A stretch of DNA of 64,000 nucleotides. Source: Ignisphaera aggregans DSM 17230. Lineage in GTDB: Archaea > Thermoproteota > Thermoprotei_A > Sulfolobales > Ignisphaeraceae. Where the stretch lies: positions 1,778,501 through 1,842,500 of the forward strand of contig CP002098.1 of NCBI GenBank assembly GCA_000145985.1, given 5' to 3'. A program made the position numbers and the translations under genes. Below, one piece after another: positions 1 through 64,000 of this stretch. The notes under the pieces were generated by a model. The model did not search any database. It saw only the letters and a program-made list of their open reading frames with translations, and was not told the origin of the DNA. The first letter of the stretch is position 1, and every line of letters begins with the position of its first letter.

Positions 1-342
1 GTTAATAGCATATTTGAAGTAAAGAACATCTATGGCTATACTGTAGTAGATAGCATTGAAAGTATATTAAATATGAGTGGCTATGACTATCTATATTTAA
101 TGGGATTTACAAGTGAGAGAGCAATAATTTTTACAAATGTTGGAAGAGGAAGATCGCCAATGATAGCTATAAGAGTTTCTTTCCTCAAACCAGCAACAGT
201 TGTTGTATATGGACCGAGACGATCTATAGATCCTCTAGCTATAGAGATTGCAAATAGAGAGAGAATACCGCTAATAATATCAACAGCACAAAGCCTTGAA
301 AACTTATTGTCAAACCTCAGAGAATATGTAGCAACACTATAG
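1..342 (+). CDS. C-terminal part of a protein of unknown function (cut by window edge)
   Basis: The frame is open from the first base of the window, so the 5' end is missing; 113 codons are visible before the TAG. The visible part has alternating beta-strand and helix segments. One runs through 'YDYLYLMGFTSERAIIF', followed by a basic GRGRSP turn and a C-terminal helix-rich stretch with 'IANRERIPLI'. This suggests a small alpha/beta ligand-binding or regulatory domain. I do not recognise the family. The gene lies directly upstream of, and co-directional with, the Elf1-like gene. A separate TATA-like box between them suggests they are not one transcript. Confidence 0.6.
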   Translation, partial: VNSIFEVKNIYGYTVVDSIESILNMSGYDYLYLMGFTSERAIIFTNVGRGRSPMIAIRVSFLKPATVVVYGPRRSIDPLAIEIANRERIPLIISTAQSLENLLSNLREYVATL

Positions 343-370
343 CTCTAGGCTCTAGTATGAAATTCACTAA

Positions 371-380
371 TATATAAATA
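371..380 (+). promoter_or_regulatory. TATA box of the Elf1-like gene
   Basis: The A/T-only element tatataaata lies about 45 nt before the TTG start of the Elf1-like gene. That leaves room for a short leader carrying a GAGGTG Shine-Dalgarno sequence at 407-412, eight bases before the TTG at 420. The ribosome-binding site supports the TTG start. Confidence 0.5.
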
Positions 381-419
381 TTTCTTTAGCTATAGATAAA
401 ACAGCAGAGGTGTAAATAT

Positions 420-806
420 TTGGCAAGAAGGAGAAGCAAATGGAGAAAAACAGCAGCAGTTATGAAGAAATTGATGCAAGAGGCTAGAAAGGTTAGGGTT
501 AAAGAAAGTTTAAGACAGTGCCCCATATGTGGAAACCCCAATAGCTTTTCAATAGAGATAGAAATAGATAAAGAAAGTGGGAGAAAAAGCGCCCACATAA
601 TGTGTGCAAATTGTCACTTTGAATACTCCATGCAGAATCTTCCAGCTATAGCTGACGAATTCTGGGTATACTCAAAGGTTTTAGACATGATACAAAAAGA
701 GACTATCAAACCAATAGAGAGAGCATCACAAGAAGTATCAGCTGTGTCAACGGAGGAGAAAACTGAGGAGGAAACCGAAATAACTCTTGAAGAGGAAACT
801 GTATAG
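420..806 (+). CDS. Elf1-like zinc-ribbon transcription elongation factor
   Basis: This 128-residue protein starts with a highly basic N-terminus (MARRRSKWRK), followed by a zinc ribbon made of CPICGN and CANCHF about 30 residues later. It ends in an acidic tail rich in Glu and Thr. The order of basic tail, C-x2-C, C-x2-C and acidic tail is that of archaeal and eukaryotic Elf1, which travels with RNA polymerase during elongation. The start is TTG, supported by GAGGTG eight bases upstream. The acidic C-terminus is longer than in a minimal Elf1. Function is inferred from the family. Confidence 0.85.
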   Translation: MARRRSKWRKTAAVMKKLMQEARKVRVKESLRQCPICGNPNSFSIEIEIDKESGRKSAHIMCANCHFEYSMQNLPAIADEFWVYSKVLDMIQKETIKPIERASQEVSAVSTEEKTEEETEITLEEETV

Positions 807-845
807 GAACTATGCGACGGTTAATAGATATAATCACATTATACT

Positions 846-1955
846 TTATTGAGAATAGCTATAAGATGTTTTATAAAGGAGATCATATCTTTTTAGTGCT
901 TCTATAATAAGCTTATCGATACCAATACCTTGAAGTGCACTTATCTCTAAATCTACATTATATCCATAGCTATTTAATAATTTTCTACAGTAGTCAAGTC
1001 TCTTACCATCAACTTTATCTATCTTATTGAATACAACTAGAATCTTCTCCTTACCAACAATAGTTAAAACAGTCCTTAGAACATCTATCTGCTGATCAAT
1101 TGAATAATAAGCATCTATTGAAGGATCTATAAGATATAGTACTACCGACTGTAGAGTCCTTAGTGCTGCTATTGCTCTTCGCTCAATATCGTTCATCTCA
1201 CTTAACGGTCTATCTAATATACCTGGGGTATCCATTATCTGAATCCTAGTTGAACCTAAATCTAGATGACCAAGAATAACATTCTTTGTTGTAAAAGGAT
1301 ATGGAGATATCTTTGGCTTGGCTGATGATATTTTACTAACTAGTGTTGATTTACCTACTTGTGGCATTCCAGCTATTATGAATAATGGAGATGAAGTATC
1401 AATACATGGTGTTTCTTTTACTATCTTAGCAATGTCTTTCGTTATATATAGATGTTTTACGTTACGTTTAACAATAGATAATACCCTACCTACAAATTCC
1501 CTTGAATATGTCTTTGCCTCAGAAACACTACTGCTATCAAGTATCTTATTTCTATACTCCCTCCACAACCTACTAATGATTTTTATGGCTTTAACAGCTT
1601 CATCTATAACAGTATTATAAAGACCTTTAGAAGCTATATCTATAATCTCTCCATAGAAAGCTGGTAGAGACTCTTTTCTAGGAGCTCTAGCAATACTAGA
1701 AAGACTTGTTGACACAATTTGAAATGTTTTCTCTGCTTTTAACATATATCTAAACTTTCTCACCTCCTCACTACCTTTAGAATATATAGATTCTGGAACC
1801 TTTACCTTCTCCACATATGCTTGTAAAACTCTATACCTTAGAGATTGATAATCAAGAGGATTAATCTTCAATAAATCCTCGAGACAGTAGTACTGATTAT
1901 TCAGTGGTCGTGGTTCTGTCATCCTTAACTCCACACCGCGGGACTCGCTCATCAT
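846..1955 (-). CDS. Nog1-family GTPase, ribosome assembly
   Basis: This 369-residue GTPase has a long N-terminal helical region (about 1-180), as in Nog1/NOG1 proteins. The G domain follows: G1 GMPQVGKST near residue 196, G3 DTPG near 242 and G4 NKID near 310. The family helps assemble the large ribosomal subunit. An internal ATG (MTEPRP, at 1922) is an alternative start; the longer start overlaps the upstream glycosyltransferase by 4 bp, a common arrangement on this strand. GTPase assignment is secure; the Nog1 subgroup rests on the N-terminal region and overall layout. Confidence 0.85.
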   Translation of the reverse strand: MMSESRGVELRMTEPRPLNNQYYCLEDLLKINPLDYQSLRYRVLQAYVEKVKVPESIYSKGSEEVRKFRYMLKAEKTFQIVSTSLSSIARAPRKESLPAFYGEIIDIASKGLYNTVIDEAVKAIKIISRLWREYRNKILDSSSVSEAKTYSREFVGRVLSIVKRNVKHLYITKDIAKIVKETPCIDTSSPLFIIAGMPQVGKSTLVSKISSAKPKISPYPFTTKNVILGHLDLGSTRIQIMDTPGILDRPLSEMNDIERRAIAALRTLQSVVLYLIDPSIDAYYSIDQQIDVLRTVLTIVGKEKILVVFNKIDKVDGKRLDYCRKLLNSYGYNVDLEISALQGIGIDKLIIEALKRYDLLYKTSYSYSQ

Positions 1956-3325
1956 CTAAACCTTATAGCTGAATACACACCTATAACAATTTGCTGAAGC
2001 CCTATTATAAACATAGGTATGTTATGGTTATATATGCTTAAACAGATTATTAATATTGCTAACAATATCGTAATAACTATAGAGGTGTCCATCTTACTGC
2101 TCATCTTAATCTTAGGTGTAATCCTATATTCAAGTCTTCGACCAATTAAACCATATATAGCATTTATAGTAATATATGGAGAGATTAGTGACATTATAGC
2201 TGAGGTTCTACCTGATAAAAATAATGCTTTTCTATTACTATAAAGCTCTTCAAAACGAAGAAATAGATATATCGATACTGATTCGAGTGCCATAAAAAGA
2301 ATGTATATAAATATCAATGGCATAAAACCTTTGATACCAATACCCTTCTCTATAATTGACGATACAAGACTAAGATATATACCAAACGTATATGGCATTG
2401 TGAAGAAGGGTTGAAGTAGATAGAAAAAGGCTTCAAGCCTAGTCCAGAAATCTAGCCTTGATCTTCTGAACTCCTTTATAGACTTTCTAATAAGTACATC
2501 TATAGTACCATAGCTCCATCTACTCTGCTGAATTCTAAGAGCATATAGATCCTGTGGAACACTTACTAATATATACTCTTTAAGAGAAATCCTAGGCATA
2601 ACTCCATATCCTAGTAATTTAACACCTAGATACATATCATCCTGAACTATATCTGGTGGCAACATACCTAGAGAGACAAAGATATCCCTCCTATATACAG
2701 TTCCCGAACCAAGAGGATATATAAATAGCTTAGATAGAGACCTTAGTTTATATAATATCCAAGATCCATAATTAGTCATAAAACTTACAGCTTCTTCAAG
2801 ATATGTACCATAACGTATATATGTTCTCCATGGAAAGACGCAGACATTTTCGCATCTCATAGCACTCTCTATCACCTCTACATCAACTCTAGCATCAATA
2901 TCTAAAACCATTACGTTCTCCTCATATGAAAACCTAAATCCATCATTAATTGCACCATTCCTTCTATATAATCCATTAATCCTTAGAATAACTATTGTAT
3001 CCTCAACCATGTCTGCTTTGCTGATAAGATTCTTAACATAGTTAAGATCGTCATCTAGTACATATACTATAGAGAAATGCCTATTACTAAGATTATACTT
3101 TATATTTTTAAACATGTCCATACTCCCTAGGACTATCTCCATAGGCTCATTTTTAGATGGTATAACTAATGATAAGGAATGTATATATGATCCAAAAACA
3201 TGTTTCTCACCTAAACCCTTAACCATTTTTAGATTTGGTATAGCTCTAACTACTATAGTTATATGATATAGAGAGGTGATGGCAAGTGAAGCTATAATTA
3301 GAATCCATGAAACTTCTGATAACAT
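1952..3325 (-). CDS. Membrane-bound family 2 glycosyltransferase
   Basis: The 457-residue protein has one N-terminal membrane segment, a cytoplasmic GT-A domain and four or five C-terminal membrane segments (about 300-330, 345-365, 380-400, 415-455). Family 2 processive-type motifs are visible: DDD near residue 91, DIDA near 142, QDD near 227 and QQSRW near 266. These form the nucleotide-sugar site and the acceptor site of cellulose, hyaluronan or ceramide-glucosyl transferase-like enzymes. The substrate cannot be read from sequence. The gene runs into nog1 with a 4-bp overlap, which suggests co-transcription. Confidence 0.8.
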   Translation of the reverse strand: MLSEVSWILIIASLAITSLYHITIVVRAIPNLKMVKGLGEKHVFGSYIHSLSLVIPSKNEPMEIVLGSMDMFKNIKYNLSNRHFSIVYVLDDDLNYVKNLISKADMVEDTIVILRINGLYRRNGAINDGFRFSYEENVMVLDIDARVDVEVIESAMRCENVCVFPWRTYIRYGTYLEEAVSFMTNYGSWILYKLRSLSKLFIYPLGSGTVYRRDIFVSLGMLPPDIVQDDMYLGVKLLGYGVMPRISLKEYILVSVPQDLYALRIQQSRWSYGTIDVLIRKSIKEFRRSRLDFWTRLEAFFYLLQPFFTMPYTFGIYLSLVSSIIEKGIGIKGFMPLIFIYILFMALESVSIYLFLRFEELYSNRKALFLSGRTSAIMSLISPYITINAIYGLIGRRLEYRITPKIKMSSKMDTSIVITILLAILIICLSIYNHNIPMFIIGLQQIVIGVYSAIRFR

Positions 3326-3357
3326 CTTAAACCCTTCTATCCATAACCTTCCCTATA

Positions 3358-3951
3358 TTAACATGACTGAAAAATTATGTTTATAGGCTTAAAAATGCTA
3401 TATCCCAGCTCTCCCCAAATATCCTTTAAAACTTTAACTAAGCACCATCCAGCTTTTCTAGCTACCTCAATTAGTTCACTAAGACTATATAACCTCATCT
3501 TAAAGTAGATCTCATCAATGTATTCTAAATTATTATAGACTTTTCTATAGAATCTCTGTTTTATTAAAATCTCACCTGTTACAGGATTATAGACAGATCT
3601 CTCCACAATAGCATAAGAACCATAATCTGTATACGTATCCATGTTACCCACTAATGAATTGAGTAATTCAATATAGTCTTTATTAACCATATCAGCCATC
3701 ACTAAAAAGCCTGAGTTCTTCACAATCTCTTTTACAGATTTTAGAATATGTATATCTGTATCCATATCATAGTAACCTATAACTGAAGACCATACAAATA
3801 TTGCAACATCAAATATATGAGTGTCATTAAAACATTTTCTAATCTCTCTTGCATCACATACAATAAATCTCGTCCTATCGCTCAACCCTCTCTCTTTAGC
3901 TCTCATAATCGCAATATCTATATATTTTTCCGATATATCTATCCCAGTAAC
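3358..3951 (-). pseudogene. 5'-truncated class I SAM-dependent methyltransferase
   Basis: From 3906 leftwards there is an intact 182-codon ORF (MRAKERGL...) resembling the last two thirds of a class I methyltransferase. It has the motif II/III region with VCDARE and a later 'SGFLVMADMV' strand. In the same frame just upstream, codons read VTGIDIS-EKYIDIAI, exactly the strand that follows the glycine-rich SAM loop. These codons are preceded by TAA at 3952-3954, with another in-frame TAG further up, and they contain no ATG, GTG or TTG. The SAM loop (DxGxGxG) is missing. The gene therefore looks decayed at its 5' end, though a shortened protein from 3906 is possible. Confidence 0.7.
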
Positions 3952-4054
3952 TTAGACATACTCATAGATATGATCCTCACAAACAACTACATATTGATAA
4001 CCCTTCTAAAGCTTTTCAACTTACTAACAGAATAATTTAGGAGATGGTAAAGCT

Positions 4055-6136
4055 ATGCCAAGAAGAATATATTGGCCAAAGATTAAGAAGGTCTATTGGT
4101 GTTATAATTGCAATATACCATTAATGACGCCTACATGTCCAATCTGTGGTGGTAATGCGTATAGAGTACCACTAACAGATCCAGGTGATGCTAGATTAGC
4201 ACATGAGAAAGATATTCTACTACTGGAGAAAGCGTATTTCTATGAATTTAATACATATAAAGGTCTAAAGGAATTGAAAGGAAAATCAGTAATTCTCCTA
4301 AATAAAGCTCCATATTATGATGAAATGAAAGAAGTTGTAGTTGATGGTGTTCAGATTGGGAGGCTGTACTATGAACCACTACTAAGGACATGGCGATTCA
4401 GAGTGTCTAGAATAGGTGCTTTTAGAATATTGGAAGCTGATAGAGATATTATAGAGAAGGTTATTGTTCATAAAAAGCGTTTATCACATCTAGCTGTTAT
4501 CCGAACTGATAAGGAGTTTAGATATGGACAGCAGGTACTTTTAATGAATACTAATGGCGATATTGTAGGTCTTGGCTACTCTAAAGGTGGAAATAAAATT
4601 ATTGTTCATAGTTGGTGGGGTGATATACCATTATCAAATCCTATGATCTATGGCAGTAGAACATCGACATTAGACGATGTTTTAAGAGCACATGAAGAAT
4701 ATATGCATATATTAGAGGCACAATCTAAGAAATTCATTGCAGTTACACATGATAAAATATCAAAACCTGTTATTGCATCATTTAGCGGGGGTAAGGATAG
4801 CCTTGTAGCTATGCATCTAGCTATATCGATAGGAATAGATCTTGATATAATGTTCAATAACACTGGCATAGAACTTCCAGAGACTATAGAGACGGTATAT
4901 AATGTTGCAAAGATGTATGGATTAGATATTATAGAAGCTGATGCAGGTAATAGATTTTGGGAAGGTGTATATAAGCTTGGTATACCAGGGAGAGACTATA
5001 GGTGGTGTTGCAAGATATGTAAGTTAGCTCCATTAGCAAAGGTGGTTAAAAATTTATGGAGTGATGGAGCTCTTAATATTGTTGGTCAAAGAGCATATGA
5101 ATCTATTGATAGAGCTCGAAGTCCTAGGATATGGAGATTGCGATGGGCTCCACAACTACTTAATATGTCTCCAATAAACAATTGGTCTCAGTTTGAAGTA
5201 TGGTTGTATATCTATAAACATAAGCTAACCTCTGTAGTAAACCCCCTATATTTTATGGGTTATGAAAGAATTGGATGTTTTATGTGCCCAGCATCAACAT
5301 TAGCAGAACTAGAACTAGTCTCACAAACACATCATGAACTATGGAGTAAATGGTTAGAAGCCCTTAACTACTGGGCCAATAGATTAAATAAACCAAAGGA
5401 ATGGATAGAATATGGGTTATGGAGATGGAATGGACCTGCAAGATATCGCACAATGATTGCTAGAAGACTCTCAATAGTAGATAAGATTGATAATTGGTAT
5501 GAAACATTCTGGTACATGGCTTCACCACCTATAAATGAAGTAGAAAGAAATGGGAATATTATTAAGATTGTTTATAGGGATCCCATATCACTAGAGGCTA
5601 TCGCTGATCAATTATCGATAATCAGACCGTCAAAATATTCATTCAATTTTAGAGAAAATAAAGCCATACTCGAGTTCAATAATCTTATTGTAACAATAGA
5701 TAATAATACTATATACTCTAAAATAAATAACGAAAACGATATAGAGATTATAATAGACATAGTGAAACTTTATCATCGATGGAAATTATGTCTAGGATGC
5801 AGATCATGTGAATACAATTGTCCTAAAAATGTATTTAAAGTTGATGAAAAGAATGGCATTAGAAGACCTCGGGTAAGCAACCCTAGAGAATGCCTTGGAT
5901 GTAAATTCTGTTTATATAACTGTCCTATATCAGATATGTATATAGAGCATATTATAGCCCCTCTAATTATGAATGACTATGAAGCATGGAGACGAGAAAC
6001 AAGGGTACACCATGACGAAATACTCGATAGAATACGAGCATATGTCAAAGCTAATATAAAAATAGAGAATAGATCTGTAGAGAATAGATATCTAGATGAA
6101 GATAAATTAGATATTAATGCTTTTCTAAATCTCTAG
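4055..6136 (+). CDS. PAPS-reductase-like PP-loop protein with N-terminal zinc ribbon and C-terminal 2x[4Fe-4S] domain
   Basis: This 693-residue protein has three parts. A zinc ribbon uses Cys16, 19, 28 and 31, followed by a possible PUA-like RNA-binding region (about 80-200). The PP-loop ATP-pyrophosphatase core has SGGKDS at 244-249 and cysteine pairs in RWCCKIC and GCFMC. From about residue 579 a bacterial-type ferredoxin domain carries two CxxCxxC..CP clusters. Archaeal proteins with this layout are usually annotated phosphoadenosine phosphosulfate reductase. No sulfate-assimilation genes are near. The zinc ribbon and putative PUA region fit a role in RNA thiolation or another sulfur transfer equally well. 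The precise reaction is unknown. Confidence 0.8.
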   Translation: MPRRIYWPKIKKVYWCYNCNIPLMTPTCPICGGNAYRVPLTDPGDARLAHEKDILLLEKAYFYEFNTYKGLKELKGKSVILLNKAPYYDEMKEVVVDGVQIGRLYYEPLLRTWRFRVSRIGAFRILEADRDIIEKVIVHKKRLSHLAVIRTDKEFRYGQQVLLMNTNGDIVGLGYSKGGNKIIVHSWWGDIPLSNPMIYGSRTSTLDDVLRAHEEYMHILEAQSKKFIAVTHDKISKPVIASFSGGKDSLVAMHLAISIGIDLDIMFNNTGIELPETIETVYNVAKMYGLDIIEADAGNRFWEGVYKLGIPGRDYRWCCKICKLAPLAKVVKNLWSDGALNIVGQRAYESIDRARSPRIWRLRWAPQLLNMSPINNWSQFEVWLYIYKHKLTSVVNPLYFMGYERIGCFMCPASTLAELELVSQTHHELWSKWLEALNYWANRLNKPKEWIEYGLWRWNGPARYRTMIARRLSIVDKIDNWYETFWYMASPPINEVERNGNIIKIVYRDPISLEAIADQLSIIRPSKYSFNFRENKAILEFNNLIVTIDNNTIYSKINNENDIEIIIDIVKLYHRWKLCLGCRSCEYNCPKNVFKVDEKNGIRRPRVSNPRECLGCKFCLYNCPISDMYIEHIIAPLIMNDYEAWRRETRVHHDEILDRIRAYVKANIKIENRSVENRYLDEDKLDINAFLNL

Positions 6137-6174
6137 AAATCCTTTAAGGGTTTAAAACCATATACTTACTGAGA

Positions 6175-6768
6175 GTGGCTATAGATATGGCATCACCTAA
6201 ATTCCTTGAAGAAGCGAGTAAAAGTGTTAAGCCAATATATGCACAAGGATTCTTCTTTGTTGGTTGTAATTATATAGCCTACTATATAGTGTATGACTAT
6301 GATGACCCTCTAAACTATTACTATACAGTAGTACAGAACGAGAAATTATTCAACGAAGAAATATCAAAGATTTGGGCTAATATGCAAGAGTTTCTAGACC
6401 AAGAGATAGTGAAAGTAAATAACGTAAGAGTTAATCCCCGCGTAGTTATGATTGATATTGGTTTTCGTGATTCTAAGAGAAGACCTTTTATAGTATTTGC
6501 AATACGTTTTAATGCGCCATTGAAGAAGGGTAGAAATATATATGAAAATCGTTATGAGCCAGAAATTGCGGAGTATGATTATGTTGCTTATTGGATATTT
6601 CCACCAGGTTCAAAGATTATAAAAGTTGATATGGGAGAAGGAGAAGAGTCGTGGGATATCGTCGGTAAAAATATTTTAGCAATATATGGCTTCAAGGGCA
6701 AGAAGTCAGGGGGCTATGAATATATAGAATTTGATTTACCTATAGATGGGATAGATAATACTGATTGA
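6175..6768 (+). CDS. Conserved hypothetical protein
   Basis: This is a 197-residue soluble protein with no membrane segment. It is rich in aromatic residues, with YYIVYDYDDPLNYYYT near residues 37-52 and several acidic loops, including GEGEES near 155. The GTG at 6175 is taken as the start; an in-frame ATG at 6187 would shorten it by four residues. It follows the PAPS-reductase-like gene by 38 bp, with an AT-rich tttaaaacc element between them. It is one base from the next gene, so the two are probably co-transcribed. I do not recognise the family and give no function. Confidence 0.75.
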   Translation: MAIDMASPKFLEEASKSVKPIYAQGFFFVGCNYIAYYIVYDYDDPLNYYYTVVQNEKLFNEEISKIWANMQEFLDQEIVKVNNVRVNPRVVMIDIGFRDSKRRPFIVFAIRFNAPLKKGRNIYENRYEPEIAEYDYVAYWIFPPGSKIIKVDMGEGEESWDIVGKNILAIYGFKGKKSGGYEYIEFDLPIDGIDNTD

Positions 6769-6769
6769 G

Positions 6770-7543
6770 ATGAATAATATGACCATAGAGAATAGACTGT
6801 ATAGTGATATAATTATTGATAGTACTATACGTATACGTATTATAAGAAAGATAATCCACCTCGTCTTCTCCCTACTCCTATTAATACCATTAACCCCAAT
6901 ATACATAGAGATAGCTCTAAAGGTTAATCCAGTTATTGATCCAACATTATTTGCATATACAGTTATAGCAATGATTAGTGCTATTATTAACAGTATACAG
7001 ATAAAGTTTCCATTACTAAAGGAATATTTTCTTCAATCAGCAAGAGAGAGTAGAAAGAAGGCGTTAGAGGGTATCAATAGAGTTGTAGAGGCTAAGAATG
7101 TATCTCTATTTATAGAAGAGATAGATAAAGTATTGATGAAATATGAGGAAAAATTTCTCGAATTTTTGAATAGTATTGAAAGAGACTATGAAAAAAGATA
7201 TGGATACATATGTATAACATTTGCATTAATCTCCACAGCCCTTGGATATGCATTATTTAGGAACTCCATTATCTATGGCATACTGAGTTTAGCTTTCATT
7301 GACTCATTTACAACAATATTTACAGAGCTTACAAGAAATCGAAGTCGAATGATTCTTAAGCATACTCTTCTCTCAATACTTATATCATTTATACTATTCA
7401 CATTAATACTACTGATATTTATAGATATTGAAAAGGCATTAATACTATCATTAAGTGCTATTATAATAGAGCTCATAAGCCCTGAGGACAATTTAACATT
7501 GCCATTCTTTGTAGCCTATATAGCATATCTAATTGGCTTATAG
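6770..7543 (+). CDS. Polyprenol (dolichol) kinase-like integral membrane protein
   Basis: The 257-residue protein starts with 'RKIIHLVF' at the first membrane segment and ends with a segment reading SPEDNLTLPF. These are the two signatures I associate with the dolichol kinase/phytol kinase (SEC59/VTE5) family of CTP-dependent lipid kinases. About six membrane spans are predicted by eye. Unlike the family, it carries a charged helical insert (about 83-145, many Lys/Glu) between spans 2 and 3, which looks like a cytosolic coiled coil. It would supply polyprenyl phosphate for glycosylation. The assignment is from motifs only; the Asp-rich nucleotide loop is degenerate (DSFTT). Confidence 0.5.
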   Translation: MNNMTIENRLYSDIIIDSTIRIRIIRKIIHLVFSLLLLIPLTPIYIEIALKVNPVIDPTLFAYTVIAMISAIINSIQIKFPLLKEYFLQSARESRKKALEGINRVVEAKNVSLFIEEIDKVLMKYEEKFLEFLNSIERDYEKRYGYICITFALISTALGYALFRNSIIYGILSLAFIDSFTTIFTELTRNRSRMILKHTLLSILISFILFTLILLIFIDIEKALILSLSAIIIELISPEDNLTLPFFVAYIAYLIGL

Positions 7544-7597
7544 TCATGTGTTTTTAAATTTGGTTCAAAATATCTTAGATACTTTTAGGTGTTTAAT

Positions 7598-7933
7598 ATG
7601 GGAGAATCTAGTTTTATAGATATAGATGAGTTTAAGAGGATAGATCTGAGAGTTGGGGTAGTTGAGTCTGCTGAAAGAATTCCAGGATCAAAAAAGCTTT
7701 TGAAATTAATAGTTAATCTTGGTAATGAGAGAAGACAGATCATAGCTGGAATAGCTCAGTGGTATGAGCCCCAGAGTCTTATAGGTAAACAAGTGATTGT
7801 TGTAGCAAATCTAAAGCCAAAGAAGTTTATGGGATATGAGAGCCAGGGAATGATCTTAGCTACTTGTGATGAGGAGAAGCCTATACTATTAACACTAGCT
7901 GAACCTGGAAAACCGGGTTCAAAAATCTGTTAA
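7598..7933 (+). CDS. MetRS beta-subunit-like / CsaA-type tRNA-binding OB-fold protein
   Basis: At 111 residues, this is a stand-alone EMAP-II/Trbp111-type OB fold. The family pattern is clear: FKRIDLRVG near the N-terminus, IPGSKKLLKL, RRQIIAGIAQWY, VVVANLKPKKFMG and SQGMILA. In archaea such proteins are the separate C-terminal domain (beta subunit) of methionyl-tRNA synthetase or CsaA-like chaperones. The ATG at 7598 is preferred over the GTG at 7589, because that GTG is itself part of an AGGTG Shine-Dalgarno sequence six bases before the ATG. A TATA-like tttttaaatt lies near 7551. It precedes IleRS on the same strand. Confidence 0.85.
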   Translation: MGESSFIDIDEFKRIDLRVGVVESAERIPGSKKLLKLIVNLGNERRQIIAGIAQWYEPQSLIGKQVIVVANLKPKKFMGYESQGMILATCDEEKPILLTLAEPGKPGSKIC

Positions 7934-7996
7934 ACTTTTTATTATAACAATAGCTTTTATATCGTCTAGAAATAATTCTATATTGTTTTTGAAGGG

Positions 7997-10990
7997 GTGA
8001 TAACATTATCTAGTGGAGCTCTAGTAAAGGGAAGATATAATCCATTATCAGTAGAAAAATGGGTAATGGATTTTTGGGAGAGAAATAAGATTTATGAGAA
8101 GGTAAAAGGATTGCTATGTAGAGAACAGAAGAAATTATTTAGATTCCTCGAAGGACCTCCCACAGCTAATGGTTTTATGCATGTTGGACATGCAAGGGGG
8201 AGGACTTTTAAGGATGTTATGCTAAGATATATGAGAATGAAAGGATATTGTGTATGGGATCAAGCAGGTTGGGATACACAAGGACTTCCAGTTGAACTAG
8301 AGGTAGAGAGGAATCTTCGTATCAAAACTAAAAAAGATATTGAAACATATGGTGTTGAGAATTTTGTAAGAGAGTGCCAAAAGCTTGTTGACTACTATAT
8401 AGATTCATGGAGAAAAGCAAGCATAAGACTAGGTCTATGGCTTGACTATGATAATGCTTATGAGACTAGAAATCCGAGATATATTGAGGCTGTATGGCAT
8501 TTCCTTAAGAGTATGTGGGATAGGGGATATCTATATGAGGATCTAAGAGTGGTTCCTGTATGTCCCAGATGTGAAACAGCATTAAGTTCTCATGAAGTTG
8601 CACAAGGTTATAAAACAATTAAGGATCCAAGCCTATATTTTAAGGTGCCTCTAGAAGAAGAGCAAAATACATATCTAATTGCATGGACAACAACACCCTG
8701 GACAATAATATCCAATGAAGCAGTAGCAGTTCATCCCACGGAAATGTATGTGAAGATTAAGGTAGGTAATGAATATTGGATTTTAGCAGAGAAACGTTTA
8801 GAAAGCTTTGTAAAGACTGTTAACATTGAGAAATACGATATTGTTGAAGCATTCCCAGGTTCATATCTATACAATAAGAAATACATACACCCACTAGCTG
8901 AGGAGGTACCAAAACATAGAGAACATGAACCTATAAATCACCGTATATTGGTAGCAGAATGGGTTAGTATGGAGGAGGGTACAGGTGTAGTACATATAGC
9001 TCCTGCACATGGACCAGAAGATTTTGAGCTTGGAAAAAGACATGGACTAATATTGTTTAGACCTATACAAAAGAATGGTATATTCACTGAAGAAGCAGGA
9101 AAATACGCTGGAAAATGGTTTAAAGAAGCTAATCCTATGGTTATATCTGATCTAATGAAGAAAAACCTTGTTGTATTTGTAGATGAAATAGAGCATGAGT
9201 ATCCTCATTGCTGGCGCTGTGAAACACCGTTGATGTATTTTGCCGATAGGCAGTGGTTTATAAAGATAGAGCCAATAAAAGATGCTATGATTAGAGAGAA
9301 TAACTCAGTGAGATGGTATCCAGAGTGGGCTGGTAAAAGATTTGCTGATTGGATAAATAGTGCTAGAGATTGGTGTATCTCAAGAGAACGATATTGGGGT
9401 ACACCGTTACCAATATGGACATGTATGTCATGCGGTAATAGAATAGCTATAGGAAGTATTGATGAACTTAAACAATATGCTCTAAATCCTGAGGAGCTCC
9501 ATGATATACATAGACCATGGATAGATAGGATCAAGTTTAGATGTCCAAAATGTGGAGGTATTATGGTTAGAGAGCCTTTTGTTGTTGATGTATGGCTAGA
9601 TAGTGGTATGGCTCATACAGCATCACTAAAACAGATAGCACGAGAAGAGAACTTCAGCATTCTATTCCCATATGATTGGATAACCGAGGCAATAGACCAG
9701 ACCAGAGGATGGTTCTATACACTCTTATTCACATCAGTAGCTCTATATAATAGTACACCATATAGATCCGTTCTTTGTCAAGGACATGTACTGGATAAAT
9801 TTGGTAAGAAGATGAGTAAGAGTAGAGGCAATGTTATATGGGCTCTAGATTTTATGGATAAAAATGGAGCTGATGTATTAAGGCTCTACCTATTGTCTAA
9901 AGCAGCACCCTGGGATAATATTAATTTTGATCCTGATGAAACGCAAGATATTAGGAAGATTCTAGATATATTGTGGAACTCTGTCAATTTTGCTATAACC
10001 TATATGGATCTAGATAAATGGGATGCATCAAATATAGATAAGGATCTACAAGGACTATTACCAGAGGATTACTGGATTATCTATGAGCTAGATAGACTTA
10101 TCAAGAGTGTTGATGCTGCAATATTAAGTGGAGATCTCCATATTGCTATAAGAAATATATTAAACTTCATAACGGAAACCCTTAGCCATAGATATATCAC
10201 GGTTATTAGACCGAGGGTATGGCTTGAAGAAGATTCTCCTGAGAAGAGATCGGCCTATGCTGTTCTATATATAGTATTATCAACATTGTTTAAGATTCTA
10301 GCACCTTTTGCACCATTTATATCTGAATATCTATACCAAGCATTTACAAAGAAGTATGCACCTAAGGATATAGCAAAAGAGAGTATCCATATGGAAAACT
10401 GGCCTACAATAGATGAATCTTTGCTGAATGAAACCATGTGGAACAGTGTTGAAGAAATATTTGATTTTGCTGAAAAGATTTTACGAATAAGAGCTGAGAA
10501 GGGTATAAAGAGGAGGTGGCCAATTAAAAAAGCTGTAATAGTATCAGATGATATGAAGAAGGCGTCATTGTATAGTAAAGTATCTAGAATATTGATGATA
10601 TATTCAAATGTGAAAAATATTGAAATAGTTACGGATACCTCTAAAAACATAGATCAGACTATGGTATTAGTTATGGATAAACCAGCTAAGCTATATGTTG
10701 ATTTAACAATAGATGAAGAACTATTGATGGAAGGACTTGCAAGAGATCTTATTAGAAGAATACAGATGCTTAGAAAGAATCTAAATCTGCCTGTTGACTA
10801 TACTATCAAGAGAACATACATATATAGTAATGTTCAAATAATTCAAGAAATGCTTAGGAAATTTAAGAATTATATAGAGAGGGAAACAAGAGTAGCAGAG
10901 ATATTTATAGCTAGTAATGAAGATATACCTGGAGAAAAACATAAATGGAACATAGATGAATACGAGGTTATTATCTCAATAGAGCTATGA
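7997..10990 (+). CDS. ileS: Isoleucyl-tRNA synthetase
   Basis: This class I synthetase of 997 residues attaches isoleucine to tRNA(Ile). The HIGH-type motif is HVGH at residues 62-65, followed by WDTQGLPVE. The CP1 editing domain (about 180-400) contains TTTPWTI. KMSKS is intact at 605-609, within KKMSKSRGN. Zinc-type cysteine pairs appear in CPRCE and CPKCGG. The C-terminal anticodon-binding region ends normally, so the protein is full length. The GTG start at 7997 directly follows GAAGGG. An ATG start is not available upstream in frame. Confidence 0.95.
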   Translation: MITLSSGALVKGRYNPLSVEKWVMDFWERNKIYEKVKGLLCREQKKLFRFLEGPPTANGFMHVGHARGRTFKDVMLRYMRMKGYCVWDQAGWDTQGLPVELEVERNLRIKTKKDIETYGVENFVRECQKLVDYYIDSWRKASIRLGLWLDYDNAYETRNPRYIEAVWHFLKSMWDRGYLYEDLRVVPVCPRCETALSSHEVAQGYKTIKDPSLYFKVPLEEEQNTYLIAWTTTPWTIISNEAVAVHPTEMYVKIKVGNEYWILAEKRLESFVKTVNIEKYDIVEAFPGSYLYNKKYIHPLAEEVPKHREHEPINHRILVAEWVSMEEGTGVVHIAPAHGPEDFELGKRHGLILFRPIQKNGIFTEEAGKYAGKWFKEANPMVISDLMKKNLVVFVDEIEHEYPHCWRCETPLMYFADRQWFIKIEPIKDAMIRENNSVRWYPEWAGKRFADWINSARDWCISRERYWGTPLPIWTCMSCGNRIAIGSIDELKQYALNPEELHDIHRPWIDRIKFRCPKCGGIMVREPFVVDVWLDSGMAHTASLKQIAREENFSILFPYDWITEAIDQTRGWFYTLLFTSVALYNSTPYRSVLCQGHVLDKFGKKMSKSRGNVIWALDFMDKNGADVLRLYLLSKAAPWDNINFDPDETQDIRKILDILWNSVNFAITYMDLDKWDASNIDKDLQGLLPEDYWIIYELDRLIKSVDAAILSGDLHIAIRNILNFITETLSHRYITVIRPRVWLEEDSPEKRSAYAVLYIVLSTLFKILAPFAPFISEYLYQAFTKKYAPKDIAKESIHMENWPTIDESLLNETMWNSVEEIFDFAEKILRIRAEKGIKRRWPIKKAVIVSDDMKKASLYSKVSRILMIYSNVKNIEIVTDTSKNIDQTMVLVMDKPAKLYVDLTIDEELLMEGLARDLIRRIQMLRKNLNLPVDYTIKRTYIYSNVQIIQEMLRKFKNYIERETRVAEIFIASNEDIPGEKHKWNIDEYEVIISIEL

Positions 10991-11156
10991 CCTTCTATAT
11001 CCTTGAGAAGCATTATCTCTATGTCTCTATATCCTGAAAATCTTAAAGTCATAAGGTCTATCATAGATTAGATAAATTATAAGGAGGAGTTGGAGAGACA
11101 AGAAGACTTAAAAACCTTCATTCTGCACATATAGCAAGGCTTTTTGGTTGTAAAAT

Positions 11157-11762
11157 ATGTTGAATGATCTTGGGATTACAAAAAATGGAACTGCAGAATG
11201 TTTCTTGATGCCTAACGAACTTAGAAATCTTTTAACATATTTCCATATTTATAAATGTTCATATGTATTAACATTAAGGGGTGATAGGGAAAGCATAGGT
11301 ATTTTACTACGTCTATACTATTCTAATTATGTCCATGAAACCATGGTGGTAGGAGATTATTGTTGTAAAACTTATATCGAGTTTGTTGGAGTGCCAAGAC
11401 TTTGTATTGTAGATGGAAAGACATTGCGTTATAACAATACTGATATTAGAGATATTGAAAGAAGATTTAACTATGTTGAAAGATGTGTAAATCCTAGGGG
11501 ATGTATTACAACAAATTGTATGGAAGCTATCAAAAGGTGTTACAAAGAGGGAGTTCCATGTCTATTAATAGTTGATGGAGAGGAAGACCTCTTAACTCTA
11601 GCAACAATAATATTAATAGATCATGGTATAGTAGTATATGGTGTTCCACATGAAGGTATTGCAATAATACCTATAGATAAAGCTAAAGTAGATGCTATTA
11701 ATATATTCTCCCAATTCATAAGACTGAATAGTTTGGGGTACAAGGATCTGAACTATGTATAG
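11157..11762 (+). CDS. GTP-dependent dephospho-CoA kinase (DUF359 family)
   Basis: The 201-residue protein carries the DUF359 pattern: GDYCCKTYIEFVGVPRL, 'IVDGKTLR', NPRGCITTNC and, near the end, 'IVDGEEDLLTLATI' followed by VVYGVPHEGI. This family performs the last step of archaeal coenzyme A synthesis, phosphorylating dephospho-CoA with GTP. The catalytic acidic positions (D in VDGEEDLLT) are present. The upstream 166 bp contain a TATA-like acttaaaaac element near 11105. The last 8 bp overlap the next gene, which suggests an operon. Confidence 0.85.
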   Translation: MLNDLGITKNGTAECFLMPNELRNLLTYFHIYKCSYVLTLRGDRESIGILLRLYYSNYVHETMVVGDYCCKTYIEFVGVPRLCIVDGKTLRYNNTDIRDIERRFNYVERCVNPRGCITTNCMEAIKRCYKEGVPCLLIVDGEEDLLTLATIILIDHGIVVYGVPHEGIAIIPIDKAKVDAINIFSQFIRLNSLGYKDLNYV

Positions 11763-12414
11763 CATTAGCAGCGTTATATCCTTAACACAGAAGTTTATCA
11801 TCAATATTGGCAATGTGGATGAACTGTGTTATCAGATATACTCTATATTTAGGGATAATGCTTTATCTATGGCTATAGATAGACCATTGTGTAATAGAAT
11901 GATTATAATAGGAAAAGATTTTGAATTAAGAGTCTATGTCACTACACAGTATGAGGGTATTATTAGTATCTTTATGGAATTAGAGAATAATATAAAACAA
12001 TTCTTTAACAATATAAATAACCTTCTATCAAATATATACAAAGTATTAAATAAGATTTGTAACATAGAGCCCAACATTAGAGTGACACTTAGAAAAATCT
12101 TTAGAACTAGAAATAAGATAGACATTAATCTAATTCAGCTAAAACTAAAAAATCTTGGAATAGCAACAGTATCAAAGGAAGAAAAAATTATTGATGATCT
12201 ACATCTAAAAATATTCCATGGCACAATAATAGGTAAAAAACTAAAGAAATATGACATCTATATAACACTTCTACAGAATGATAATATAGAGTTGGGATTA
12301 ACAGTAGATTTTAGAAGCTCTTACAATGAACTATATAGTTTTTTAGAAGAAGCTAATAATCTAATGAATGTAATTGAGTTAAACGTAGTAGTAAATAGTG
12401 ATATAAATGGATAG
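11755..12414 (+). CDS. Hypothetical protein coupled to dephospho-CoA kinase
   Basis: This 219-residue soluble protein is rich in Ile and Asn and has no membrane segment or cysteine motif. It overlaps the end of the dephospho-CoA kinase gene by 8 bp, so translation is probably coupled. By eye the predicted fold alternates strands and helices, with a helical middle (about 75-110) and a C-terminal alpha/beta part. I do not recognise the family. A role connected to the kinase is only suggested by the overlap. Confidence 0.65.
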   Translation: MYSISSVISLTQKFIINIGNVDELCYQIYSIFRDNALSMAIDRPLCNRMIIIGKDFELRVYVTTQYEGIISIFMELENNIKQFFNNINNLLSNIYKVLNKICNIEPNIRVTLRKIFRTRNKIDINLIQLKLKNLGIATVSKEEKIIDDLHLKIFHGTIIGKKLKKYDIYITLLQNDNIELGLTVDFRSSYNELYSFLEEANNLMNVIELNVVVNSDING

Positions 12415-12480
12415 TTCTATGAGTTATTAACATAAAAATCTTAAACAGATAGACCTAAGCTAAATGTGTGGCGAAATATT

Positions 12481-12897
12481 ATGCATGAATGGGCATTAGC
12501 TGAGGCAATAGTTAAAAGTATAGAGCAGAGAGCAGAGGAGTTAAAGACTAATAGTATTAACTATGTTGAGATTATCATAGGAGAGCTACAACAAATTGAT
12601 GAAGAAATTCTTAGTTTTGCATTAAATGAATTGTTAAAAAGTCTTAGGGAGGAAAGAAATATAATTGTTAAGGAACTTAAGTTCTCTAGGGAGGAGGCTG
12701 TATTTAAGTGTAATGTATGTGGATATATATGGAAGCTAAGTGATTATGCGATTGATGAAGAATATAAGGAGTCTATACATTTTATACCTGAAATTATTTT
12801 TACAATTCATCAGTGCCCCAAGTGTGGATCAAGCGACTTTGATATTGTCAGAGGTAGAGGTATAGGTATAAGGTTTGAGAATAATGCAAGAATATGA
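12481..12897 (+). CDS. hypA: HypA, hydrogenase nickel-incorporation protein
   Basis: HypA hands nickel to the hydrogenase large subunit, together with HypB. The mature N-terminus must be Met-His-Glu, because the amino group, His2 and the backbone bind Ni(II). The start is therefore the ATG at 12481 (MHEWALAEA), not the GTG at 12466, which would bury that motif. The zinc ribbon is complete, with CNVC near residue 77 and CPKC near 117. A TATA-like 'cataaaaatctt' lies 40-50 nt upstream. The Mrp-type HypB follows directly, as in Thermococcales, where HypA and the Mrp-type HypB ATPase form a complex. Confidence 0.95.
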   Translation: MHEWALAEAIVKSIEQRAEELKTNSINYVEIIIGELQQIDEEILSFALNELLKSLREERNIIVKELKFSREEAVFKCNVCGYIWKLSDYAIDEEYKESIHFIPEIIFTIHQCPKCGSSDFDIVRGRGIGIRFENNARI

Positions 12898-12945
12898 TTA
12901 TAGACTTAAACTAATAGAGTCTCGAATCAAATCCTTAAGTTTTTA

Positions 12946-13644
12946 ATTCCTATTGTAAGTCCTAAGGGAGGTGTTGGAAAAACCACAATCTCATCTGCTT
13001 TAGCACTACTCCTAGCACACCATGGCTTACCCACAGCTCTTTTAGATCTAGATATTACAAATCCAACAGCACATATATTCCTAGGTATTGATATAAATAA
13101 TATCCAGCCCTATGAAGATAAAGGGATTGTTCCTCCATATATTGATAAAAACCTAGAATTTATGAGTATAGTATTCTTCTCCCATGACAATGTTCTACCT
13201 TTGAGGGGTAGGTATATCACTAATGCTATAAGAGAGATCTTTGCTATAACTAGGTGGAGAAGCAGAGTACTAGTTATAGATATGCCCCCTGGATTCTCAG
13301 ATCCCATAATAGAAATAGTTCGCTTTACAACTAAGCTTTTACCACTGGTTGTATCTACATGCGATAAATTGTCAATTATATCGTCAAAAAAACTATTAAG
13401 TTATCTGAAGAATAAGAATATAGAGATTCTTGGCATAATTGGAAATATGTGTAGAAAAGGTGATGATGAAGCTATAATTAGGCTTTCCCAAGAGTTTTCC
13501 ATAGACCATCTAGGTTCCGTTGAACCTATAGAAAATCTCTATACAACCTATGGACATCCTAAGAAAATTCTTCAAATATTTGGCAATTATTTAGATAAAG
13601 TTGCTAGAAAGGTGATAAAGATCTATGAAAATTCTAACACTTGA
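12946..13644 (+). CDS. hypB: Mrp/MinD-type HypB ATPase for hydrogenase maturation (non-canonical start)
   Basis: The deviant Walker A motif SPKGGVGKTT and a LLDLDITNPTAH strand mark a Mrp/NBP35-like SIMIBI ATPase. In Thermococcus an ATPase of this type is the functional HypB that delivers nickel with HypA, and hypA lies immediately upstream here. The frame is closed by TAA at 12907-12909. Between there and the P-loop there is no ATG, GTG or TTG; the first in-frame ATG is at 13162, after the P-loop. I place the start at ATT 12946, giving a family-typical short N-terminus (PIVSPKGG). ATC at 12931 is an alternative, as is loss of the start. It overlaps the protease gene by 20 bp. Confidence 0.7.
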   Translation: MPIVSPKGGVGKTTISSALALLLAHHGLPTALLDLDITNPTAHIFLGIDINNIQPYEDKGIVPPYIDKNLEFMSIVFFSHDNVLPLRGRYITNAIREIFAITRWRSRVLVIDMPPGFSDPIIEIVRFTTKLLPLVVSTCDKLSIISSKKLLSYLKNKNIEILGIIGNMCRKGDDEAIIRLSQEFSIDHLGSVEPIENLYTTYGHPKKILQIFGNYLDKVARKVIKIYENSNT

Positions 13645-14113
13645 TGAAGCTTGTACATTTATGAGAACATTATTAGAGAGTAAATATGTATTTGCATGTA
13701 TAGGTACATATATTAGAAGTGATGATGCTTCAGCTCTAGAGCTATGTAATAATTTAATTCATGAGTATCCCAATAACATAGTGCTATGTGAGCATGGCCT
13801 AGAGAATTGCATAGGAAGTATTGTTGAGTTGGATGCAAGAAAAATAGCTATAATAGATTCTGTTTTAATAGGGGATGTCTCTGCGGGAAGCATCATATTA
13901 TTCAATGAAGATGAAATCAACGAAACATGTGTCCTATCTACACACTCTATTCCCATCACTACATCTATCTCAATTCTGCATAATACTCTAGGACCAGATA
14001 TCAATGTAGTCTTCTTGGGTATAGTAGTGAAAAATATTGATATAGGGCTTGATATGAGCCCCGAGGTAGAAAATACTGTTAGGAATGTCATAAGGTGTTT
14101 AAAGGGGAGATAA
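13625..14113 (+). CDS. [NiFe] hydrogenase maturation endopeptidase (HycI type)
   Basis: The 162-residue protease clips the C-terminal tail of the hydrogenase large subunit after nickel insertion. Diagnostic stretches are GTYIRSDDASALEL, which carries the first nickel-sensing acidic residue (usually GDDxxG), then 'IIDSV', the THSIP segment and FLGIVVKNIDIG...SPEVE at the end. It is the third gene of hypA-hypB-protease and overlaps hypB by 20 bp. Its substrate is most likely the MbhL homologue encoded by the convergent operon. Confidence 0.85.
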   Translation: MKILTLDEACTFMRTLLESKYVFACIGTYIRSDDASALELCNNLIHEYPNNIVLCEHGLENCIGSIVELDARKIAIIDSVLIGDVSAGSIILFNEDEINETCVLSTHSIPITTSISILHNTLGPDINVVFLGIVVKNIDIGLDMSPEVENTVRNVIRCLKGR

Positions 14114-14121
14114 TGTTGTTG

Positions 14122-15111
14122 CTACATTATCCACGATAGTATAAGTGCTATTATAGATATTGTTAAGCTGTATTTTATAATAGATCTTATTGCATCATCT
14201 ATTCTAAATCTTCCAAATACTGATCTGATTATCGTTATTATTGTTACAATAATAAAATACTTTATTATCAATAGAAGTGCTCCTGGAACACTTAAATGGG
14301 GATATGGATATGGACCTCCTAGATATATATAGACTACTATCAATGCTATAACTGTGGTTTCTATATCATGAGCTAAGTTATATAGAGCTAATACAGGTCC
14401 TGAGAACTCAGTTATATGACCTGATATTAATTCCTGCTCTGCTTCAGGTATATCAAATGGTTTGTACATAAGCTTGGCTTGAGATGCTACTAATATAGCT
14501 ATTATCCCTAGTATATATGGAAGAATGTATAGAGGATTAATACCTAGAATACTAAGGGTATATCTCGAGGTGCATAAGACACTATAGCTACAGTTATAAA
14601 GCTTTGAAGTAGCTATAAAGGGTACCAATAGTGCTACTACCCATGCAGGTTCTACAAATGTTGCAAGTGCTAACATTCTTGAGACACCTGCTATAGTGAA
14701 TGGATTGGGATAGGAAAGTGCAGCTATAATCAACCCTATAAGAGTCCATACAACAGTTAGATATATCAATACTATAACATCATATGGAGCTTGAATCCTC
14801 ACAATCGATATAGGTAATAACAGCAGTGATGATACTAGAGCCCCTATAGCCATTAAAAGGCCTAGCCCTGCAAGCATTGTAGATGAATATCTTTGTAGCT
14901 TTAGCTCCTTTACACCAATAAGTTTGATGAAATCTATAAATGGTTGTAATATTCCAAAGGGACCTGTATATGATGGACCCATACGATTCTGTATTCTTGC
15001 TGTAACCTTTCTGATAAACCATTCAGTAAATAGACTTGAAGCTGATATGAATATAAGTCCTGGAAAAACAATCAACGAGATTAATAACATTAAGATGTCA
15101 CCAATGTTCAT
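14122..15111 (-). CDS. MbhM: NuoH-like proton-channel subunit of membrane-bound hydrogenase
   Basis: This 329-residue protein has about eight membrane spans and belongs to the NuoH/HycD family, which links the hydrophilic hydrogenase arm to the membrane arm. Family segments are 'RIQNRMGPSYTGPFGILQP' and the acidic loop YKPFDIPEAEQELISG. The start is the ATG at 15111 with GGTGAG five bases upstream; the longer frame to 15192 would overlap the previous gene. It is the last gene of the hydrogenase operon and converges with the maturation protease gene, 8 bp away. Confidence 0.9.
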   Translation of the reverse strand: MNIGDILMLLISLIVFPGLIFISASSLFTEWFIRKVTARIQNRMGPSYTGPFGILQPFIDFIKLIGVKELKLQRYSSTMLAGLGLLMAIGALVSSLLLLPISIVRIQAPYDVIVLIYLTVVWTLIGLIIAALSYPNPFTIAGVSRMLALATFVEPAWVVALLVPFIATSKLYNCSYSVLCTSRYTLSILGINPLYILPYILGIIAILVASQAKLMYKPFDIPEAEQELISGHITEFSGPVLALYNLAHDIETTVIALIVVYIYLGGPYPYPHLSVPGALLLIIKYFIIVTIITIIRSVFGRFRIDDAIRSIIKYSLTISIIALILSWIM

Positions 15112-15116
15112 GTCAC

Positions 15117-15464
15117 TCACCTTACCATGGCTACATATGTCACTGCTAATATTAATAATACTACAAAGGATAAAGTCATATACACATACCATTCATTTAA
15201 AATTCCGCTATGTACAATATCTCTAAGTATCCTATATGTATTACCCAAAACCCTTCTTACCAATCCCCAGTATAGCGCTTCACTACTTGGAATCTTTAGA
15301 GATAATACATCTTCACTCTCACCCCCAATATACATCTCACTACCCTCACTACTACTTTTTACCAATCTATTAAATATAGCAATTCCAATCAACACTATTA
15401 CTACCATACCCATAGTTAAGATTAATGTTGATTGGAAGAGGTCTAAATTGAGTATCAGAGCCAT
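15117..15464 (-). CDS. MbhI-like small membrane subunit of membrane-bound hydrogenase
   Basis: The protein has 115 residues, with one N-terminal and one C-terminal membrane helix (about 12-32 and 92-113) joined by a polar middle. Its size, two-helix plan and position between the MrpD-like and NuoH-like subunits match MbhI of Thermococcales membrane-bound hydrogenase. There, that small subunit bridges the proton and sodium modules. The sequence itself has no diagnostic motif I can name, so the call rests on order and topology. The start overlaps the end of the MrpD-like gene by 1 bp. Confidence 0.65.
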   Translation of the reverse strand: MALILNLDLFQSTLILTMGMVVIVLIGIAIFNRLVKSSSEGSEMYIGGESEDVLSLKIPSSEALYWGLVRRVLGNTYRILRDIVHSGILNEWYVYMTLSFVVLLILAVTYVAMVR

Positions 15465-17122
15465 TATTTAACACCTAAGATTGATTGCCATGCATTAATA
15501 AATGAACTTATATAGCTATTGAAGTTTGTAGCATCTTTTGCTACTACCATTAACTTATCCCATAAGTTTGATATTGGTATGTAGGGAATGCTTAATAACA
15601 ATATAGATATAACTATACATGAAACTGTCATTATAGTAAGAACAAGCGATGCACTTATAGTTGGAAGACTTTTTACATCAACCTCAATTTTTCTTAAAGG
15701 CTTTGCAACACCCATTATAAGAAGTTTTGCGTATCCCATAACCGATATAGCTGTAGCTAGTACCAATAATATTGCTAGTATAGGTTGATTTACTGAAAGA
15801 TATGCGTTATACATATAAAGCTTGCTAAAGAAGCCCGCTAATGGCGGTAACCCTAGAAGATGTAATGCTCCAATAACTGTAGCAAGACCTGCTATTGGAG
15901 CTATCCTTCCACTACCTATTAATCTATCTATATCTCTACTATTTGCAATTCTAATCAATACTCCTGTAGACATGAAAAGCATTGATTTTCCTATACTATG
16001 ATTTAGTATGTGAAGCATCGTTGCAGCTAGTACTACTCCTGAAGCCTCTGGATATACTATACCTGTCCCTAAAGCCATGTAGATTAGACATACATGTTGA
16101 ACAGTGCTATAAGCAAGAAGCCTCTTCACATCTTTCTGTACAGCCATAAGAAGTGCTGTTATAACAGCTCCCAAACCTCCAAGAACTATAAATACTATGC
16201 CAAAGGCGTTTCTAAGGCCTCCGAGAACACTCTCTTGACCGAATATTGTATATACAAATCTAATTACAGCATATATACCTACATTAACTACAACCCCCGA
16301 TAATATTGCTGATACTGGTGCAGGTGCTTCTGGATGTGCATCAAGTAACCAGAAATGGTTCGGAAATAGAGCTGATTTGACCATAAATGCCCAGAAAGCT
16401 ATAGCTAGAGCTACTGCAGTCGTAGCTACTATATCGCCATAAAAACCTCCACTCAATGTAAACCAATCCATAAACATGCTTAAACCTAATGACTGCGCTC
16501 TGCTCTTTAATGCAAGGTCGGCCATATTGAGAGTTCCATAGGCTCCATATAGTAGAATTACTGCAAAGAAGTAAAGCGCTGTTGCAATTATTCCGACCAT
16601 GGAATACTTTATCGATGCTTCGACAGCTTGAGGTTTATTTCTGTAAAATGCTACAAGACCATAAGCAGATATGGATAGCACTTCTAGCATTACAAATAGA
16701 TTAAATGCGTCACCCGTATATATACATCCTGTGACACCTGCCTCTAGTCCTAAGAGTAGCGTGTAGTAATAGGCTATAGACTTTTCATCCATTTCCCCTG
16801 TATACCACCAACTATAGAGTACAACCATAAACATTACGAATACCGCAACAAATCCTAGAAATCCATTTAGTCTATCTATTTCATATACAATACCAATTGG
16901 AGGAGGCCATCCGCCAAAGGGATATATAATGGGGTTCTCAGCTTTGTAAACATCTATCAAAATGATTATACTCAACATTAGTACAACGATGTTGATGAGT
17001 AAGGCATATAAGTCATAGAATTTCTTAGACTTAATGAAGATACTTATTAATGGAAGAATAAACGCTGAGACAATTAGTAAGGGTGGGATAATTCCATAAA
17101 TAGGGCTTGTAAGCATGAACAT
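15464..17122 (-). CDS. MbhH: MrpD/NuoN-like antiporter subunit
   Basis: This 552-residue protein has about 14 membrane spans. It belongs to the NuoL/M/N-MrpD family, with the central 'HFWLLDAHPEAPAPVSAILSG' lysine/histidine region (quoted in part), the 'VQKDVKRLLAYSTVQH' stretch and the 'NHSIGKSMLFM' region. These carry the conserved Glu, Lys and His of ion channels in complex I and Mrp antiporters. In the membrane-bound hydrogenase this subunit is thought to couple hydrogen evolution to ion pumping. It follows the MrpE gene by 3 bp. Confidence 0.9.
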   Translation of the reverse strand: MFMLTSPIYGIIPPLLIVSAFILPLISIFIKSKKFYDLYALLINIVVLMLSIIILIDVYKAENPIIYPFGGWPPPIGIVYEIDRLNGFLGFVAVFVMFMVVLYSWWYTGEMDEKSIAYYYTLLLGLEAGVTGCIYTGDAFNLFVMLEVLSISAYGLVAFYRNKPQAVEASIKYSMVGIIATALYFFAVILLYGAYGTLNMADLALKSRAQSLGLSMFMDWFTLSGGFYGDIVATTAVALAIAFWAFMVKSALFPNHFWLLDAHPEAPAPVSAILSGVVVNVGIYAVIRFVYTIFGQESVLGGLRNAFGIVFIVLGGLGAVITALLMAVQKDVKRLLAYSTVQHVCLIYMALGTGIVYPEASGVVLAATMLHILNHSIGKSMLFMSTGVLIRIANSRDIDRLIGSGRIAPIAGLATVIGALHLLGLPPLAGFFSKLYMYNAYLSVNQPILAILLVLATAISVMGYAKLLIMGVAKPLRKIEVDVKSLPTISASLVLTIMTVSCIVISILLLSIPYIPISNLWDKLMVVAKDATNFNSYISSFINAWQSILGVK

Positions 17123-17125
17123 CCC

Positions 17126-17635
17126 CTAGTCGAATATCTTTTTAGCATATTTTTCAAAGCTATATGATATCTCTTTATAAGCTTTCTCCATATCTGTAGT
17201 TGTTACATCTATCCAATGTACATAAAAATATTTCTTATCCTTATCAACATCTACAACAACAGTTCCTGGTGTATTAGTTATAGAATTAGCGACAGCTGTT
17301 AAAGCATAGTCTGTTTCTACATTTATAGGAATTTTCACTATACCTGGATTTATTGGCATCTGTGGATGTAGGATTCTCTTTATTACATCGATATGTGCTT
17401 TTACCTCAGCAACAAAGAAATAATAGATAGCGTATAGAAAAGCCCATATCCAACGTCTAACATCAAAAACTTTAGAGGGTTGACTAAGTGTAATATTTGC
17501 AAATACTATACCTACAAGGATAGAAACTATGCCTCCTGTTATTAAGTCAAATATGCTTATTGATCCGCTGAAAACTATGTATACTATGAATGTCAGTATT
17601 ATTATGGGTATTGATCTATAAATCCTTTGAACCAT
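17126..17635 (-). CDS. MbhA: MrpE-like sodium/proton antiporter subunit
   Basis: The 169-residue protein has two N-terminal membrane helices and a soluble C-terminal domain. The conserved MrpE stretch 'YALTAVANSITNTPGTVVVD' and 'FYVHWIDV' are present. In Thermococcales Mbh the MrpE homologue is the first gene; here it lies between the MrpC-like and MrpD-like genes, so the order differs. It is part of the Na+/H+ module that turns hydrogen evolution into a sodium gradient. Confidence 0.88.
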   Translation of the reverse strand: MVQRIYRSIPIIILTFIVYIVFSGSISIFDLITGGIVSILVGIVFANITLSQPSKVFDVRRWIWAFLYAIYYFFVAEVKAHIDVIKRILHPQMPINPGIVKIPINVETDYALTAVANSITNTPGTVVVDVDKDKKYFYVHWIDVTTTDMEKAYKEISYSFEKYAKKIFD

Positions 17636-17641
17636 ATATTA

Positions 17642-18058
17642 TCACCCCTTAAGTTTACTTATTTTTCGAACATCAGTAGTTCCATAAAGTCTATATATCT
17701 GTAGGGTTAATGTAATCAAAAATAGTATTACTGCAAGACCTATAACTATTGCAGTTAAAACTAATGCCTGTGGTAATGGATCTACAGCACTACTCACAAA
17801 CTTCTCTATATCTTGTTGTGTTGGATTTGGAACCTTTGTTAATATTGGAGGGATTGGATAGAATGAAGGGTAGTATGCAAAACCTATCATTATTGCTAAT
17901 AGATTTATGCTATCGCTAAATATTGTTACAGCTATAATTTTCTTTATTAGCGAAGGCCTAGCAAAGATTCCGTATAGAGCTATAGCTATATTTACTACTA
18001 ATGACATAAATGCGAGCATGAATAGATATCTTATTTGGAATTCCATTGTTATAACCAT
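17642..18058 (-). CDS. MbhG: MrpC-like (NuoK-type) antiporter subunit
   Basis: This 138-residue protein has three membrane helices and belongs to the NuoK/MrpC family. The GIFARPSLIKKIIAVTIFSD loop and 'VDPLPQALVLTAIVIGLAV' are diagnostic. The start is the ATG at 18058 (MVITMEF), preceded by GGAGGGTGAG; the longer frame to 18091 would run back into the previous gene. Stop and start of the two genes are one base apart. Confidence 0.88.
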   Translation of the reverse strand: MVITMEFQIRYLFMLAFMSLVVNIAIALYGIFARPSLIKKIIAVTIFSDSINLLAIMIGFAYYPSFYPIPPILTKVPNPTQQDIEKFVSSAVDPLPQALVLTAIVIGLAVILFLITLTLQIYRLYGTTDVRKISKLKG

Positions 18059-18059
18059 T

Positions 18060-18887
18060 TTACTCACCCTCCGTAAGCATCTCCTTCTCAATTACTTTAC
18101 GGATACTTTCTTCAGGTGAGAATAGCAATAGAAATAGAGCTGAGAATCCCATAAATACTGCAAAAGTTTCAGAGATATTGAATATAAGTAATGTACCCCC
18201 TGTTATGATATCCCCGTTCCCTATTATAGATGGTAGACCTACAGGAGCTAGGAACTTCGGCTGATTCTGGAATATATATGCAGGCACACCCATCATTATT
18301 CCTATGACTAGTACTAAAAATGTTGCTATCCCTATGCCTAGTAATCCGAGAGATCTCATCAATATTGCTGTATTTATACTCAGTCTCTTCGATAGAAAAT
18401 ACACAGAGAATATGACTACAATTAGAAGTGAGGCTACAGCTGCTGTTGCCCCTCCTTGGAATCCTCCTCCAGGGGTTAGGTGTCCGTGAAAACCTAGGGA
18501 TGCTGCTACCACAAGTATCATTGGCAAGATTATCCGTGTAACAGTTTTTGCTATAATAGACATTCCTTTATCTTCATCAGATTGTGATACAGGTAATTCT
18601 ATGCCTCTAAATAGTGTCAATGCACTAATTATTGCTAGAAACATAACCGAGGTCTCAAATAATGTATCTAACCCTCTATAATCCCATACAATAGCTGTCA
18701 CAGCTTCAGGTGCCGCAACAGTTAGATTAGGTATACTAGGATTATATGTTGTATATAGGTATATCTGTGCCAATAGTCTTGTTCCCGAAAATGGAAGAGG
18801 ACCTATACCTCCTATAGAAATAACATAAGATATTGCTACTACAAATATTACTATGGCTATCGGTATTACATACGTCCTTCTCATCAC
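18060..18887 (-). CDS. MbhE-MbhF fusion: MrpB-type antiporter subunit
   Basis: At 275 residues the protein joins two modules encoded separately in Thermococcales. Residues about 1-100 match MbhE: a membrane helix, then a loop ending in VWDYRGLDTLFETSVMF, then a second helix. Residues about 105-265 match the MrpB C-terminal domain (MbhF), with 'GHLTPGGGFQGGATAA'. The frame is uninterrupted across the join. The first codon overlaps the last base of the upstream gene. A similar fused MrpB is seen in ordinary Mrp antiporters, so the fusion may be ancestral. Confidence 0.85.
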   Translation of the reverse strand: MMRRTYVIPIAIVIFVVAISYVISIGGIGPLPFSGTRLLAQIYLYTTYNPSIPNLTVAAPEAVTAIVWDYRGLDTLFETSVMFLAIISALTLFRGIELPVSQSDEDKGMSIIAKTVTRIILPMILVVAASLGFHGHLTPGGGFQGGATAAVASLLIVVIFSVYFLSKRLSINTAILMRSLGLLGIGIATFLVLVIGIMMGVPAYIFQNQPKFLAPVGLPSIIGNGDIITGGTLLIFNISETFAVFMGFSALFLLLFSPEESIRKVIEKEMLTEGE

Positions 18888-19156
18888 TATTCACCCTCAT
18901 ATCTCTCTGTCTTCTTAATCAATAGCAATATTAATGCTGGTGTTAATCCTACAGCAACAGGTATATAAGTTAAAACCAGGTCTGGAGCCATTAAAAGGTA
19001 ATATATTATTGCATAGAACGTGCTTTGAAGTGCTGAATATATTGCTGCCTTAACAAGGTCTCTCTCAATAATAGCATAGAATGTGGAAATAATGGAGAGA
19101 AGCCCTGCAACTCCCATAATTAGATATGGTAATAATAATGATATATCGTAGCTCAT
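18887..19156 (-). CDS. MbhD: DUF4040 membrane subunit (MrpA C-terminal-like)
   Basis: The 89-residue protein has three membrane helices. The segment 'DLVKAAIYSALQSTFYAIIY' followed by 'APDLVLTYIPVAVGLTPAL' is the DUF4040/MbhD signature, homologous to the end of MrpA. It overlaps the upstream MrpG-like gene by 4 bp and the downstream MrpB-like gene by 1 bp, so the translation of the whole set is probably coupled. Confidence 0.85.
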   Translation of the reverse strand: MSYDISLLLPYLIMGVAGLLSIISTFYAIIERDLVKAAIYSALQSTFYAIIYYLLMAPDLVLTYIPVAVGLTPALILLLIKKTERYEGE

Positions 19157-19545
19157 GGATTTTCACCCTTTTTCCTATCTTCTTCAAGCATATCTACAAC
19201 CTTTGGAAAAACAGGTGCAACACCCGATCTGTGTGTAGCTCTTGCTATTACATGGGATCCTACCGGTGCTAGAAACAGTAGAAGAAGTGCTGAAACAAAT
19301 GATGCGCCTGCCAAGAACCATCTATAGGTTCCTAGATCTTCTAATCCTATAGCAATTAATCCTAGACCTACTATTGGCACAAATGCCCCACCTATTGTTC
19401 CTACAGTAAGAGCATGCAATCTAACAAAAAAGTTTGGGAAGCGAAGCAATCCTATAGCACCAATTAGGCTACATATAGCTCCAATAGCCACAAATATTTC
19501 GCCTATAGCTATTAGAATTATATTCAAGAGGTCCATACTATTCAC
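19153..19545 (-). CDS. MbhC: MrpG-like antiporter subunit
   Basis: This 130-residue protein has three membrane helices. It carries the MrpG pattern 'LLRFPNFFVRLHALT' and the glycine-rich second helix, and ends in a basic and acidic soluble tail. It overlaps its neighbours by 8 bp and 4 bp within the hydrogenase operon. Confidence 0.88.
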   Translation of the reverse strand: MNSMDLLNIILIAIGEIFVAIGAICSLIGAIGLLRFPNFFVRLHALTVGTIGGAFVPIVGLGLIAIGLEDLGTYRWFLAGASFVSALLLLFLAPVGSHVIARATHRSGVAPVFPKVVDMLEEDRKKGENP

Positions 19546-19822
19546 CTATTTCCTTTGACTCAAGATATTTAGCTACATAAACATCCAATGCATAAACCCA
19601 TAACATTAAGACTATTGCACAAGGAATGAGAATAGGACTTTGAAGATATATAGAAAAGATTATTAGAAGAACTCCAAGTACATAGGATAGAGCATCTATT
19701 GCTATAACGCTATCAGGTAATGTTGGACCTTTTATCGCTCTTATAGTATAGAGAATCATTGAAACAATATATATTGGGATTACGAAGGTCAGAAATGTTT
19801 GTACATGAGCAGTATAGCTCAT
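19538..19822 (-). CDS. MbhB: MrpF-like antiporter subunit
   Basis: The 94-residue protein has three membrane helices and the MrpF pattern 'RAIKGPTLPDSVIAIDAL' between helices 1 and 2. The conserved Asp in DSVIAIDAL is present. It directly follows the ferredoxin-like subunit gene with no gap. In this operon the hydrophilic hydrogenase genes precede the Mrp genes, the reverse of the Thermococcales order. Confidence 0.88.
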   Translation of the reverse strand: MSYTAHVQTFLTFVIPIYIVSMILYTIRAIKGPTLPDSVIAIDALSYVLGVLLIIFSIYLQSPILIPCAIVLMLWVYALDVYVAKYLESKEIGE

Positions 19823-20206
19823 TTACTTAACACCTTCTAGTGTTGAAAGACTTAGGCTTTCAGATAAAAGTTTTTCTTTTGTTGAAAGCATGTAATCATT
19901 TGTTGTAATATATGCATTAACAGGACATACCTTAACACATCTATAACAGAATACACATGCATTATACTCTATCACTGGATACAAACCCCTTGGATTATGT
20001 TTAAGCTTTATTCCTTCAGGAAGCCTCTTCATTGTAATACAATTCGAAGGACATTCCATTGCACATATAGAACAACCTATGCACTTTCTTAAATCTGCAT
20101 AATGCTTACCACGAAAATCTTTCTCTACAGGTGTAGGCTTACGTGGAAATTGTATTGTTGCTGGTCTTCTTAATAAGTTCTTAAGTGCTTCAATAACTAT
20201 ACTCAT
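19823..20206 (-). CDS. MbhN: NuoI-like 2x[4Fe-4S] subunit
   Basis: This 127-residue polyferredoxin has two complete [4Fe-4S] motifs, CIGCSICAMECPSNC and CVFCYRCVKVCP. It relays electrons from ferredoxin to the small hydrogenase subunit. The N-terminal amphipathic helix is typical of NuoI/MbhN. The ATG overlaps the end of the large-subunit gene by 4 bp. Confidence 0.9.
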   Translation of the reverse strand: MSIVIEALKNLLRRPATIQFPRKPTPVEKDFRGKHYADLRKCIGCSICAMECPSNCITMKRLPEGIKLKHNPRGLYPVIEYNACVFCYRCVKVCPVNAYITTNDYMLSTKEKLLSESLSLSTLEGVK

Positions 20207-21417
20207 TTCTTTCCACCTCTTCTAGCTAAATCCTTCAATGTCATAGTCGTCCTAGTATTGTTCTTTAGATCTATAACTATAGCTCTATCCATACATGATA
20301 TACATGGATCATAACTAACTAGGATTACAGGTACATCAGCAATGCTATGTCCTATATAACTAAATGTAGAGTTTATTATGTTATTAAATGAGGGTGTTCT
20401 TACCTTAACCCTATAAGGTTTATCTCCACCTCTGCTGACTATATAGTATGTAAGTTCGCCACGTGGCGCCTCTACCCTAGAATAAGACTCACCTGCAGGA
20501 AATACCCTTGGAAGTTTTCTCTCATCTGGTACAGCATTCCCTGAGGGGAGATGCTCTAAGACATATTTGCATATCTCTAAGGAGATGAGAGCTTCATCCC
20601 ATCTTAGCAACATTCTAGCTAGAGAATCTCCTTCAGGTCTTACAACCACTTCAAATGGTATTTCGCTAAATGCATTATATTTGTCTTCAGCACGCACATC
20701 ACTTTTAACACCACTAGCTCTTAGCGGTGGACCCACAATACTATGCGAAATTGCATCCTTAGCTTTTAATACTCCTATTTCGGTAAGTCTCTTAGATATC
20801 GTAACATCCTCTTCAAATAGCTTCCTGTAATATTTTAATCTAGGTTCAACTTTATTTAAGATATCTAAAATTCTTTCCTTCTTCATATCGTCTATATCTC
20901 TTCTAACACCTCCAAAAATCATATAGTCTCCATGTATTCTATTCCCAGTAAGAATCTCTTTAGCCTTCATAATCATTTCCCTATCCCTCATTATGTACAT
21001 AAAAAGGGTGTCAAAGCCTATAATCTCTGCCATTACAGCATTTATTAACATATGGCTATGAATCCTTTCAAGCTCCGTTGCTAAAACCCTTAGATATTTG
21101 GCTCTAGGTGGAGGATCTATATCTGCAAGATATTCTACTGCTCGTGTATAACAATCATCGTGAACCATATTACATATACCACAGATCCTCGGGGCTATAA
21201 ATTTACCTTTATAAAAGCTATTCTTCTCTAAGAGTTTCTCTATACCCCTATGATTATAACCTGTAATAACATCTACATGGATTACCTCCTCGCCATCAGC
21301 ATAGACCTTTAGCATTACAGGTTCATGTAGAGCAGGATGCTGAGGTCCTATGGGTACTTCCAAGGTTATAGGAATTTTTATCAGTGTTGTTGCATCCTTC
21401 GGTACTTCCTCACCCAT
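20203..21417 (-). CDS. MbhL: [NiFe] hydrogenase large subunit, group 4
   Basis: The 404-residue catalytic subunit is homologous to NuoD/HycE. It has all four nickel-binding cysteines: RICGIC near residue 80 and DPCISC near the C-terminus. This marks a true [NiFe] hydrogenase, rather than a Nuo-like or MBS-like relative that has lost some of them. The GPQHPALHEP start of the family is present. After DPCISC about 30 residues remain, ending in basic residues; this is the likely substrate of the maturation protease. The start at 21417 has AGGTG seven bases upstream, which fits better than the ATG at 21435 inside the previous gene. Confidence 0.93.
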   Translation of the reverse strand: MGEEVPKDATTLIKIPITLEVPIGPQHPALHEPVMLKVYADGEEVIHVDVITGYNHRGIEKLLEKNSFYKGKFIAPRICGICNMVHDDCYTRAVEYLADIDPPPRAKYLRVLATELERIHSHMLINAVMAEIIGFDTLFMYIMRDREMIMKAKEILTGNRIHGDYMIFGGVRRDIDDMKKERILDILNKVEPRLKYYRKLFEEDVTISKRLTEIGVLKAKDAISHSIVGPPLRASGVKSDVRAEDKYNAFSEIPFEVVVRPEGDSLARMLLRWDEALISLEICKYVLEHLPSGNAVPDERKLPRVFPAGESYSRVEAPRGELTYYIVSRGGDKPYRVKVRTPSFNNIINSTFSYIGHSIADVPVILVSYDPCISCMDRAIVIDLKNNTRTTMTLKDLARRGGKK

Positions 21418-21421
21418 ATAT

Positions 21422-21874
21422 CTACACCTTGACATCTTTTCTTAATGGATATATTCCACTATCAGCAACATCCTTTGGAACAAAGAAGCCTCGCTTGATA
21501 TATTTGTTACCTTCAAAACTTATTCCAAGAAGATCATATGTTTCTGCCTCTCCCGAAAAAGCTCCGGGAAATTCGTCTAACAAGCTACTAATTATAGGAT
21601 TATCGCGAGGTACCGAGGTTTTAACCACAATTGTATTGCCCATCGGTATTATATGTATAAAATAGTTTATCTCTATAACCTTTTCCTCTGGTTTGTCAAC
21701 ACCTGCTATTGTTGATATATAAATATTTTCATCGCCAAAGAACTCCTTCAGAACCCTAACCACATTTTTCAGATTTTCTGAAGCAATACGTATGTATATT
21801 CTATTCGGTTTTATTATTCCTCTCTCCAGTATATATCCTGATAAATTCTCCTCAAGTTGTTTGGGAAGAGACAT
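21422..21874 (-). CDS. MbhK: NuoC-like subunit
   Basis: The 150-residue soluble protein belongs to the NuoC/30-kDa family. It has the strand pair 'VIEINYFIHII' and the C-terminal 'ETYDLLGISFEGNKYIKRGFFVP' region (quoted in two parts: ETYDLLGISFEG, YIKRGFFVP), where NuoC contacts NuoD. The start overlaps the MbhJ gene by 23 bp and has AGGTG seven bases upstream. It ends 4 bp before the large-subunit gene. Confidence 0.88.
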   Translation of the reverse strand: MSLPKQLEENLSGYILERGIIKPNRIYIRIASENLKNVVRVLKEFFGDENIYISTIAGVDKPEEKVIEINYFIHIIPMGNTIVVKTSVPRDNPIISSLLDEFPGAFSGEAETYDLLGISFEGNKYIKRGFFVPKDVADSGIYPLRKDVKV

Positions 21875-22289
21875 TTTCTACACCTTTCTCTCTCTGCAAC
21901 AATAATAATAAAGCTCTAAGTATCTCCTCTGGACGAGGAGGACATCCAGGCACATATACATCTACAGGTATGACTTTGTTAACTCCACCAACAACACTAT
22001 AGCTACCCTTAAAAACCCCTCCATCATATGCACAAGCTCCTACAGCAACAACATATTTAAGATTTGGCATCTGAGAATATAGTCTCTTAAGACGTTCTGC
22101 CGCTTTCTTTGTTACAACACCTGTAACTATAAGGATATCTCCATGCCTTATAGAAGGCGCTAGTTTTATACCATATCTCTCAGGATCGTAAAGTGGTGTA
22201 ATAGCAGCTAGAACTTCTATATCACAACCATTACAGGCACCAGTATTAAAGTGTACTAACCATGGTGAATAACGTATAAACTTGTTCAA
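21852..22289 (-). CDS. MbhJ: hydrogenase small subunit (NuoB-like)
   Basis: The 145-residue protein binds the proximal [4Fe-4S] cluster next to the Ni-Fe site. Its cysteines are visible in 'NTGACNGCDIE', GACAYDGG and 'YVPGCPPRPEEI'. It is the first gene of the 13-gene hydrogenase operon and starts with TTG (MNKFIRYSPW), with GTGAG upstream. A TATA-like ttttaata lies about 40 nt upstream on this strand. Confidence 0.93.
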   Translation of the reverse strand: MNKFIRYSPWLVHFNTGACNGCDIEVLAAITPLYDPERYGIKLAPSIRHGDILIVTGVVTKKAAERLKRLYSQMPNLKYVVAVGACAYDGGVFKGSYSVVGGVNKVIPVDVYVPGCPPRPEEILRALLLLLQREKGVENVSSQTT

Positions 22290-22375
22290 AGCTACTCACA
22301 TTATAGTATAGTTCTTGTTAAGGATGCTATTAAAAGCTTTACTATTGTGAACTTACTGCTTAACATGATTGGGTT

Positions 22376-24709
22376 CTATATATCTACAGCTATAGTTGCA
22401 TAAACTTGACCTACAGCAATACCTCCATCGTTTGGCGGTATCCTTCTTGGAAGAATTACCTCTATATCTTCTTCAGCTCCTACCTCTCTAATTCCTCGAA
22501 CTATGTAGGTATTAACAGAAGCTCCACCACCAACAGCTATAATTTGCTTCATATTTCTTCTACCTTTCAACTCGTTTATAGCTATTCTAGCCAATACCTT
22601 ACCCAACTCTAGCTGAATCCTAAATGCCAATTCCTGCTTCGCCATCAGATCTGCTCTGTCCAGATATCCCAGAATATCTATAAAGTAATTCAATGTCTTT
22701 GCTATCGCCACACCATCTTCTAGTCTTATTTCTATTGGCTCTAGATCTCTAATTCTATTCCAATTTTTAGACATAGCCTCCATAACTATAGCTGGTTCAC
22801 CTTCATAACTTCGATAAGTTATAAAACCTAGTAATGCTGAAACAGCATCAAGATATCTTCCAATACTAGAACACCTTATGTAATCACCCATGATGATCTT
22901 ATTGTGTATCGCTTGCACTTCCTTCTCACCATAGGGAAGTCTTTCAATTAAACCAAATTTCTTGATAATATTATAGGCCTCCGATCCCAACATACTTATT
23001 AGTATTGCTGAAGATATTCTTGCCGGATATATAGAATCTCTATCACTTGTTATCGGTATGTATTCTAGATGTCCACATCGCCTATAACCGTTTCTGCCTT
23101 GGATCAAAATAACTTCTCCACCCCATATATTACCATCATCGCCATAACCAACACCGTCTATAGCTATACCAACAATATTTTCATCTAAATCTATGCCCCT
23201 ATCAGCTAATGTCGAGAGTATATGTGCATAGTGATGCTGAACCTCGAAAATATTACTACCATACTTCTTCCTAATCTCATATGCAATTTCTCTTGAGGCA
23301 TATAGAGGATGCTTATCTATAACCAATAATGTCTTTGATAAATCTATTGAATAATTATTTATGAAAAACCATAGGGTTTTCTCAAAATCTCTCAATGTGT
23401 CTACATTATCTAGATCGCCAATGTATGGCATTAAAACTACTTTATCGTTGAAACCAATAGCACCAGCGGTTTGTAGCTCTGCACCAAATGCTACCACATC
23501 TCGTTTTAAATCTATTGGTAGTCTAATCCATTTTGGTGCATATCCTCTTCCCCTACGAAGAATGACTTGAATACCATCAGTATACCTAACTACGGAGTCG
23601 TCAACCCTATTAACTATTTCTCTATCATGAGTCAATACATAGTCTACAACACCTCTAAGCTTTGTAAATACACATTCATCATCAATACACATAGGCTCTC
23701 CATGAATATTGGCACTAGTCATAATTAAGAACTTGTCTCTAGTCTCCATGAGAAGAAGATAATGAAGAGCTGTATATGGCAGGAATACCCCCTCGACATC
23801 CATATTAGGAGATACATATCGTGAAACAGGACTATCATGACGTTTTGGCAATAGTACTATTGGTCTTTGAGGAGAGGTTAAGAGATCTATTGATGATGGT
23901 GGTACAAAGTAAACAAGTCTCGATGCTATATCTAGGTTTAGACACATAATAGCAAATGGTTTTGTAGGTCTATTCTTCCTCTTTCTCAACATGAGAACAA
24001 CATCATCATCTGTAGCTAAAGCTGCTATATGAAATCCTCCAATCCCTTTCACAGCAACTATATAACCCTCGTCTATGAGCTTAGCTGCATCTTTCAATGG
24101 ATCTGATGAATCAACTAGCTTTCCATCTGATGTATATAAAGCTAGCCTTGGTCCATCCTCTGGACAGCTAATTCCTTGAGCATGATGTCTACGCACATTA
24201 TATACATCATTGTATTCATCTAAACACTTTCTACAAAGCTTATACTTCCTCATAGAGGTATTTTCGCGATCATATGGAAGACTATAAATCATTGAGTATC
24301 GGGGTCCGCACCAAGCACATGAATTGAATGGATATCTATACCTACGATCACTAGGATTCAATACTTCTTTTAAACACTCATCACATATAGCTATGTCTGG
24401 CGGTATCATGGACCTATTTACAAGCTCTCTACTACTTTTCATAATTTCAAAGCTCTGTAATCCCCTAGGCTCATCACTAATTATTGTTATTTCATCTATT
24501 AGACTATATGGAGGTAACTGTCTAGATAGTTCACGGAAGAATCTGTCTATAGATTCTTGAGAGCCTTCAATAAATATCTCGACTTCGGATCCACCTAGAT
24601 TCCTCACATAGCCTTTAACTCCAGTAATTTTAGCTACTCTATTTATTGTTGGTCTAAAGCCTACCCCTTGTACAAGCCCTACTAGAAATATCCTTACAGC
24701 TCTATACAT
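22376..24709 (-). CDS. hypF: HypF carbamoyltransferase, cyanide-ligand synthesis for [NiFe] hydrogenase
   Basis: HypF turns carbamoyl phosphate into the thiocarbamate on HypE that becomes the active-site CN ligands. Domains in order: acylphosphatase (about 1-90, GVGFRP), zinc-finger region (CDEC, CAWC, CRKC pairs), YrdC-like domain (KGIGGFHIAA) and Kae1-like carbamoyltransferase (QHHYAH, GIAIDGVGYG, GGGASVN). The eighth zinc-finger cysteine is replaced: the usual CPxCGP reads CPEDGP. I chose the ATG at 24709 (MYRAVRI); a TTG four codons earlier (24721) is possible. It follows hypE at a distance of a few bases. Confidence 0.93.
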   Translation of the reverse strand: MYRAVRIFLVGLVQGVGFRPTINRVAKITGVKGYVRNLGGSEVEIFIEGSQESIDRFFRELSRQLPPYSLIDEITIISDEPRGLQSFEIMKSSRELVNRSMIPPDIAICDECLKEVLNPSDRRYRYPFNSCAWCGPRYSMIYSLPYDRENTSMRKYKLCRKCLDEYNDVYNVRRHHAQGISCPEDGPRLALYTSDGKLVDSSDPLKDAAKLIDEGYIVAVKGIGGFHIAALATDDDVVLMLRKRKNRPTKPFAIMCLNLDIASRLVYFVPPSSIDLLTSPQRPIVLLPKRHDSPVSRYVSPNMDVEGVFLPYTALHYLLLMETRDKFLIMTSANIHGEPMCIDDECVFTKLRGVVDYVLTHDREIVNRVDDSVVRYTDGIQVILRRGRGYAPKWIRLPIDLKRDVVAFGAELQTAGAIGFNDKVVLMPYIGDLDNVDTLRDFEKTLWFFINNYSIDLSKTLLVIDKHPLYASREIAYEIRKKYGSNIFEVQHHYAHILSTLADRGIDLDENIVGIAIDGVGYGDDGNIWGGEVILIQGRNGYRRCGHLEYIPITSDRDSIYPARISSAILISMLGSEAYNIIKKFGLIERLPYGEKEVQAIHNKIIMGDYIRCSSIGRYLDAVSALLGFITYRSYEGEPAIVMEAMSKNWNRIRDLEPIEIRLEDGVAIAKTLNYFIDILGYLDRADLMAKQELAFRIQLELGKVLARIAINELKGRRNMKQIIAVGGGASVNTYIVRGIREVGAEEDIEVILPRRIPPNDGGIAVGQVYATIAVDI

Positions 24710-24724
24710 CTTGAAAACCAATAT

Positions 24725-25759
24725 CTAACATATTCTCGGTAGATTTAGACCTCTAGAAGCTACTATAGTCCTACCACCAATTTCTGTAATAGCAATTACC
24801 TTACCCTTCAATAGCTCTGACTGAGGCTTAACTACCTCGCCTATGATTTCTGCTTTGCAACCCCTCGACCTCAACTCATTTACAATATCATCGCTATATT
24901 GAGGGTCTACTGCTAATATAGCTACACCCTCACTTGCAACAGATAGAAAATCTATTCCTAGAGCTTCTAGAAATGCTCTTACCTCTGGCTCAATAGGTAT
25001 CTTAGACCTATCAATCACTATAGTTACATCATTATTAATTGCCCATTCGTTAAGTATTGATGCTATCCCCCCTCTTGTAGGATCTCTTGCAGCATGAATA
25101 TGTTCTCCATATTTCTCAATCACAGGGAGTAATGCATCTATGAGTGGTTTTGCATCGCTCTTGATATTCTTTATATTATCAAGAAGCCCTAGCTGTGACG
25201 CAATTATAACTGCTCCATGGGATGCTATAGGATCTGTAACAATAATCTTATCGCCAATCCTTATCCTTGTATCAACAATAGGGTTCTGAGCCAAGCCTAT
25301 TCCTGTTGTAGTTATAATAATCTTATCTAGATTCCCTCTAGGCATAACCTTAAAGTCTCCACCAATCAATGGTATATCATATTTCTTCAACAAGTCTATC
25401 ATATCATTGACTATCTTTTCTAAAACATTGAGTTCAAAGCCCTCTTCAACTGTTATAGAATCCATTATGGCTATGGGTCTAGCTCCCATAACCACTAAAT
25501 CATTTATGGTACCACTAATAGCTAATGTACCAATACTTCCTCCGGGAAAGAAAATCGGTTTAACTGTATAGCTATCCATTGTAATAACGAGGTATTTATC
25601 TCCTATAGGAATAACTGCACCATCATCTAGAACATCTATACCCATACCACCATTGACCTTTCTAAGCCTTTCGGGAACCTTACTAACTATCGTCTTCATA
25701 ATCAAGTCAAAGGTCTCTCTAGCTCCAGAACCATGTACTAATGTCACTATGTCACTCAA
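24725..25759 (-). CDS. hypE: HypE, carbamoyl dehydratase for hydrogenase CN ligands
   Basis: The 344-residue protein of the PurM/SelD-like fold dehydrates the thiocarboxamide on its C-terminal cysteine to thiocyanate. The essential tail is intact: the protein ends in LPRIC. The ATP site is marked by 'DDGAVIPIGD', the 'GGDFKVMP' loop and ARDPTRGG. TTG at 25759 is the start, with GGTGA nine bases upstream. It is transcribed towards hypF, separated by only 15 bp or less. An inverted repeat overlaps the putative promoter. Confidence 0.94.
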   Translation of the reverse strand: MSDIVTLVHGSGARETFDLIMKTIVSKVPERLRKVNGGMGIDVLDDGAVIPIGDKYLVITMDSYTVKPIFFPGGSIGTLAISGTINDLVVMGARPIAIMDSITVEEGFELNVLEKIVNDMIDLLKKYDIPLIGGDFKVMPRGNLDKIIITTTGIGLAQNPIVDTRIRIGDKIIVTDPIASHGAVIIASQLGLLDNIKNIKSDAKPLIDALLPVIEKYGEHIHAARDPTRGGIASILNEWAINNDVTIVIDRSKIPIEPEVRAFLEALGIDFLSVASEGVAILAVDPQYSDDIVNELRSRGCKAEIIGEVVKPQSELLKGKVIAITEIGGRTIVASRGLNLPRIC

Positions 25760-25777
25760 TTAATTTCACCATTAACA

Positions 25778-25794
25778 ATTACTTAATAAGTAAT
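25778..25794. promoter_or_regulatory. Inverted repeat overlapping the hypE promoter region
   Basis: ATTACTT and AAGTAAT are perfect 7-bp arms around AAT, centred about 27 nt upstream of the hypE start. The repeat coincides with the only TATA-like element (ttattaag on the minus strand) for hypE-hypF. Such a symmetrical site at the TATA box would suit a dimeric repressor. AT-rich DNA gives short palindromes by chance, so this is tentative. Confidence 0.35.
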
Positions 25795-25849
25795 ATTGTA
25801 GATCAATACTTAAATCCTTATGGGATATGACTATAGATGAATTTATAAA

Positions 25850-26986
25850 TCATCCTTGTCTAAGCTTAAACGATATCAAATACCTAATAAGATCTAGAGG
25901 TAATTTTTCATGTCTATCATAATCAAGTTGTGAAACCTCTAATTCAATAGAGAACGTAGAGTCAAGGAACATAGAGTTCTTCAACATTCCGACGATCCTC
26001 CATAGAGAACGTTTAAAGATGTATTGTATCCATAGCTCAGATAGCATCTCTCTAACTTCTTTCTGCCTAGCTATATCATTAATACCGATATTTCTTGCAT
26101 AAACATTAGACATCCTTGATATAGCATAAAGTCCTCCACCACTAATGCTTTTTACCATACCTATTGCATCACCTAAAGCACATATATTATCTCTACATAT
26201 AGACTTTGGATATCCTTGTAACACCTTTCCACCATACGTATCAGTTATGCTATTTATACTCATTTTAAGTCTCTTCGACAAAATCTTTCTAAAAATGGAA
26301 AGCATTTCCATAGGTTTTTCATTACATGCTAGACCTATGACCCCTCTATTCTCGGTAATAGGTATAAACCATCCGAACCCTCCACCAAAGATTATTGGAT
26401 CAAAGAATACATATAGTGTATCCTTATCCACATTTTTAGAACTATATATAACGTCCTGTTGTACACCATGAAGAGGTTTAATCATAGCATTGAGACCTAC
26501 ATCTAAGGATAGCTTATTTGGATAACCTTCACCTATTATAATGTAATCAAATCTTTTTCTGATGACATCCTTTGTTGATAGGTCATGGATAACCAAATCA
26601 TTACCTCCTTTAGTATCTATCATTAGTATCTTTTTGCTCAATTGTATATCTATTCCATTTGCTATGAGCGTTCTATAAAGCTCCATTTCATGTTTAACAC
26701 GATCAATTTTGTATGCTATAGTATTGCTACATCTTAACGTTATCCTTATATATGGTAGTATGTGAAATTCGATATTTCTATACTTATTTTCAACGTATTT
26801 TAAGCCATAAGGTAATAGTGATAGAGTTTCAGGTGATATTATACCAGCACAATGCTTTCTTGGTATTTTAGCTCTTTGCTCAAATAATATAATCTGTGAT
26901 ATTGTTCTGTTAGATAAAGCATAGTATGCCGTTAATAATCCACTTATACCAGCTCCAATAATTGCTAGAGTAGACAAATTGCTCAA
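25850..26986 (-). CDS. Geranylgeranyl reductase-family FAD-dependent oxidoreductase
   Basis: The 378-residue flavoprotein starts with the dinucleotide motif 'IIGAGISGLLTAYYA', followed by a KHCAGIIS segment, the (P)xxxCxG element of the geranylgeranyl reductase family. The later FAD motif reads 'NICALGDAIGMVKSISGGG'. This family saturates isoprenoid chains of archaeal lipids or related compounds. No membrane segment is seen. The start codon is TTG. It is divergent from the peptidase gene with a short shared promoter region. Confidence 0.8.
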   Translation of the reverse strand: MSNLSTLAIIGAGISGLLTAYYALSNRTISQIILFEQRAKIPRKHCAGIISPETLSLLPYGLKYVENKYRNIEFHILPYIRITLRCSNTIAYKIDRVKHEMELYRTLIANGIDIQLSKKILMIDTKGGNDLVIHDLSTKDVIRKRFDYIIIGEGYPNKLSLDVGLNAMIKPLHGVQQDVIYSSKNVDKDTLYVFFDPIIFGGGFGWFIPITENRGVIGLACNEKPMEMLSIFRKILSKRLKMSINSITDTYGGKVLQGYPKSICRDNICALGDAIGMVKSISGGGLYAISRMSNVYARNIGINDIARQKEVREMLSELWIQYIFKRSLWRIVGMLKNSMFLDSTFSIELEVSQLDYDRHEKLPLDLIRYLISFKLRQG

Positions 26987-27044
26987 CCAAACATTTTTAT
27001 ACTTCCAAAACTATTTAGTTTGCAAGTTAATAGAGGGGATATAT

Positions 27045-28772
27045 ATGTTTCGAGAGATCTTTACCACATTAGAGAGGTATTATTCATTAAGAGAAGTAGT
27101 GGATTTTGCTGCATTTCTTTCAAAATACAATAGAATTCAGGGGAGTAGTGATCTCGAAAGAGCTATGATGGCTATAGTTGATATCTTAAAGGATTTAGGA
27201 AACATACAATTGAATACCTATGTATATAGCTATAGCGAAAGATATGGTATACATCTTCCGGTAGTAGGATGGGATGTTAATGAATGTTTTATAGAGATGG
27301 TTAAACCTAGTAAAAGAATTATACATTCATTTATTAATTCTAAAACATGTGTTGTAGCCCATAGCCCACCTGGTGATGTTGAAGCTCAGGTTGTATATGT
27401 TGGTGAAGGCTCTGAAGAGAATAGTTATAGAAATGTTGATGGAAAGATAATTCTGGCTTATGGAAATCCCTACCTAGTTTATAGAATAGGAAGTGAGCTA
27501 GGGGCAAAGGGATTTATATTCTTTAGAACTACTTCACCAGGTAATTCAGTACCATATCTATCCCTATTTCTTACACCAGATGAAGCAAAGCACTTCACAG
27601 CTCCAGCTGCAAGTATTTCTCATAGTGAGGCACAGAGAATTATTAGGTATTTGGAGAAGGGTGAGGAGGTAACTATGAGAATATTTGTAGATTCCATTTT
27701 TAGAAGTGATGCAAAGATAATAGTTGTTGAGGCAGGTATTGGAGAAGGAGAAAAGGAGCTACATATCTATGCACATGCATGTCATCCTGCTGGTACAGTT
27801 AATGATAATATAAGTGGTACTGCATCTCTTTTAGAGCTTTTAATAGCCTTTAATAGAGCTATAGATAGAAATATGCTTAATATTCCAAAAGAAATGAGAT
27901 TGACATTTATATGGTTTCCAGAATATTATGGTTCTTTACCATATCTTATCGAAAAAGTTGAAAATAGAAATATGAAGATAGATTTTGGTGTAAATCTAGA
28001 TATGATTGGCGAGAAGCAGGAGGTTACAGGGTCTACACTCAATATCATTCGACCCCCTACATTCCTCTCAAATAAACTTTATGAGTCAGTAACGGTAGCC
28101 TCATTGCTCAATACACTATCCCTTAACTCTACATTCTCCAACATGCAAAATGTACTCTCCTATAGAATAGATATAGTACCATACGATGGTGGTAGTGATC
28201 ATGACATATATTTGCAATTCGATATCCCATCTATTATGTTAAACCAATGGCCAGATAAATTCTATCATACTGACCAAGATACTATAGATAAGTTTGACCC
28301 AATTATAGCCTCAAGAATAGTTATAGCAATAGGAGCTCCCTTGTATGCCTTAGCAACAGGTAGCATAGATAAGACAATGCTATCGAATATTATTGATGCC
28401 TATGAAAAATTTCTTCAAGGTTACTCGAAAATGAAGAGAATATTCTCTACAAGCTCCACTACAAATAGCTATAGTAGTATAGATCACGAGAAGAGATATA
28501 AGTATATAGGTCCTAAAGGCATAATTAGCTTAAGGTATCTAGTTAACATATTACCAAGAGAAACATTTAGCAATATAAAAGATATAATCAATAATAGCTT
28601 TATGCAATTTCTCTTCACCAGATACATTCCCCTATCACTAATGACCTCAGCTAGAAGTCTTAATGAGATTAGAGAATTAATTGAAAATGAATATGGAGTT
28701 AGAATAGAATTGGATAAGATAAAGAAGATGATAGTGTATCTTGAGAAACTCGGTCTAATTACAGCTACATAA
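27045..28772 (+). CDS. M28-like metallopeptidase (DUF4910 type) with C-terminal winged-helix-like region
   Basis: The 575-residue protein has a probable zinc aminopeptidase core: HACHPAGTVNDNISGTA carries the metal-binding His and Asp, 'WFPEYYG' the catalytic Glu region, NLDMIGE an acidic ligand, and DKFYHTDQDT the last His. A protease-associated-like insert (about 100-210) lies in front. The last 60 residues, with IRELIENEYG and IVYLEKLGLI, look like a winged helix. The ATG at 27045 is preferred because AGAGGGGA stands just before it; upstream codons overlap the divergent gene. No signal peptide is visible, so it probably acts in the cytoplasm. Confidence 0.75.
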   Translation: MFREIFTTLERYYSLREVVDFAAFLSKYNRIQGSSDLERAMMAIVDILKDLGNIQLNTYVYSYSERYGIHLPVVGWDVNECFIEMVKPSKRIIHSFINSKTCVVAHSPPGDVEAQVVYVGEGSEENSYRNVDGKIILAYGNPYLVYRIGSELGAKGFIFFRTTSPGNSVPYLSLFLTPDEAKHFTAPAASISHSEAQRIIRYLEKGEEVTMRIFVDSIFRSDAKIIVVEAGIGEGEKELHIYAHACHPAGTVNDNISGTASLLELLIAFNRAIDRNMLNIPKEMRLTFIWFPEYYGSLPYLIEKVENRNMKIDFGVNLDMIGEKQEVTGSTLNIIRPPTFLSNKLYESVTVASLLNTLSLNSTFSNMQNVLSYRIDIVPYDGGSDHDIYLQFDIPSIMLNQWPDKFYHTDQDTIDKFDPIIASRIVIAIGAPLYALATGSIDKTMLSNIIDAYEKFLQGYSKMKRIFSTSSTTNSYSSIDHEKRYKYIGPKGIISLRYLVNILPRETFSNIKDIINNSFMQFLFTRYIPLSLMTSARSLNEIRELIENEYGVRIELDKIKKMIVYLEKLGLITAT

Positions 28773-28888
28773 CTCCCTACAGCCTTTAGATGACCCCTAC
28801 AGTCTTGACGAGTTCAAGGCTTCTATACCCATAGCTGCTTTGCATATAGATCTAACAAAATATTGATAGGAATGCAAGTTAGTTATAA

Positions 28889-29614
28889 TTAAAGTATGCT
28901 ACAGATGGGACAATTGGGATCTCTTTTTATGGCTATAATCTTGAAGTCCATTGTATATAAATCAACTATCAAAAGTCTTCCAATTAGAGGTTCGCCGATA
29001 CCCAAGATCACCTTTATAGCTTCTGCAGCTTCCAAGACCCCTAGCACTCCTGGGGTAACTCCTATTACAGGTATTTTCTCTCTAGATCTTGCTTTTCTAA
29101 TTAAACAATAGAGGCATGGTCCCTTTCCTGGAAATATTGTTGTTATTTGTCCATACCATCCCTCTATACCAGCATGTACAAATGGTTTTCTATATTTAAC
29201 ACAGAGTTTATTTAGAATAAAACGAGGTTCCCAGCTATCTAGCGCATCAATAGCTATATCAACCTTTTTAATAAGCTCTTCACCTAGTTCATATGTGAAG
29301 GTATCTTCAAGACATTCAATATTAATCTCAGGATTTAATTTCCTAAGCTTCTCACATGCTATTTTAGCCTTAGGTTTACCCAAATCTTCTTCACTATAGA
29401 GTATCTGTCTATTCAGATTACTAAGCTCCACAATCCCATTGTCAATCAGGATTATATTGCCAATTCCAGCAACAGCTAAGTAGTTTAGAGCTGCTGATCC
29501 CAGACCCCCAGCACCAACAACTAAAATCCTTGAATCTTTTAAACGTTTTTGATTCTCAACTCCTAACAATATTATCTGTCTATCATATCTCTCCATAGAT
29601 CTAGAATCCATCAT
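28889..29614 (-). CDS. ThiF/MoeB/HesA-family E1-like adenylyltransferase
   Basis: The 241-residue protein activates the C-terminal glycine of a ubiquitin-like sulfur carrier. It has the ATP motif VVGAGGLGSAALNYLA, the 'LIDNGIVELSNLNRQILY' region with the Arg finger, and a structural zinc site from CLYC and CPIC near the end. No MoaD/ThiS gene lies next to it. The two MoeA genes 4 kb away suggest molybdopterin sulfuration, but tRNA thiolation (Urm1-like) is equally possible. Confidence 0.88.
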   Translation of the reverse strand: MMDSRSMERYDRQIILLGVENQKRLKDSRILVVGAGGLGSAALNYLAVAGIGNIILIDNGIVELSNLNRQILYSEEDLGKPKAKIACEKLRKLNPEINIECLEDTFTYELGEELIKKVDIAIDALDSWEPRFILNKLCVKYRKPFVHAGIEGWYGQITTIFPGKGPCLYCLIRKARSREKIPVIGVTPGVLGVLEAAEAIKVILGIGEPLIGRLLIVDLYTMDFKIIAIKRDPNCPICSIL

Positions 29615-29748
29615 CCTTCTACACCAGCCAAAGATATTAGGTACTATATAAAGTCATCTATTATTGAGATATTTATAGCTCTAACATTCATTATAACTTA
29701 TATAATGATTTTCCTATAAAATTATTTAAGCAGATTGGGATTCCAACC

Positions 29749-31347
29749 ATGTATTTAGTGGGAACACTTGAAATTGTTTTTAACAGACCATTAACATCTG
29801 AGGAAAATATAGTTCAATACATAGCTCAACTTATAGAATTCTTAAATAATGATTATCTAAAGAGAGGTGCGAGAGACCCTAAAGAAGCAGCAACAATAAA
29901 AAACTATAGAATAGATGAATCAAAAATTGTGCTTGAGATTGAGACTGGGGTAAAGGTGAGACTTGATGAAGCTTCTCTAAGGATAAGGAATGTATTGGCA
30001 TCAAATTTAGGACGAAAATATAGGCTTGGTATACGTAGCTTATTGTTAAGAAATCCTAAGGTGATTATTGATGGAAGAACAGATGTATCAATTAGAATAC
30101 CCATAGTTAAGAATATTATTCAAAATGAAAATAGTACTGTTATAGAGCTAGTAGATCTTGATGAATCTGATATAAAGAAGCCTTTATTTTTAAGATTTCT
30201 AAGGCTATTGGAAGAAAAAGAACAGAGGTTAAAATGGGGTGGAAAAGCAGAACACTGGTCGCTTCTAAAATCAAGTGGGATAAAGATATCATCACCAATC
30301 AATGTTGATCCAAATAAAGTACTTGAAGATATAGGATGGATAAAGAGAATGTCCATAGGACAATGGCTCTATACGCCACCCCTTACCCATCTACTAAATG
30401 CTCTTAAGAAGTTGTTTATTGATGAGGTTCTAAAGCCCCTAGGTTTTGAAGAAGCTATATTTCCTAAGATGTACCCCCTTGAAGTAGGTATAAAGACAGG
30501 GCATCTTAAAGGTGTAATAAATTCAATGATATTTGCTTCATTGCCAAAGAGCTTTAATATTTCAGAATTTGAGGATCTTATAGACTATATATATGTAATG
30601 GATGAAGTCTCTCCTGAGGATCTCCAAAAATATCTGAAACCTCCATCATACTTTCTCTGCTTTGCACAATGTGAACCTTTCTATTGGTTTTTCGAAAATG
30701 AAATACTAGATGATGAATCTCTTCCAATTAAATGGTACGACCATAGTGGACCTTCCTATAGATGGGAATCTGGAGGAATACATGGTATTGAAAGAGTAAT
30801 AGAATTTCATAGAATTGAAGTTGTCTGGCTTGGAAAACCTGAACAAGTCATAGAAATAAGAAATGAATTGCTTAACAAATATGAGTATTTTATGGATAAA
30901 GTTCTAGACTTAGAATGGAGAATGGCATGGGTAACACCATGGTATTATGAACAGACAGGGATCACACAAAAAGTAGAGATGGATATAGATAGACCTGGCA
31001 CAATAGATTTTGAGGCATGGTTACCGTATAGAGGACCTAGAGACGATAATAAGAATTGGTTAGAAATAGGTAATATTTCCATCCATGGAACTAAGTTTAC
31101 AGAGTCTTTTAGAATTAAGCATAATAGAGGAGAAATACTATGGACAGGATGTTCCGGTTTCGGATCAGAAAGATGGTTAATAGCGCTATTAGCACAAAAG
31201 GGTCTTAATCCAGAGAACTGGCCTAAGAAATTCTTTGAGTATGTAAGTGCATCGCCATTTCCACGTTCAATTAGGACTGTTACCTATCCAAAGACAAACG
31301 AAGGTAAAGAATTGCTTAATAAGATCATTAGTGCATTTAGGTGGTAA
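29749..31347 (+). CDS. Type 2 (methanogen-type) seryl-tRNA synthetase
   Basis: This 532-residue class II synthetase is of the rare SerRS type. It has the unusual N-terminal tRNA-binding domain (about 1-165), not the long coiled coil of ordinary SerRS. The active-site zinc ligands expected for type 2 enzymes are present: Cys304 (or Cys308) in FLCFAQC, a Glu in the HRIEVVW region and Cys468 in WTGCSGFGSERW. Motif 3 is GFGSERW. I know this type chiefly from methanogens, so its presence here is notable. The next gene starts 2 bp downstream. Confidence 0.85.
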   Translation: MYLVGTLEIVFNRPLTSEENIVQYIAQLIEFLNNDYLKRGARDPKEAATIKNYRIDESKIVLEIETGVKVRLDEASLRIRNVLASNLGRKYRLGIRSLLLRNPKVIIDGRTDVSIRIPIVKNIIQNENSTVIELVDLDESDIKKPLFLRFLRLLEEKEQRLKWGGKAEHWSLLKSSGIKISSPINVDPNKVLEDIGWIKRMSIGQWLYTPPLTHLLNALKKLFIDEVLKPLGFEEAIFPKMYPLEVGIKTGHLKGVINSMIFASLPKSFNISEFEDLIDYIYVMDEVSPEDLQKYLKPPSYFLCFAQCEPFYWFFENEILDDESLPIKWYDHSGPSYRWESGGIHGIERVIEFHRIEVVWLGKPEQVIEIRNELLNKYEYFMDKVLDLEWRMAWVTPWYYEQTGITQKVEMDIDRPGTIDFEAWLPYRGPRDDNKNWLEIGNISIHGTKFTESFRIKHNRGEILWTGCSGFGSERWLIALLAQKGLNPENWPKKFFEYVSASPFPRSIRTVTYPKTNEGKELLNKIISAFRW

Positions 31348-31349
31348 CA

Positions 31350-32030
31350 ATGGGTATCCTAGTTAATGAAGCTCGTAAAAAACCTCTTTTACAAGTAGCA
31401 CTAGATTTTACAGATTTAGATACTGCCACTAATGTTGCTCTAAGTGTAGCAAAAGCAGGAGTGGATATAATTGAGATTGGTACACCATTAATTAAATGCT
31501 GTGGTCTTAATTCCATTAGGAGGATAAAGAGCGTCGTCAATGCTAATATATTCTTGGCAGATTTAAAAACGGTTGATGCATATGATTACGAATTCCAGCC
31601 CTATATATCAAATGGAGCAAATGCTGTTACAATGCTAGGTGTAGTCGATGATGATATTATAAACGATGCTGTTAATTTGTGTAAGAGATTGGGGGCAGAT
31701 CTAGTTGTAGATTTAATCTATGTTCAAAATCCTGTTAGAAGAGCTTTGAGACTTGCTGAAATAGGTGTAGAAGTAGTATCGCTCCATGTCGGTGTAGATG
31801 TACAGAAAAAACGTGGTGTTACAGCTAAGGAACTATTAAAAGAGATTGAAGAAATATCTTCAAGTGATGTCATAGTATCTGTAGCAGGAGGTATAAAACC
31901 CTCTGAAATTAGCCAATTCATTGAATATGGAGCAAAAATAATTGTTATAGGTTCAGCAATAACCAAGAGCCCAGATCCATATAAATCATCATTAGAAGCC
32001 ATTAACATATTAAATAAATATAGAACGTGA
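31350..32030 (+). CDS. 3-hexulose-6-phosphate synthase (OMPDC superfamily)
   Basis: The 226-residue (beta/alpha)8 protein has the HPS signature 'IEIGTPLIK' and ADLKTVDAYDYE, in place of the OMP decarboxylase DxKxxD context, then HVGVDVQ and a phosphate loop in 'VAGGIKPSEI' and 'IVIGSAIT'. In archaea HPS usually runs in reverse to make ribulose 5-phosphate from hexulose 6-phosphate, supplying pentoses. The ATG at 31350 is favoured by GGTGG seven bases upstream; a GTG at 31341 lies inside the SerRS gene. Confidence 0.85.
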   Translation: MGILVNEARKKPLLQVALDFTDLDTATNVALSVAKAGVDIIEIGTPLIKCCGLNSIRRIKSVVNANIFLADLKTVDAYDYEFQPYISNGANAVTMLGVVDDDIINDAVNLCKRLGADLVVDLIYVQNPVRRALRLAEIGVEVVSLHVGVDVQKKRGVTAKELLKEIEEISSSDVIVSVAGGIKPSEISQFIEYGAKIIVIGSAITKSPDPYKSSLEAINILNKYRT

Positions 32031-32111
32031 GATCTTTGAATAAATTAATTTTAGTTTTATTATCGAAAACCTTAATAACAGTGTTAAAGAATTTAGCTTA
32101 AGGTAGAACCT

Positions 32112-32450
32112 ATGAGTAGCGAGGATGTTAAGAAGAAGATAATAGATTTGCTAAAGACTGTTTACGATCCAGAGATACCTATAAACATATATGACCTTGG
32201 ACTTGTATATAATATAGAGGTAGAGGGTAATACAATAAACGTGACCTTAGGTTTAACAACCCCATTCTGTCCTATGGCCTTCATGGTTGTACAACAAGCA
32301 GAACATATCTTAAAACAATCATTTCCTGATAAAGAGATAAAGGTTAATCTAGACTTAGAAAGAATTTGGAATCCCCAGATGATGACTGAAGAAGGTAGAA
32401 GGCTTTTCAAGATACTCTATGGTTATGATCCCGCCGAAAAAACTGCTTAG
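32112..32450 (+). CDS. MIP18/SufT-family (DUF59) iron-sulfur assembly protein
   Basis: The 112-residue DUF59 protein has the pattern 'VYDPEIPINIYDLGLVYNIE' and 'TTPFCPMA', including the reactive Cys of the family. Members help load [4Fe-4S] clusters onto target proteins. The C-terminus 'ERIWNPQMMTEEGRR' is typical. It stands alone between HPS and PsmB. A TATA-like element ttttatta about 55 nt upstream suggests its own promoter. Confidence 0.88.
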   Translation: MSSEDVKKKIIDLLKTVYDPEIPINIYDLGLVYNIEVEGNTINVTLGLTTPFCPMAFMVVQQAEHILKQSFPDKEIKVNLDLERIWNPQMMTEEGRRLFKILYGYDPAEKTA

Positions 32451-32500
32451 CTAAATCTATACTATTGATCATTAGCAACCGAAATAGTTTTTATTCTGGA

Positions 32501-32510
32501 TATTTAATAT
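32501..32510 (+). promoter_or_regulatory. TATA box of the proteasome beta gene
   Basis: tatttaatat is centred about 26 nt before the ATG at 32531. At the usual archaeal spacing, transcription would start at or within a few bases of the ATG, giving a leaderless mRNA. This supports 32531 as the start rather than an in-frame start at 32465 upstream of the TATA box. Confidence 0.55.
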
Positions 32511-32530
32511 ATAGCTTAAGGGATAAGATC

Positions 32531-33133
32531 ATGACATATGAAAGACTTGTCACAGGAGCTACTGCTGTAGGAATCAAGGTTAATGATGGTGTTGTTGTAG
32601 CTGCAGAAAAGAGGATAAGCTATGGTGGATATATTGTTAGTAGAGCAGGTAAGAAAGTATTTAGAATAGCTGATCATATGGTAATTGCTGCTGCAGGACT
32701 ATTTGCAGATATGCAATCGTTAAGTAGGATAATAAGTGCTGAGATAATGTATAGAGAGCTATTATCATCATCTAAGATGAGAGTAAGAGCTGCGGCAAAA
32801 CTTCTCTCAGCTATTCTATATAGCTATAAGCTTATGCCATTTCTATCAGAAATAATATTTGCAGGATTTGATGAAGAGGGATACCATCTCTATGTGCTAG
32901 ACCCTGTAGGCTCTATAATAGAGGATGACTATGCCGCTATAGGAACTGGTGCAAGTATAGCGATAGGTGTTATAGAATCTGAATACAAAAATACTTTAAC
33001 TATAGACCAGGCCACAGAATTAGCAATAAAATCTGTTAAAGCTGCTATATCTAGAGATGCTGTTTCTGGTGATGGAATAGATATAGCTGTTGTAACAAAT
33101 AATGGTATTAATGAGAGAAGTATCTTATTATAG
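32531..33133 (+). CDS. psmB: Proteasome beta subunit lacking the catalytic threonine
   Basis: The 200-residue protein aligns without gaps to the archaeal 20S beta subunit: VGIKVNDGVVVAAEKR, then RAGKKVF, GDGIDIAVV. At the position of mature Thr1 it has Ala10 (G-A-T-A-V-G instead of G-T-T-x-V-G), while the acidic residue at mature 17 (Glu26) and Lys33 (Lys42) remain. It cannot form the usual N-terminal nucleophile. Crenarchaea typically encode two beta subunits, one of them non-catalytic; this is most likely the structural one, assembled with an active partner encoded elsewhere. The propeptide before the site is only nine residues. Confidence 0.88.
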   Translation: MTYERLVTGATAVGIKVNDGVVVAAEKRISYGGYIVSRAGKKVFRIADHMVIAAAGLFADMQSLSRIISAEIMYRELLSSSKMRVRAAAKLLSAILYSYKLMPFLSEIIFAGFDEEGYHLYVLDPVGSIIEDDYAAIGTGASIAIGVIESEYKNTLTIDQATELAIKSVKAAISRDAVSGDGIDIAVVTNNGINERSILL

Positions 33134-33143
33134 TGTATAACAG

Positions 33144-33806
33144 ATGCATATGATATTTGACATAGAGAGAGCTAAGAGAGCTCAAATAGAGTTAAGCAAA
33201 CGTGTAGTTATTGAAGAAATAGATTTGAATAGAGTTGACATAATAGCAGGACTTGATGTTAGTTATAGAGGTAATATAGGTGTAGCTACAGCTATAGCAT
33301 ATAATATAAAGAAAATGAAAGAAGAATGTAGCGTTAGTGTGGGAGGAAAGGTTGAGATACCATATATACCTGGATTATTAGCTTTTAGAGAAGCTCCACT
33401 AATGATAAAAGCATTAATTAAACTAAAGGAAGAGTGTATAGAGCCTGATATACTTATGGTTAATGGGCATGGCATTGCACATCCAAGAAGACTTGGAATA
33501 GCATCACATCTTGGTGTTGTAATGGATATGCCTTCAATAGGTATCGCAAAATCGTTTCTATATGGCTATATAGATTTTATAGATGGTAGTAAGGTTATTA
33601 TTGTTGATGGAAGAATTGTTGGATATGTTGTTAAAAAGAATAGAAATGAAATCTATGTTTCTGCCGGACATAAAATAGCTCCACACCAAGCATTAAAGAT
33701 ATCGCTAGAAACATGGCTAGATAACCATAGATTTCCAGAACCTATATATCTAGCTGATATGATATCGCGAAAAATGCTTAAGGATAATCTTTTAAAATAT
33801 AAATAG
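33144..33806 (+). CDS. nfi: Endonuclease V (deaminated-base repair)
   Basis: The 220-residue RNase H-like nuclease cuts next to deoxyinosine. Visible family elements are 'IIAGLDVSY' (first catalytic Asp), 'ILMVNGHGIAHPRRLGIASH' (in part: NGHGIAHPRRLG) with 'GVVMDMPSIGIAKS' (second Asp and Lys), and 'VSAGHKIAPHQAL' (third metal region). The length is normal. It is 10 bp from psmB and 1 bp from the convergent MoeA gene. Confidence 0.93.
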   Translation: MHMIFDIERAKRAQIELSKRVVIEEIDLNRVDIIAGLDVSYRGNIGVATAIAYNIKKMKEECSVSVGGKVEIPYIPGLLAFREAPLMIKALIKLKEECIEPDILMVNGHGIAHPRRLGIASHLGVVMDMPSIGIAKSFLYGYIDFIDGSKVIIVDGRIVGYVVKKNRNEIYVSAGHKIAPHQALKISLETWLDNHRFPEPIYLADMISRKMLKDNLLKYK

Positions 33807-33807
33807 G

Positions 33808-35790
33808 TTAGCAACATATAATTTCTCCTATATCTTCTGATGCTCTATAACCTTTAGTGGAATTGATTATATCCTTAATACTACTACTTCTAAGAACATT
33901 TAAAAATGCCTTAACAACGCCCTTCGATTTGTAAGAATCTTTAGAAACTATAAAGTCATAGCTTTCCCATGATAATGGTATATAGTTTAGGTTATAGATT
34001 ATAGCTGCATACTCTATACATACACCAATATCAGCTCTACCCTGGGCAATTGCTGCTGCTACACCACTGTGTGTAGATACTTCATATCTATAACCATTTA
34101 TTCTCCTAACAAGATCACTAAAAGATACACCAAGCTTTTCTGCTAATTTTCTAAGGATATAGTCTATATATGCTCTTGTACCAGATCCTCTATTCCTATT
34201 AACAAACCTTATGTCCTTTCTCAAGATATCTTCAAACGATGTTATATTCTTAGGATTGCCAGGTCTAAACGCTAAGACAAGCCTTCTTTCATACCCCCTA
34301 ACCAAAAATGCTTTTTCTCTAAGAACCTCATCCTTTTTGAAGAGAGGTATATTATATAAACCCTCTGTTTCATCAAATATGTGTATAGGTGCAATATCTA
34401 TATAACCCTTCTTGATAAGCTCAACACCGTTATATGAACCTATGCTGATAACCCTAAATCTATTGAGTAGGCCAGATCTATTTAATATCTCGTTTAAAAG
34501 AATATCGTGACTCCCCATAATAATGCCTTCTATAGCTCTATTACTCAGAGGTAGAACATCTATATACTCTCCCTCATCAATAACATCTCTATTCTCTGGA
34601 AGAAGTGCTATTCCATCAGCTTTTATTAAAACTGATATGTTTCCAGATGAATATGAAAATGGTATAGCATATACCTCACCAGCAACTTTATTTAGAACTA
34701 CAGGTACAAACCATTTTCTACCTATATCCTTTCTAATCTTGTTACCTATCTTCGCTTTTACGAATATGTTTTGATCTGAAGAACCCATAATTTTCTTGAT
34801 AATTGGGATAAGTAGCAGTAGAGCGTTACTAACAGCTGAAAAGGGAAAACCTGGAAGACCTATTAAGAGTTTTCCATTATTAGAAACAGCTATCACTGTA
34901 GGCTTACCAGGCTTTAGCTTAAGTCCATGAACAACAATCCTTCCAACCCTACTAAAAACTCTGTAAACAACATCCTCTAGACCAGCCGAAGTTCCTCCAG
35001 ATGTCACAACAATATCATACTCCTTTAGTGCATCGACTATAACCTTGTAGAGCTCCTCCTCATCGTCTTTAACAATACCATAGAATTTCACATCTATGTT
35101 CAGCATCTTTAGAAGAGATGTAATGAGATATCCATTAGAATCATAGATCTTTCCAATATCAAGACTTTTACCAGGTTCTATAAGTTCATTGCCTGTGGAT
35201 ATAACAAAGACCTTTGGAGACTTGAAAACCTTTACTCTTCTTATTCCTAGAGCAGCTAGAACAGCTATTTCACTATATGTTAAGGTTGTTCCCCTTGGAA
35301 TAACAAGCTCCCCTATAGCAATATCACTTCCAGCATATGCAATATTCTCACCTGCATATACAGATCTATAGACCACTACTTTCCTATTATCTATCCGCTC
35401 TGTATATTCCTCCATTACTACTCCCTCAACACCTCTGGGGATCATAGCTCCTGTAGCTATCTCAACAGCTTCACCTAGATCTATAGCTATAGATGGTGAT
35501 TCTCCTACCTTTACACTTCCCTTAACAGTCAATTCTATTGGATTAAGTTCATCAGCACCCTCTACACTTTTCACCATTACGCCATATCCATCAACCTCAG
35601 ATCTATCAAAAGGCGGATAGTCTATGGGTGCATAGATGTCTTCAGCAAGTATACGTCCATACGACTCCAACAGATCTACCTCATCTATATCAATGGGTTT
35701 AAGAATACCTTCAGATTCCAATATATGTATGGCTTCTTCAAGCGATACAAGTCTGTGAAAAATTCTTCTATCTACAGCATTTGGATCCAT
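33808..35790 (-). CDS. moeA: MoeA molybdopterin molybdotransferase fused to a periplasmic-binding-protein-like domain
   Basis: Residues 1-410 are MoeA, which inserts metal into adenylylated molybdopterin. The segments 'DYPPFDRSEVDGYGV', TGAMIPRG, 'VTSGGTSAGLEDVV', 'KPGKPT' and 'LPGFPFSA' are present. Residues about 430-660 form a substrate-binding domain of the type II periplasmic-binding-protein fold with RNRGSGTRAYID, an oxyanion-binding loop. This fusion is known in archaea and Clostridia; the extra domain presumably senses molybdate or tungstate. It overlaps the upstream MoeA gene by 19 bp. Confidence 0.9.
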   Translation of the reverse strand: MDPNAVDRRIFHRLVSLEEAIHILESEGILKPIDIDEVDLLESYGRILAEDIYAPIDYPPFDRSEVDGYGVMVKSVEGADELNPIELTVKGSVKVGESPSIAIDLGEAVEIATGAMIPRGVEGVVMEEYTERIDNRKVVVYRSVYAGENIAYAGSDIAIGELVIPRGTTLTYSEIAVLAALGIRRVKVFKSPKVFVISTGNELIEPGKSLDIGKIYDSNGYLITSLLKMLNIDVKFYGIVKDDEEELYKVIVDALKEYDIVVTSGGTSAGLEDVVYRVFSRVGRIVVHGLKLKPGKPTVIAVSNNGKLLIGLPGFPFSAVSNALLLLIPIIKKIMGSSDQNIFVKAKIGNKIRKDIGRKWFVPVVLNKVAGEVYAIPFSYSSGNISVLIKADGIALLPENRDVIDEGEYIDVLPLSNRAIEGIIMGSHDILLNEILNRSGLLNRFRVISIGSYNGVELIKKGYIDIAPIHIFDETEGLYNIPLFKKDEVLREKAFLVRGYERRLVLAFRPGNPKNITSFEDILRKDIRFVNRNRGSGTRAYIDYILRKLAEKLGVSFSDLVRRINGYRYEVSTHSGVAAAIAQGRADIGVCIEYAAIIYNLNYIPLSWESYDFIVSKDSYKSKGVVKAFLNVLRSSSIKDIINSTKGYRASEDIGEIICC

Positions 35791-37004
35791 ACATAGTCAC
35801 CTTTCTCAAATCCCTCGACATTTGATGGTATCTCAAGAAATCCGTTTGCTTTAGCTAAAGAGCTTAGTATACCTGAGCCTCGAAGCATTATTGGTTCCAC
35901 ACATAGCTCCTCACCACATCTATATACCTTCACCCTCACAAATGTGTTATAGCCAATAACACCTGTAACACGTTTTAAAAGCTTTGCTCTTATCTCCAAA
36001 GGCTCTATACCCTTTATACCAAGGTATCTAGATATAAATGTAAGTACAAGTATCTTTACCCCTATATATGCAGCAACAGGAAATCCAGATAACATGAATA
36101 TTGGTTTTCCATTGTATATAGCAATAGATGTTGGTCTTCCAGGCCTCATCGCAATACCTTGTACAATAATTTCTGCACCTATAGATCTAACACCTCTATG
36201 TGTAACATCATGTCCTCCAGGCCCTGTACCACCTGTAGTTATGACAATCTCATTTTCATCTAATGCTCTAAGCAAAACTTTGCTAATCATATTTATGTCA
36301 TCTGGATAGATTCCATACCATCTAGGTTTTATGAAACGATATTCACTTAAGGTAGCTAGAACAAGCTTGGATGTGGAATCAAGAATATAGCCTTTTTCAT
36401 AAGCCTCTATACCAGCATCAGAATCTCTGACCTCACTACCTGTAGTGATAACTCCTATATTCAGCTCTCTATATACCTTAATGCTATTTCTACCTATTGT
36501 GGATAGCATTGCGATGTGCCAAGGTCTAACAATAACACCCTTCTCAATCAATATCTCTCCAATCTTAAAATCCTCACCAGCTATAGAGATATTGGCATAT
36601 CTGGGGACACTACGCATAACATATATGGAGTTACCAGCAACATAGACATCCTCAAGCATTACAACAGCATCGAAAGGCTCAGGAATCTTCTCACCTGTAT
36701 GAATCTCTACTGCATCATTACATGTATATTCTCCCTCCATTTTTCCTCTAAGTCTCAGTGGAATTGGGTTAGCAGGACTTGCAGATGTAATACTATCACT
36801 ACAGATAGCATATCCATCAACAGCGCTTCTATTGAATGGAGGGAAATTTATCGGTGATACAACATCCTCCGCAGCAATTCTACCTAATGCATTTATTAAA
36901 CCTATTTCTACAATGTCTAAGGAAAATTTCGATGCTTTGACAACTTGTGCTATAGCCTTATCGATAGGCTCATACACCCTATTTATATGGCTTACAATAT
37001 CCAC
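35772..37004 (-). CDS. moeA: MoeA molybdopterin molybdotransferase
   Basis: This 410-residue MoeA has the usual order of domains: 'NFPPFNRSAVDGYAI', TGEKIPE, the nucleotide loop ITTGGTGPGGHDVT, 'RPGRPTSIA' and 'LSGFPVAAYI', then the C-terminal domain. It is the first of two tandem MoeA genes. In archaea the pair is thought to let the cell handle tungsten and molybdenum cofactors separately. GTG at 37004 is the start. The small guide RNA candidate lies just upstream on the other strand. Confidence 0.9.
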   Translation of the reverse strand: MDIVSHINRVYEPIDKAIAQVVKASKFSLDIVEIGLINALGRIAAEDVVSPINFPPFNRSAVDGYAICSDSITSASPANPIPLRLRGKMEGEYTCNDAVEIHTGEKIPEPFDAVVMLEDVYVAGNSIYVMRSVPRYANISIAGEDFKIGEILIEKGVIVRPWHIAMLSTIGRNSIKVYRELNIGVITTGSEVRDSDAGIEAYEKGYILDSTSKLVLATLSEYRFIKPRWYGIYPDDINMISKVLLRALDENEIVITTGGTGPGGHDVTHRGVRSIGAEIIVQGIAMRPGRPTSIAIYNGKPIFMLSGFPVAAYIGVKILVLTFISRYLGIKGIEPLEIRAKLLKRVTGVIGYNTFVRVKVYRCGEELCVEPIMLRGSGILSSLAKANGFLEIPSNVEGFEKGDYVWIQML

Positions 37005-37069
37005 ATCTAATACACCATTAACAATTATTAATTGTTCTAGACACTTATATTGTTAGCGGCATTGAATTT

Positions 37070-37117
37070 ATGATGAGTTAGCTGAGCTCTGAATGGTGAT
37101 GTACCCGGTATTACTGA
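37070..37117 (+). ncRNA. C/D box guide RNA candidate
   Basis: In order: box C ATGATGA (37070-37076), a 12-nt guide (37077-37088), box D' CTGA (37089-37092), a 3-nt gap, box C' GTGATGT (37096-37102), an 11-nt guide (37103-37113) and box D CTGA (37114-37117). Both spacers are at the length expected for archaeal C/D sRNAs. A TATA-like cttatattg lies about 25 nt upstream. The D guide is complementary to UAAUACCGGGU, the D' guide to AGCUCAGCUAAC; I cannot name targets with certainty. The 3' end overlaps the stop codon of the convergent nth gene. Confidence 0.75.
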
Positions 37118-37854
37118 ACACCTATTCTACAGCACTTTGTGTTGATAGGGCACTCGCTGCATCTAGGGTTTCTAGCTTTACAAATCATGCGTCCATGAGC
37201 AATTAACGATATGTGTAAACTAAGCAATTCCTCTGGATTATGTTCTACTACACCAAGGATGAATTTTCTTATATCTTCATAACCCATATCCTCATGAACA
37301 ATACCAAGTCTCTTCAGCACTCTCATAATATGTGTATCTATTGGGAATGTAGGTTTTTTATATATCATTAATAGAAATACATCTGCAGTTTTATAGCCAA
37401 TACCATATATAGATAGCAAGGCTTTTCTAGCATCATCTACACTAAGATTTTTTAGATCATTGAAAAACTTAGGATTTTCCTTAATATGTCTAGAGAGTTC
37501 CAACAAACTTTGCAATCTTCTATTAGCAAGACCAGCAACATTTATCGCATTGATAATAACTGAAGGATCTATAGATAAAATCCTATCCGGCGTTATGACG
37601 TCATCAAGAACATTTTTCAGTCTTAATAATGCTCTATATGCATTTCTATCACTTGTATTCTGAGACAATATTATCCCAACTAGAACCTCAAATGGCTCTG
37701 CACCCTCTGCTACAAGTTTGAGGGCGACGAAATCATCTATCTTAATACTGTCTCTGTAATATATTTTGATCTGTTCAAATATATTCACAATATCTTCTCT
37801 GTTCCATACGCATGTTTTCTTCATAGACATTTTTACCCTAGGTTCTATACACAT
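37111..37854 (-). CDS. nth: Endonuclease III, DNA glycosylase/AP lyase
   Basis: The 247-residue base-excision repair enzyme carries the helix-hairpin-helix 'LLSIYGIGYKTADVFL' with the catalytic Lys, 'FPIDTHIMRV' with the catalytic Asp, and the C-terminal [4Fe-4S] loop CKARNPRCSECPINTKC (C-x6-C-x2-C-x5-C). It removes oxidised pyrimidines. An ATG at 37824 or nearby (MKKTCVW) could be the true start; the N-terminal dozen residues are unusual. Confidence 0.92.
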   Translation of the reverse strand: MCIEPRVKMSMKKTCVWNREDIVNIFEQIKIYYRDSIKIDDFVALKLVAEGAEPFEVLVGIILSQNTSDRNAYRALLRLKNVLDDVITPDRILSIDPSVIINAINVAGLANRRLQSLLELSRHIKENPKFFNDLKNLSVDDARKALLSIYGIGYKTADVFLLMIYKKPTFPIDTHIMRVLKRLGIVHEDMGYEDIRKFILGVVEHNPEELLSLHISLIAHGRMICKARNPRCSECPINTKCCRIGVQ

Positions 37855-37898
37855 TGTTGTGTTAAGTAATAAGTAGTGAATAACCTAGGTTATTAGTT

Positions 37899-38396
37899 AT
37901 GCCAACCTATGTATTTGATATAGATGGTGTGATATTCGATGTTTCAAAAAGACTCGAGATAGCAAAACAGTGTTCTCGTGGAGATGAGAGAGAGTTTTGG
38001 AGGTATTTCTTCCAAGAGGAGCTTCTGATATATGATATTCCTAGAAGAATAGGTATAGAGTTATTGATGGATAGACTAGATAGAGGTAGAGTTGTAATAG
38101 TAACAGGACGCCCAAATAGGTTACGCAGAGCTACACTTGATCAACTATCTTCTGCTGGAATTCCTGTAAATAGAATTAGTGAGATATATATGAGGAGAGA
38201 TAATGACTATAGAAAGGGGTATATAGTAAAGGAAGAGATAATCAAGTACTTGTTATCAAGGGGTATGGACATAGAAGAGATACATGATGACGATGAAATA
38301 TTTTTAAAGAGGATAAAGACTCTTCTAAGTTGTAAGCTTTATCTACATAGGGATTCAGAGGTTATAGAACTGTTCCCCTATTCGAAGAGGTTATAG
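37899..38396 (+). CDS. HAD-superfamily phosphatase
   Basis: The 165-residue protein opens with FDIDGVIFD, the HAD nucleophile and acid Asp pair. It has 'VIVTGRPNRLR' (motif II Thr) and 'IHDDDEIFL' (motif IV acids). The small cap and length resemble polynucleotide 3'-phosphatases or nucleotidases (LNS2 type). It is followed 3 bp later by the glycosyltransferase gene, so the two may share a transcript. The substrate is unknown. Confidence 0.75.
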   Translation: MPTYVFDIDGVIFDVSKRLEIAKQCSRGDEREFWRYFFQEELLIYDIPRRIGIELLMDRLDRGRVVIVTGRPNRLRRATLDQLSSAGIPVNRISEIYMRRDNDYRKGYIVKEEIIKYLLSRGMDIEEIHDDDEIFLKRIKTLLSCKLYLHRDSEVIELFPYSKRL

Positions 38397-38399
38397 TGT

Positions 38400-39479
38400 A
38401 TGGATATAAGCATAGTGCTGCCAACATATAAAGAAGCAGAAAACATAGCTCTCGTAGTTAGCGAAATTAGGAAATCTGTTAGTGAGGCTGGTTATGAGAT
38501 CGTTGTTGTCGATGACAATAGTCCTGATGGAACATGGCTTTACGCAGTTAATCTCATTGGGGATAATGATATTGTTATACGTAGAATTAACATCAAGGGT
38601 CTATCCACAGCTATTCTAGATGGAATAATATTTTCGTTGAAGGAATATGTAGTTGTTATGGATGCAGATCTTCAGCATCCCCCACAATACATTAACAATA
38701 TGGTTAAAGTTGTTGAAAATGGTGATATAGATGTTGTTATTGGTTCTAGGTATATGATAGGAGGTGGTATTGAGGGATGGACAAAATCAAGAATTATAAT
38801 ATCAAAGGGTGCTACACTTATAGCAAAACTGATGCTTCCCTCAACCAGGGGCCTCACAGATCCAATGTCAGGCTTCTTTATGGTAAAGAGGGAAAAGGTT
38901 GTTGCTAACAGAGAGAGGCTGAATCCAAGAGGCTATAAAATACTTCTAGAGATCCTCGAGAAATGTCAGCCTCTGAATGTTAGTGAAACACCATATGTAT
39001 TTAGATCTAGGGTATATGGGAAAAGCAAACTTGGTGCAAAGACGATCATAGACTACATTCTACATGTGCTTAAACTCAGTGGTTGGAGACCAGTGAAATT
39101 CGGTGTTGTTGGGGCTCTTGGAATGCTGGTTAACCTTGGTGTAATAGAGTTTCTGAGAAGGACATATTCGTATCTTGTCCAGAGATATTTTGTTGTAGGG
39201 AGTCTACTGGCGATAGAAATAAGCACCCTGTTCAATTTCACACTACATGAGCTTTGGACTTTTAGAGATAGAAGAGGAGGCAATATGTTTATACGCCTAT
39301 TGCTATTCCATACAACAATACTTCCAAGTATCCTCTCACAATTTATAGCATCAAATATCCTATTCTATGCATTCTCCATAGACCCACTGATATCTCAGTT
39401 CATAGGAATTCTAATAGGTTTTCCCATAAACTATATATTAAGTGAGCTGGGTATATGGAGAAAAAGGAGTTTTGAATAG
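38400..39479 (+). CDS. Dolichyl-phosphate mannose/glucose synthase-like GT2 with C-terminal GtrA membrane domain
   Basis: The 359-residue protein has a DPM1-type GT-A domain (1-230): 'VVVDDNSPDGTW', 'VVMDADLQHPP' with the metal-binding Asp pair, and 'SGFFMVKRE'. It is followed by four membrane helices with 'VVGALGMLVNLGVIEFLRR' and 'IGFPINYILSELGIW', the GtrA/flippase-like domain. It transfers a sugar to polyprenyl phosphate for N-glycosylation or lipid decoration. The polyprenol-kinase-like protein at 6.8 kb would make its acceptor. It ends 4 bp from the convergent nucleotidyltransferase gene. Confidence 0.9.
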   Translation: MDISIVLPTYKEAENIALVVSEIRKSVSEAGYEIVVVDDNSPDGTWLYAVNLIGDNDIVIRRINIKGLSTAILDGIIFSLKEYVVVMDADLQHPPQYINNMVKVVENGDIDVVIGSRYMIGGGIEGWTKSRIIISKGATLIAKLMLPSTRGLTDPMSGFFMVKREKVVANRERLNPRGYKILLEILEKCQPLNVSETPYVFRSRVYGKSKLGAKTIIDYILHVLKLSGWRPVKFGVVGALGMLVNLGVIEFLRRTYSYLVQRYFVVGSLLAIEISTLFNFTLHELWTFRDRRGGNMFIRLLLFHTTILPSILSQFIASNILFYAFSIDPLISQFIGILIGFPINYILSELGIWRKRSFE

Positions 39480-39483
39480 AGGT

Positions 39484-40191
39484 CTAGGCTTTACACATCT
39501 GTGGATAGATTTGCTTCAACATTTTTTCACATTCTTCGAGATCCTTTATCGTGTCTATAGATTTCCAAAGTACATCTCTGTATATCCATGCCCTCAACAC
39601 CCTTTGGTTTGCTAGTTTTGGAAATGCTGTTGTCTCTATATCGCCTTTCTCTGGGAGGTACTCAAATATTTTGGGCTTCATAGCATATACGCCAGCGTTA
39701 ATTGTATAGTCAAGTGTTGGTTTCTCGAGAAATTCTCTTACATACCCATCTTCAACTTTTACTATTCCATAGGGACTCTTCATGTATACCAAGGCTATGC
39801 CGGCCACACTCTGTTTATCGTTTAGTACATCATTTATAAGTGGTCTGGGATCTATATCTGTAACAATATCTCCATTCACAACTAGGAATATCTCCTCATT
39901 TCTAAGAATGCTTTCTGCATTCTTTATAGCTCCTCCTGTCCCAAGAGGTTCATCCTCAACAACATAACTTACATTGACGCCAAACCTATGTCCACTACCC
40001 AAATACTCTATTATCTTCTCCTTAGCATATCCAAGCAAAACAACGAAATCTCGAATTCCATAGCTCTTAAGCCACTCAATTTGTATTTCTATTATCGGTT
40101 TCCCACATACTTCAACCATAGCCTTAGGTCTATCTTCTGTTAAAGGCCTTAGCCTTTTCCCATAACCTCCAGCAAGTATTGCTACCTTCAT
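39484..40191 (-). CDS. Sugar-1-phosphate nucleotidyltransferase
   Basis: The 235-residue enzyme begins with 'ILAGGYGKRLRPLTEDRPKA', the nucleotide-binding loop of GDP-mannose/dTDP-glucose pyrophosphorylases. 'VVNGDIVTDID' binds the metal and 'EKPTLDYTINAGVYAM' the sugar. It lacks the left-handed beta-helix tail, so it is the short form seen in archaea. It probably makes the activated sugar used by the neighbouring glycosyltransferase. Which sugar and nucleotide cannot be told. Confidence 0.88.
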   Translation of the reverse strand: MKVAILAGGYGKRLRPLTEDRPKAMVEVCGKPIIEIQIEWLKSYGIRDFVVLLGYAKEKIIEYLGSGHRFGVNVSYVVEDEPLGTGGAIKNAESILRNEEIFLVVNGDIVTDIDPRPLINDVLNDKQSVAGIALVYMKSPYGIVKVEDGYVREFLEKPTLDYTINAGVYAMKPKIFEYLPEKGDIETTAFPKLANQRVLRAWIYRDVLWKSIDTIKDLEECEKMLKQIYPQMCKA

Positions 40192-40293
40192 CTAGATCCC
40201 GAGAAATATTTTGTATATAAGGATTTAAGAGAGTATGTGATAAGAAACCTTATGAGATGAGCGACGCTGGGTTGTCTGAAGGGTGATGAGTTC

Positions 40294-40608
40294 ATGGACC
40301 AAGCGATAAACGTTAAAAATAACTCTTCCTCTAGAGATATATGCTATATATGTAAAAGGGTTGTGGAGCCTACAGACAACGTTGTTGAGTGTTCCATATG
40401 TAGTGTAAAGATGCATAAGAGGTGTGTTGATGAAGAAATTCTATCAGATGCTGAGGGGGCTATAATGTGTCCCTATGACTCAGCTTTAGCTGCACTTGAC
40501 TGGTTTGATTCTATAATATCGACATATTCATCTAGTTTTACGGATGAGCAGAGAGAGGAGATTGTTGAGAGACTTAAAAACTATATTAATATGCTTACCT
40601 CAAAATAG
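40294..40608 (+). CDS. Small RING/PHD-like zinc-finger protein
   Basis: The 104-residue protein has ligand candidates Cys17, Cys20, Cys33, Cys36, His41, Cys44 and Cys59, followed by Asp62 where an eighth ligand would be expected. The spacing C-x2-C-x12-C-x2-C-x4-H-x2-C-x14-C-x2-D is that of a cross-braced RING/PHD-like domain, as in prokaryotic RING family 1. The rest (65-104) is a helical tail. The start is ATG 40294 with GGGTGATGAG before it. No E1 or E2 homologue adjoins it, so a ubiquitin-like role is only a thought. Confidence 0.7.
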   Translation: MDQAINVKNNSSSRDICYICKRVVEPTDNVVECSICSVKMHKRCVDEEILSDAEGAIMCPYDSALAALDWFDSIISTYSSSFTDEQREEIVERLKNYINMLTSK

Positions 40609-40621
40609 TAGCACTACTATT

Positions 40622-41305
40622 TTATGTGAGTGGTCTTAGAATACCATCAAACATTTCGAAACGTCTATATGTATATTCAAGTGTTCTAGGATCATGCGAA
40701 ACAATAACTATAGATGTATTGAAGTCTCTACTTATCTTGACAAATAACTCCAATACCTTCTTAGCATTCTCCCAATCCAGATTAGATGCAGGTTCATCGG
40801 CTAGGAGAAGCGAGGGTGTTATTGTTAATGCTCTAGCAATAGCAACCCTCTGTTTTTCACCACCGCTAAGGTATTTAACACGAATACTCTCTTTACCTCT
40901 CAAACCCATATAGTCAATTAATTCCATTATCCTAATATGGCGCTCCCTCTTCTCCAGTCCAAGCAACATCAGAGGTAGCTCTATATTCTCATAAACTGTA
41001 AAATCCTCTATAAGGCCATAGTCCTGAGGAATATAGCTAACAATGTTTGTTCTAATCATAGCAAGTCCATCTTCGCTCAACAGATTTAGATTGTATCCCT
41101 CTATAATAACCTCGCCCTGGTCAGGCTTCTCAAGACCTGCCATAATCTTTAGCAATGTTGATTTACCGGAACCGCTAGGGCCATGAATCCCTATGATCTC
41201 TCCCCTTCTAACCTCTAGATTAACATTCTTTAGAACAGCTACACTTGTATTGCCAATGATATAATACTTCCATAGGTTTCTAACAATGGCAACGATATTG
41301 CTCAT
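40622..41305 (-). CDS. ABC transporter ATP-binding protein (MacB/LolD-like)
   Basis: The 227-residue ATPase has Walker A GPSGSGKST, Q-loop 'IPQDYG', signature LSGGEKQR, Walker B LLADEPAS (with Asp-Glu) and 'VSHDPRT' with the switch His. Its closest type by eye is the FtsE/LolD/MacB group, in line with a long-loop permease upstream. It is the last gene of a four-gene membrane operon, 6 bp after the small membrane protein. Confidence 0.92.
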   Translation of the reverse strand: MSNIVAIVRNLWKYYIIGNTSVAVLKNVNLEVRRGEIIGIHGPSGSGKSTLLKIMAGLEKPDQGEVIIEGYNLNLLSEDGLAMIRTNIVSYIPQDYGLIEDFTVYENIELPLMLLGLEKRERHIRIMELIDYMGLRGKESIRVKYLSGGEKQRVAIARALTITPSLLLADEPASNLDWENAKKVLELFVKISRDFNTSIVIVSHDPRTLEYTYRRFEMFDGILRPLT

Positions 41306-41311
41306 AATCCT

Positions 41312-41707
41312 TTACCTCTTCACCATTAATATTGATGATATGTAGAGTGTAGATAATAAAACAAGTACTGCTACTACAAATAACCAGGTTCTTGGTATAT
41401 ATATTGTTAATGGTATGAATAGAAGTATTGTTCTAGGTATTCCAAAGAACATGATATATATTCTCACCTCAGATTGTTTAACACCTATAATCATTAACAC
41501 ATTTTTGTATTGCTCTAATGATTTTCTATCAGATAGAAACGATGCTATAAGGCTTATCGCAAGTAGTATAATCATAGCTATATAGATATCTAGATATCTA
41601 TAGAGGTATATATAAATCGAGAGAACAATTGAAAGTATCAATACATATTTATATCCAGGGCAAATAAGTGAGAACTTCAGTGTTTTCACTATGAACTCTC
41701 TGTGCAT
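41312..41707 (-). CDS. Small membrane protein of an ABC-type operon
   Basis: This 131-residue protein has four membrane helices (about 20-38, 44-60, 85-103, 108-128), with an amphipathic middle containing 'DRKSLEQYKNVLMIIGVKQSE'-like charges. The ATG at 41707 has GAGG four bases upstream and overlaps the end of the permease gene by 19 bp. The plan 'two helices, linker, two helices' resembles the C-terminal part of FtsX-like permeases split off as a separate gene. I do not recognise the family. Confidence 0.65.
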   Translation of the reverse strand: MHREFIVKTLKFSLICPGYKYVLILSIVLSIYIYLYRYLDIYIAMIILLAISLIASFLSDRKSLEQYKNVLMIIGVKQSEVRIYIMFFGIPRTILLFIPLTIYIPRTWLFVVAVLVLLSTLYISSILMVKR

Positions 41708-43260
41708 GTCCTCAAAACACCATACATCTTTGATAAGACTAGTTGTGTTAAACCTTGTGTAACTCTTCCGGATAGCTCTTCCAGACTCCATACATCAACT
41801 ATGGTATTAAGGTTTGTTGTACTGTTAAATCTTCTAATATATATCTCTATAGATGCTAGTGTCGCTATAGCCCGTCTATAGAGAAGTTCTATCCTAATTA
41901 TATTAACACCCTTCTCTTCTATCAATTCGACTTCTCCTAGATCAAAGAACTCATCGCTTTCAAGATTTGTAACAATACATTTCTTCAGAGATGTGAGATC
42001 TATGGAAGATGTGGTTATATAGCTTAGTGTAGCTTCACTATATCCTTTCCCAATCCTCTCCAGTTTTGGTATAGCAACATAGAAAAACAGAGCTATGTTA
42101 CCTATAGACATCATTATATATGACAAAATACTCAAAGTGTTTACAATTCCCAACGATACTAAAACAGTTATTGGAATACCCCAGAATGCAAAGAATATCA
42201 CTAAACCTGCAATAAATGAAGCGCTATAAAACTCTGAGGTTATTCCAATGGTAATAAGCTTTCTACCTATATCAACAAACTTCTCTATGAGCGCACCAGA
42301 TACAGAAAGGCTTATGATGATTGAGCTTAGGATCATGATACTTATTCCAATAACTGTTATGGGGCTTGGTATAACGTTATTGCTATATACATATCCATGG
42401 TTATTTAACCTCAGTATAACTGTATCAAATAGCCCTAGATATTTTTTAGCATCTTCATATATATTCGATATATTGAGATGAGATAGGGCAATGATCTTGA
42501 CAGAACAACTATTTCTACAGAGACTCTCAACCCTATCTATGGGTATACTAGCTATGGTTATCATGGAGGCATTTTCTATTTTTAGTATTGTTCCACCCAT
42601 ACTTCCAATAGAGTGAACCAGAGGGATGCTCGGGGCTATAGCAATATCTGTTACATATCCAATATCGCTATATACAATTTTAAACGTATTGTTGTTTATA
42701 TATACAGAACTGGTATTCAAATAAATGTTTTTATTGAGTATCATCATATATTCTCCATTTTGAAGCAATTTACATGTTCTTTCAATCCAATCACTATTGA
42801 TTTGTGAAGAATAGGGGTTGCAGTATAATACTAAGGGGTATAACATTATACTTGTATTTCGAAGTGTTATAGGTTCATAGAGTTGAACAACTATAAGGAG
42901 AGGCGATGTATTGAAAATGTTTCTGATGTTGTAAATAGCGTTGATATTGTTTGCAATACCGATAAAATTATATGAATTGGTATATCCAGACATATCTATA
43001 GTGGTAGATGTATACATATAGGATGTGATTAACGAAGACATTATAGCCATGATACATAGGGAAACAGCTACAAGCATAGCTTCAATGCTTGTAATCATTT
43101 TTCTTAATATCAATGCTATTATTTTTGTTGCTGGAGAGACTGTTTTTGGCTGTTCTATGTACTCTTCCTCAACACTACCTTCAGCTCTCCATAGATAAAT
43201 CATTACTGTAATATAGAACATTACTGCAATAGCTGTTGTAATCAATAATACTATAGCCAT
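41689..43260 (-). CDS. FtsX/MacB-like permease with large extracytoplasmic domain
   Basis: The 523-residue protein has an N-terminal membrane helix, a second near residue 60-85, a roughly 230-residue outer domain rich in Asn and Ser, three helices (about 315-340, 350-375, 385-410) and a soluble tail. FtsX-like permeases have one helix, an outer domain and three helices; here an extra N-terminal helix and a C-terminal cytoplasmic extension are added. N-x-S/T sequons are frequent in the outer domain, in keeping with glycosylation. The ATG at 43260 has GGTGAG upstream. It is the probable partner of the ABC ATPase. Confidence 0.6.
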   Translation of the reverse strand: MAIVLLITTAIAVMFYITVMIYLWRAEGSVEEEYIEQPKTVSPATKIIALILRKMITSIEAMLVAVSLCIMAIMSSLITSYMYTSTTIDMSGYTNSYNFIGIANNINAIYNIRNIFNTSPLLIVVQLYEPITLRNTSIMLYPLVLYCNPYSSQINSDWIERTCKLLQNGEYMMILNKNIYLNTSSVYINNNTFKIVYSDIGYVTDIAIAPSIPLVHSIGSMGGTILKIENASMITIASIPIDRVESLCRNSCSVKIIALSHLNISNIYEDAKKYLGLFDTVILRLNNHGYVYSNNVIPSPITVIGISIMILSSIIISLSVSGALIEKFVDIGRKLITIGITSEFYSASFIAGLVIFFAFWGIPITVLVSLGIVNTLSILSYIMMSIGNIALFFYVAIPKLERIGKGYSEATLSYITTSSIDLTSLKKCIVTNLESDEFFDLGEVELIEEKGVNIIRIELLYRRAIATLASIEIYIRRFNSTTNLNTIVDVWSLEELSGRVTQGLTQLVLSKMYGVLRTCTESS

Positions 43261-43264
43261 TTGC

Positions 43265-44983
43265 TCACCTAGAACCAAGAATTAGCATGGCCACAACATT
43301 TGTTGCTATTGCTATACCTGTACCTATGATGAAAAATGTTGTCATAGCTATGATTTTCTCATGCATTTCTACACCAAGTTTTACGATAATAGATTTTACA
43401 GCATATATCACTAATGCAAGAATACCTATATCTGGGGGAAACATTATTCCTACTAAGAATGGAAATATACTTAGATCCAAATAGCGTGAAGATATTATTA
43501 CAAGTATCCCTACTACAATGCCTATGGAGATTGTATAAATGGAACTTATATCTAGTTTTCCATTACATATAGAGGCTATGAATGCAATTGTTGGAATCCA
43601 TCTAGTTAGAGGCATTGTAGGAGAGTTGAATCCATAAGCATAAACTAATATGTTTCCAAATATGTAAGAAGCTAAGCTTCCAAAAAATATGCCTAAGCCC
43701 ATCACCTTTACAATAGATAGCGAATCAATACCAAAGAATCTTGCAACTCTTATCATATTCATAGCTGAAGCCCCTACAACTTGTGGCATGGGTATACCTG
43801 TATATGGATCCAAAGCAGCATAGTAACCAATATCTCTGACACCTAGGAAATACATTAGAAATGTGACCATAGGTAGAAGCGCCTGGGAGCCTGTACCAGT
43901 TTCACCTACAACTCTCATATTAACAAGAATTAGAACAATGTGTATAACAGGTATTAACATGAAGAGTATGATAATTGTTGCAAGACCTGGCTGTATTGTT
44001 GATATAGCAAATGCTATAGGGAGTAATAGAATTATGAGACCTAGACTGAAAATAAATATTGTTTTCTCCATGGTTAGACCCAAAATAAGTCTAAAACTAG
44101 TTGAGAGAACCCTCCAAAGTTTTAGTATATAGTAGAGAAGAGCAACAAAGATAACACCAATGTTTATACCAATAACAATAGGTGTTATAGAGAAAAGAGC
44201 ATCATCGTAATTTAGAGTTGGACTAACAGGAATTCTGAATAGCACCATAGAAAGGGGTACTAGGAGTGCATAGGTTATAATTGAACTCATTGACAAGGAT
44301 CTTAATGTTCGTAGTGGCATAAGCATAAAGATTCCTATTAGTATTGGCCAAAACGATAAAGCTAAAACCGAGCCTGGGAGAAATGAGGAGCTTATTGGCG
44401 TTAGATCTATCTGTGGAGAATATATGAGAGACAAAAACTGTAGGAAGAAACCCAGAGATAGAGCAACTATATAGCTACGATTTATAGCAATCCCCCTAAA
44501 GGTTTTTATAAATAATGTAGAAGCTATGCTCAAGGGATATCGGAGCCTCTCTTTATCTAGAAAATGACTTCTTAATGTATATGCTATTAGAATTCCGCTA
44601 AAAGATATGATTGATAATGATATATATGTTGACATAGGTTTTAAATCCAATATACCTCTTCCACTATATAGCTCTTGAGGTATATGTACATCTAGGCCAA
44701 ATGCCTTTAGACGTTGTGAGGCATAGTCTAGAAATCCATAGGTTATATACATACCTGATGCTAATGTTGTTGTGAGATCCATACTATATGCTAGAGCGAG
44801 AGACAGTACTACATCTCTATCACTAGGTTTTATACCAAGTAAACGATAGGCGGCAATGATCAGTATGGGTATTGATATCAGCGATATTTCAGCTGTTGTA
44901 TAGCCAGAGATGGCATAGCTATAGCTATCAATAAAACACATTAGAGTTCCTATCAAAAAACCTATGAATATAGCATATCTCAT
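43265..44983 (-). CDS. Polytopic membrane protein, OPT-transporter-like
   Basis: The 572-residue protein has about 14 membrane helices. The segment 'KERLRYPLSIASTLFIK' and the paired helix arrangement recall OPT (oligopeptide/metal-siderophore) transporters, whose 'L..P.G.A' motif lies in the same place. The similarity is loose. It is the first gene of a four-gene run that continues with the FtsX-like permease, a four-helix protein and an ABC ATPase. A substrate cannot be inferred. Confidence 0.5.
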   Translation of the reverse strand: MRYAIFIGFLIGTLMCFIDSYSYAISGYTTAEISLISIPILIIAAYRLLGIKPSDRDVVLSLALAYSMDLTTTLASGMYITYGFLDYASQRLKAFGLDVHIPQELYSGRGILDLKPMSTYISLSIISFSGILIAYTLRSHFLDKERLRYPLSIASTLFIKTFRGIAINRSYIVALSLGFFLQFLSLIYSPQIDLTPISSSFLPGSVLALSFWPILIGIFMLMPLRTLRSLSMSSIITYALLVPLSMVLFRIPVSPTLNYDDALFSITPIVIGINIGVIFVALLYYILKLWRVLSTSFRLILGLTMEKTIFIFSLGLIILLLPIAFAISTIQPGLATIIILFMLIPVIHIVLILVNMRVVGETGTGSQALLPMVTFLMYFLGVRDIGYYAALDPYTGIPMPQVVGASAMNMIRVARFFGIDSLSIVKVMGLGIFFGSLASYIFGNILVYAYGFNSPTMPLTRWIPTIAFIASICNGKLDISSIYTISIGIVVGILVIISSRYLDLSIFPFLVGIMFPPDIGILALVIYAVKSIIVKLGVEMHEKIIAMTTFFIIGTGIAIATNVVAMLILGSR

Positions 44984-45094
44984 ATAGATTCCTTTAGGAG
45001 TAGTACTATCTTAGAGCTATCTGGGCATACTAATTAATAAACCTATTATGTAGACATAATCTATAGTTTAATATGAATTATTTGGGGATCTTGA

Positions 45095-45505
45095 ATGTTT
45101 GGAGAAAATATAGATAGGGAGAGTGCAATAAAACGTGCGGCGGATCTACTTAGGAGTGGGGCTACGCTACTAGCTGAAACATGTCCTGTATGTGGTTCAC
45201 CGCTTTTAAGATTGGTTAGTGGAGAAGTTGTATGTCCAATTCATGGAAGGGTGATGATAGCTAAAACTGAAAGTGATATTGCAGAAGCAAGTATTCTTAG
45301 CGTTTTAACTGAGTTAGAGAAAAATATCTCATCATTATTACTAAATTATAATAGACGTATACAAAAGAATGAAGTGGGATTTGAAGATGCTAGAGATCTT
45401 GTCTATTGGCTTGATGCTATAGAAAGAATTGAGAAAATAAAGAGATTAATACAGCATCCAACACAGAAAAAATCTTCAAAATCTACTCCATCAAAACAGA
45501 AATAG
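45095..45505 (+). CDS. Sjogren/scleroderma autoantigen 1 (p27)-family zinc-ribbon protein
   Basis: The 136-residue protein carries the PF06677 signature: AADLLRSGATLLAETCPVCG followed by LVSGEVVCPIHG, with one Cys-x2-Cys and a Cys-x2-His. A C-terminal amphipathic helical region and basic tail (KKSSKSTPSKQK) follow. The function of the archaeal family is unknown. It is divergent from the OPT-like gene with a 111-bp promoter region, and convergent with the mevalonate-pathway operon. Confidence 0.85.
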   Translation: MFGENIDRESAIKRAADLLRSGATLLAETCPVCGSPLLRLVSGEVVCPIHGRVMIAKTESDIAEASILSVLTELEKNISSLLLNYNRRIQKNEVGFEDARDLVYWLDAIERIEKIKRLIQHPTQKKSSKSTPSKQK

Positions 45506-45513
45506 CTATTACA

Positions 45514-45933
45514 TCAACATATACATATCGAAATACCATTAGATGTAGATGTAATTTTAATATATGAGCCAGTTTCTATGTGTTCAAGGATCCCATCTGG
45601 AATATTATATACGATAGGTATTTTACAGAGTACAGCACCAGCCAATACGACTGGATCAGGTTTACCCATTATAATAGCTTTAGGTGCTATTCCTTTTTTA
45701 TAGAGAGAATATATTATGTAAGTCCCAACAGTACTCCCTCTAAAACGTTTAACAACTAAGATATGATCCTTTATAAAACTTCCCTTAGCCCCACTCTCCT
45801 CAGATACTATAAGGCCAGTATCTTTATCAATATCACCTAAGAAAGATAGAACATTAATTTTTATGACCTTACCCTCAATTTCTTTTCCTATCATTTTAGC
45901 GTCTACAACATTTATACAACGTTCACAAGACAT
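45514..45933 (-). CDS. Phosphomevalonate dehydratase small subunit (AcnX swivel domain, DUF126)
   Basis: The 139-residue swivelling domain of aconitase X carries 'DTGLIVSEESGAKGSFIKD', the phosphate/substrate-binding Ser loop, and the 'FRGSTVGTYIIYSLYKKGIAP' region (FRGSTVGTY is the key part). With the large subunit it dehydrates mevalonate 5-phosphate to trans-anhydromevalonate 5-phosphate in the archaeal mevalonate pathway. It overlaps the large-subunit gene by 22 bp. Confidence 0.9.
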   Translation of the reverse strand: MSCERCINVVDAKMIGKEIEGKVIKINVLSFLGDIDKDTGLIVSEESGAKGSFIKDHILVVKRFRGSTVGTYIIYSLYKKGIAPKAIIMGKPDPVVLAGAVLCKIPIVYNIPDGILEHIETGSYIKITSTSNGISICIC

Positions 45934-47084
45934 GTCTTTATACCTCCTAGCTTTGGAATATAGTGAAAGGCCTTGCCATGAAGTGTAGCTAGGCTATGTA
46001 AGTTAAGTTCCTTAAGATTTGAAACCACAGGGCATGCACCCTTAAGAAATACAATTTCAATTCCTCTCTTTCTAAATTCCTCGGCTATCAATATTATATC
46101 TTCGCTATTTTGTGGTAATGCTACAAATATCTTTTCTATCCCTAAACTTTTTGCTTTCAAAAATATTCTATTAGATATATGTCTTAATTCATCAACTGTT
46201 ATATGAGGACATCCAATAAATAGAGTATTACTACAAATGCTTTCTGAGAATTTTTTTGCTTCTGCTAAATCTATTGTAATACGTTCTAATCCTCCTTTTA
46301 TCATAATCTTATCGAACTTAGGGGTTATACCTTCTATTATAGCCATTGGAGAATCTGATGTTGATGCAATTGAAGCTAATAGATTTCTTATTATAATATC
46401 ACGATAAACATCATCCTCTACATTCATATTCATTTCTATATATGGAATGCCTTTTGTTATATTTCCTATATATAGTCCTATAATACTTGCTTCAAATATA
46501 TTGCCTATAGGAAAATCTATCTTGATTATTTCTGTTGGTAATCTATTTTCATCAATATGCATTCCACTATAATATGTTTTACCGATGATTGATGCCATTA
46601 ACGCTACAATACCTCCCTCTCTATTAGTTTTTGCACCTAAAATGGAATTTGCATATATGACAGCGCTAGATTCTGCCCAAGCCAAATGCTCATTTATCTT
46701 TGGTCTTCTAATCTTGTATGGTATACATGTAAAACTCTTATCATCTACGCCAAGAGATTTCAAGAGCTCGATAATTTTGTATTGCTTTACAACAATATCC
46801 CTGCCATACACATTTGTAAAAGGGTCTAAAATTGCAATAGAGCTTGGATTAGCTGTAGTATATACAGCAGCTTTAGCCCCCTTTGAAACTAGATCATTAA
46901 GAAATTCTAATCCTTCATCACCTATATTAAAATATGATATACCTGAGATATGGGCATGTGAGATGTCTATCAGCTTCTCTGCCCCTAAAGCCTCTCCTAT
47001 ATGAACTATTACTTCTATAGCTATCCTAACAGCTTCTCCATATTCACCTCTGAGCATTCTTTCTTCATATTTATTGAGATACAT
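45912..47084 (-). CDS. Phosphomevalonate dehydratase large subunit (aconitase X, DUF521)
   Basis: The 390-residue Fe-S hydro-lyase subunit has the family blocks 'DISHAHISGISYFNIGDEGL' (start of block), 'AVYTTANPSSI', 'YKIRRPKINEHLAWAESSAV', IGCPHITVDEL and 'KGACPVVSNL'. Cluster cysteines lie in CIPYK, IGCPH and GACPV. It works with the small subunit encoded immediately downstream. The enzyme defines the modified mevalonate pathway of most archaea. The previous gene in the operon makes the next enzyme in the same pathway. Confidence 0.92.
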   Translation of the reverse strand: MYLNKYEERMLRGEYGEAVRIAIEVIVHIGEALGAEKLIDISHAHISGISYFNIGDEGLEFLNDLVSKGAKAAVYTTANPSSIAILDPFTNVYGRDIVVKQYKIIELLKSLGVDDKSFTCIPYKIRRPKINEHLAWAESSAVIYANSILGAKTNREGGIVALMASIIGKTYYSGMHIDENRLPTEIIKIDFPIGNIFEASIIGLYIGNITKGIPYIEMNMNVEDDVYRDIIIRNLLASIASTSDSPMAIIEGITPKFDKIMIKGGLERITIDLAEAKKFSESICSNTLFIGCPHITVDELRHISNRIFLKAKSLGIEKIFVALPQNSEDIILIAEEFRKRGIEIVFLKGACPVVSNLKELNLHSLATLHGKAFHYIPKLGGIKTCLVNVV

Positions 47085-47096
47085 AATACCTCATCT

Positions 47097-48377
47097 TTAA
47101 GTTTTAACATATTTATAATCAGCTTTGTTACTACCTAGTGGTATTGTTAGATCTAGACCTATTTTATCACATGTACCATTACTTGAACTTGGATCTAATG
47201 TTGAACATCTAGCTCTCTCTATCATTATTATGCTATCTCTACCTCTAAAACGTGTTGCAATAGACCATAGAATCATGTTTTCTGAATCAATATCAATATC
47301 GCTATCTACAGCAATAACCATTTTAGCACTAGGATGTGCTGAAAATGCTGCCATAATAGCAGTCTTAACATCTCCATCATGAATCTTATCTATAGCTATG
47401 GCTATAATAAGCCAAGAACCACTTGATTCTAAAAGCCTCACCTTATGAACTTTAGGCACAGTTCTACTTACATAATCATATATAACCGCCTCTCTATAGA
47501 AACTCTGTAAAAGTTTATGCTCTTTTCCGGCTGGCAATATCACATGAAATAATTCATTTGTATTTACATAAACAGCATCAACATTTATAAGAGGTTCTAA
47601 CCTAGCCCTATCATAAAGATTTAAAAGATCTACAAAAGGTCCTTCTCTCACTAATTCTTTTGTAATTCTTCCCTCCAATACCATAGCTGCATTAGCAGGA
47701 ACAGGAATTCCATATAGTGGTGTATATGCTATCGAAAAATCCTCTAACAAATTAGGGACAAGTTCAAGCTCAAATACTCCTAAAGGTGGTGAAGAAGATG
47801 CCATAAGCATTACAGCTGGATGAACTCCAACCACAATGGCTACGGGAGTTTCCTTACCTCTCTCTAGATACTTCTCATATATATATCTTAGGTGTCTAGG
47901 TACGATTCTTGCAACGACTTTATTTTTTGATATAAGCATTGTTCTATGTATAGAAGCATTACATATGTTATCAATACATGATATGTATATAGAAGAAGAT
48001 AAGTATCTACCTCCATCACCAGGATAAAACTTTATGAAAGGCAGATATTGTAAATCAAAATCCTTGACCATTGTATATGAGTTACTAAAATCTTTTTCTC
48101 TAGGCTTTCTTGTCCTAGATGTAGAATCGAGGATCCTTTTATATGCTTCAACATCACTATCAACTTTTAGAACATATCTATATAGTCTATTCCTAGAGTT
48201 AAGAACATTTCCTACACATACATACTCGCTTTTAATCAATTTAAAAAACACTATTTTCTCCATAATATCTGCATTATACAATATTTTTGTGGGTTCTAAT
48301 TCTATTCCTAGCTCTTTATCACTTATATCAAGTTTTTCATTTGATGGAACTGAATCTACGAATTCCCTTAGGGACAT
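47097..48377 (-). CDS. UbiD-family anhydromevalonate phosphate decarboxylase
   Basis: The 426-residue prenylated-FMN-dependent decarboxylase has UbiD blocks 'VVGVHPAVMLMASSSPPLG', 'VPANAAMVLEGRI' and 'MVIAVDSDIDIDSENMILWS'. Co-directional and 12 bp upstream of the phosphomevalonate dehydratase genes, it should convert trans-anhydromevalonate phosphate to isopentenyl phosphate. The context argues against an aromatic decarboxylase. A UbiX-type prenyltransferase is needed for the cofactor and is not in the window. Confidence 0.9.
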   Translation of the reverse strand: MSLREFVDSVPSNEKLDISDKELGIELEPTKILYNADIMEKIVFFKLIKSEYVCVGNVLNSRNRLYRYVLKVDSDVEAYKRILDSTSRTRKPREKDFSNSYTMVKDFDLQYLPFIKFYPGDGGRYLSSSIYISCIDNICNASIHRTMLISKNKVVARIVPRHLRYIYEKYLERGKETPVAIVVGVHPAVMLMASSSPPLGVFELELVPNLLEDFSIAYTPLYGIPVPANAAMVLEGRITKELVREGPFVDLLNLYDRARLEPLINVDAVYVNTNELFHVILPAGKEHKLLQSFYREAVIYDYVSRTVPKVHKVRLLESSGSWLIIAIAIDKIHDGDVKTAIMAAFSAHPSAKMVIAVDSDIDIDSENMILWSIATRFRGRDSIIMIERARCSTLDPSSSNGTCDKIGLDLTIPLGSNKADYKYVKT

Positions 48378-48464
48378 ACATGATTACACCATAAATCATA
48401 TTAACAATAGGACTTTATTGTGTATTAAAATAATTATTTAGGAGAAATTTTTAGTTTGTATTAA

Positions 48465-48482
48465 CTAAAATAACTATTTTAG
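48465..48482. repeat. Inverted repeat between the mevalonate operon and the RNA kinase gene
   Basis: CTAAAATA and TATTTTAG are perfect 8-bp arms around AC. A second, looser repeat, TTTAGTT...AACTAAA (48450-48469), overlaps it. The site is about 15 bp past the stop of the RNA kinase gene on the minus strand and 90 bp upstream of the UbiD gene. It could terminate the former or bind a regulator of the latter. The AT-rich setting makes chance likely enough to keep this tentative. Confidence 0.4.
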
Positions 48483-48495
48483 CTTAAGCCATGTT

Positions 48496-49806
48496 TTACA
48501 ATGGGCATCTACTTATTTTCCCTTTATCTTCAAAATTCTCATCTAGTTTTATTCTACCTATAATTATTCCCTTGATATCAGATTCATATTCTGTGAATAT
48601 ACATAAACGTTTATTATCAATGTCTATAGAATCTATTATTCCTACTGCTACTTCTTCATATTTATCATTCACTAATGCAACAAGTATACCTTTAACCATT
48701 GACGGCTTTAAGATATATATATCATTAACATTCATATATGTTTTCAACTTTAGAATATCTTCATTAGATATATTAGCATTATCAGAGAGAAGTAGGACTA
48801 AGGAATCTTCATATCTGGATGCTACTAATGGTTTATATTTGATGACTGAAGGTATTTTTTGTAGTTCTTCATCATTTAATTCAATTCCGTTAAAGAGACA
48901 GGAATTAGATATAGAGAGTTTTCCTATATCGAAACACAGTTTCTTTGCATGTTCAAAATAAGTTTTATAGCTAACTTTTCTAAGTTCTCTTCTATCTACC
49001 CTATTCCTCTCTCTTACAACCCTAGGTCTAGGTAAACAATAAATCTTAGTAAGGGTTCCATAAAACTGTCTCTCGAATGCCTTACAGAAATTCTCATCTA
49101 AAACGACTAATGACTGTGGTTTTATACTTTTTATAAGTGTAGATTTATACTCAATTGATGATATATCTCCTAACCAGCCATCAGTATTGATAATAATTAT
49201 ATTACTACCCATTTTTTCTGCAATTACTACTAATTCCAATATAGATGATATTACTCTTGACATAGATATGGGGGTAGAAGGAGTTAGATACCCAATAAAT
49301 CTCATAATATCTCCTTTGAATTGTCTAAGCCAAATGGATTTACGTTCAATGAATTTAAGAGCTACAAAACCTGGAGGAGCAAGATCATTTTGACCTATAT
49401 CACCATCTATTAGAGCTACTTTAAGTTTTTGATCTATTGCAATATTAGAGATTAGCAAAGATAATGATGTTTTACCACTATCAGTTGCACCAATAATTAC
49501 TACTCTTCCCATTCTATCAATTATTTCATATACTGCTTTCTCCCAGATATCTATAACCTCCTCTCCTTCAATAGGCTCTTCAATGCTTCCACCCTCACCT
49601 AGGATTATACTAATTACGCTATCTTCTACGGCTTTAACAGCATAACTCCTATATCTATTAATTATTATATCTTCTCCTTTTCTAATATTTACACCTAAAA
49701 TTCTAATACAACCCTCATCTACAACTATTTTCGCAGGACCACATACTCTTATTATCTTATTCGACAATAATGTTATTTTAGAATAGAGAGAGCTTGCTGT
49801 CAACAA
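48496..49806 (-). CDS. Clp1/Grc3-type polynucleotide 5'-hydroxyl kinase
   Basis: The 436-residue protein has an N-terminal beta domain (1-100), a P-loop kinase core with GATDSGKTSL, 'LIDGDIGQNDLAPPGFV' and 'IINTDGW', and a C-terminal beta domain, as in Clp1 and Grc3. Archaeal homologues phosphorylate the 5' hydroxyl of RNA or DNA. The lid region with 'PRPRVVRERN' is present. It follows an RNase H-fold protein gene by 10 bp. A role in tRNA splicing or RNA repair is inferred. Confidence 0.88.
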   Translation of the reverse strand: MLTASSLYSKITLLSNKIIRVCGPAKIVVDEGCIRILGVNIRKGEDIIINRYRSYAVKAVEDSVISIILGEGGSIEEPIEGEEVIDIWEKAVYEIIDRMGRVVIIGATDSGKTSLSLLISNIAIDQKLKVALIDGDIGQNDLAPPGFVALKFIERKSIWLRQFKGDIMRFIGYLTPSTPISMSRVISSILELVVIAEKMGSNIIIINTDGWLGDISSIEYKSTLIKSIKPQSLVVLDENFCKAFERQFYGTLTKIYCLPRPRVVRERNRVDRRELRKVSYKTYFEHAKKLCFDIGKLSISNSCLFNGIELNDEELQKIPSVIKYKPLVASRYEDSLVLLLSDNANISNEDILKLKTYMNVNDIYILKPSMVKGILVALVNDKYEEVAVGIIDSIDIDNKRLCIFTEYESDIKGIIIGRIKLDENFEDKGKISRCPL

Positions 49807-49816
49807 GATTAGTACC

Positions 49817-50479
49817 CTAAGAGCTAGCTACTCTCATGAGAGCTATGTTTATAGCTGCAATAGAATCTTTATCTAATTTCATATTATCTATAAATTGCCT
49901 TTGTTTAGAACTCTTATCTTCAGGCACAAACTCAAAGTTCACAGGATGATTCCTAAAACTTTTAATGAGGGTGTCAACAAAGGCATTGTATTTATCGGAT
50001 AGAAATCTTGGAAGACCTATCCTTATGGTTTTTATATCAATACTATCAGAATATTCTATAAACATCTTCAGTATCTCAAGCACTTTTTCTTTAGATTTAT
50101 AGCTATTAACTAAAACAATATCTGAATTGACAAATATTGCTATACCGATGCTATCACCAAAATCTATTCCTACTATCATATTTCTTTGTTTAGAAATATG
50201 TGATATACGCGAATATATTATGGTATTAACAATACATTTTTCTATACCAATCTCATCTACATTTAATATCAATCCATTCACATTAATTCTCCTATTCTTT
50301 ATGTATTCCATACCTATACTATCTACTAACAATATTCCATGAAAGAATTTTACATTATCATTTATGCCTCTCACATTTACCCTATATTCTTCTAACATCT
50401 TCAATACTCTAACTAATTTTCTTGAATCGTAGATTGAGACCATGACATCAACTTTTTGCTTCTCAATATCTATAACCAT
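49817..50479 (-). CDS. RNase H-fold conserved archaeal protein
   Basis: The 220-residue protein has a C-terminal domain starting with 'MIVGIDFGDSIGIAIFV', an RNase H/actin-like first strand, followed by 'TIRIGLPRF' and a later 'DKDSIAAINIALM' helix with an acidic residue. This pattern resembles YqgF/RuvX-like resolvases. The N-terminal half (1-105) is different and unassigned. The start is the ATG at 50479 with GGGGTG before it. It lies upstream of the RNA kinase gene, so a nucleic-acid role is plausible but unproven. Confidence 0.65.
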   Translation of the reverse strand: MVIDIEKQKVDVMVSIYDSRKLVRVLKMLEEYRVNVRGINDNVKFFHGILLVDSIGMEYIKNRRINVNGLILNVDEIGIEKCIVNTIIYSRISHISKQRNMIVGIDFGDSIGIAIFVNSDIVLVNSYKSKEKVLEILKMFIEYSDSIDIKTIRIGLPRFLSDKYNAFVDTLIKSFRNHPVNFEFVPEDKSSKQRQFIDNMKLDKDSIAAINIALMRVASS

Positions 50480-50524
50480 TTCACCCCAGTACAAAGTATC
50501 ATATATTCCTCAACAACCTCTAAC

Positions 50525-50579
50525 TCAGTATTTAAATGCAGACCTTTCATCATACCTCAGATCCCGGATTCTTCCTCAT
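50525..50579 (-). ncRNA. Possible C/D box guide RNA (weaker candidate)
   Basis: Read on the minus strand: box C-like ATGAGGA (50579-50573, one mismatch), a 12-nt spacer, D' CTGA (50560-50557), three bases, C' ATGATGA (50553-50547), then an 18-nt spacer and D CTGA (50528-50525). The C/D' half is well formed. The second spacer is longer than the usual 10-14 nt. A 'gtttttatc' TATA-like box lies about 20 nt upstream. Confidence 0.4.
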
Positions 50580-50850
50580 CTAGTACCACATGATAAAAAC
50601 TATGTAGTCAGTCTACGAATATAGTTTCTAAATGAATATTAAAACTTTTATTCACAGTTCTATAACATCAGAACATTATAATTAAATCCAAAACGAAATA
50701 AATTCAATAAACTACTTAGAATTTAGCAATAATATTTAAAAATACTTTTCAATACTAGCACATACTTAGTAAAAGAATGATATGTTGTACAATGATATCT
50801 ATCCCTAGGCATGAGATCTAACAAAGTCTTATGGGATATAGGTGAAGACA

Positions 50851-50979
50851 ATGAATGTATCACAGGACATGATCCCTCCTATTATATCTTTAGTTAATCA
50901 TTCAATATTTTTAATTTCATGGAAAGGAAAATATCTATTAACGTTCTCCTCTAATGAAGATAATATAAATATTCCTTAG
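50851..50979 (+). CDS. Small 42-residue ORF coupled to the phospholipid-synthesis gene
   Basis: ATG 50851 is preceded at a good distance by AGGTGA (50840-50845). The ORF encodes 42 residues (MNVSQDMIPPIISL... to NINIP), possibly with a short amphipathic helix. Its TAG stop overlaps the GTG start of the next gene as TAGTG, the classical layout for translational coupling. The combination of Shine-Dalgarno sequence and overlap makes it a likely real small gene or coupling leader. No family is recognised. Confidence 0.5.
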   Translation: MNVSQDMIPPIISLVNHSIFLISWKGKYLLTFSSNEDNINIP

Positions 50980-51590
50980 TGAATTATAATATGTTAACAA
51001 GATTTAGAAAACAAATAAACTTATATATAGATAGGATAGCATATATATTTCTAAAGGTAAACATAAAACCTAATACAATAACACTACTAGGATTAGTTAT
51101 ATCAGTTACATCAGTACCTTTAGCATATTTTAATTATCTAATTCCATTACTATTCATAATAGTATTATCAGCATTTATGGATGTTTTAGATGGTGCTGTG
51201 GCTCGGCTAAGTGCTAATGTTACTCCTTTTGGAGGAGTATTGGATTCATTTTGTGATAGAATAGAAGAACTATTTTATATAATGTCCTTAATAATTATTG
51301 GTCTACCCGTTCATCTAGGTCTAATATCATTAGCACTATCCTATCTCACAAGCTATGTACGAGCTTTAGGAGAGCTCAGAGGACTAAAAATGGAGGGAAT
51401 AGGAATTGCCGAGAGAGCTGAAAGAATATTGTTAATTCTAACCTCTATACTCTTAGCTATAATACTTCAAGGGCATGAACTATTTGTATTAGGGTTGACG
51501 ATACCGATTATAATATTAATACTTCTGAGCTTCGTAACAGTATTGCAGAGGATCTATTATATATATAGATCACTTAATCAAAAACATTAA
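50979..51590 (+). CDS. CDP-alcohol phosphatidyltransferase, archaetidylinositol-phosphate-synthase-like
   Basis: The 203-residue integral membrane enzyme has six helices and the family motif DG-x2-AR-x8-G-x3-D-x3-D, read as DGAVARLSANVTPFGGVLD and SFCD near residues 72-96. It joins an alcohol phosphate to CDP-archaeol. The archaeal IPS/AIPS subgroup is likely, by size and sequence. I keep the GTG at 50979 because it overlaps the stop of the small upstream ORF; an ATG at 50991 is possible. Confidence 0.88.
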   Translation: MNYNMLTRFRKQINLYIDRIAYIFLKVNIKPNTITLLGLVISVTSVPLAYFNYLIPLLFIIVLSAFMDVLDGAVARLSANVTPFGGVLDSFCDRIEELFYIMSLIIIGLPVHLGLISLALSYLTSYVRALGELRGLKMEGIGIAERAERILLILTSILLAIILQGHELFVLGLTIPIIILILLSFVTVLQRIYYIYRSLNQKH

Positions 51591-51594
51591 TAAT

Positions 51595-51891
51595 TTATGA
51601 TACTTTTTGCAAAGGTATACTCCTCTTCCTCTCCTCCTCAGATCTCACTTTAATTATACCATAGAATATAGCACAATTAATACAATAGCATTTTGTTACA
51701 GGGTACCTCATTATTATAGCACCTTTCTTTTCAAGCTCAGCTGCTAGCTGTGGATCTACAGGAGAGTACATTTTTGTTACACATACAGCTTTATCTCTAG
51801 GTATTAATGCGCCACAATTATCACAGTGAATTCTCTCTACAGATCCCTTATCCCCTTTCTTTCTACCTCTATTTTCTCTCTTCTTTGGCAT
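51595..51891 (-). CDS. 30S ribosomal protein eS26
   Basis: The 98-residue protein starts with a basic tail (MPKKRENRGRKKGDKG) and has a zinc ribbon, CDNCGALIPRDKAVC with later CYCINCA, typical of eS26. It binds near the mRNA exit channel. Among archaea eS26 is largely limited to Crenarchaeota and relatives, which helps place the organism. It is convergent with the phosphatidyltransferase gene at 4 bp. Confidence 0.95.
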   Translation of the reverse strand: MPKKRENRGRKKGDKGSVERIHCDNCGALIPRDKAVCVTKMYSPVDPQLAAELEKKGAIIMRYPVTKCYCINCAIFYGIIKVRSEEERKRSIPLQKVS

Positions 51892-51961
51892 ATAGATTTA
51901 CACCTAATATATCAACCCAAATTTCTACACAGATATATGGAGATGCCGCTTTAAAATATTT

Positions 51962-53449
51962 TTAGTAACGCTTAGCTATGGCCATCATGGTTTTTGCGGT
52001 CTTTCCACAAAATGCACAATAGACATCTCTATTACTTGGCTTATCAATACTGATGATAGTAGACATGTTTAGCGGTTCCCCCAAAGCTGCAACACCTTCC
52101 AATCGTTCTAATACCTTATAAACACAAGCTTCATGTCCACACCAAGGTAGTAATGCTACTCCCCCTTCTTCCTTTATATGGTTTAACGCTTCATCTAAAG
52201 TTGAAAACAACTTTATTTTCGATTTTAGCCAAGACCATGCTTTTTCTTTTAAATTCTTATTGTATTCTTCTAACACATTTTTAATAACACTGATGAGTTC
52301 ATCTTTATTTATAGTAAATCTCTTACGCAGATCCCTTCTAAATAATGTAACTGTATTTTGAGAAACTTCTTTAAAACCTATTTCAATTCTTATTGGAACT
52401 CCCTTTAATTCACATTCCCTATATTTCTCCGCAGGTTTTACATCAAGTCTTTCATCAATAAGACTTCTTATGTTATTAACTTTCAATATATTATGTATAT
52501 CATTACAATAATTTATAATGCTCTGATATATTTTTTCATCCTGATGAGGTATAGGTATTATGACAACAGTATATGGTGCAACATTAGAGGGGAGTATGAG
52601 TCCAATATCATCACTATGAATCGCTATAATTGATGCTATAACGCGTTCTGAAATACCATAGCTAGTTTGCCAAGCATAGTCTATAGTTTCATCTCTTTTC
52701 TGTATCTTTACATCAAATACCGAGGTAAATGTTTGACCAAGATTATGAACAGTTCCTATCTGTATTGCTCTACCATCTGGAAATACTGTATCGAAGGCTA
52801 TAGTATATAGTGCACCAGCAAATTTATCCCACTGAGGTCTTCTACTTATAATGTATGGTATACCTAATTCATCAAAAAACTTACTATATATGTCAATAGC
52901 TTCTAGAACTTGTCTTTCACTATCCTCAAAATTCTCGTGGACTGTATGTGCCTCTTTAAATGTTGTTATCTCCCTAACTCTTATCATGGGCTTTGTCATT
53001 TTTGTTTCATATCTAAATACACTTACCACTTGATAATACTTCTTTGGCAATTGTTTATAGCTCTTAATCCAAAAGCTCTCCATATAGCTAATAGCTGTTT
53101 CACTTGTAGGTCTCAAAACCAATTTTACATCAAGCTCCTCATTTCCACCTCTAGTAACCCATAAAACCTCGCCCTCAAAACCTCTAACATGTTCACTTTC
53201 TCTTCTAAATAGTATTTCGGGTATTAAAATGGGAAACAATACCTCTTCATGACCTGTTTCATTGAGTAAATTCCTTATGATTTCAATAACATTTCTTCTA
53301 ATTTGAAAACCATATGGCATCCATATACCCATACCCTTAACTGGATATCGTCCATAGTCATAGATCTCTGCCTCTCTTATTATCCATTCAAACCATTGAC
53401 TAAAATTCTCTCCATACTTACTTTGTCCATAAATCTCATTCATAATCAT
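51962..53449 (-). CDS. proS: Prolyl-tRNA synthetase (archaeal/eukaryotic class)
   Basis: The 495-residue class II synthetase has '[19 protein letters not shown]' near the start (motif 1 region), '[13 protein letters not shown]', motif 2 '[19 protein letters not shown]' and the archaeal-type C-terminal domain with zinc-like cysteines 'WCGHEAC' and 'YCAFCGK'. No editing insert is present, as expected for this class. It follows the tRNA methyltransferase gene by 27 bp on the same strand. Confidence 0.95.
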
Positions 53450-53476
53450 TACTCCTAATAAAGCATTATATAGAAC

Positions 53477-54268
53477 CTACTTTAATATCTTTCTAGCAAA
53501 CATAATAAATCCTGTATGACCAACCATATATGTTGATGGTCTTATAGCTTCTAATGACAATTGATATTCTCTCAACATAGTCTCAAAACATCTTATATCA
53601 ATAAACCCTTTATGGTTGTATAAAGCATTATATAATTTTTCAAGTTGATTTACCGTAGGCAAGAAAAATACTACAGGAGCTGAAGGCTTTAAGGCTGAAT
53701 ATAGAGTGTCGAGTACATTCCAAGGATCTGGAATATCTACAATAGCAGCATCAAGATCTTTCTCATCAACACCTTGTCTAGCATCACCAAGTTTTAGAGT
53801 TACATATTTATCTAGACCTATACGCCTAAGATTTCTCATAGCTATTTCTAATGAATCTTCTCTGATGTCATATCCAAATACATGTCCAAATGGTTTAACA
53901 ATATGCGCTAAAACTATGGTGGTAGCACCACTACCAACACCTATCTCTAGAACATTGGATCCTGAGGAGATCCCTAGTAGAAATATTATCATACCTATAT
54001 CCTTAGGATATATAATTTGTGTTATCCTTTCCAATCCCCTTTCAATATAGTCTATTATTAAAGGTCTTAATATCCTTGCCTCAATATTCAGAGAAGTTCT
54101 TATTGCTTCACCATATCTAAGGTTCTCAATATTATTAAGTCTTATTAGCCCTTTATCAGACTCTATAGCCTCTCTCTCACCAACTTTTACAATCCATTTT
54201 CTCCTTCTATCAATATATACAACTATTAGATCTCCACTTCTTATACTATCGCTCAGACCTGATGTCAA
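53477..54268 (-). CDS. tRNA (adenine-N1)-methyltransferase TrmI
   Basis: The 263-residue protein has an N-terminal beta domain and a class I SAM fold: 'YPKDIGMIIFLLGISSGSNVLEIGVGSGATT' in parts (LEIGVGSGATT is the SAM loop), 'DIREDSLEIA' and 'DAAIVDIPDPW'. Family members methylate A57/A58 of tRNA and add thermal stability. The start is TTG, with GGTGAGAG just upstream. It is upstream of proS in the same direction. Confidence 0.9.
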   Translation of the reverse strand: MTSGLSDSIRSGDLIVVYIDRRRKWIVKVGEREAIESDKGLIRLNNIENLRYGEAIRTSLNIEARILRPLIIDYIERGLERITQIIYPKDIGMIIFLLGISSGSNVLEIGVGSGATTIVLAHIVKPFGHVFGYDIREDSLEIAMRNLRRIGLDKYVTLKLGDARQGVDEKDLDAAIVDIPDPWNVLDTLYSALKPSAPVVFFLPTVNQLEKLYNALYNHKGFIDIRCFETMLREYQLSLEAIRPSTYMVGHTGFIMFARKILK

Positions 54269-54410
54269 CTCTCACCACATCAATAATACCAGCCATCATC
54301 ATCGCAACTATACACTATAGAATGTATTTATGTTAGGAGAAATATAATTTTTATGTATTAAAATAATGTAGTATAGCTAGTTAATACTTAAGACAGCTAA
54401 AAATATCTCG

Positions 54411-54626
54411 CTATACTTCTTCTGTTAACCCTATTACCTTGGTTCTGTTTCCCTTTCGCACCTTAACATCATTATTATAGCCTTGTTGCGACCATAGCTC
54501 TCTCTTCAATAAATCTCTTATCGCAGCTCTTATAACTTCGCTTCTAGATGAATATCTTCCAATTCTTATTAATTCATCTATGGCTTCTATATAGGACTCA
54601 GGCATTTTTACAGTTACTATTCGCAT
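54411..54626 (-). CDS. Ribbon-helix-helix (CopG-type) DNA-binding protein
   Basis: The 71-residue protein is an RHH transcription factor: '[19 protein letters not shown]' gives the ribbon and first helix, '[18 protein letters not shown]' the second helix. A basic tail follows. It is divergent from the eS25 gene, with 96 bp between them, and could regulate it or itself. No partner domain, metal or ligand motif is present. Confidence 0.88.
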
Positions 54627-54722
54627 TTTGAATTAATCACCATAAATATTGCTATCCATGATAATAATTTATAAGCTAGAGCACCTCTGAATCTATAATA
54701 GTATGTTCACTGGGCAATAGCC

Positions 54723-55040
54723 ATGGGGACTAAAGGTAAAAAACCCCTTTCAGTTGTGGAGAAAAGACAGCAGAGAATGATGAAAGAGGAAGCCAAGAAG
54801 AAGATTGTAAAGGAGGAAAAGAAAGAAGTACGAACAACATTTATAGACCAGTCACTCATAACAAAAATTTCTAATGAAATCAGTAATTTTGATGTCATTA
54901 CACCCTTTACACTTTCACAGCGTTATGCTATTAAATATAGCACTGCTAAAAAGATACTAAAAGAATTACAACAAAGAAATCTCATAGACATTATATCGAG
55001 GAATAGAAGAATTATTATAGCTATTCCTAAGAAATCCTAA
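54723..55040 (+). CDS. 30S ribosomal protein eS25
   Basis: The 105-residue protein has a highly basic N-terminus (KKKIVKEEKKEV) and a winged-helix C-terminal half with 'ITPFTLSQRYAIKYSTAKKIL' and 'RRIIIAIPKK', typical of eS25. It is part of the small ribosomal subunit and among archaea is found mainly in Crenarchaeota and allies. The stop is followed by a T-rich run (atattttta), a likely terminator. Confidence 0.93.
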   Translation: MGTKGKKPLSVVEKRQQRMMKEEAKKKIVKEEKKEVRTTFIDQSLITKISNEISNFDVITPFTLSQRYAIKYSTAKKILKELQQRNLIDIISRNRRIIIAIPKKS

Positions 55041-55358
55041 TATTTTTATACTGAAAACTTTATTATTTATAATGAGGATAAAAGCTTACAAGCTTTGCAC
55101 TCATAAATATGCCTAAGGACATAAAACGGGATTTTAATCTATATCACTGAGATGGAAATTAATTTTGAGCCTTATAGAGTAACTAAAGTATGAACTAGAT
55201 ACTTAGTAAAGAATAATAGATAATACAAAGAGATAAAAAGTTCTCATCATTTAGAGCTAGCAGAGTTAATTAGATAGCAACAAAATTTATTTATCAAGTA
55301 ATGATTATGAGATTAAAGATAGTCAGTGTCTATTCATAAAATACTAACAATGGTTATG
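55041..55358. other. Intergenic region without a recognisable gene
   Basis: This is 318 bp of AT-rich DNA between eS25 (+) and the nitrilase-like gene (-), so it contains the 3' ends of both. It starts with the T-rich run after eS25. There is a small hairpin, AAAGCTT-AC-AAGCTTT (55081-55096), with no T-run after it. I see no ORF with a ribosome-binding site, no tRNA and no complete C/D box element. Confidence 0.5.
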
Positions 55359-56168
55359 CTATGATTCAAAACCTATTAACTTGCGTAATTTCTTCAATAA
55401 GTTTTTCCTTCCATAATCTATATATTTTTTCTTAGATTTTAGTTCAATATCCACGAGGATTACCTTGTCCTCCTCAGAAGTCTCATTAACTATATCACCT
55501 TCTTCGTCTATTATTATTGTTGGTAACTGTATTAATGGTTCTCCCTTCCTCGTTATTGTACCTCCAACTGATATTACCATAGAGTTTAATTCAAGAGCTC
55601 TTGTAATGAGCGCTATTCTCTGCTTATGTAAATCGTAATCTAGATCAGGATATGCAATGGCAATATCTATACCTAATAGATATGCCGAAAGAGATACCTC
55701 TGGCAGAAATATGTCTCTGCCGTAGAAGATACAAATCCTCATATCATTGTCAACTATAATTGGTAGTTCTGTACCTCTTAGAAAATCTCCACTTGCTGCA
55801 GTATGTCTAATGATATTTGTTACTCCTTTATGAGGAGCTATGTAGAAGGAAGAGATATATACCTTAGAACCTCTACGCTCAAGTATAGGACCAACAACGA
55901 GTTTCTTGTTGAATTCTATTGATAATTTGTCTAATGTCTGAGAAGTATTTCCAGGTATAATTTCTGCAGTTCTCCTTATCTTCATAGTTCTTGCAAATGA
56001 TGTAAAAATAGGTATACCGTTGACCATAGCTGGGATCACTACTATCTCTACATCTCTATCCTTTATTTTATTTAGAGACTCCCTAACCTTCTCAATATTC
56101 TTTAATCTCGATCCTAGTTCTATAGATGTATGAACTACAGCTATAGTAATTTTCCTTAGCTCTTGCAT
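55359..56168 (-). CDS. Nitrilase-fold protein lacking all three catalytic residues
   Basis: The 269-residue protein keeps the carbon-nitrogen hydrolase fold: strand 'VEIVVIPAMVNG', the 'GPILERRGSKVYISS' strand pair and 'GRDIFLPEVSLSAYLLGIDI'. The catalytic triad is gone. The Glu after 'IP' is Ala47, the Lys of the 'RK' position is His122 and the nucleophile Cys position is Gly150, with the following Asp152 still present. It should not hydrolyse amides. It overlaps the 3' end of the reverse gyrase gene by 13 bp, so it is translated with it. Its role may be binding or regulation. Confidence 0.75.
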   Translation of the reverse strand: MQELRKITIAVVHTSIELGSRLKNIEKVRESLNKIKDRDVEIVVIPAMVNGIPIFTSFARTMKIRRTAEIIPGNTSQTLDKLSIEFNKKLVVGPILERRGSKVYISSFYIAPHKGVTNIIRHTAASGDFLRGTELPIIVDNDMRICIFYGRDIFLPEVSLSAYLLGIDIAIAYPDLDYDLHKQRIALITRALELNSMVISVGGTITRKGEPLIQLPTIIIDEEGDIVNETSEEDKVILVDIELKSKKKYIDYGRKNLLKKLRKLIGFES

Positions 56169-59100
56169 ATCTCTATAGCCTCACTACTTATCATATTAAT
56201 AACATTTGAGCACATCTCTCTAAATAATTCAGATAAAACATTTATATAGCTCAGCCTTCCCTCCTCTATTTCCTGCATCTTGTTATACAACATTCTAGTC
56301 CTTTCTACGCTAACCATATTCCTTATTCCAATGCTCAAATTCCTTAGTATCTCAGCTAAAGTTTGTCGTAGTGCTTCTGGATTGTATTTTCGAATAGATG
56401 GATGTTTCTGTAAAATGTTAATAAACTCTTCCTCATCTACCTCTATACTTGGTAGCATTGTACCCGCAAGTATATTATAGATGATTATGCCTGTGATAGA
56501 GGGTATCAATACTGATCCCTTCCTATGCCTAAATGTATACCCCCTTCGCAGTAGGATTTCAACAATTTTTGCATAGGTACTCGGTCTACCTATACCTACA
56601 TCCTTCATCCATTTAACTAAATCACCTTGTGTAGGAAGCTTAACATCACTAAGTATAGCTGTTTTTATATGTAGTGGTTTTAATGCTATACTCCCATGAG
56701 GTAAAAATACAGTTTTAAATGGCATATAAATCAATGTATATCCAGGCTCAACAATATTGCTAATGATCTCAATATGTTGCTTAGCAACCTCAATACCATC
56801 TATCTTTAAGATAGCTTCAAACCTATTCCTCTCAACCTTAGCAGATTTCATCTGGCTTGCTATAAATCTTCTAAATATAATGTCATATATCCTAAGATGT
56901 CTATTAGTCAACCTAATAGGCAACTCAATCAGTTGCTCAGCTATAATCTCCTGTATCATATCAACATCCATAGCTCTTGTAGGTCTTATTGCTTCATGGG
57001 CTCCTCCCTCACCCCATGTCCTAGGAACAAATAGTTCTTTACCAAGATCGCCAAACTTATTTAATAGATATTCATGAGCTATAGAGATACCTGTTGATGA
57101 AATTCTTGTACTATCAGTTCGATGATATGTTATAAAACCTAGTTCAAAAAGATCTTGAGCAATCCTCATTGTTTCAACAGCATCTATACCAAGCTGTCGT
57201 TGTGCCTCAACGATAAGCTCATCTGTTGTAAATGGTGGCATGGGGTTTAAATTCACAATCTCATGGCTTAATAATTTGAGTACTATCTCAACTCTTTCCT
57301 TACTAATTCTCTTTAGCTCATCTCCAAAGATCTTTTTAAGATCTTCAACTGGTATCTCTAGAGAGATATTCCCTATTGAGAATATTTTATACTTTCTCTG
57401 AGTCCTAAGTCTATTTATATAAATCTCTATGACTCTTCCAAGTACTGGTGTTTGAACTCTACCCGCGCTAAGTCTTCCTTCTCTACTCTCTAACTTTAGC
57501 TCTTTAAATCTCTTAGTAACATAGTCAGATAATGCAAATCCAAGCCATCTATCCTCAATTCTTCTAACAATTTGCGCTTCTATAAGTGATAACTTTAAGC
57601 CTCGAGGGTTATACAATGATGATAAAATTGCCTTTCTTGTTACCTCATGGAATTCAGCTCTTCTTATAATCTTGGCATAGGGAGCTAATGCTATAGCCAT
57701 ATCGTATCCTATCTTTTCTCCCTCAGAATCTGGATCTGTAGCTATAATTACTTCGTCAACCTCTAAGGCTATTTTCTGAAGAGCATTAATTATCTTTTCA
57801 GAGCTTCTAATCCTTGTACTTCCACAAATAGGACAGACTGTACCTTTAACAAACTGTGCTCCACATACAGAACATCTCTTTAGGTATCCATATATGGGTA
57901 AAAACAATTGTTTTCCATTCTCTACAGTTCTTTGAACACCATATATATTATTTTCTGAGAGCTCTTCCTCTACTATATCAAATACATGACCACCTGATGA
58001 TGCTATTAATAAATGGGCATTACCTATATCTACTTCATATACACGCAAACCATCTATTTCCCTTATAGTAGGTCTACCAAAGAAGGAGGCTATAGTTCTA
58101 GCCTTATTTGGTGATTCAACTATGAATAGAATAGATCTTGAGAAACTAAATTTAGGTATATGAATAACCTCCTCAAGTAAACCTCGCTTTATCAAATTCA
58201 CAATTCTTCTATCCTCATCTATCTGCTTCAAAATCTCCTCCAAATTTATCTCATTAAATGATTGAAATCTAAAATCATCAATGTATACTCTAATTCTTTC
58301 TTCCAACCCTCTCAAAAGCCTAGTATCATCAACAAATATTATGGAAAGACCGCGAGTTATACCACCCATAAACAATCTTGATGTTCTTCCACTTGCCTGA
58401 ATATATGTAGGTGCATCGGGAATCAATATATATAACTGTCCTTCTTCCTCAATTATAGAAACTCTTTCATGCTTCTTAAGCCTATCAATAATTTTACTAT
58501 CTGAGAGTAATTCATTTACCAATTTGTATGCATTAGTAATAATTCCAGCTAATTCATCCTCAACTTTCTCACCTTTCTTAAGCCTTTCAACAATATCAAA
58601 TATTCTATTAGGAGATATCCTGCGAAGAATTCTTCTCAAATATGCTATGTTCCTTAGCACCCTATCTTTCATCTGATCTTCAACAACATCAACAAGAACA
58701 GATAGTAATCTTAATAATGTTTGTGGATAATATTCTATTCTTGTCAAAGAGATTTTATGTCTTGGTACACCAACAAATATTGCATATCTTATCCTCTCTG
58801 GAATATCTATACCTCTAACAAGAAGCCCATAATATGTTGCAACCCCTACTACTACATCTAGTTCATTCTCAATAAACTTCTTAAGATCCTCACTTTTACC
58901 ACTAATCACTACACCTGCTCTTATGCCTCTACTATTTAATTCTGTAGCAAGCTTTACTGCATATTCTTGTCCTAGATCAAGTGGTACATAGATTAAACCA
59001 CCACTACCAAGAATCTTAATAATAGATACTAATCTATCAATGATCTCAGCAGGATTATCTATAGGAATGTATGCATCTACCACATTTCTATTAACCTCTA

Positions 59101-60136
59101 TAGCAGTTCCAATACTAAAACCTAGAAGTTCTCTAAATAACTTAATCCTCTTGCCCCTAGCTCTACCCGTAGCTGAAGCTACTATTAATATCCCACATCT
59201 CTCCCTCTTCTCTAGGACCTTTTTCTGAAGCTCTTCGTATATAACATCTATTGGCTTTCCATCGATATAACACCTAGAGCTCTCCCTAGCATTTTCACAC
59301 TGTAGGAGTCTTCTCCTTAAATCAATCATTTTATAACCATTAGATATATCCTCCTCAGAAAAACCAAGCAGTTGCAAAACCATGTCTATAGCCTTGCTAC
59401 CCTTAATAATAGCATCAACATCATCTACAAATATTAGATCCATCTTAATATTATTACTTAACATCTTCTTAAAAACATCATTAAAGTTCCTTTGTAAAAA
59501 TGCTGATGTTGTTATAAGAATATCAAATGATCCAGAAGCTATAGATTCCTCTAACTCTATTTTCCTCTTCCCATGTATTTTAGATGATGCTGCTATAATC
59601 TTTAAAGTAATTCCAAGCTTCTCCGAGAATTGCCATAACCTCTTCTCATACTCTTCAACCAGAACTGTCGTTGGAACTATGATATAAACTTTTTTCCCAT
59701 ATTTATAAGAAAGGAATAATGTCATTACAAGCCCAAATGTTGTCTTTCCAACTCCTGTAGGAGCTATCATAGCAAAACTCTGATGCTGAGCAACTCTCAA
59801 AGCCCAGCTAATCTCCAAACTCCAGGGTTTACTTCCTATAGATTTTTGGAAGAACTCTTCAAACTCTTTAACAAATTTATTAAGTGTTAGAATATAGTTA
59901 AGTCTACCATTGGGATTTAGAGAAGTAACATGCTTAGCAAGCTCCTCTAAATCCCTAACCTCCACTAAATCCTTACTATTCATACACTTAGAACATGCAT
60001 TCCTATAAATAATTCTATTATCCTCAATAGGCCCTCCGCAATTAATACAAAGACCAAGGTATATACCTCTAGGAATTTTAAGAAGTTCTTCGTCCCCCTT
60101 CCCACCTAAATCAAATACTATATTAATTCCACTCAA
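56156..60136 (-). CDS. Reverse gyrase
   Basis: The 1326-residue protein has an N-terminal zinc finger (CINC, CSKC; about 30-53) and a helicase-like half with Walker A APTGVGKTT near 127 and a DDVD box. The topoisomerase IA half has TOPRIM start 'FIVESPNKA' near 669, a second zinc finger CSVC/CPIC, 'ATDPDSEGEK' near 800 and the active-site Tyr in 'GFITYHRTDS' near 1002. It adds positive supercoils and is the hallmark of hyperthermophiles. The TTG start has a TATA-like ttttatat about 30 nt upstream. Crenarchaea often have two copies; which one this is cannot be told. Confidence 0.95.
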   Translation of the reverse strand: MSGINIVFDLGGKGDEELLKIPRGIYLGLCINCGGPIEDNRIIYRNACSKCMNSKDLVEVRDLEELAKHVTSLNPNGRLNYILTLNKFVKEFEEFFQKSIGSKPWSLEISWALRVAQHQSFAMIAPTGVGKTTFGLVMTLFLSYKYGKKVYIIVPTTVLVEEYEKRLWQFSEKLGITLKIIAASSKIHGKRKIELEESIASGSFDILITTSAFLQRNFNDVFKKMLSNNIKMDLIFVDDVDAIIKGSKAIDMVLQLLGFSEEDISNGYKMIDLRRRLLQCENARESSRCYIDGKPIDVIYEELQKKVLEKRERCGILIVASATGRARGKRIKLFRELLGFSIGTAIEVNRNVVDAYIPIDNPAEIIDRLVSIIKILGSGGLIYVPLDLGQEYAVKLATELNSRGIRAGVVISGKSEDLKKFIENELDVVVGVATYYGLLVRGIDIPERIRYAIFVGVPRHKISLTRIEYYPQTLLRLLSVLVDVVEDQMKDRVLRNIAYLRRILRRISPNRIFDIVERLKKGEKVEDELAGIITNAYKLVNELLSDSKIIDRLKKHERVSIIEEEGQLYILIPDAPTYIQASGRTSRLFMGGITRGLSIIFVDDTRLLRGLEERIRVYIDDFRFQSFNEINLEEILKQIDEDRRIVNLIKRGLLEEVIHIPKFSFSRSILFIVESPNKARTIASFFGRPTIREIDGLRVYEVDIGNAHLLIASSGGHVFDIVEEELSENNIYGVQRTVENGKQLFLPIYGYLKRCSVCGAQFVKGTVCPICGSTRIRSSEKIINALQKIALEVDEVIIATDPDSEGEKIGYDMAIALAPYAKIIRRAEFHEVTRKAILSSLYNPRGLKLSLIEAQIVRRIEDRWLGFALSDYVTKRFKELKLESREGRLSAGRVQTPVLGRVIEIYINRLRTQRKYKIFSIGNISLEIPVEDLKKIFGDELKRISKERVEIVLKLLSHEIVNLNPMPPFTTDELIVEAQRQLGIDAVETMRIAQDLFELGFITYHRTDSTRISSTGISIAHEYLLNKFGDLGKELFVPRTWGEGGAHEAIRPTRAMDVDMIQEIIAEQLIELPIRLTNRHLRIYDIIFRRFIASQMKSAKVERNRFEAILKIDGIEVAKQHIEIISNIVEPGYTLIYMPFKTVFLPHGSIALKPLHIKTAILSDVKLPTQGDLVKWMKDVGIGRPSTYAKIVEILLRRGYTFRHRKGSVLIPSITGIIIYNILAGTMLPSIEVDEEEFINILQKHPSIRKYNPEALRQTLAEILRNLSIGIRNMVSVERTRMLYNKMQEIEEGRLSYINVLSELFREMCSNVINMISSEAIEICKS

Positions 60137-60419
60137 TAGCTAAACACCATAAACCTACTTATCTAATATAAAATTCAGTTAGCCCTAATATCCTTTGGTG
60201 AACTATTCTTATTATTCATCACAGTCTCAGTATAATAATTTCTATATAGGCAACTCTTTGATATAAATTAAGAATTAAACCCAGTAATATCTAAACCCTC
60301 ATTTGTATCCAAAACCTTATCTTTAAACCTCGTGAAATAGTTTCACTCTCTATTAGGTGTTGATAATAACAGACACTTATTTTGAGATGCTGAGCCACAG
60401 CTAAACATTTTAGATTAAG

Positions 60420-60467
60420 TCAGTTGAGACAGGTCTAATCATTCATTCATCCTGGAGCCCTCATCAT
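60420..60467 (-). ncRNA. C/D box guide RNA candidate aimed at 23S rRNA
   Basis: On the minus strand: box C ATGATGA (60467-60461), a spacer with a degenerate D' (ATGA), box C' ATGATTA (60442-60436, one mismatch), a 12-nt guide (60435-60424) and box D CTGA (60423-60420). The guide is complementary to UGAGACAGGUC, which I recall as part of the conserved peptidyl-transferase loop of archaeal 23S rRNA. The D guide half is well formed, the D' half weak. Confidence 0.6.
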
Positions 60468-60697
60468 CTGATTTCTCAACGTTTCCTCTTAGTAAAGTAC
60501 TTAACCGAGTATTTCTATCTTTATTGTAATTAACTCCAACTAAAAACATTTAGTATCTTAATTCAACGAACTTTTTATCAATCAGATATTTTAGTGCCCT
60601 TGGACATAGAGTGATATTAAGACGTGGTACCATAAAACTTATTACCATCTATTACATATATTTTAAAGCGATAGGAATTTAGCAATTTTTAGGTATA

Positions 60698-60747
60698 ATG
60701 ATGATACGACGGTCTCCTGAGAAAATGATGTTACTTCTCTTCGCTGA
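60698..60747 (+). ncRNA. C/D box guide RNA candidate aimed at 23S rRNA
   Basis: The array is textbook: C ATGATGA (60698-60704), a 12-nt guide (60705-60716), D' CTGA (60717-60720), 4 bases, C' ATGATGT (60725-60731), a 12-nt guide (60732-60743), D CTGA (60744-60747). A TATA-like ttttaaa lies about 35 nt upstream. The D' guide is complementary to AGACCGUCGU, which I recall from archaeal 23S rRNA directly before the site matched by the other candidate. The D-guide target (complement CGAAGAGAAGUA) is not recognised. Confidence 0.85.
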
Positions 60748-60803
60748 CAAAATTAATACAAATGATGAAGATATCTAATGAAAAATTGAAATCTATCATA
60801 AAT

Positions 60804-60824
60804 TACGATAGACTTACTATCGTA
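60804..60824. repeat. Inverted repeat, 8-bp arms
   Basis: TACGATAG and CTATCGTA are perfect arms around ACTTA. The hairpin lies 57 bp downstream of the C/D RNA candidate on the plus strand. No T-run follows, so it is not a classical terminator. It may mark the end of the RNA gene or be incidental. Confidence 0.4.
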
Positions 60825-60955
60825 TTGTTAAATAGATATAGATAGCTCTCCATTTAATCATTTTCCATCACAAGTTTAGTATATATCCATTATTATTCTA
60901 TTTTAATGTCAGAAATTGATTATATTTAGATATGAATTTGTTTTAATCTAATAAA

Positions 60956-60966
60956 TTTTTATATAT
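60956..60966 (+). promoter_or_regulatory. TATA box of the ridA-like gene
   Basis: An A/T-only run (tttttatatat) lies about 60 nt upstream of the ATG, giving a leader of roughly 30 nt that holds a Shine-Dalgarno GGTGA at 61010-61014, six bases before the ATG. Confidence 0.45.
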
Positions 60967-61020
60967 GAGTTTGTGATGCTCATTCTAAGCAGTAAGATCT
61001 TAAATGATAGGTGAGATAGT

Positions 61021-61407
61021 ATGAAGAAGATTATATATACTGAAAGAGCTCCAAGGCCTATAGGACCATATAGTCAGGGTATAGTTGCAGGGTGTTATGT
61101 TTTTATCTCTGGGCAGATACCTATAGATCCTTTAACTGGGAAAATAGTTGATGGTGAATTTAGTGATAGAGTTGTAAGAGTATTAGAGAATATTAAAGCT
61201 ATTATAGAGTCTGTAGGAGGATCTTTGAATGATATTGTTAAAGTTACAGTATTTCTAAGAGATATAGGAATGTTTCAACAATTCAATGAGATATATTCTA
61301 GATACTTTAAAGAAGATCCTCCAGCTAGAACAGTGGTAGAGGTTTCAAATCTTCCAAGAGGTGTAGATATTGAGATGGAAGCTATAGCATATATATGTAG
61401 AGAGTGA
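61021..61407 (+). CDS. ridA: RidA-family enamine/imine deaminase
   Basis: The 128-residue protein shows the YjgF/YER057c/UK114 pattern: 'APRPIGPYSQGI', 'FISGQIPIDPLTG', 'VKVTVFLRD' and 'PPARTVVEVSNLPRG', with the catalytic Arg in PARTVVEV. It trimerises and hydrolyses reactive enamines released by PLP enzymes such as threonine dehydratase. Its length is normal. It follows the gene-free stretch and has its own promoter and ribosome-binding site. Confidence 0.93.
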   Translation: MKKIIYTERAPRPIGPYSQGIVAGCYVFISGQIPIDPLTGKIVDGEFSDRVVRVLENIKAIIESVGGSLNDIVKVTVFLRDIGMFQQFNEIYSRYFKEDPPARTVVEVSNLPRGVDIEMEAIAYICRE

Positions 61408-61445
61408 ATATTACATAAGTTATATTGTTAAAATGTTAAAAATTT

Positions 61446-61802
61446 CTATTCTATTAATGTAGGCTTCACAGGTATTATGCATAGAAACTTAGCTTTGGTA
61501 TTACCTATATTCCAATATTCATGAATTTTATTTGGAGGTATGTATATAGCTGTATATGGATCAAGGTCATAAATATCATTTTCTACACGAATTCTGACCC
61601 TTCCCTCTAAAACAAATATTTCATGTTCCCATGGGTGAGAATGTGCATCTATATGACCATCTATATCCATTTCAAATAGCCTCATAGCATATGTAGGAGC
61701 TTCAGAAGTTGATATCAGTACCCGTATCCAGGTGTTTCGAGCATTTTCAACTGGTAATATATCAACTTCATTAGCTTTAACTACTTTTGGTCTTGTTATC
61801 AT
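61446..61802 (-). CDS. Small cupin-domain protein
   Basis: The 118-residue single cupin has metal ligands in 'DAHSHPWEHEIFVLEG' (two or three His and a Glu) and a second motif with 'PPNKIHEYWNIG' (His). It binds a metal, but the reaction is unknown. The ATG at 61802 with AGAGGTG before it is preferred to the GTG at 61811, which is part of that ribosome-binding site. It is convergent with ridA. Confidence 0.85.
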   Translation of the reverse strand: MITRPKVVKANEVDILPVENARNTWIRVLISTSEAPTYAMRLFEMDIDGHIDAHSHPWEHEIFVLEGRVRIRVENDIYDLDPYTAIYIPPNKIHEYWNIGNTKAKFLCIIPVKPTLIE

Positions 61803-61988
61803 AGTTAACACCTCTAAGTATTATATCCCTAGGTTCTATACTCTAGTATTAATAAGCTGTTATTATATTAAAATTTGATGCTGTTTTCCAAAGGTACTTT
61901 AATGAACATATTCATATTTATTCTCTAGAGTTATGTATTTAAACTAAGTTTAGGGAGTAAGCTATTACTAGAAAAAGGTGAATATATC

Positions 61989-62687
61989 GTGAGCAGTGAG
62001 GATTGGAAAACCTATAAAAAAGCTGAGATTGAGATAAAGAAGGATATTATTGATGAAGTACATGAATTTCTAACAAAGGTGTTCAATGTATATATGATTA
62101 AAATGCCTCCACAATTATTTAAGCAGATGGAGCTTGTAAGAGATAAATTAATTCCACTTACATCTAAGTTAGATCAAGATAGGTTTACAGAATTTTGCGA
62201 TATTTTTTCAAAGGTTTATAGAAATATTATGACAGATAAAAATGTTTCTAATGATGTTAAGAATATTCTAAATGAGCTTGCCTCTAAAACAAATAGCTTC
62301 TTTTCATCTAAAGGTATGCAGATATGTGTAAGAGAGATACGTCATTATGGTGTAAGAATCTATGTATCATATAATGACAAACCATTGCCAGATGTAACAG
62401 TTGTAGCAGAGATGGAGGGTAGAGCTATTGCTTCATCAAAAACAGATACCAGTGGTTTTGCAAAGCTTGAGTTGCCTGAAGGAAGATATACAGTATATGT
62501 GTACAAGTATTTAGAAGGAGATAGATATATTTATGAAGAAAGAAGTGTCTCTATACCTCAAGAAAGTGAAATTAGTTTTGAACTAAAAGAAGCAAAGACA
62601 TTAGGTGAAATTGAGAGGGAGAGAGGTGGTAAGCCACTTATAAAGGAAGTTGCTCACGAAGAGTCTAAGCCTAATTATGAAGAATAA
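61989..62687 (+). CDS. Hypothetical protein with helical N-terminus and carboxypeptidase-regulatory/PEGA-like domain
   Basis: The 232-residue cytosolic protein has a helical N-terminal part (1-110) and an Ig-like C-terminal domain with 'VRIYVSYNDKPLPDVTVVAE' in parts and SSKTDTSGFAKLELPEGRY, the 'xDxxGxaxxxLPxGxY' pattern of carboxypeptidase-regulatory-like domains. The tail is charged. GTG 61989 is supported by AGGTGA at 61976-61981 and a TATA box at 61936-61944. It overlaps the convergent protease gene by 17 bp. The role is unknown, perhaps protein-binding. Confidence 0.65.
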   Translation: MSSEDWKTYKKAEIEIKKDIIDEVHEFLTKVFNVYMIKMPPQLFKQMELVRDKLIPLTSKLDQDRFTEFCDIFSKVYRNIMTDKNVSNDVKNILNELASKTNSFFSSKGMQICVREIRHYGVRIYVSYNDKPLPDVTVVAEMEGRAIASSKTDTSGFAKLELPEGRYTVYVYKYLEGDRYIYEERSVSIPQESEISFELKEAKTLGEIERERGGKPLIKEVAHEESKPNYEE

Positions 62688-63657
62688 ATGAATAAATAGG
62701 TACTGTACATCGTTCAATACGTTTTTTATTGAAATCATAATAAGTAATCTCTATATCTTTGTTATTGATTAATGCTAAATCTAATGCTATTCTCAGATCC
62801 TCCAACGAATTTAAGTTGATATTATTGATACTCAGAATTATATCATTTGATTCAATGCTACAAAATTCTTTTAATTTCTCATTATCATTTCTCGAGACTA
62901 TCAAACCATTTCTAAATCCATAGGAGTATAACTTAGGCTTATAGTCAATCAATACAAGACCTAGTTTTATATGACTTACTTTGCCATATCTTCGAAGAAT
63001 TTCATAACTAAAGTAAATTCTTGACACAGGTATTGCTAAGGCAAATTCATTAGAATCACTATACTTTGCAACAATTACACCATATAACTGTCCATTGAGT
63101 CCTACTACAGGACCTCCACTCATTCCAGGTAGAATAGGAGTACTAAGAAGCATTAGACCCTCTACCAATCTATTGTTTATTGGAGCCTTAACCTCATATC
63201 CACTAACAATACCTAGAGAGAAAAATGGTCGTAGAATTCCATAGGCCATACCACCTGCTATTGAAATACTTCCAATTATGGGATTGACATATGTTAATGG
63301 TATTACACTATGATCAACTTTGCTCTCTGTAGATATAAATAGTATATCGTATTTATCGTCAACACCTATAACAACTCCCTTAACAATCTCACCCACTGTT
63401 GTGACGATACATAAGCTTCTCTCTAACCCCCTTCTATCTTCATCTAGAAAATGAGATACAGTAACTATAATCCTATTATCTATGAAAAAACCTGTAGCAA
63501 TAGATATCTCATTACCTATCCCAGTTGCATCACAATCATTACTAGAAGTTGATATCATTACTATAGATGTAACGATATCTGAGATCAACCCAGAAACAAC
63601 TTTATCAATATCTTTTAAATTTATGAGGAAGCCCTTTGAATATACTGTATCCGTCAT
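62671..63657 (-). CDS. HtrA/Deg-like serine protease with PDZ-like domain, no signal peptide
   Basis: The 328-residue trypsin-fold protease has His69 (VTVSHF), Asp104 (DDKYDILF) and Ser180 (LPGMSGGPV), a complete triad at the usual spacing. Residues about 235-325 look like a PDZ domain ('GLIVSRNDNE', 'SIESNDIILSINNINL'). There is no signal peptide or membrane anchor, so unlike most Deg proteases it should stay inside the cell, perhaps as a chaperone-protease. Confidence 0.8.
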   Translation of the reverse strand: MTDTVYSKGFLINLKDIDKVVSGLISDIVTSIVMISTSSNDCDATGIGNEISIATGFFIDNRIIVTVSHFLDEDRRGLERSLCIVTTVGEIVKGVVIGVDDKYDILFISTESKVDHSVIPLTYVNPIIGSISIAGGMAYGILRPFFSLGIVSGYEVKAPINNRLVEGLMLLSTPILPGMSGGPVVGLNGQLYGVIVAKYSDSNEFALAIPVSRIYFSYEILRRYGKVSHIKLGLVLIDYKPKLYSYGFRNGLIVSRNDNEKLKEFCSIESNDIILSINNINLNSLEDLRIALDLALINNKDIEITYYDFNKKRIERCTVPIYSFILHN

Positions 63658-63759
63658 TCACATCCCTTTCATATACTATCTATAACCTAACAGTTATATT
63701 TAACATATAACTCATAATCAATTAAATGTATAATGTGTTCACAATAGGAATGTTTATTA

Positions 63760-63769
63760 TTTTTAAACC
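63760..63769 (+). promoter_or_regulatory. TATA box of the Mrp-family gene
   Basis: The run tttttaaacc lies about 32 nt before the ATG at 63798. Archaeal spacing implies a leaderless or nearly leaderless transcript, which supports the ATG at 63798. Confidence 0.45.
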
Positions 63770-63797
63770 ATAGCAGTAGAGATGGATGTGAAGTTTG

Positions 63798-64000
63798 ATG
63801 CTAAGCTCTAGGCTATCTATAATAAATGATATAAATGCTGCATTGAAGGATGTAGATAAAATAGTTATTGTTATGAGTGGAAAGGGAGGTGTTGGCAAGA
63901 CATTAGTCTCTTGTAGCTTAGCTATAGGCTTAAATATGAAGGGGTACTCTGTTGCAATACTTGATGCTGATATTCATGGGCCTAGTGTTCCATGGATGTT
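63798..64000 (+). CDS. Mrp/NBP35-family P-loop ATPase (cut by window edge)
   Basis: The first 67 codons are visible, ending at the window edge. The Walker A is MSGKGGVGKT, followed by 'VAILDADIHGPSVPWM', the signature of Mrp/NBP35/ApbC Fe-S carrier ATPases. These scaffold and transfer iron-sulfur clusters. The MIP18-like protein at 32.1 kb may belong to the same pathway. It is related to, but distinct from, the Mrp-type HypB at 12.9 kb. Confidence 0.9.
   Translation, partial: MLSSRLSIINDINAALKDVDKIVIVMSGKGGVGKTLVSCSLAIGLNMKGYSVAILDADIHGPSVPWM

Follow-up and report, generated by a model that had tools for sequence, protein, structure and literature searches.

Box C/D guide sRNAs of archaea (Dennis et al. 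2015, PMC4644070; Breuer et al. 2021, PMC7994747) are the closest described relatives of the element reported here. The present locus resembles them in its four boxes, its two guides of 11–12 nt and its length of about 50 nt, as well as in overlapping a protein gene at its end and in its N+5 target logic. It does not differ from them in kind, and its guide sequences and targets are specific to its own family. Most archaeal C/D sRNAs have no promoter of their own and overlap the ends of open reading frames (PMC7994747). The Rfam families sR28 (RF01136) and snoPyro_CD (RF00095) share its box architecture and spacing and differ from it in the guides. Among C/D sRNAs directed at tRNAs, guided methylation in the D-loop is known for G18 of tRNA-Gln in S. 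acidocaldarius (PMC7668247), and tRNA-directed sRNAs whose second guide lacks a target have also been described (PMC7994747). In the Pyrobaculum and S. acidocaldarius examples cited in these two reports, one guide fits a tRNA region common to several isoacceptors and the second guide is likewise without a good target. The locus described here is distinguished from them by its predicted site, C13 of the D-stem.

The window, that is, the whole stretch of 64,000 nucleotides analysed here (G000:C1:1778501-1842500), comes from the complete archaeal genome of Ignisphaera aggregans (1,875,953 bp). Between a moeA-like and an nth-like gene it contains the following features.

37070-37117, + strand: box C/D guide sRNA from C box to D box, recognised by its box array and conservation
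37070-37076, + strand: C box ATGATGA, read directly; kept in orthologs, variant in G003
37077-37088, + strand: D' guide GTTAGCTGAGCT with core TAGCTGAGC, a tRNA D-arm complement whose predicted N+5 nucleotide is C13
37089-37092, + strand: D' box CTGA, read directly and compared with orthologs
37093-37095, + strand: D'-C' spacer ATG (3 nt), read directly
37096-37102, + strand: C' box GTGATGT, read directly and compared with orthologs
37103-37113, + strand: D guide ACCCGGTATTA; orthologous guides fit 23S 2226-2236 (predicted N+5 nucleotide A2230), weakly so in I. aggregans
37114-37117, + strand: D box CTGA, overlapping the last sense codon of nth
37111-37854, - strand: nth-like DNA glycosylase gene (endonuclease III superfamily), convergent neighbour; top family scores below curated cut-offs
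35772-37004, - strand: moeA-like molybdopterin gene, neighbour divergent from the sRNA
37044-37051, + strand: TATA-like element CTTATATT with its centre 22 nt upstream of the C box; a doubtful promoter for the sRNA

The mature sRNA probably extends a few nucleotides beyond the C and D boxes on either side, to about 37066-37119. Direct reading confirmed the C, D', C' and D boxes and the 12- and 11-nt spacers given in the earlier note. The same holds for its statement that the 3' end of the sRNA overlaps the stop codon of the convergent nth gene: the open reading frame coordinates place this stop codon at 37111-37113, inside the D guide, so that the overlap is real. The copies in G004 and G010 likewise overlap the nth stop codon. 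The TATA-like element, which had been described as well placed, lies a few nucleotides too close to the C box for a transcript beginning just ahead of that box: with its centre 22 nt away, transcription would start within the C box. Orthologs do not share its position; on the other strand, the same element could equally serve moeA. On the moeA side, two tandem moeA-like genes with overlapping ends occupy 33808-37004 on the - strand, and the downstream one is longer (660 aa), with an apparently extra C-terminal domain.

The array was compared with the archaeal box consensus (C, RUGAUGA; D', CUGA; C', RUGAUGA-like; D, CUGA). The box order, the guides of 12 and 11 nt (expected, about 9–14 nt) and the D'-C' spacer of 3 nt all agree with what is expected of archaeal C/D sRNAs. 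In 100 simulated first-order Markov sequences with the same composition and dinucleotide content as the window, the full C/D pattern occurred 0.00 times per 64-kb window, rising to 0.01 when the C' box was relaxed. The window itself holds two complete arrays, at 37070(+) and 60698(+). Genome-wide, the pattern TGATGA-N9-14-CTGA-N2-8-TGATG matched 17 times and its reversed control once. A fibrillarin gene is also present (E 3.8e-106). Both Rfam models aligned end to end with the candidate at scores under their gathering thresholds (sR28, 21.3 bits versus 39; snoPyro_CD, 17.9 bits versus 45), so it is not a member of either family; we infer that the scores are low because these models score the guides as well as the boxes.

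Loci in relatives were first found by searching with the nth protein. Of the 11 genomes of the genus, nine (I. aggregans, G001-G007 and G010) carry the sRNA convergent to nth, at or just past its stop codon; the G003 copy was recognised by inspecting the sequence. A search of 214 genomes of the order with a pattern that required part of the D' core and the boxes retrieved the sRNA in 13: the nine syntenic genus members, G011 and G015 of the sister genus, G142 and G133. In G011 and G015 the sRNA is present with no convergent open reading frame ending beside it. G133, which belongs to another family, has a C/D array with the same D' core and an unrelated D guide. In G142 (locus L127), also filed in another family, the sRNA and its flanks are near-identical to those of G006, which makes contamination of this metagenome assembly the probable source of the copy. 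A contig scan with nth yielded a single distant relative, whose record bears the title Eubacteriales bacterium.

The nine syntenic genomes together with G011 and G015 make up the 11 family members that were used for comparison, with G142 and G133 left out. Across these, the sRNA had a mean identity of 83% and its flanks had 26% (60 nt on the upstream side) and 30% (downstream side), which identifies it as a C/D box sRNA gene that has been conserved. The earlier note had called the element a C/D box RNA and had named box conservation in close relatives as the check. This call is now strongly supported: boxes and guides are kept throughout the 11 genomes, in contrast to the diverged flanks, and the refutation it had envisaged fails. 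The sub-gathering Rfam scores would fit the notion that chance boxes in an intergenic gap mimic an array where there is no gene. That notion is refuted by an sRNA conserved across 11 genomes between flanks that have diverged, and it runs against an expectation of 0.00 per window, and we regard it as extremely improbable. Judged from its sequence, the candidate is a real, conserved and ordinary archaeal C/D box guide sRNA gene, whose expression we infer.

We examined the two guides for targets in stable RNAs. The D' core TAGCTGAGC is invariant in the 11 genomes, of which nine were already known by synteny, the earlier locus search having used the box pattern only. Against the 43 tRNA genes of its own genome, the D' guide forms 10 Watson-Crick pairs with tRNA-Lys(UUU) and 9 with tRNA-Asn, two tRNA-Ala and two tRNA-Thr. 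This supports the earlier suggestion that its complement resembles a tRNA D-arm. In every one of these six tRNAs the pairing starts at A9, and under the N+5 rule pairing from A9 onward predicts 2'-O-methylation at C13. None of 300 shuffled D' guides formed 9 Watson-Crick pairs in a tRNA; the tRNA D-arm is highly conserved, which makes a chance match easier than in unique sequence. The same D-arm was found in tRNA-Ala of G003 and G005. In 7 of the 11 orthologs the base beside the D' box is G and is then unpaired with A9. PMC4644070 uses as criterion at least 9 consecutive Watson-Crick pairs to a stable RNA including the N+5 nucleotide, and of the two guides only the D' guide reaches this. A pattern search of tRNAs in the genus revealed that the combination of D-arm and T-arm seen in tRNA-Lys(UUU) is not general there; the gap range of this search excluded tRNA-Ala, on which it is uninformative. 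Cm13 did not turn up among the modifications that PMC6313347 lists, and no report of guided Cm13 was found in the literature examined. An exact D' complement at C1:218902-218913 was rejected as a target, lying within a long coding frame.

Further C/D candidates and tRNA features were seen in the same genome. One C/D sRNA (L100, G000:C1:1142557-1142586, - strand) carries a D guide, GGCTGAGCTACT, that forms 11 Watson-Crick pairs with the D-arm class AGCUCAGCC of at least 4 tRNAs and points to G10. This guide fits the other large D-arm class, so that D-arm targeting is a theme of the sRNA set of this genome. The second complete array in the window, ATGATGATACGACGGTCTCCTGAGAAAATGATGTTACTTCTCTTCGCTGA at 60698-60747 (+ strand), is probably an rRNA guide sRNA, because its D' guide forms 10 Watson-Crick pairs with 23S (the readable 3' half of its own and those of G003 and G005). 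Three other candidates (L098, L101 and L104) have D' guides with 9–10 Watson-Crick pairs to the same 23S stretch (G005 701-706) and form a predicted redundant guide set. Both tRNA-Lys genes (L018 and L023) are 90 nt long and carry additional sequence following the anticodon arm, possibly a noncanonical intron; ARAGORN called no intron there.

For the D guide, the earlier note had pointed to a 16S segment. The 16S and the 5' half of the 23S of I. aggregans are masked in the sequence used, and the 16S of relatives was therefore taken instead. At the expected match, 16S sequences of the same genus read GACTAATCCCCGAT or GATAGTCCCGGGAAAC, and no 16S site emerged for guides compared with the 16S of their own species, so that among these relatives the suggestion did not hold up. 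Moreover, the changes between guides of different species do not follow 16S, and the covariation expected in G005 failed, by which 16S was rejected as the D target. The better rRNA candidate is 23S 2226-2236 (CAGCACCGGGU; E. coli numbering obtained by direct alignment to K-12 rrlB), which the orthologous D guides fit and where they predict methylation of A2230. The fit amounts to 11 of 11 Watson-Crick pairs in G015, 10 of 11 in G011 and 9 contiguous pairs in G001, scored against the 23S common to other genus members, since the 23S of G001 was not found and G011 and G015 lay outside that 23S search. None of 300 shuffled G015 D guides gave 11 pairs. In I. aggregans the readable 23S retains the site, and its own D guide forms 8 Watson-Crick pairs and 1 G-U pair with a mismatch at N+4, short of the 9 pairs asked for in PMC4644070. 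The pairing is also weak in G004 and G002 (N+4 mismatch), the guides of G005 and G006 mismatch 23S at N+5, and in G003 the target site itself has changed. The D guide thus looks ancestrally aimed at this 23S site and now decaying, a direction suggested by the ortholog comparison made without a tree. Other sites tried for the D guide were rejected: in the tRNA T-stem CCGGGU pairs but C48 is mismatched at N+5; in the anticodon stem of tRNA-Met, tRNA-Ile and tRNA-Tyr the pairing ends at A38; and the 8 Watson-Crick pairs at the splice junction of pre-tRNA-Phe were equalled or exceeded by 13 of 300 shuffles.

We consider it probable, on the pairing and conservation above, that this is a conserved C/D sRNA whose D' guide addresses C13 of six tRNAs and whose D guide stems from one for 23S A2230 that has been weakened or lost. 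It has to be weighed against a conventional 23S double guide, with D directed to 2226-2236 (A2230), D' directed to 2241-2251 (C2245) and the tRNA match secondary or accidental. The D site is followed, five bases further downstream, by the stretch 23S 2241-2251, AGUUCGGCUGG, which runs into the P-loop. This is the order in which a classical double guide would have its two sites. Such a guide is expected to pair by both guides within 100 nt of rRNA, with a Watson-Crick pair at N+5, and sRNAs with two sites this close together are common (PMC4644070). The D' guide pairs at 2241-2251 11 in a row with G-U allowed, a match that 83 of 3000 shuffled D' guides equalled at no more than 100 nt from the D site, and the D guide of G015 reaches its full Watson-Crick pairing. 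Against this, the G-U pairs of the D' guide occupy identical positions throughout the 11 genomes, in none of which they have turned into Watson-Crick pairs, and the same guide bases fit the tRNA perfectly, so that the tRNA is preferred as the substrate that fixes D'. The D' guide has also stayed fixed where the D pairing is weak (I. aggregans, G004 and G002) or broken (G003, G005 and G006). On balance, a 23S double guide with an incidental tRNA match seems rather unlikely to us, and 23S 2241-2251 may be seen as a rival or an additional D' target.

The additional role would amount to one D' guide with two substrates, pairing by Watson-Crick pairs with the six tRNA D-arms (Cm13) and by wobble pairs with 23S around C2245. 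Within the core, the tRNA and 23S substrates differ only by transitions that guide G and U tolerate. We rate this combination as doubtful; if true, such an sRNA would mark the tRNA core and the rRNA beside the P-site, with the 23S half lost in some lineages. It is also conceivable that the true targets belong to the masked, unreadable parts of the I. aggregans rRNA (16S and 5' 23S) or to another RNA such as 5S, SRP RNA or RNase P RNA, and many archaeal guides are orphans (PMC7994747). The species-matched 16S and 23S of G003 and G005, despite the same D' core, contain no site with at least 9 Watson-Crick pairs, and we hold such hidden targets to be very unlikely.

In the preferred reading, with tRNA C13 as the D' target, a + strand transcript would form a k-turn from its C and D boxes and a k-loop from C' and D', and would bind L7Ae, Nop5 and fibrillarin. 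The RNP would 2'-O-methylate the target nucleotide that pairs with the fifth base upstream of each D or D' box. The D' guide would thereby give Cm13 in the D-arm of tRNAs with AGCUCAGCU (Lys-UUU, Asn, two Ala and two Thr), and the D guide would descend from one for 23S A2230 (E. coli numbering), which lies in the region of helix 79. That the RNA is expressed, assembles into an RNP and guides methylation is predicted from comparative sequence evidence.

No study of C/D sRNAs in this genus was found in the literature searched. The picture of how C/D sRNAs work is unchanged by this locus. What it adds is a well-conserved guide RNA with specific predictions, Cm13 in six tRNAs and methylation of 23S A2230 in relatives, and an apparent example, over a dozen genomes, of one guide staying fixed while its partner decays.
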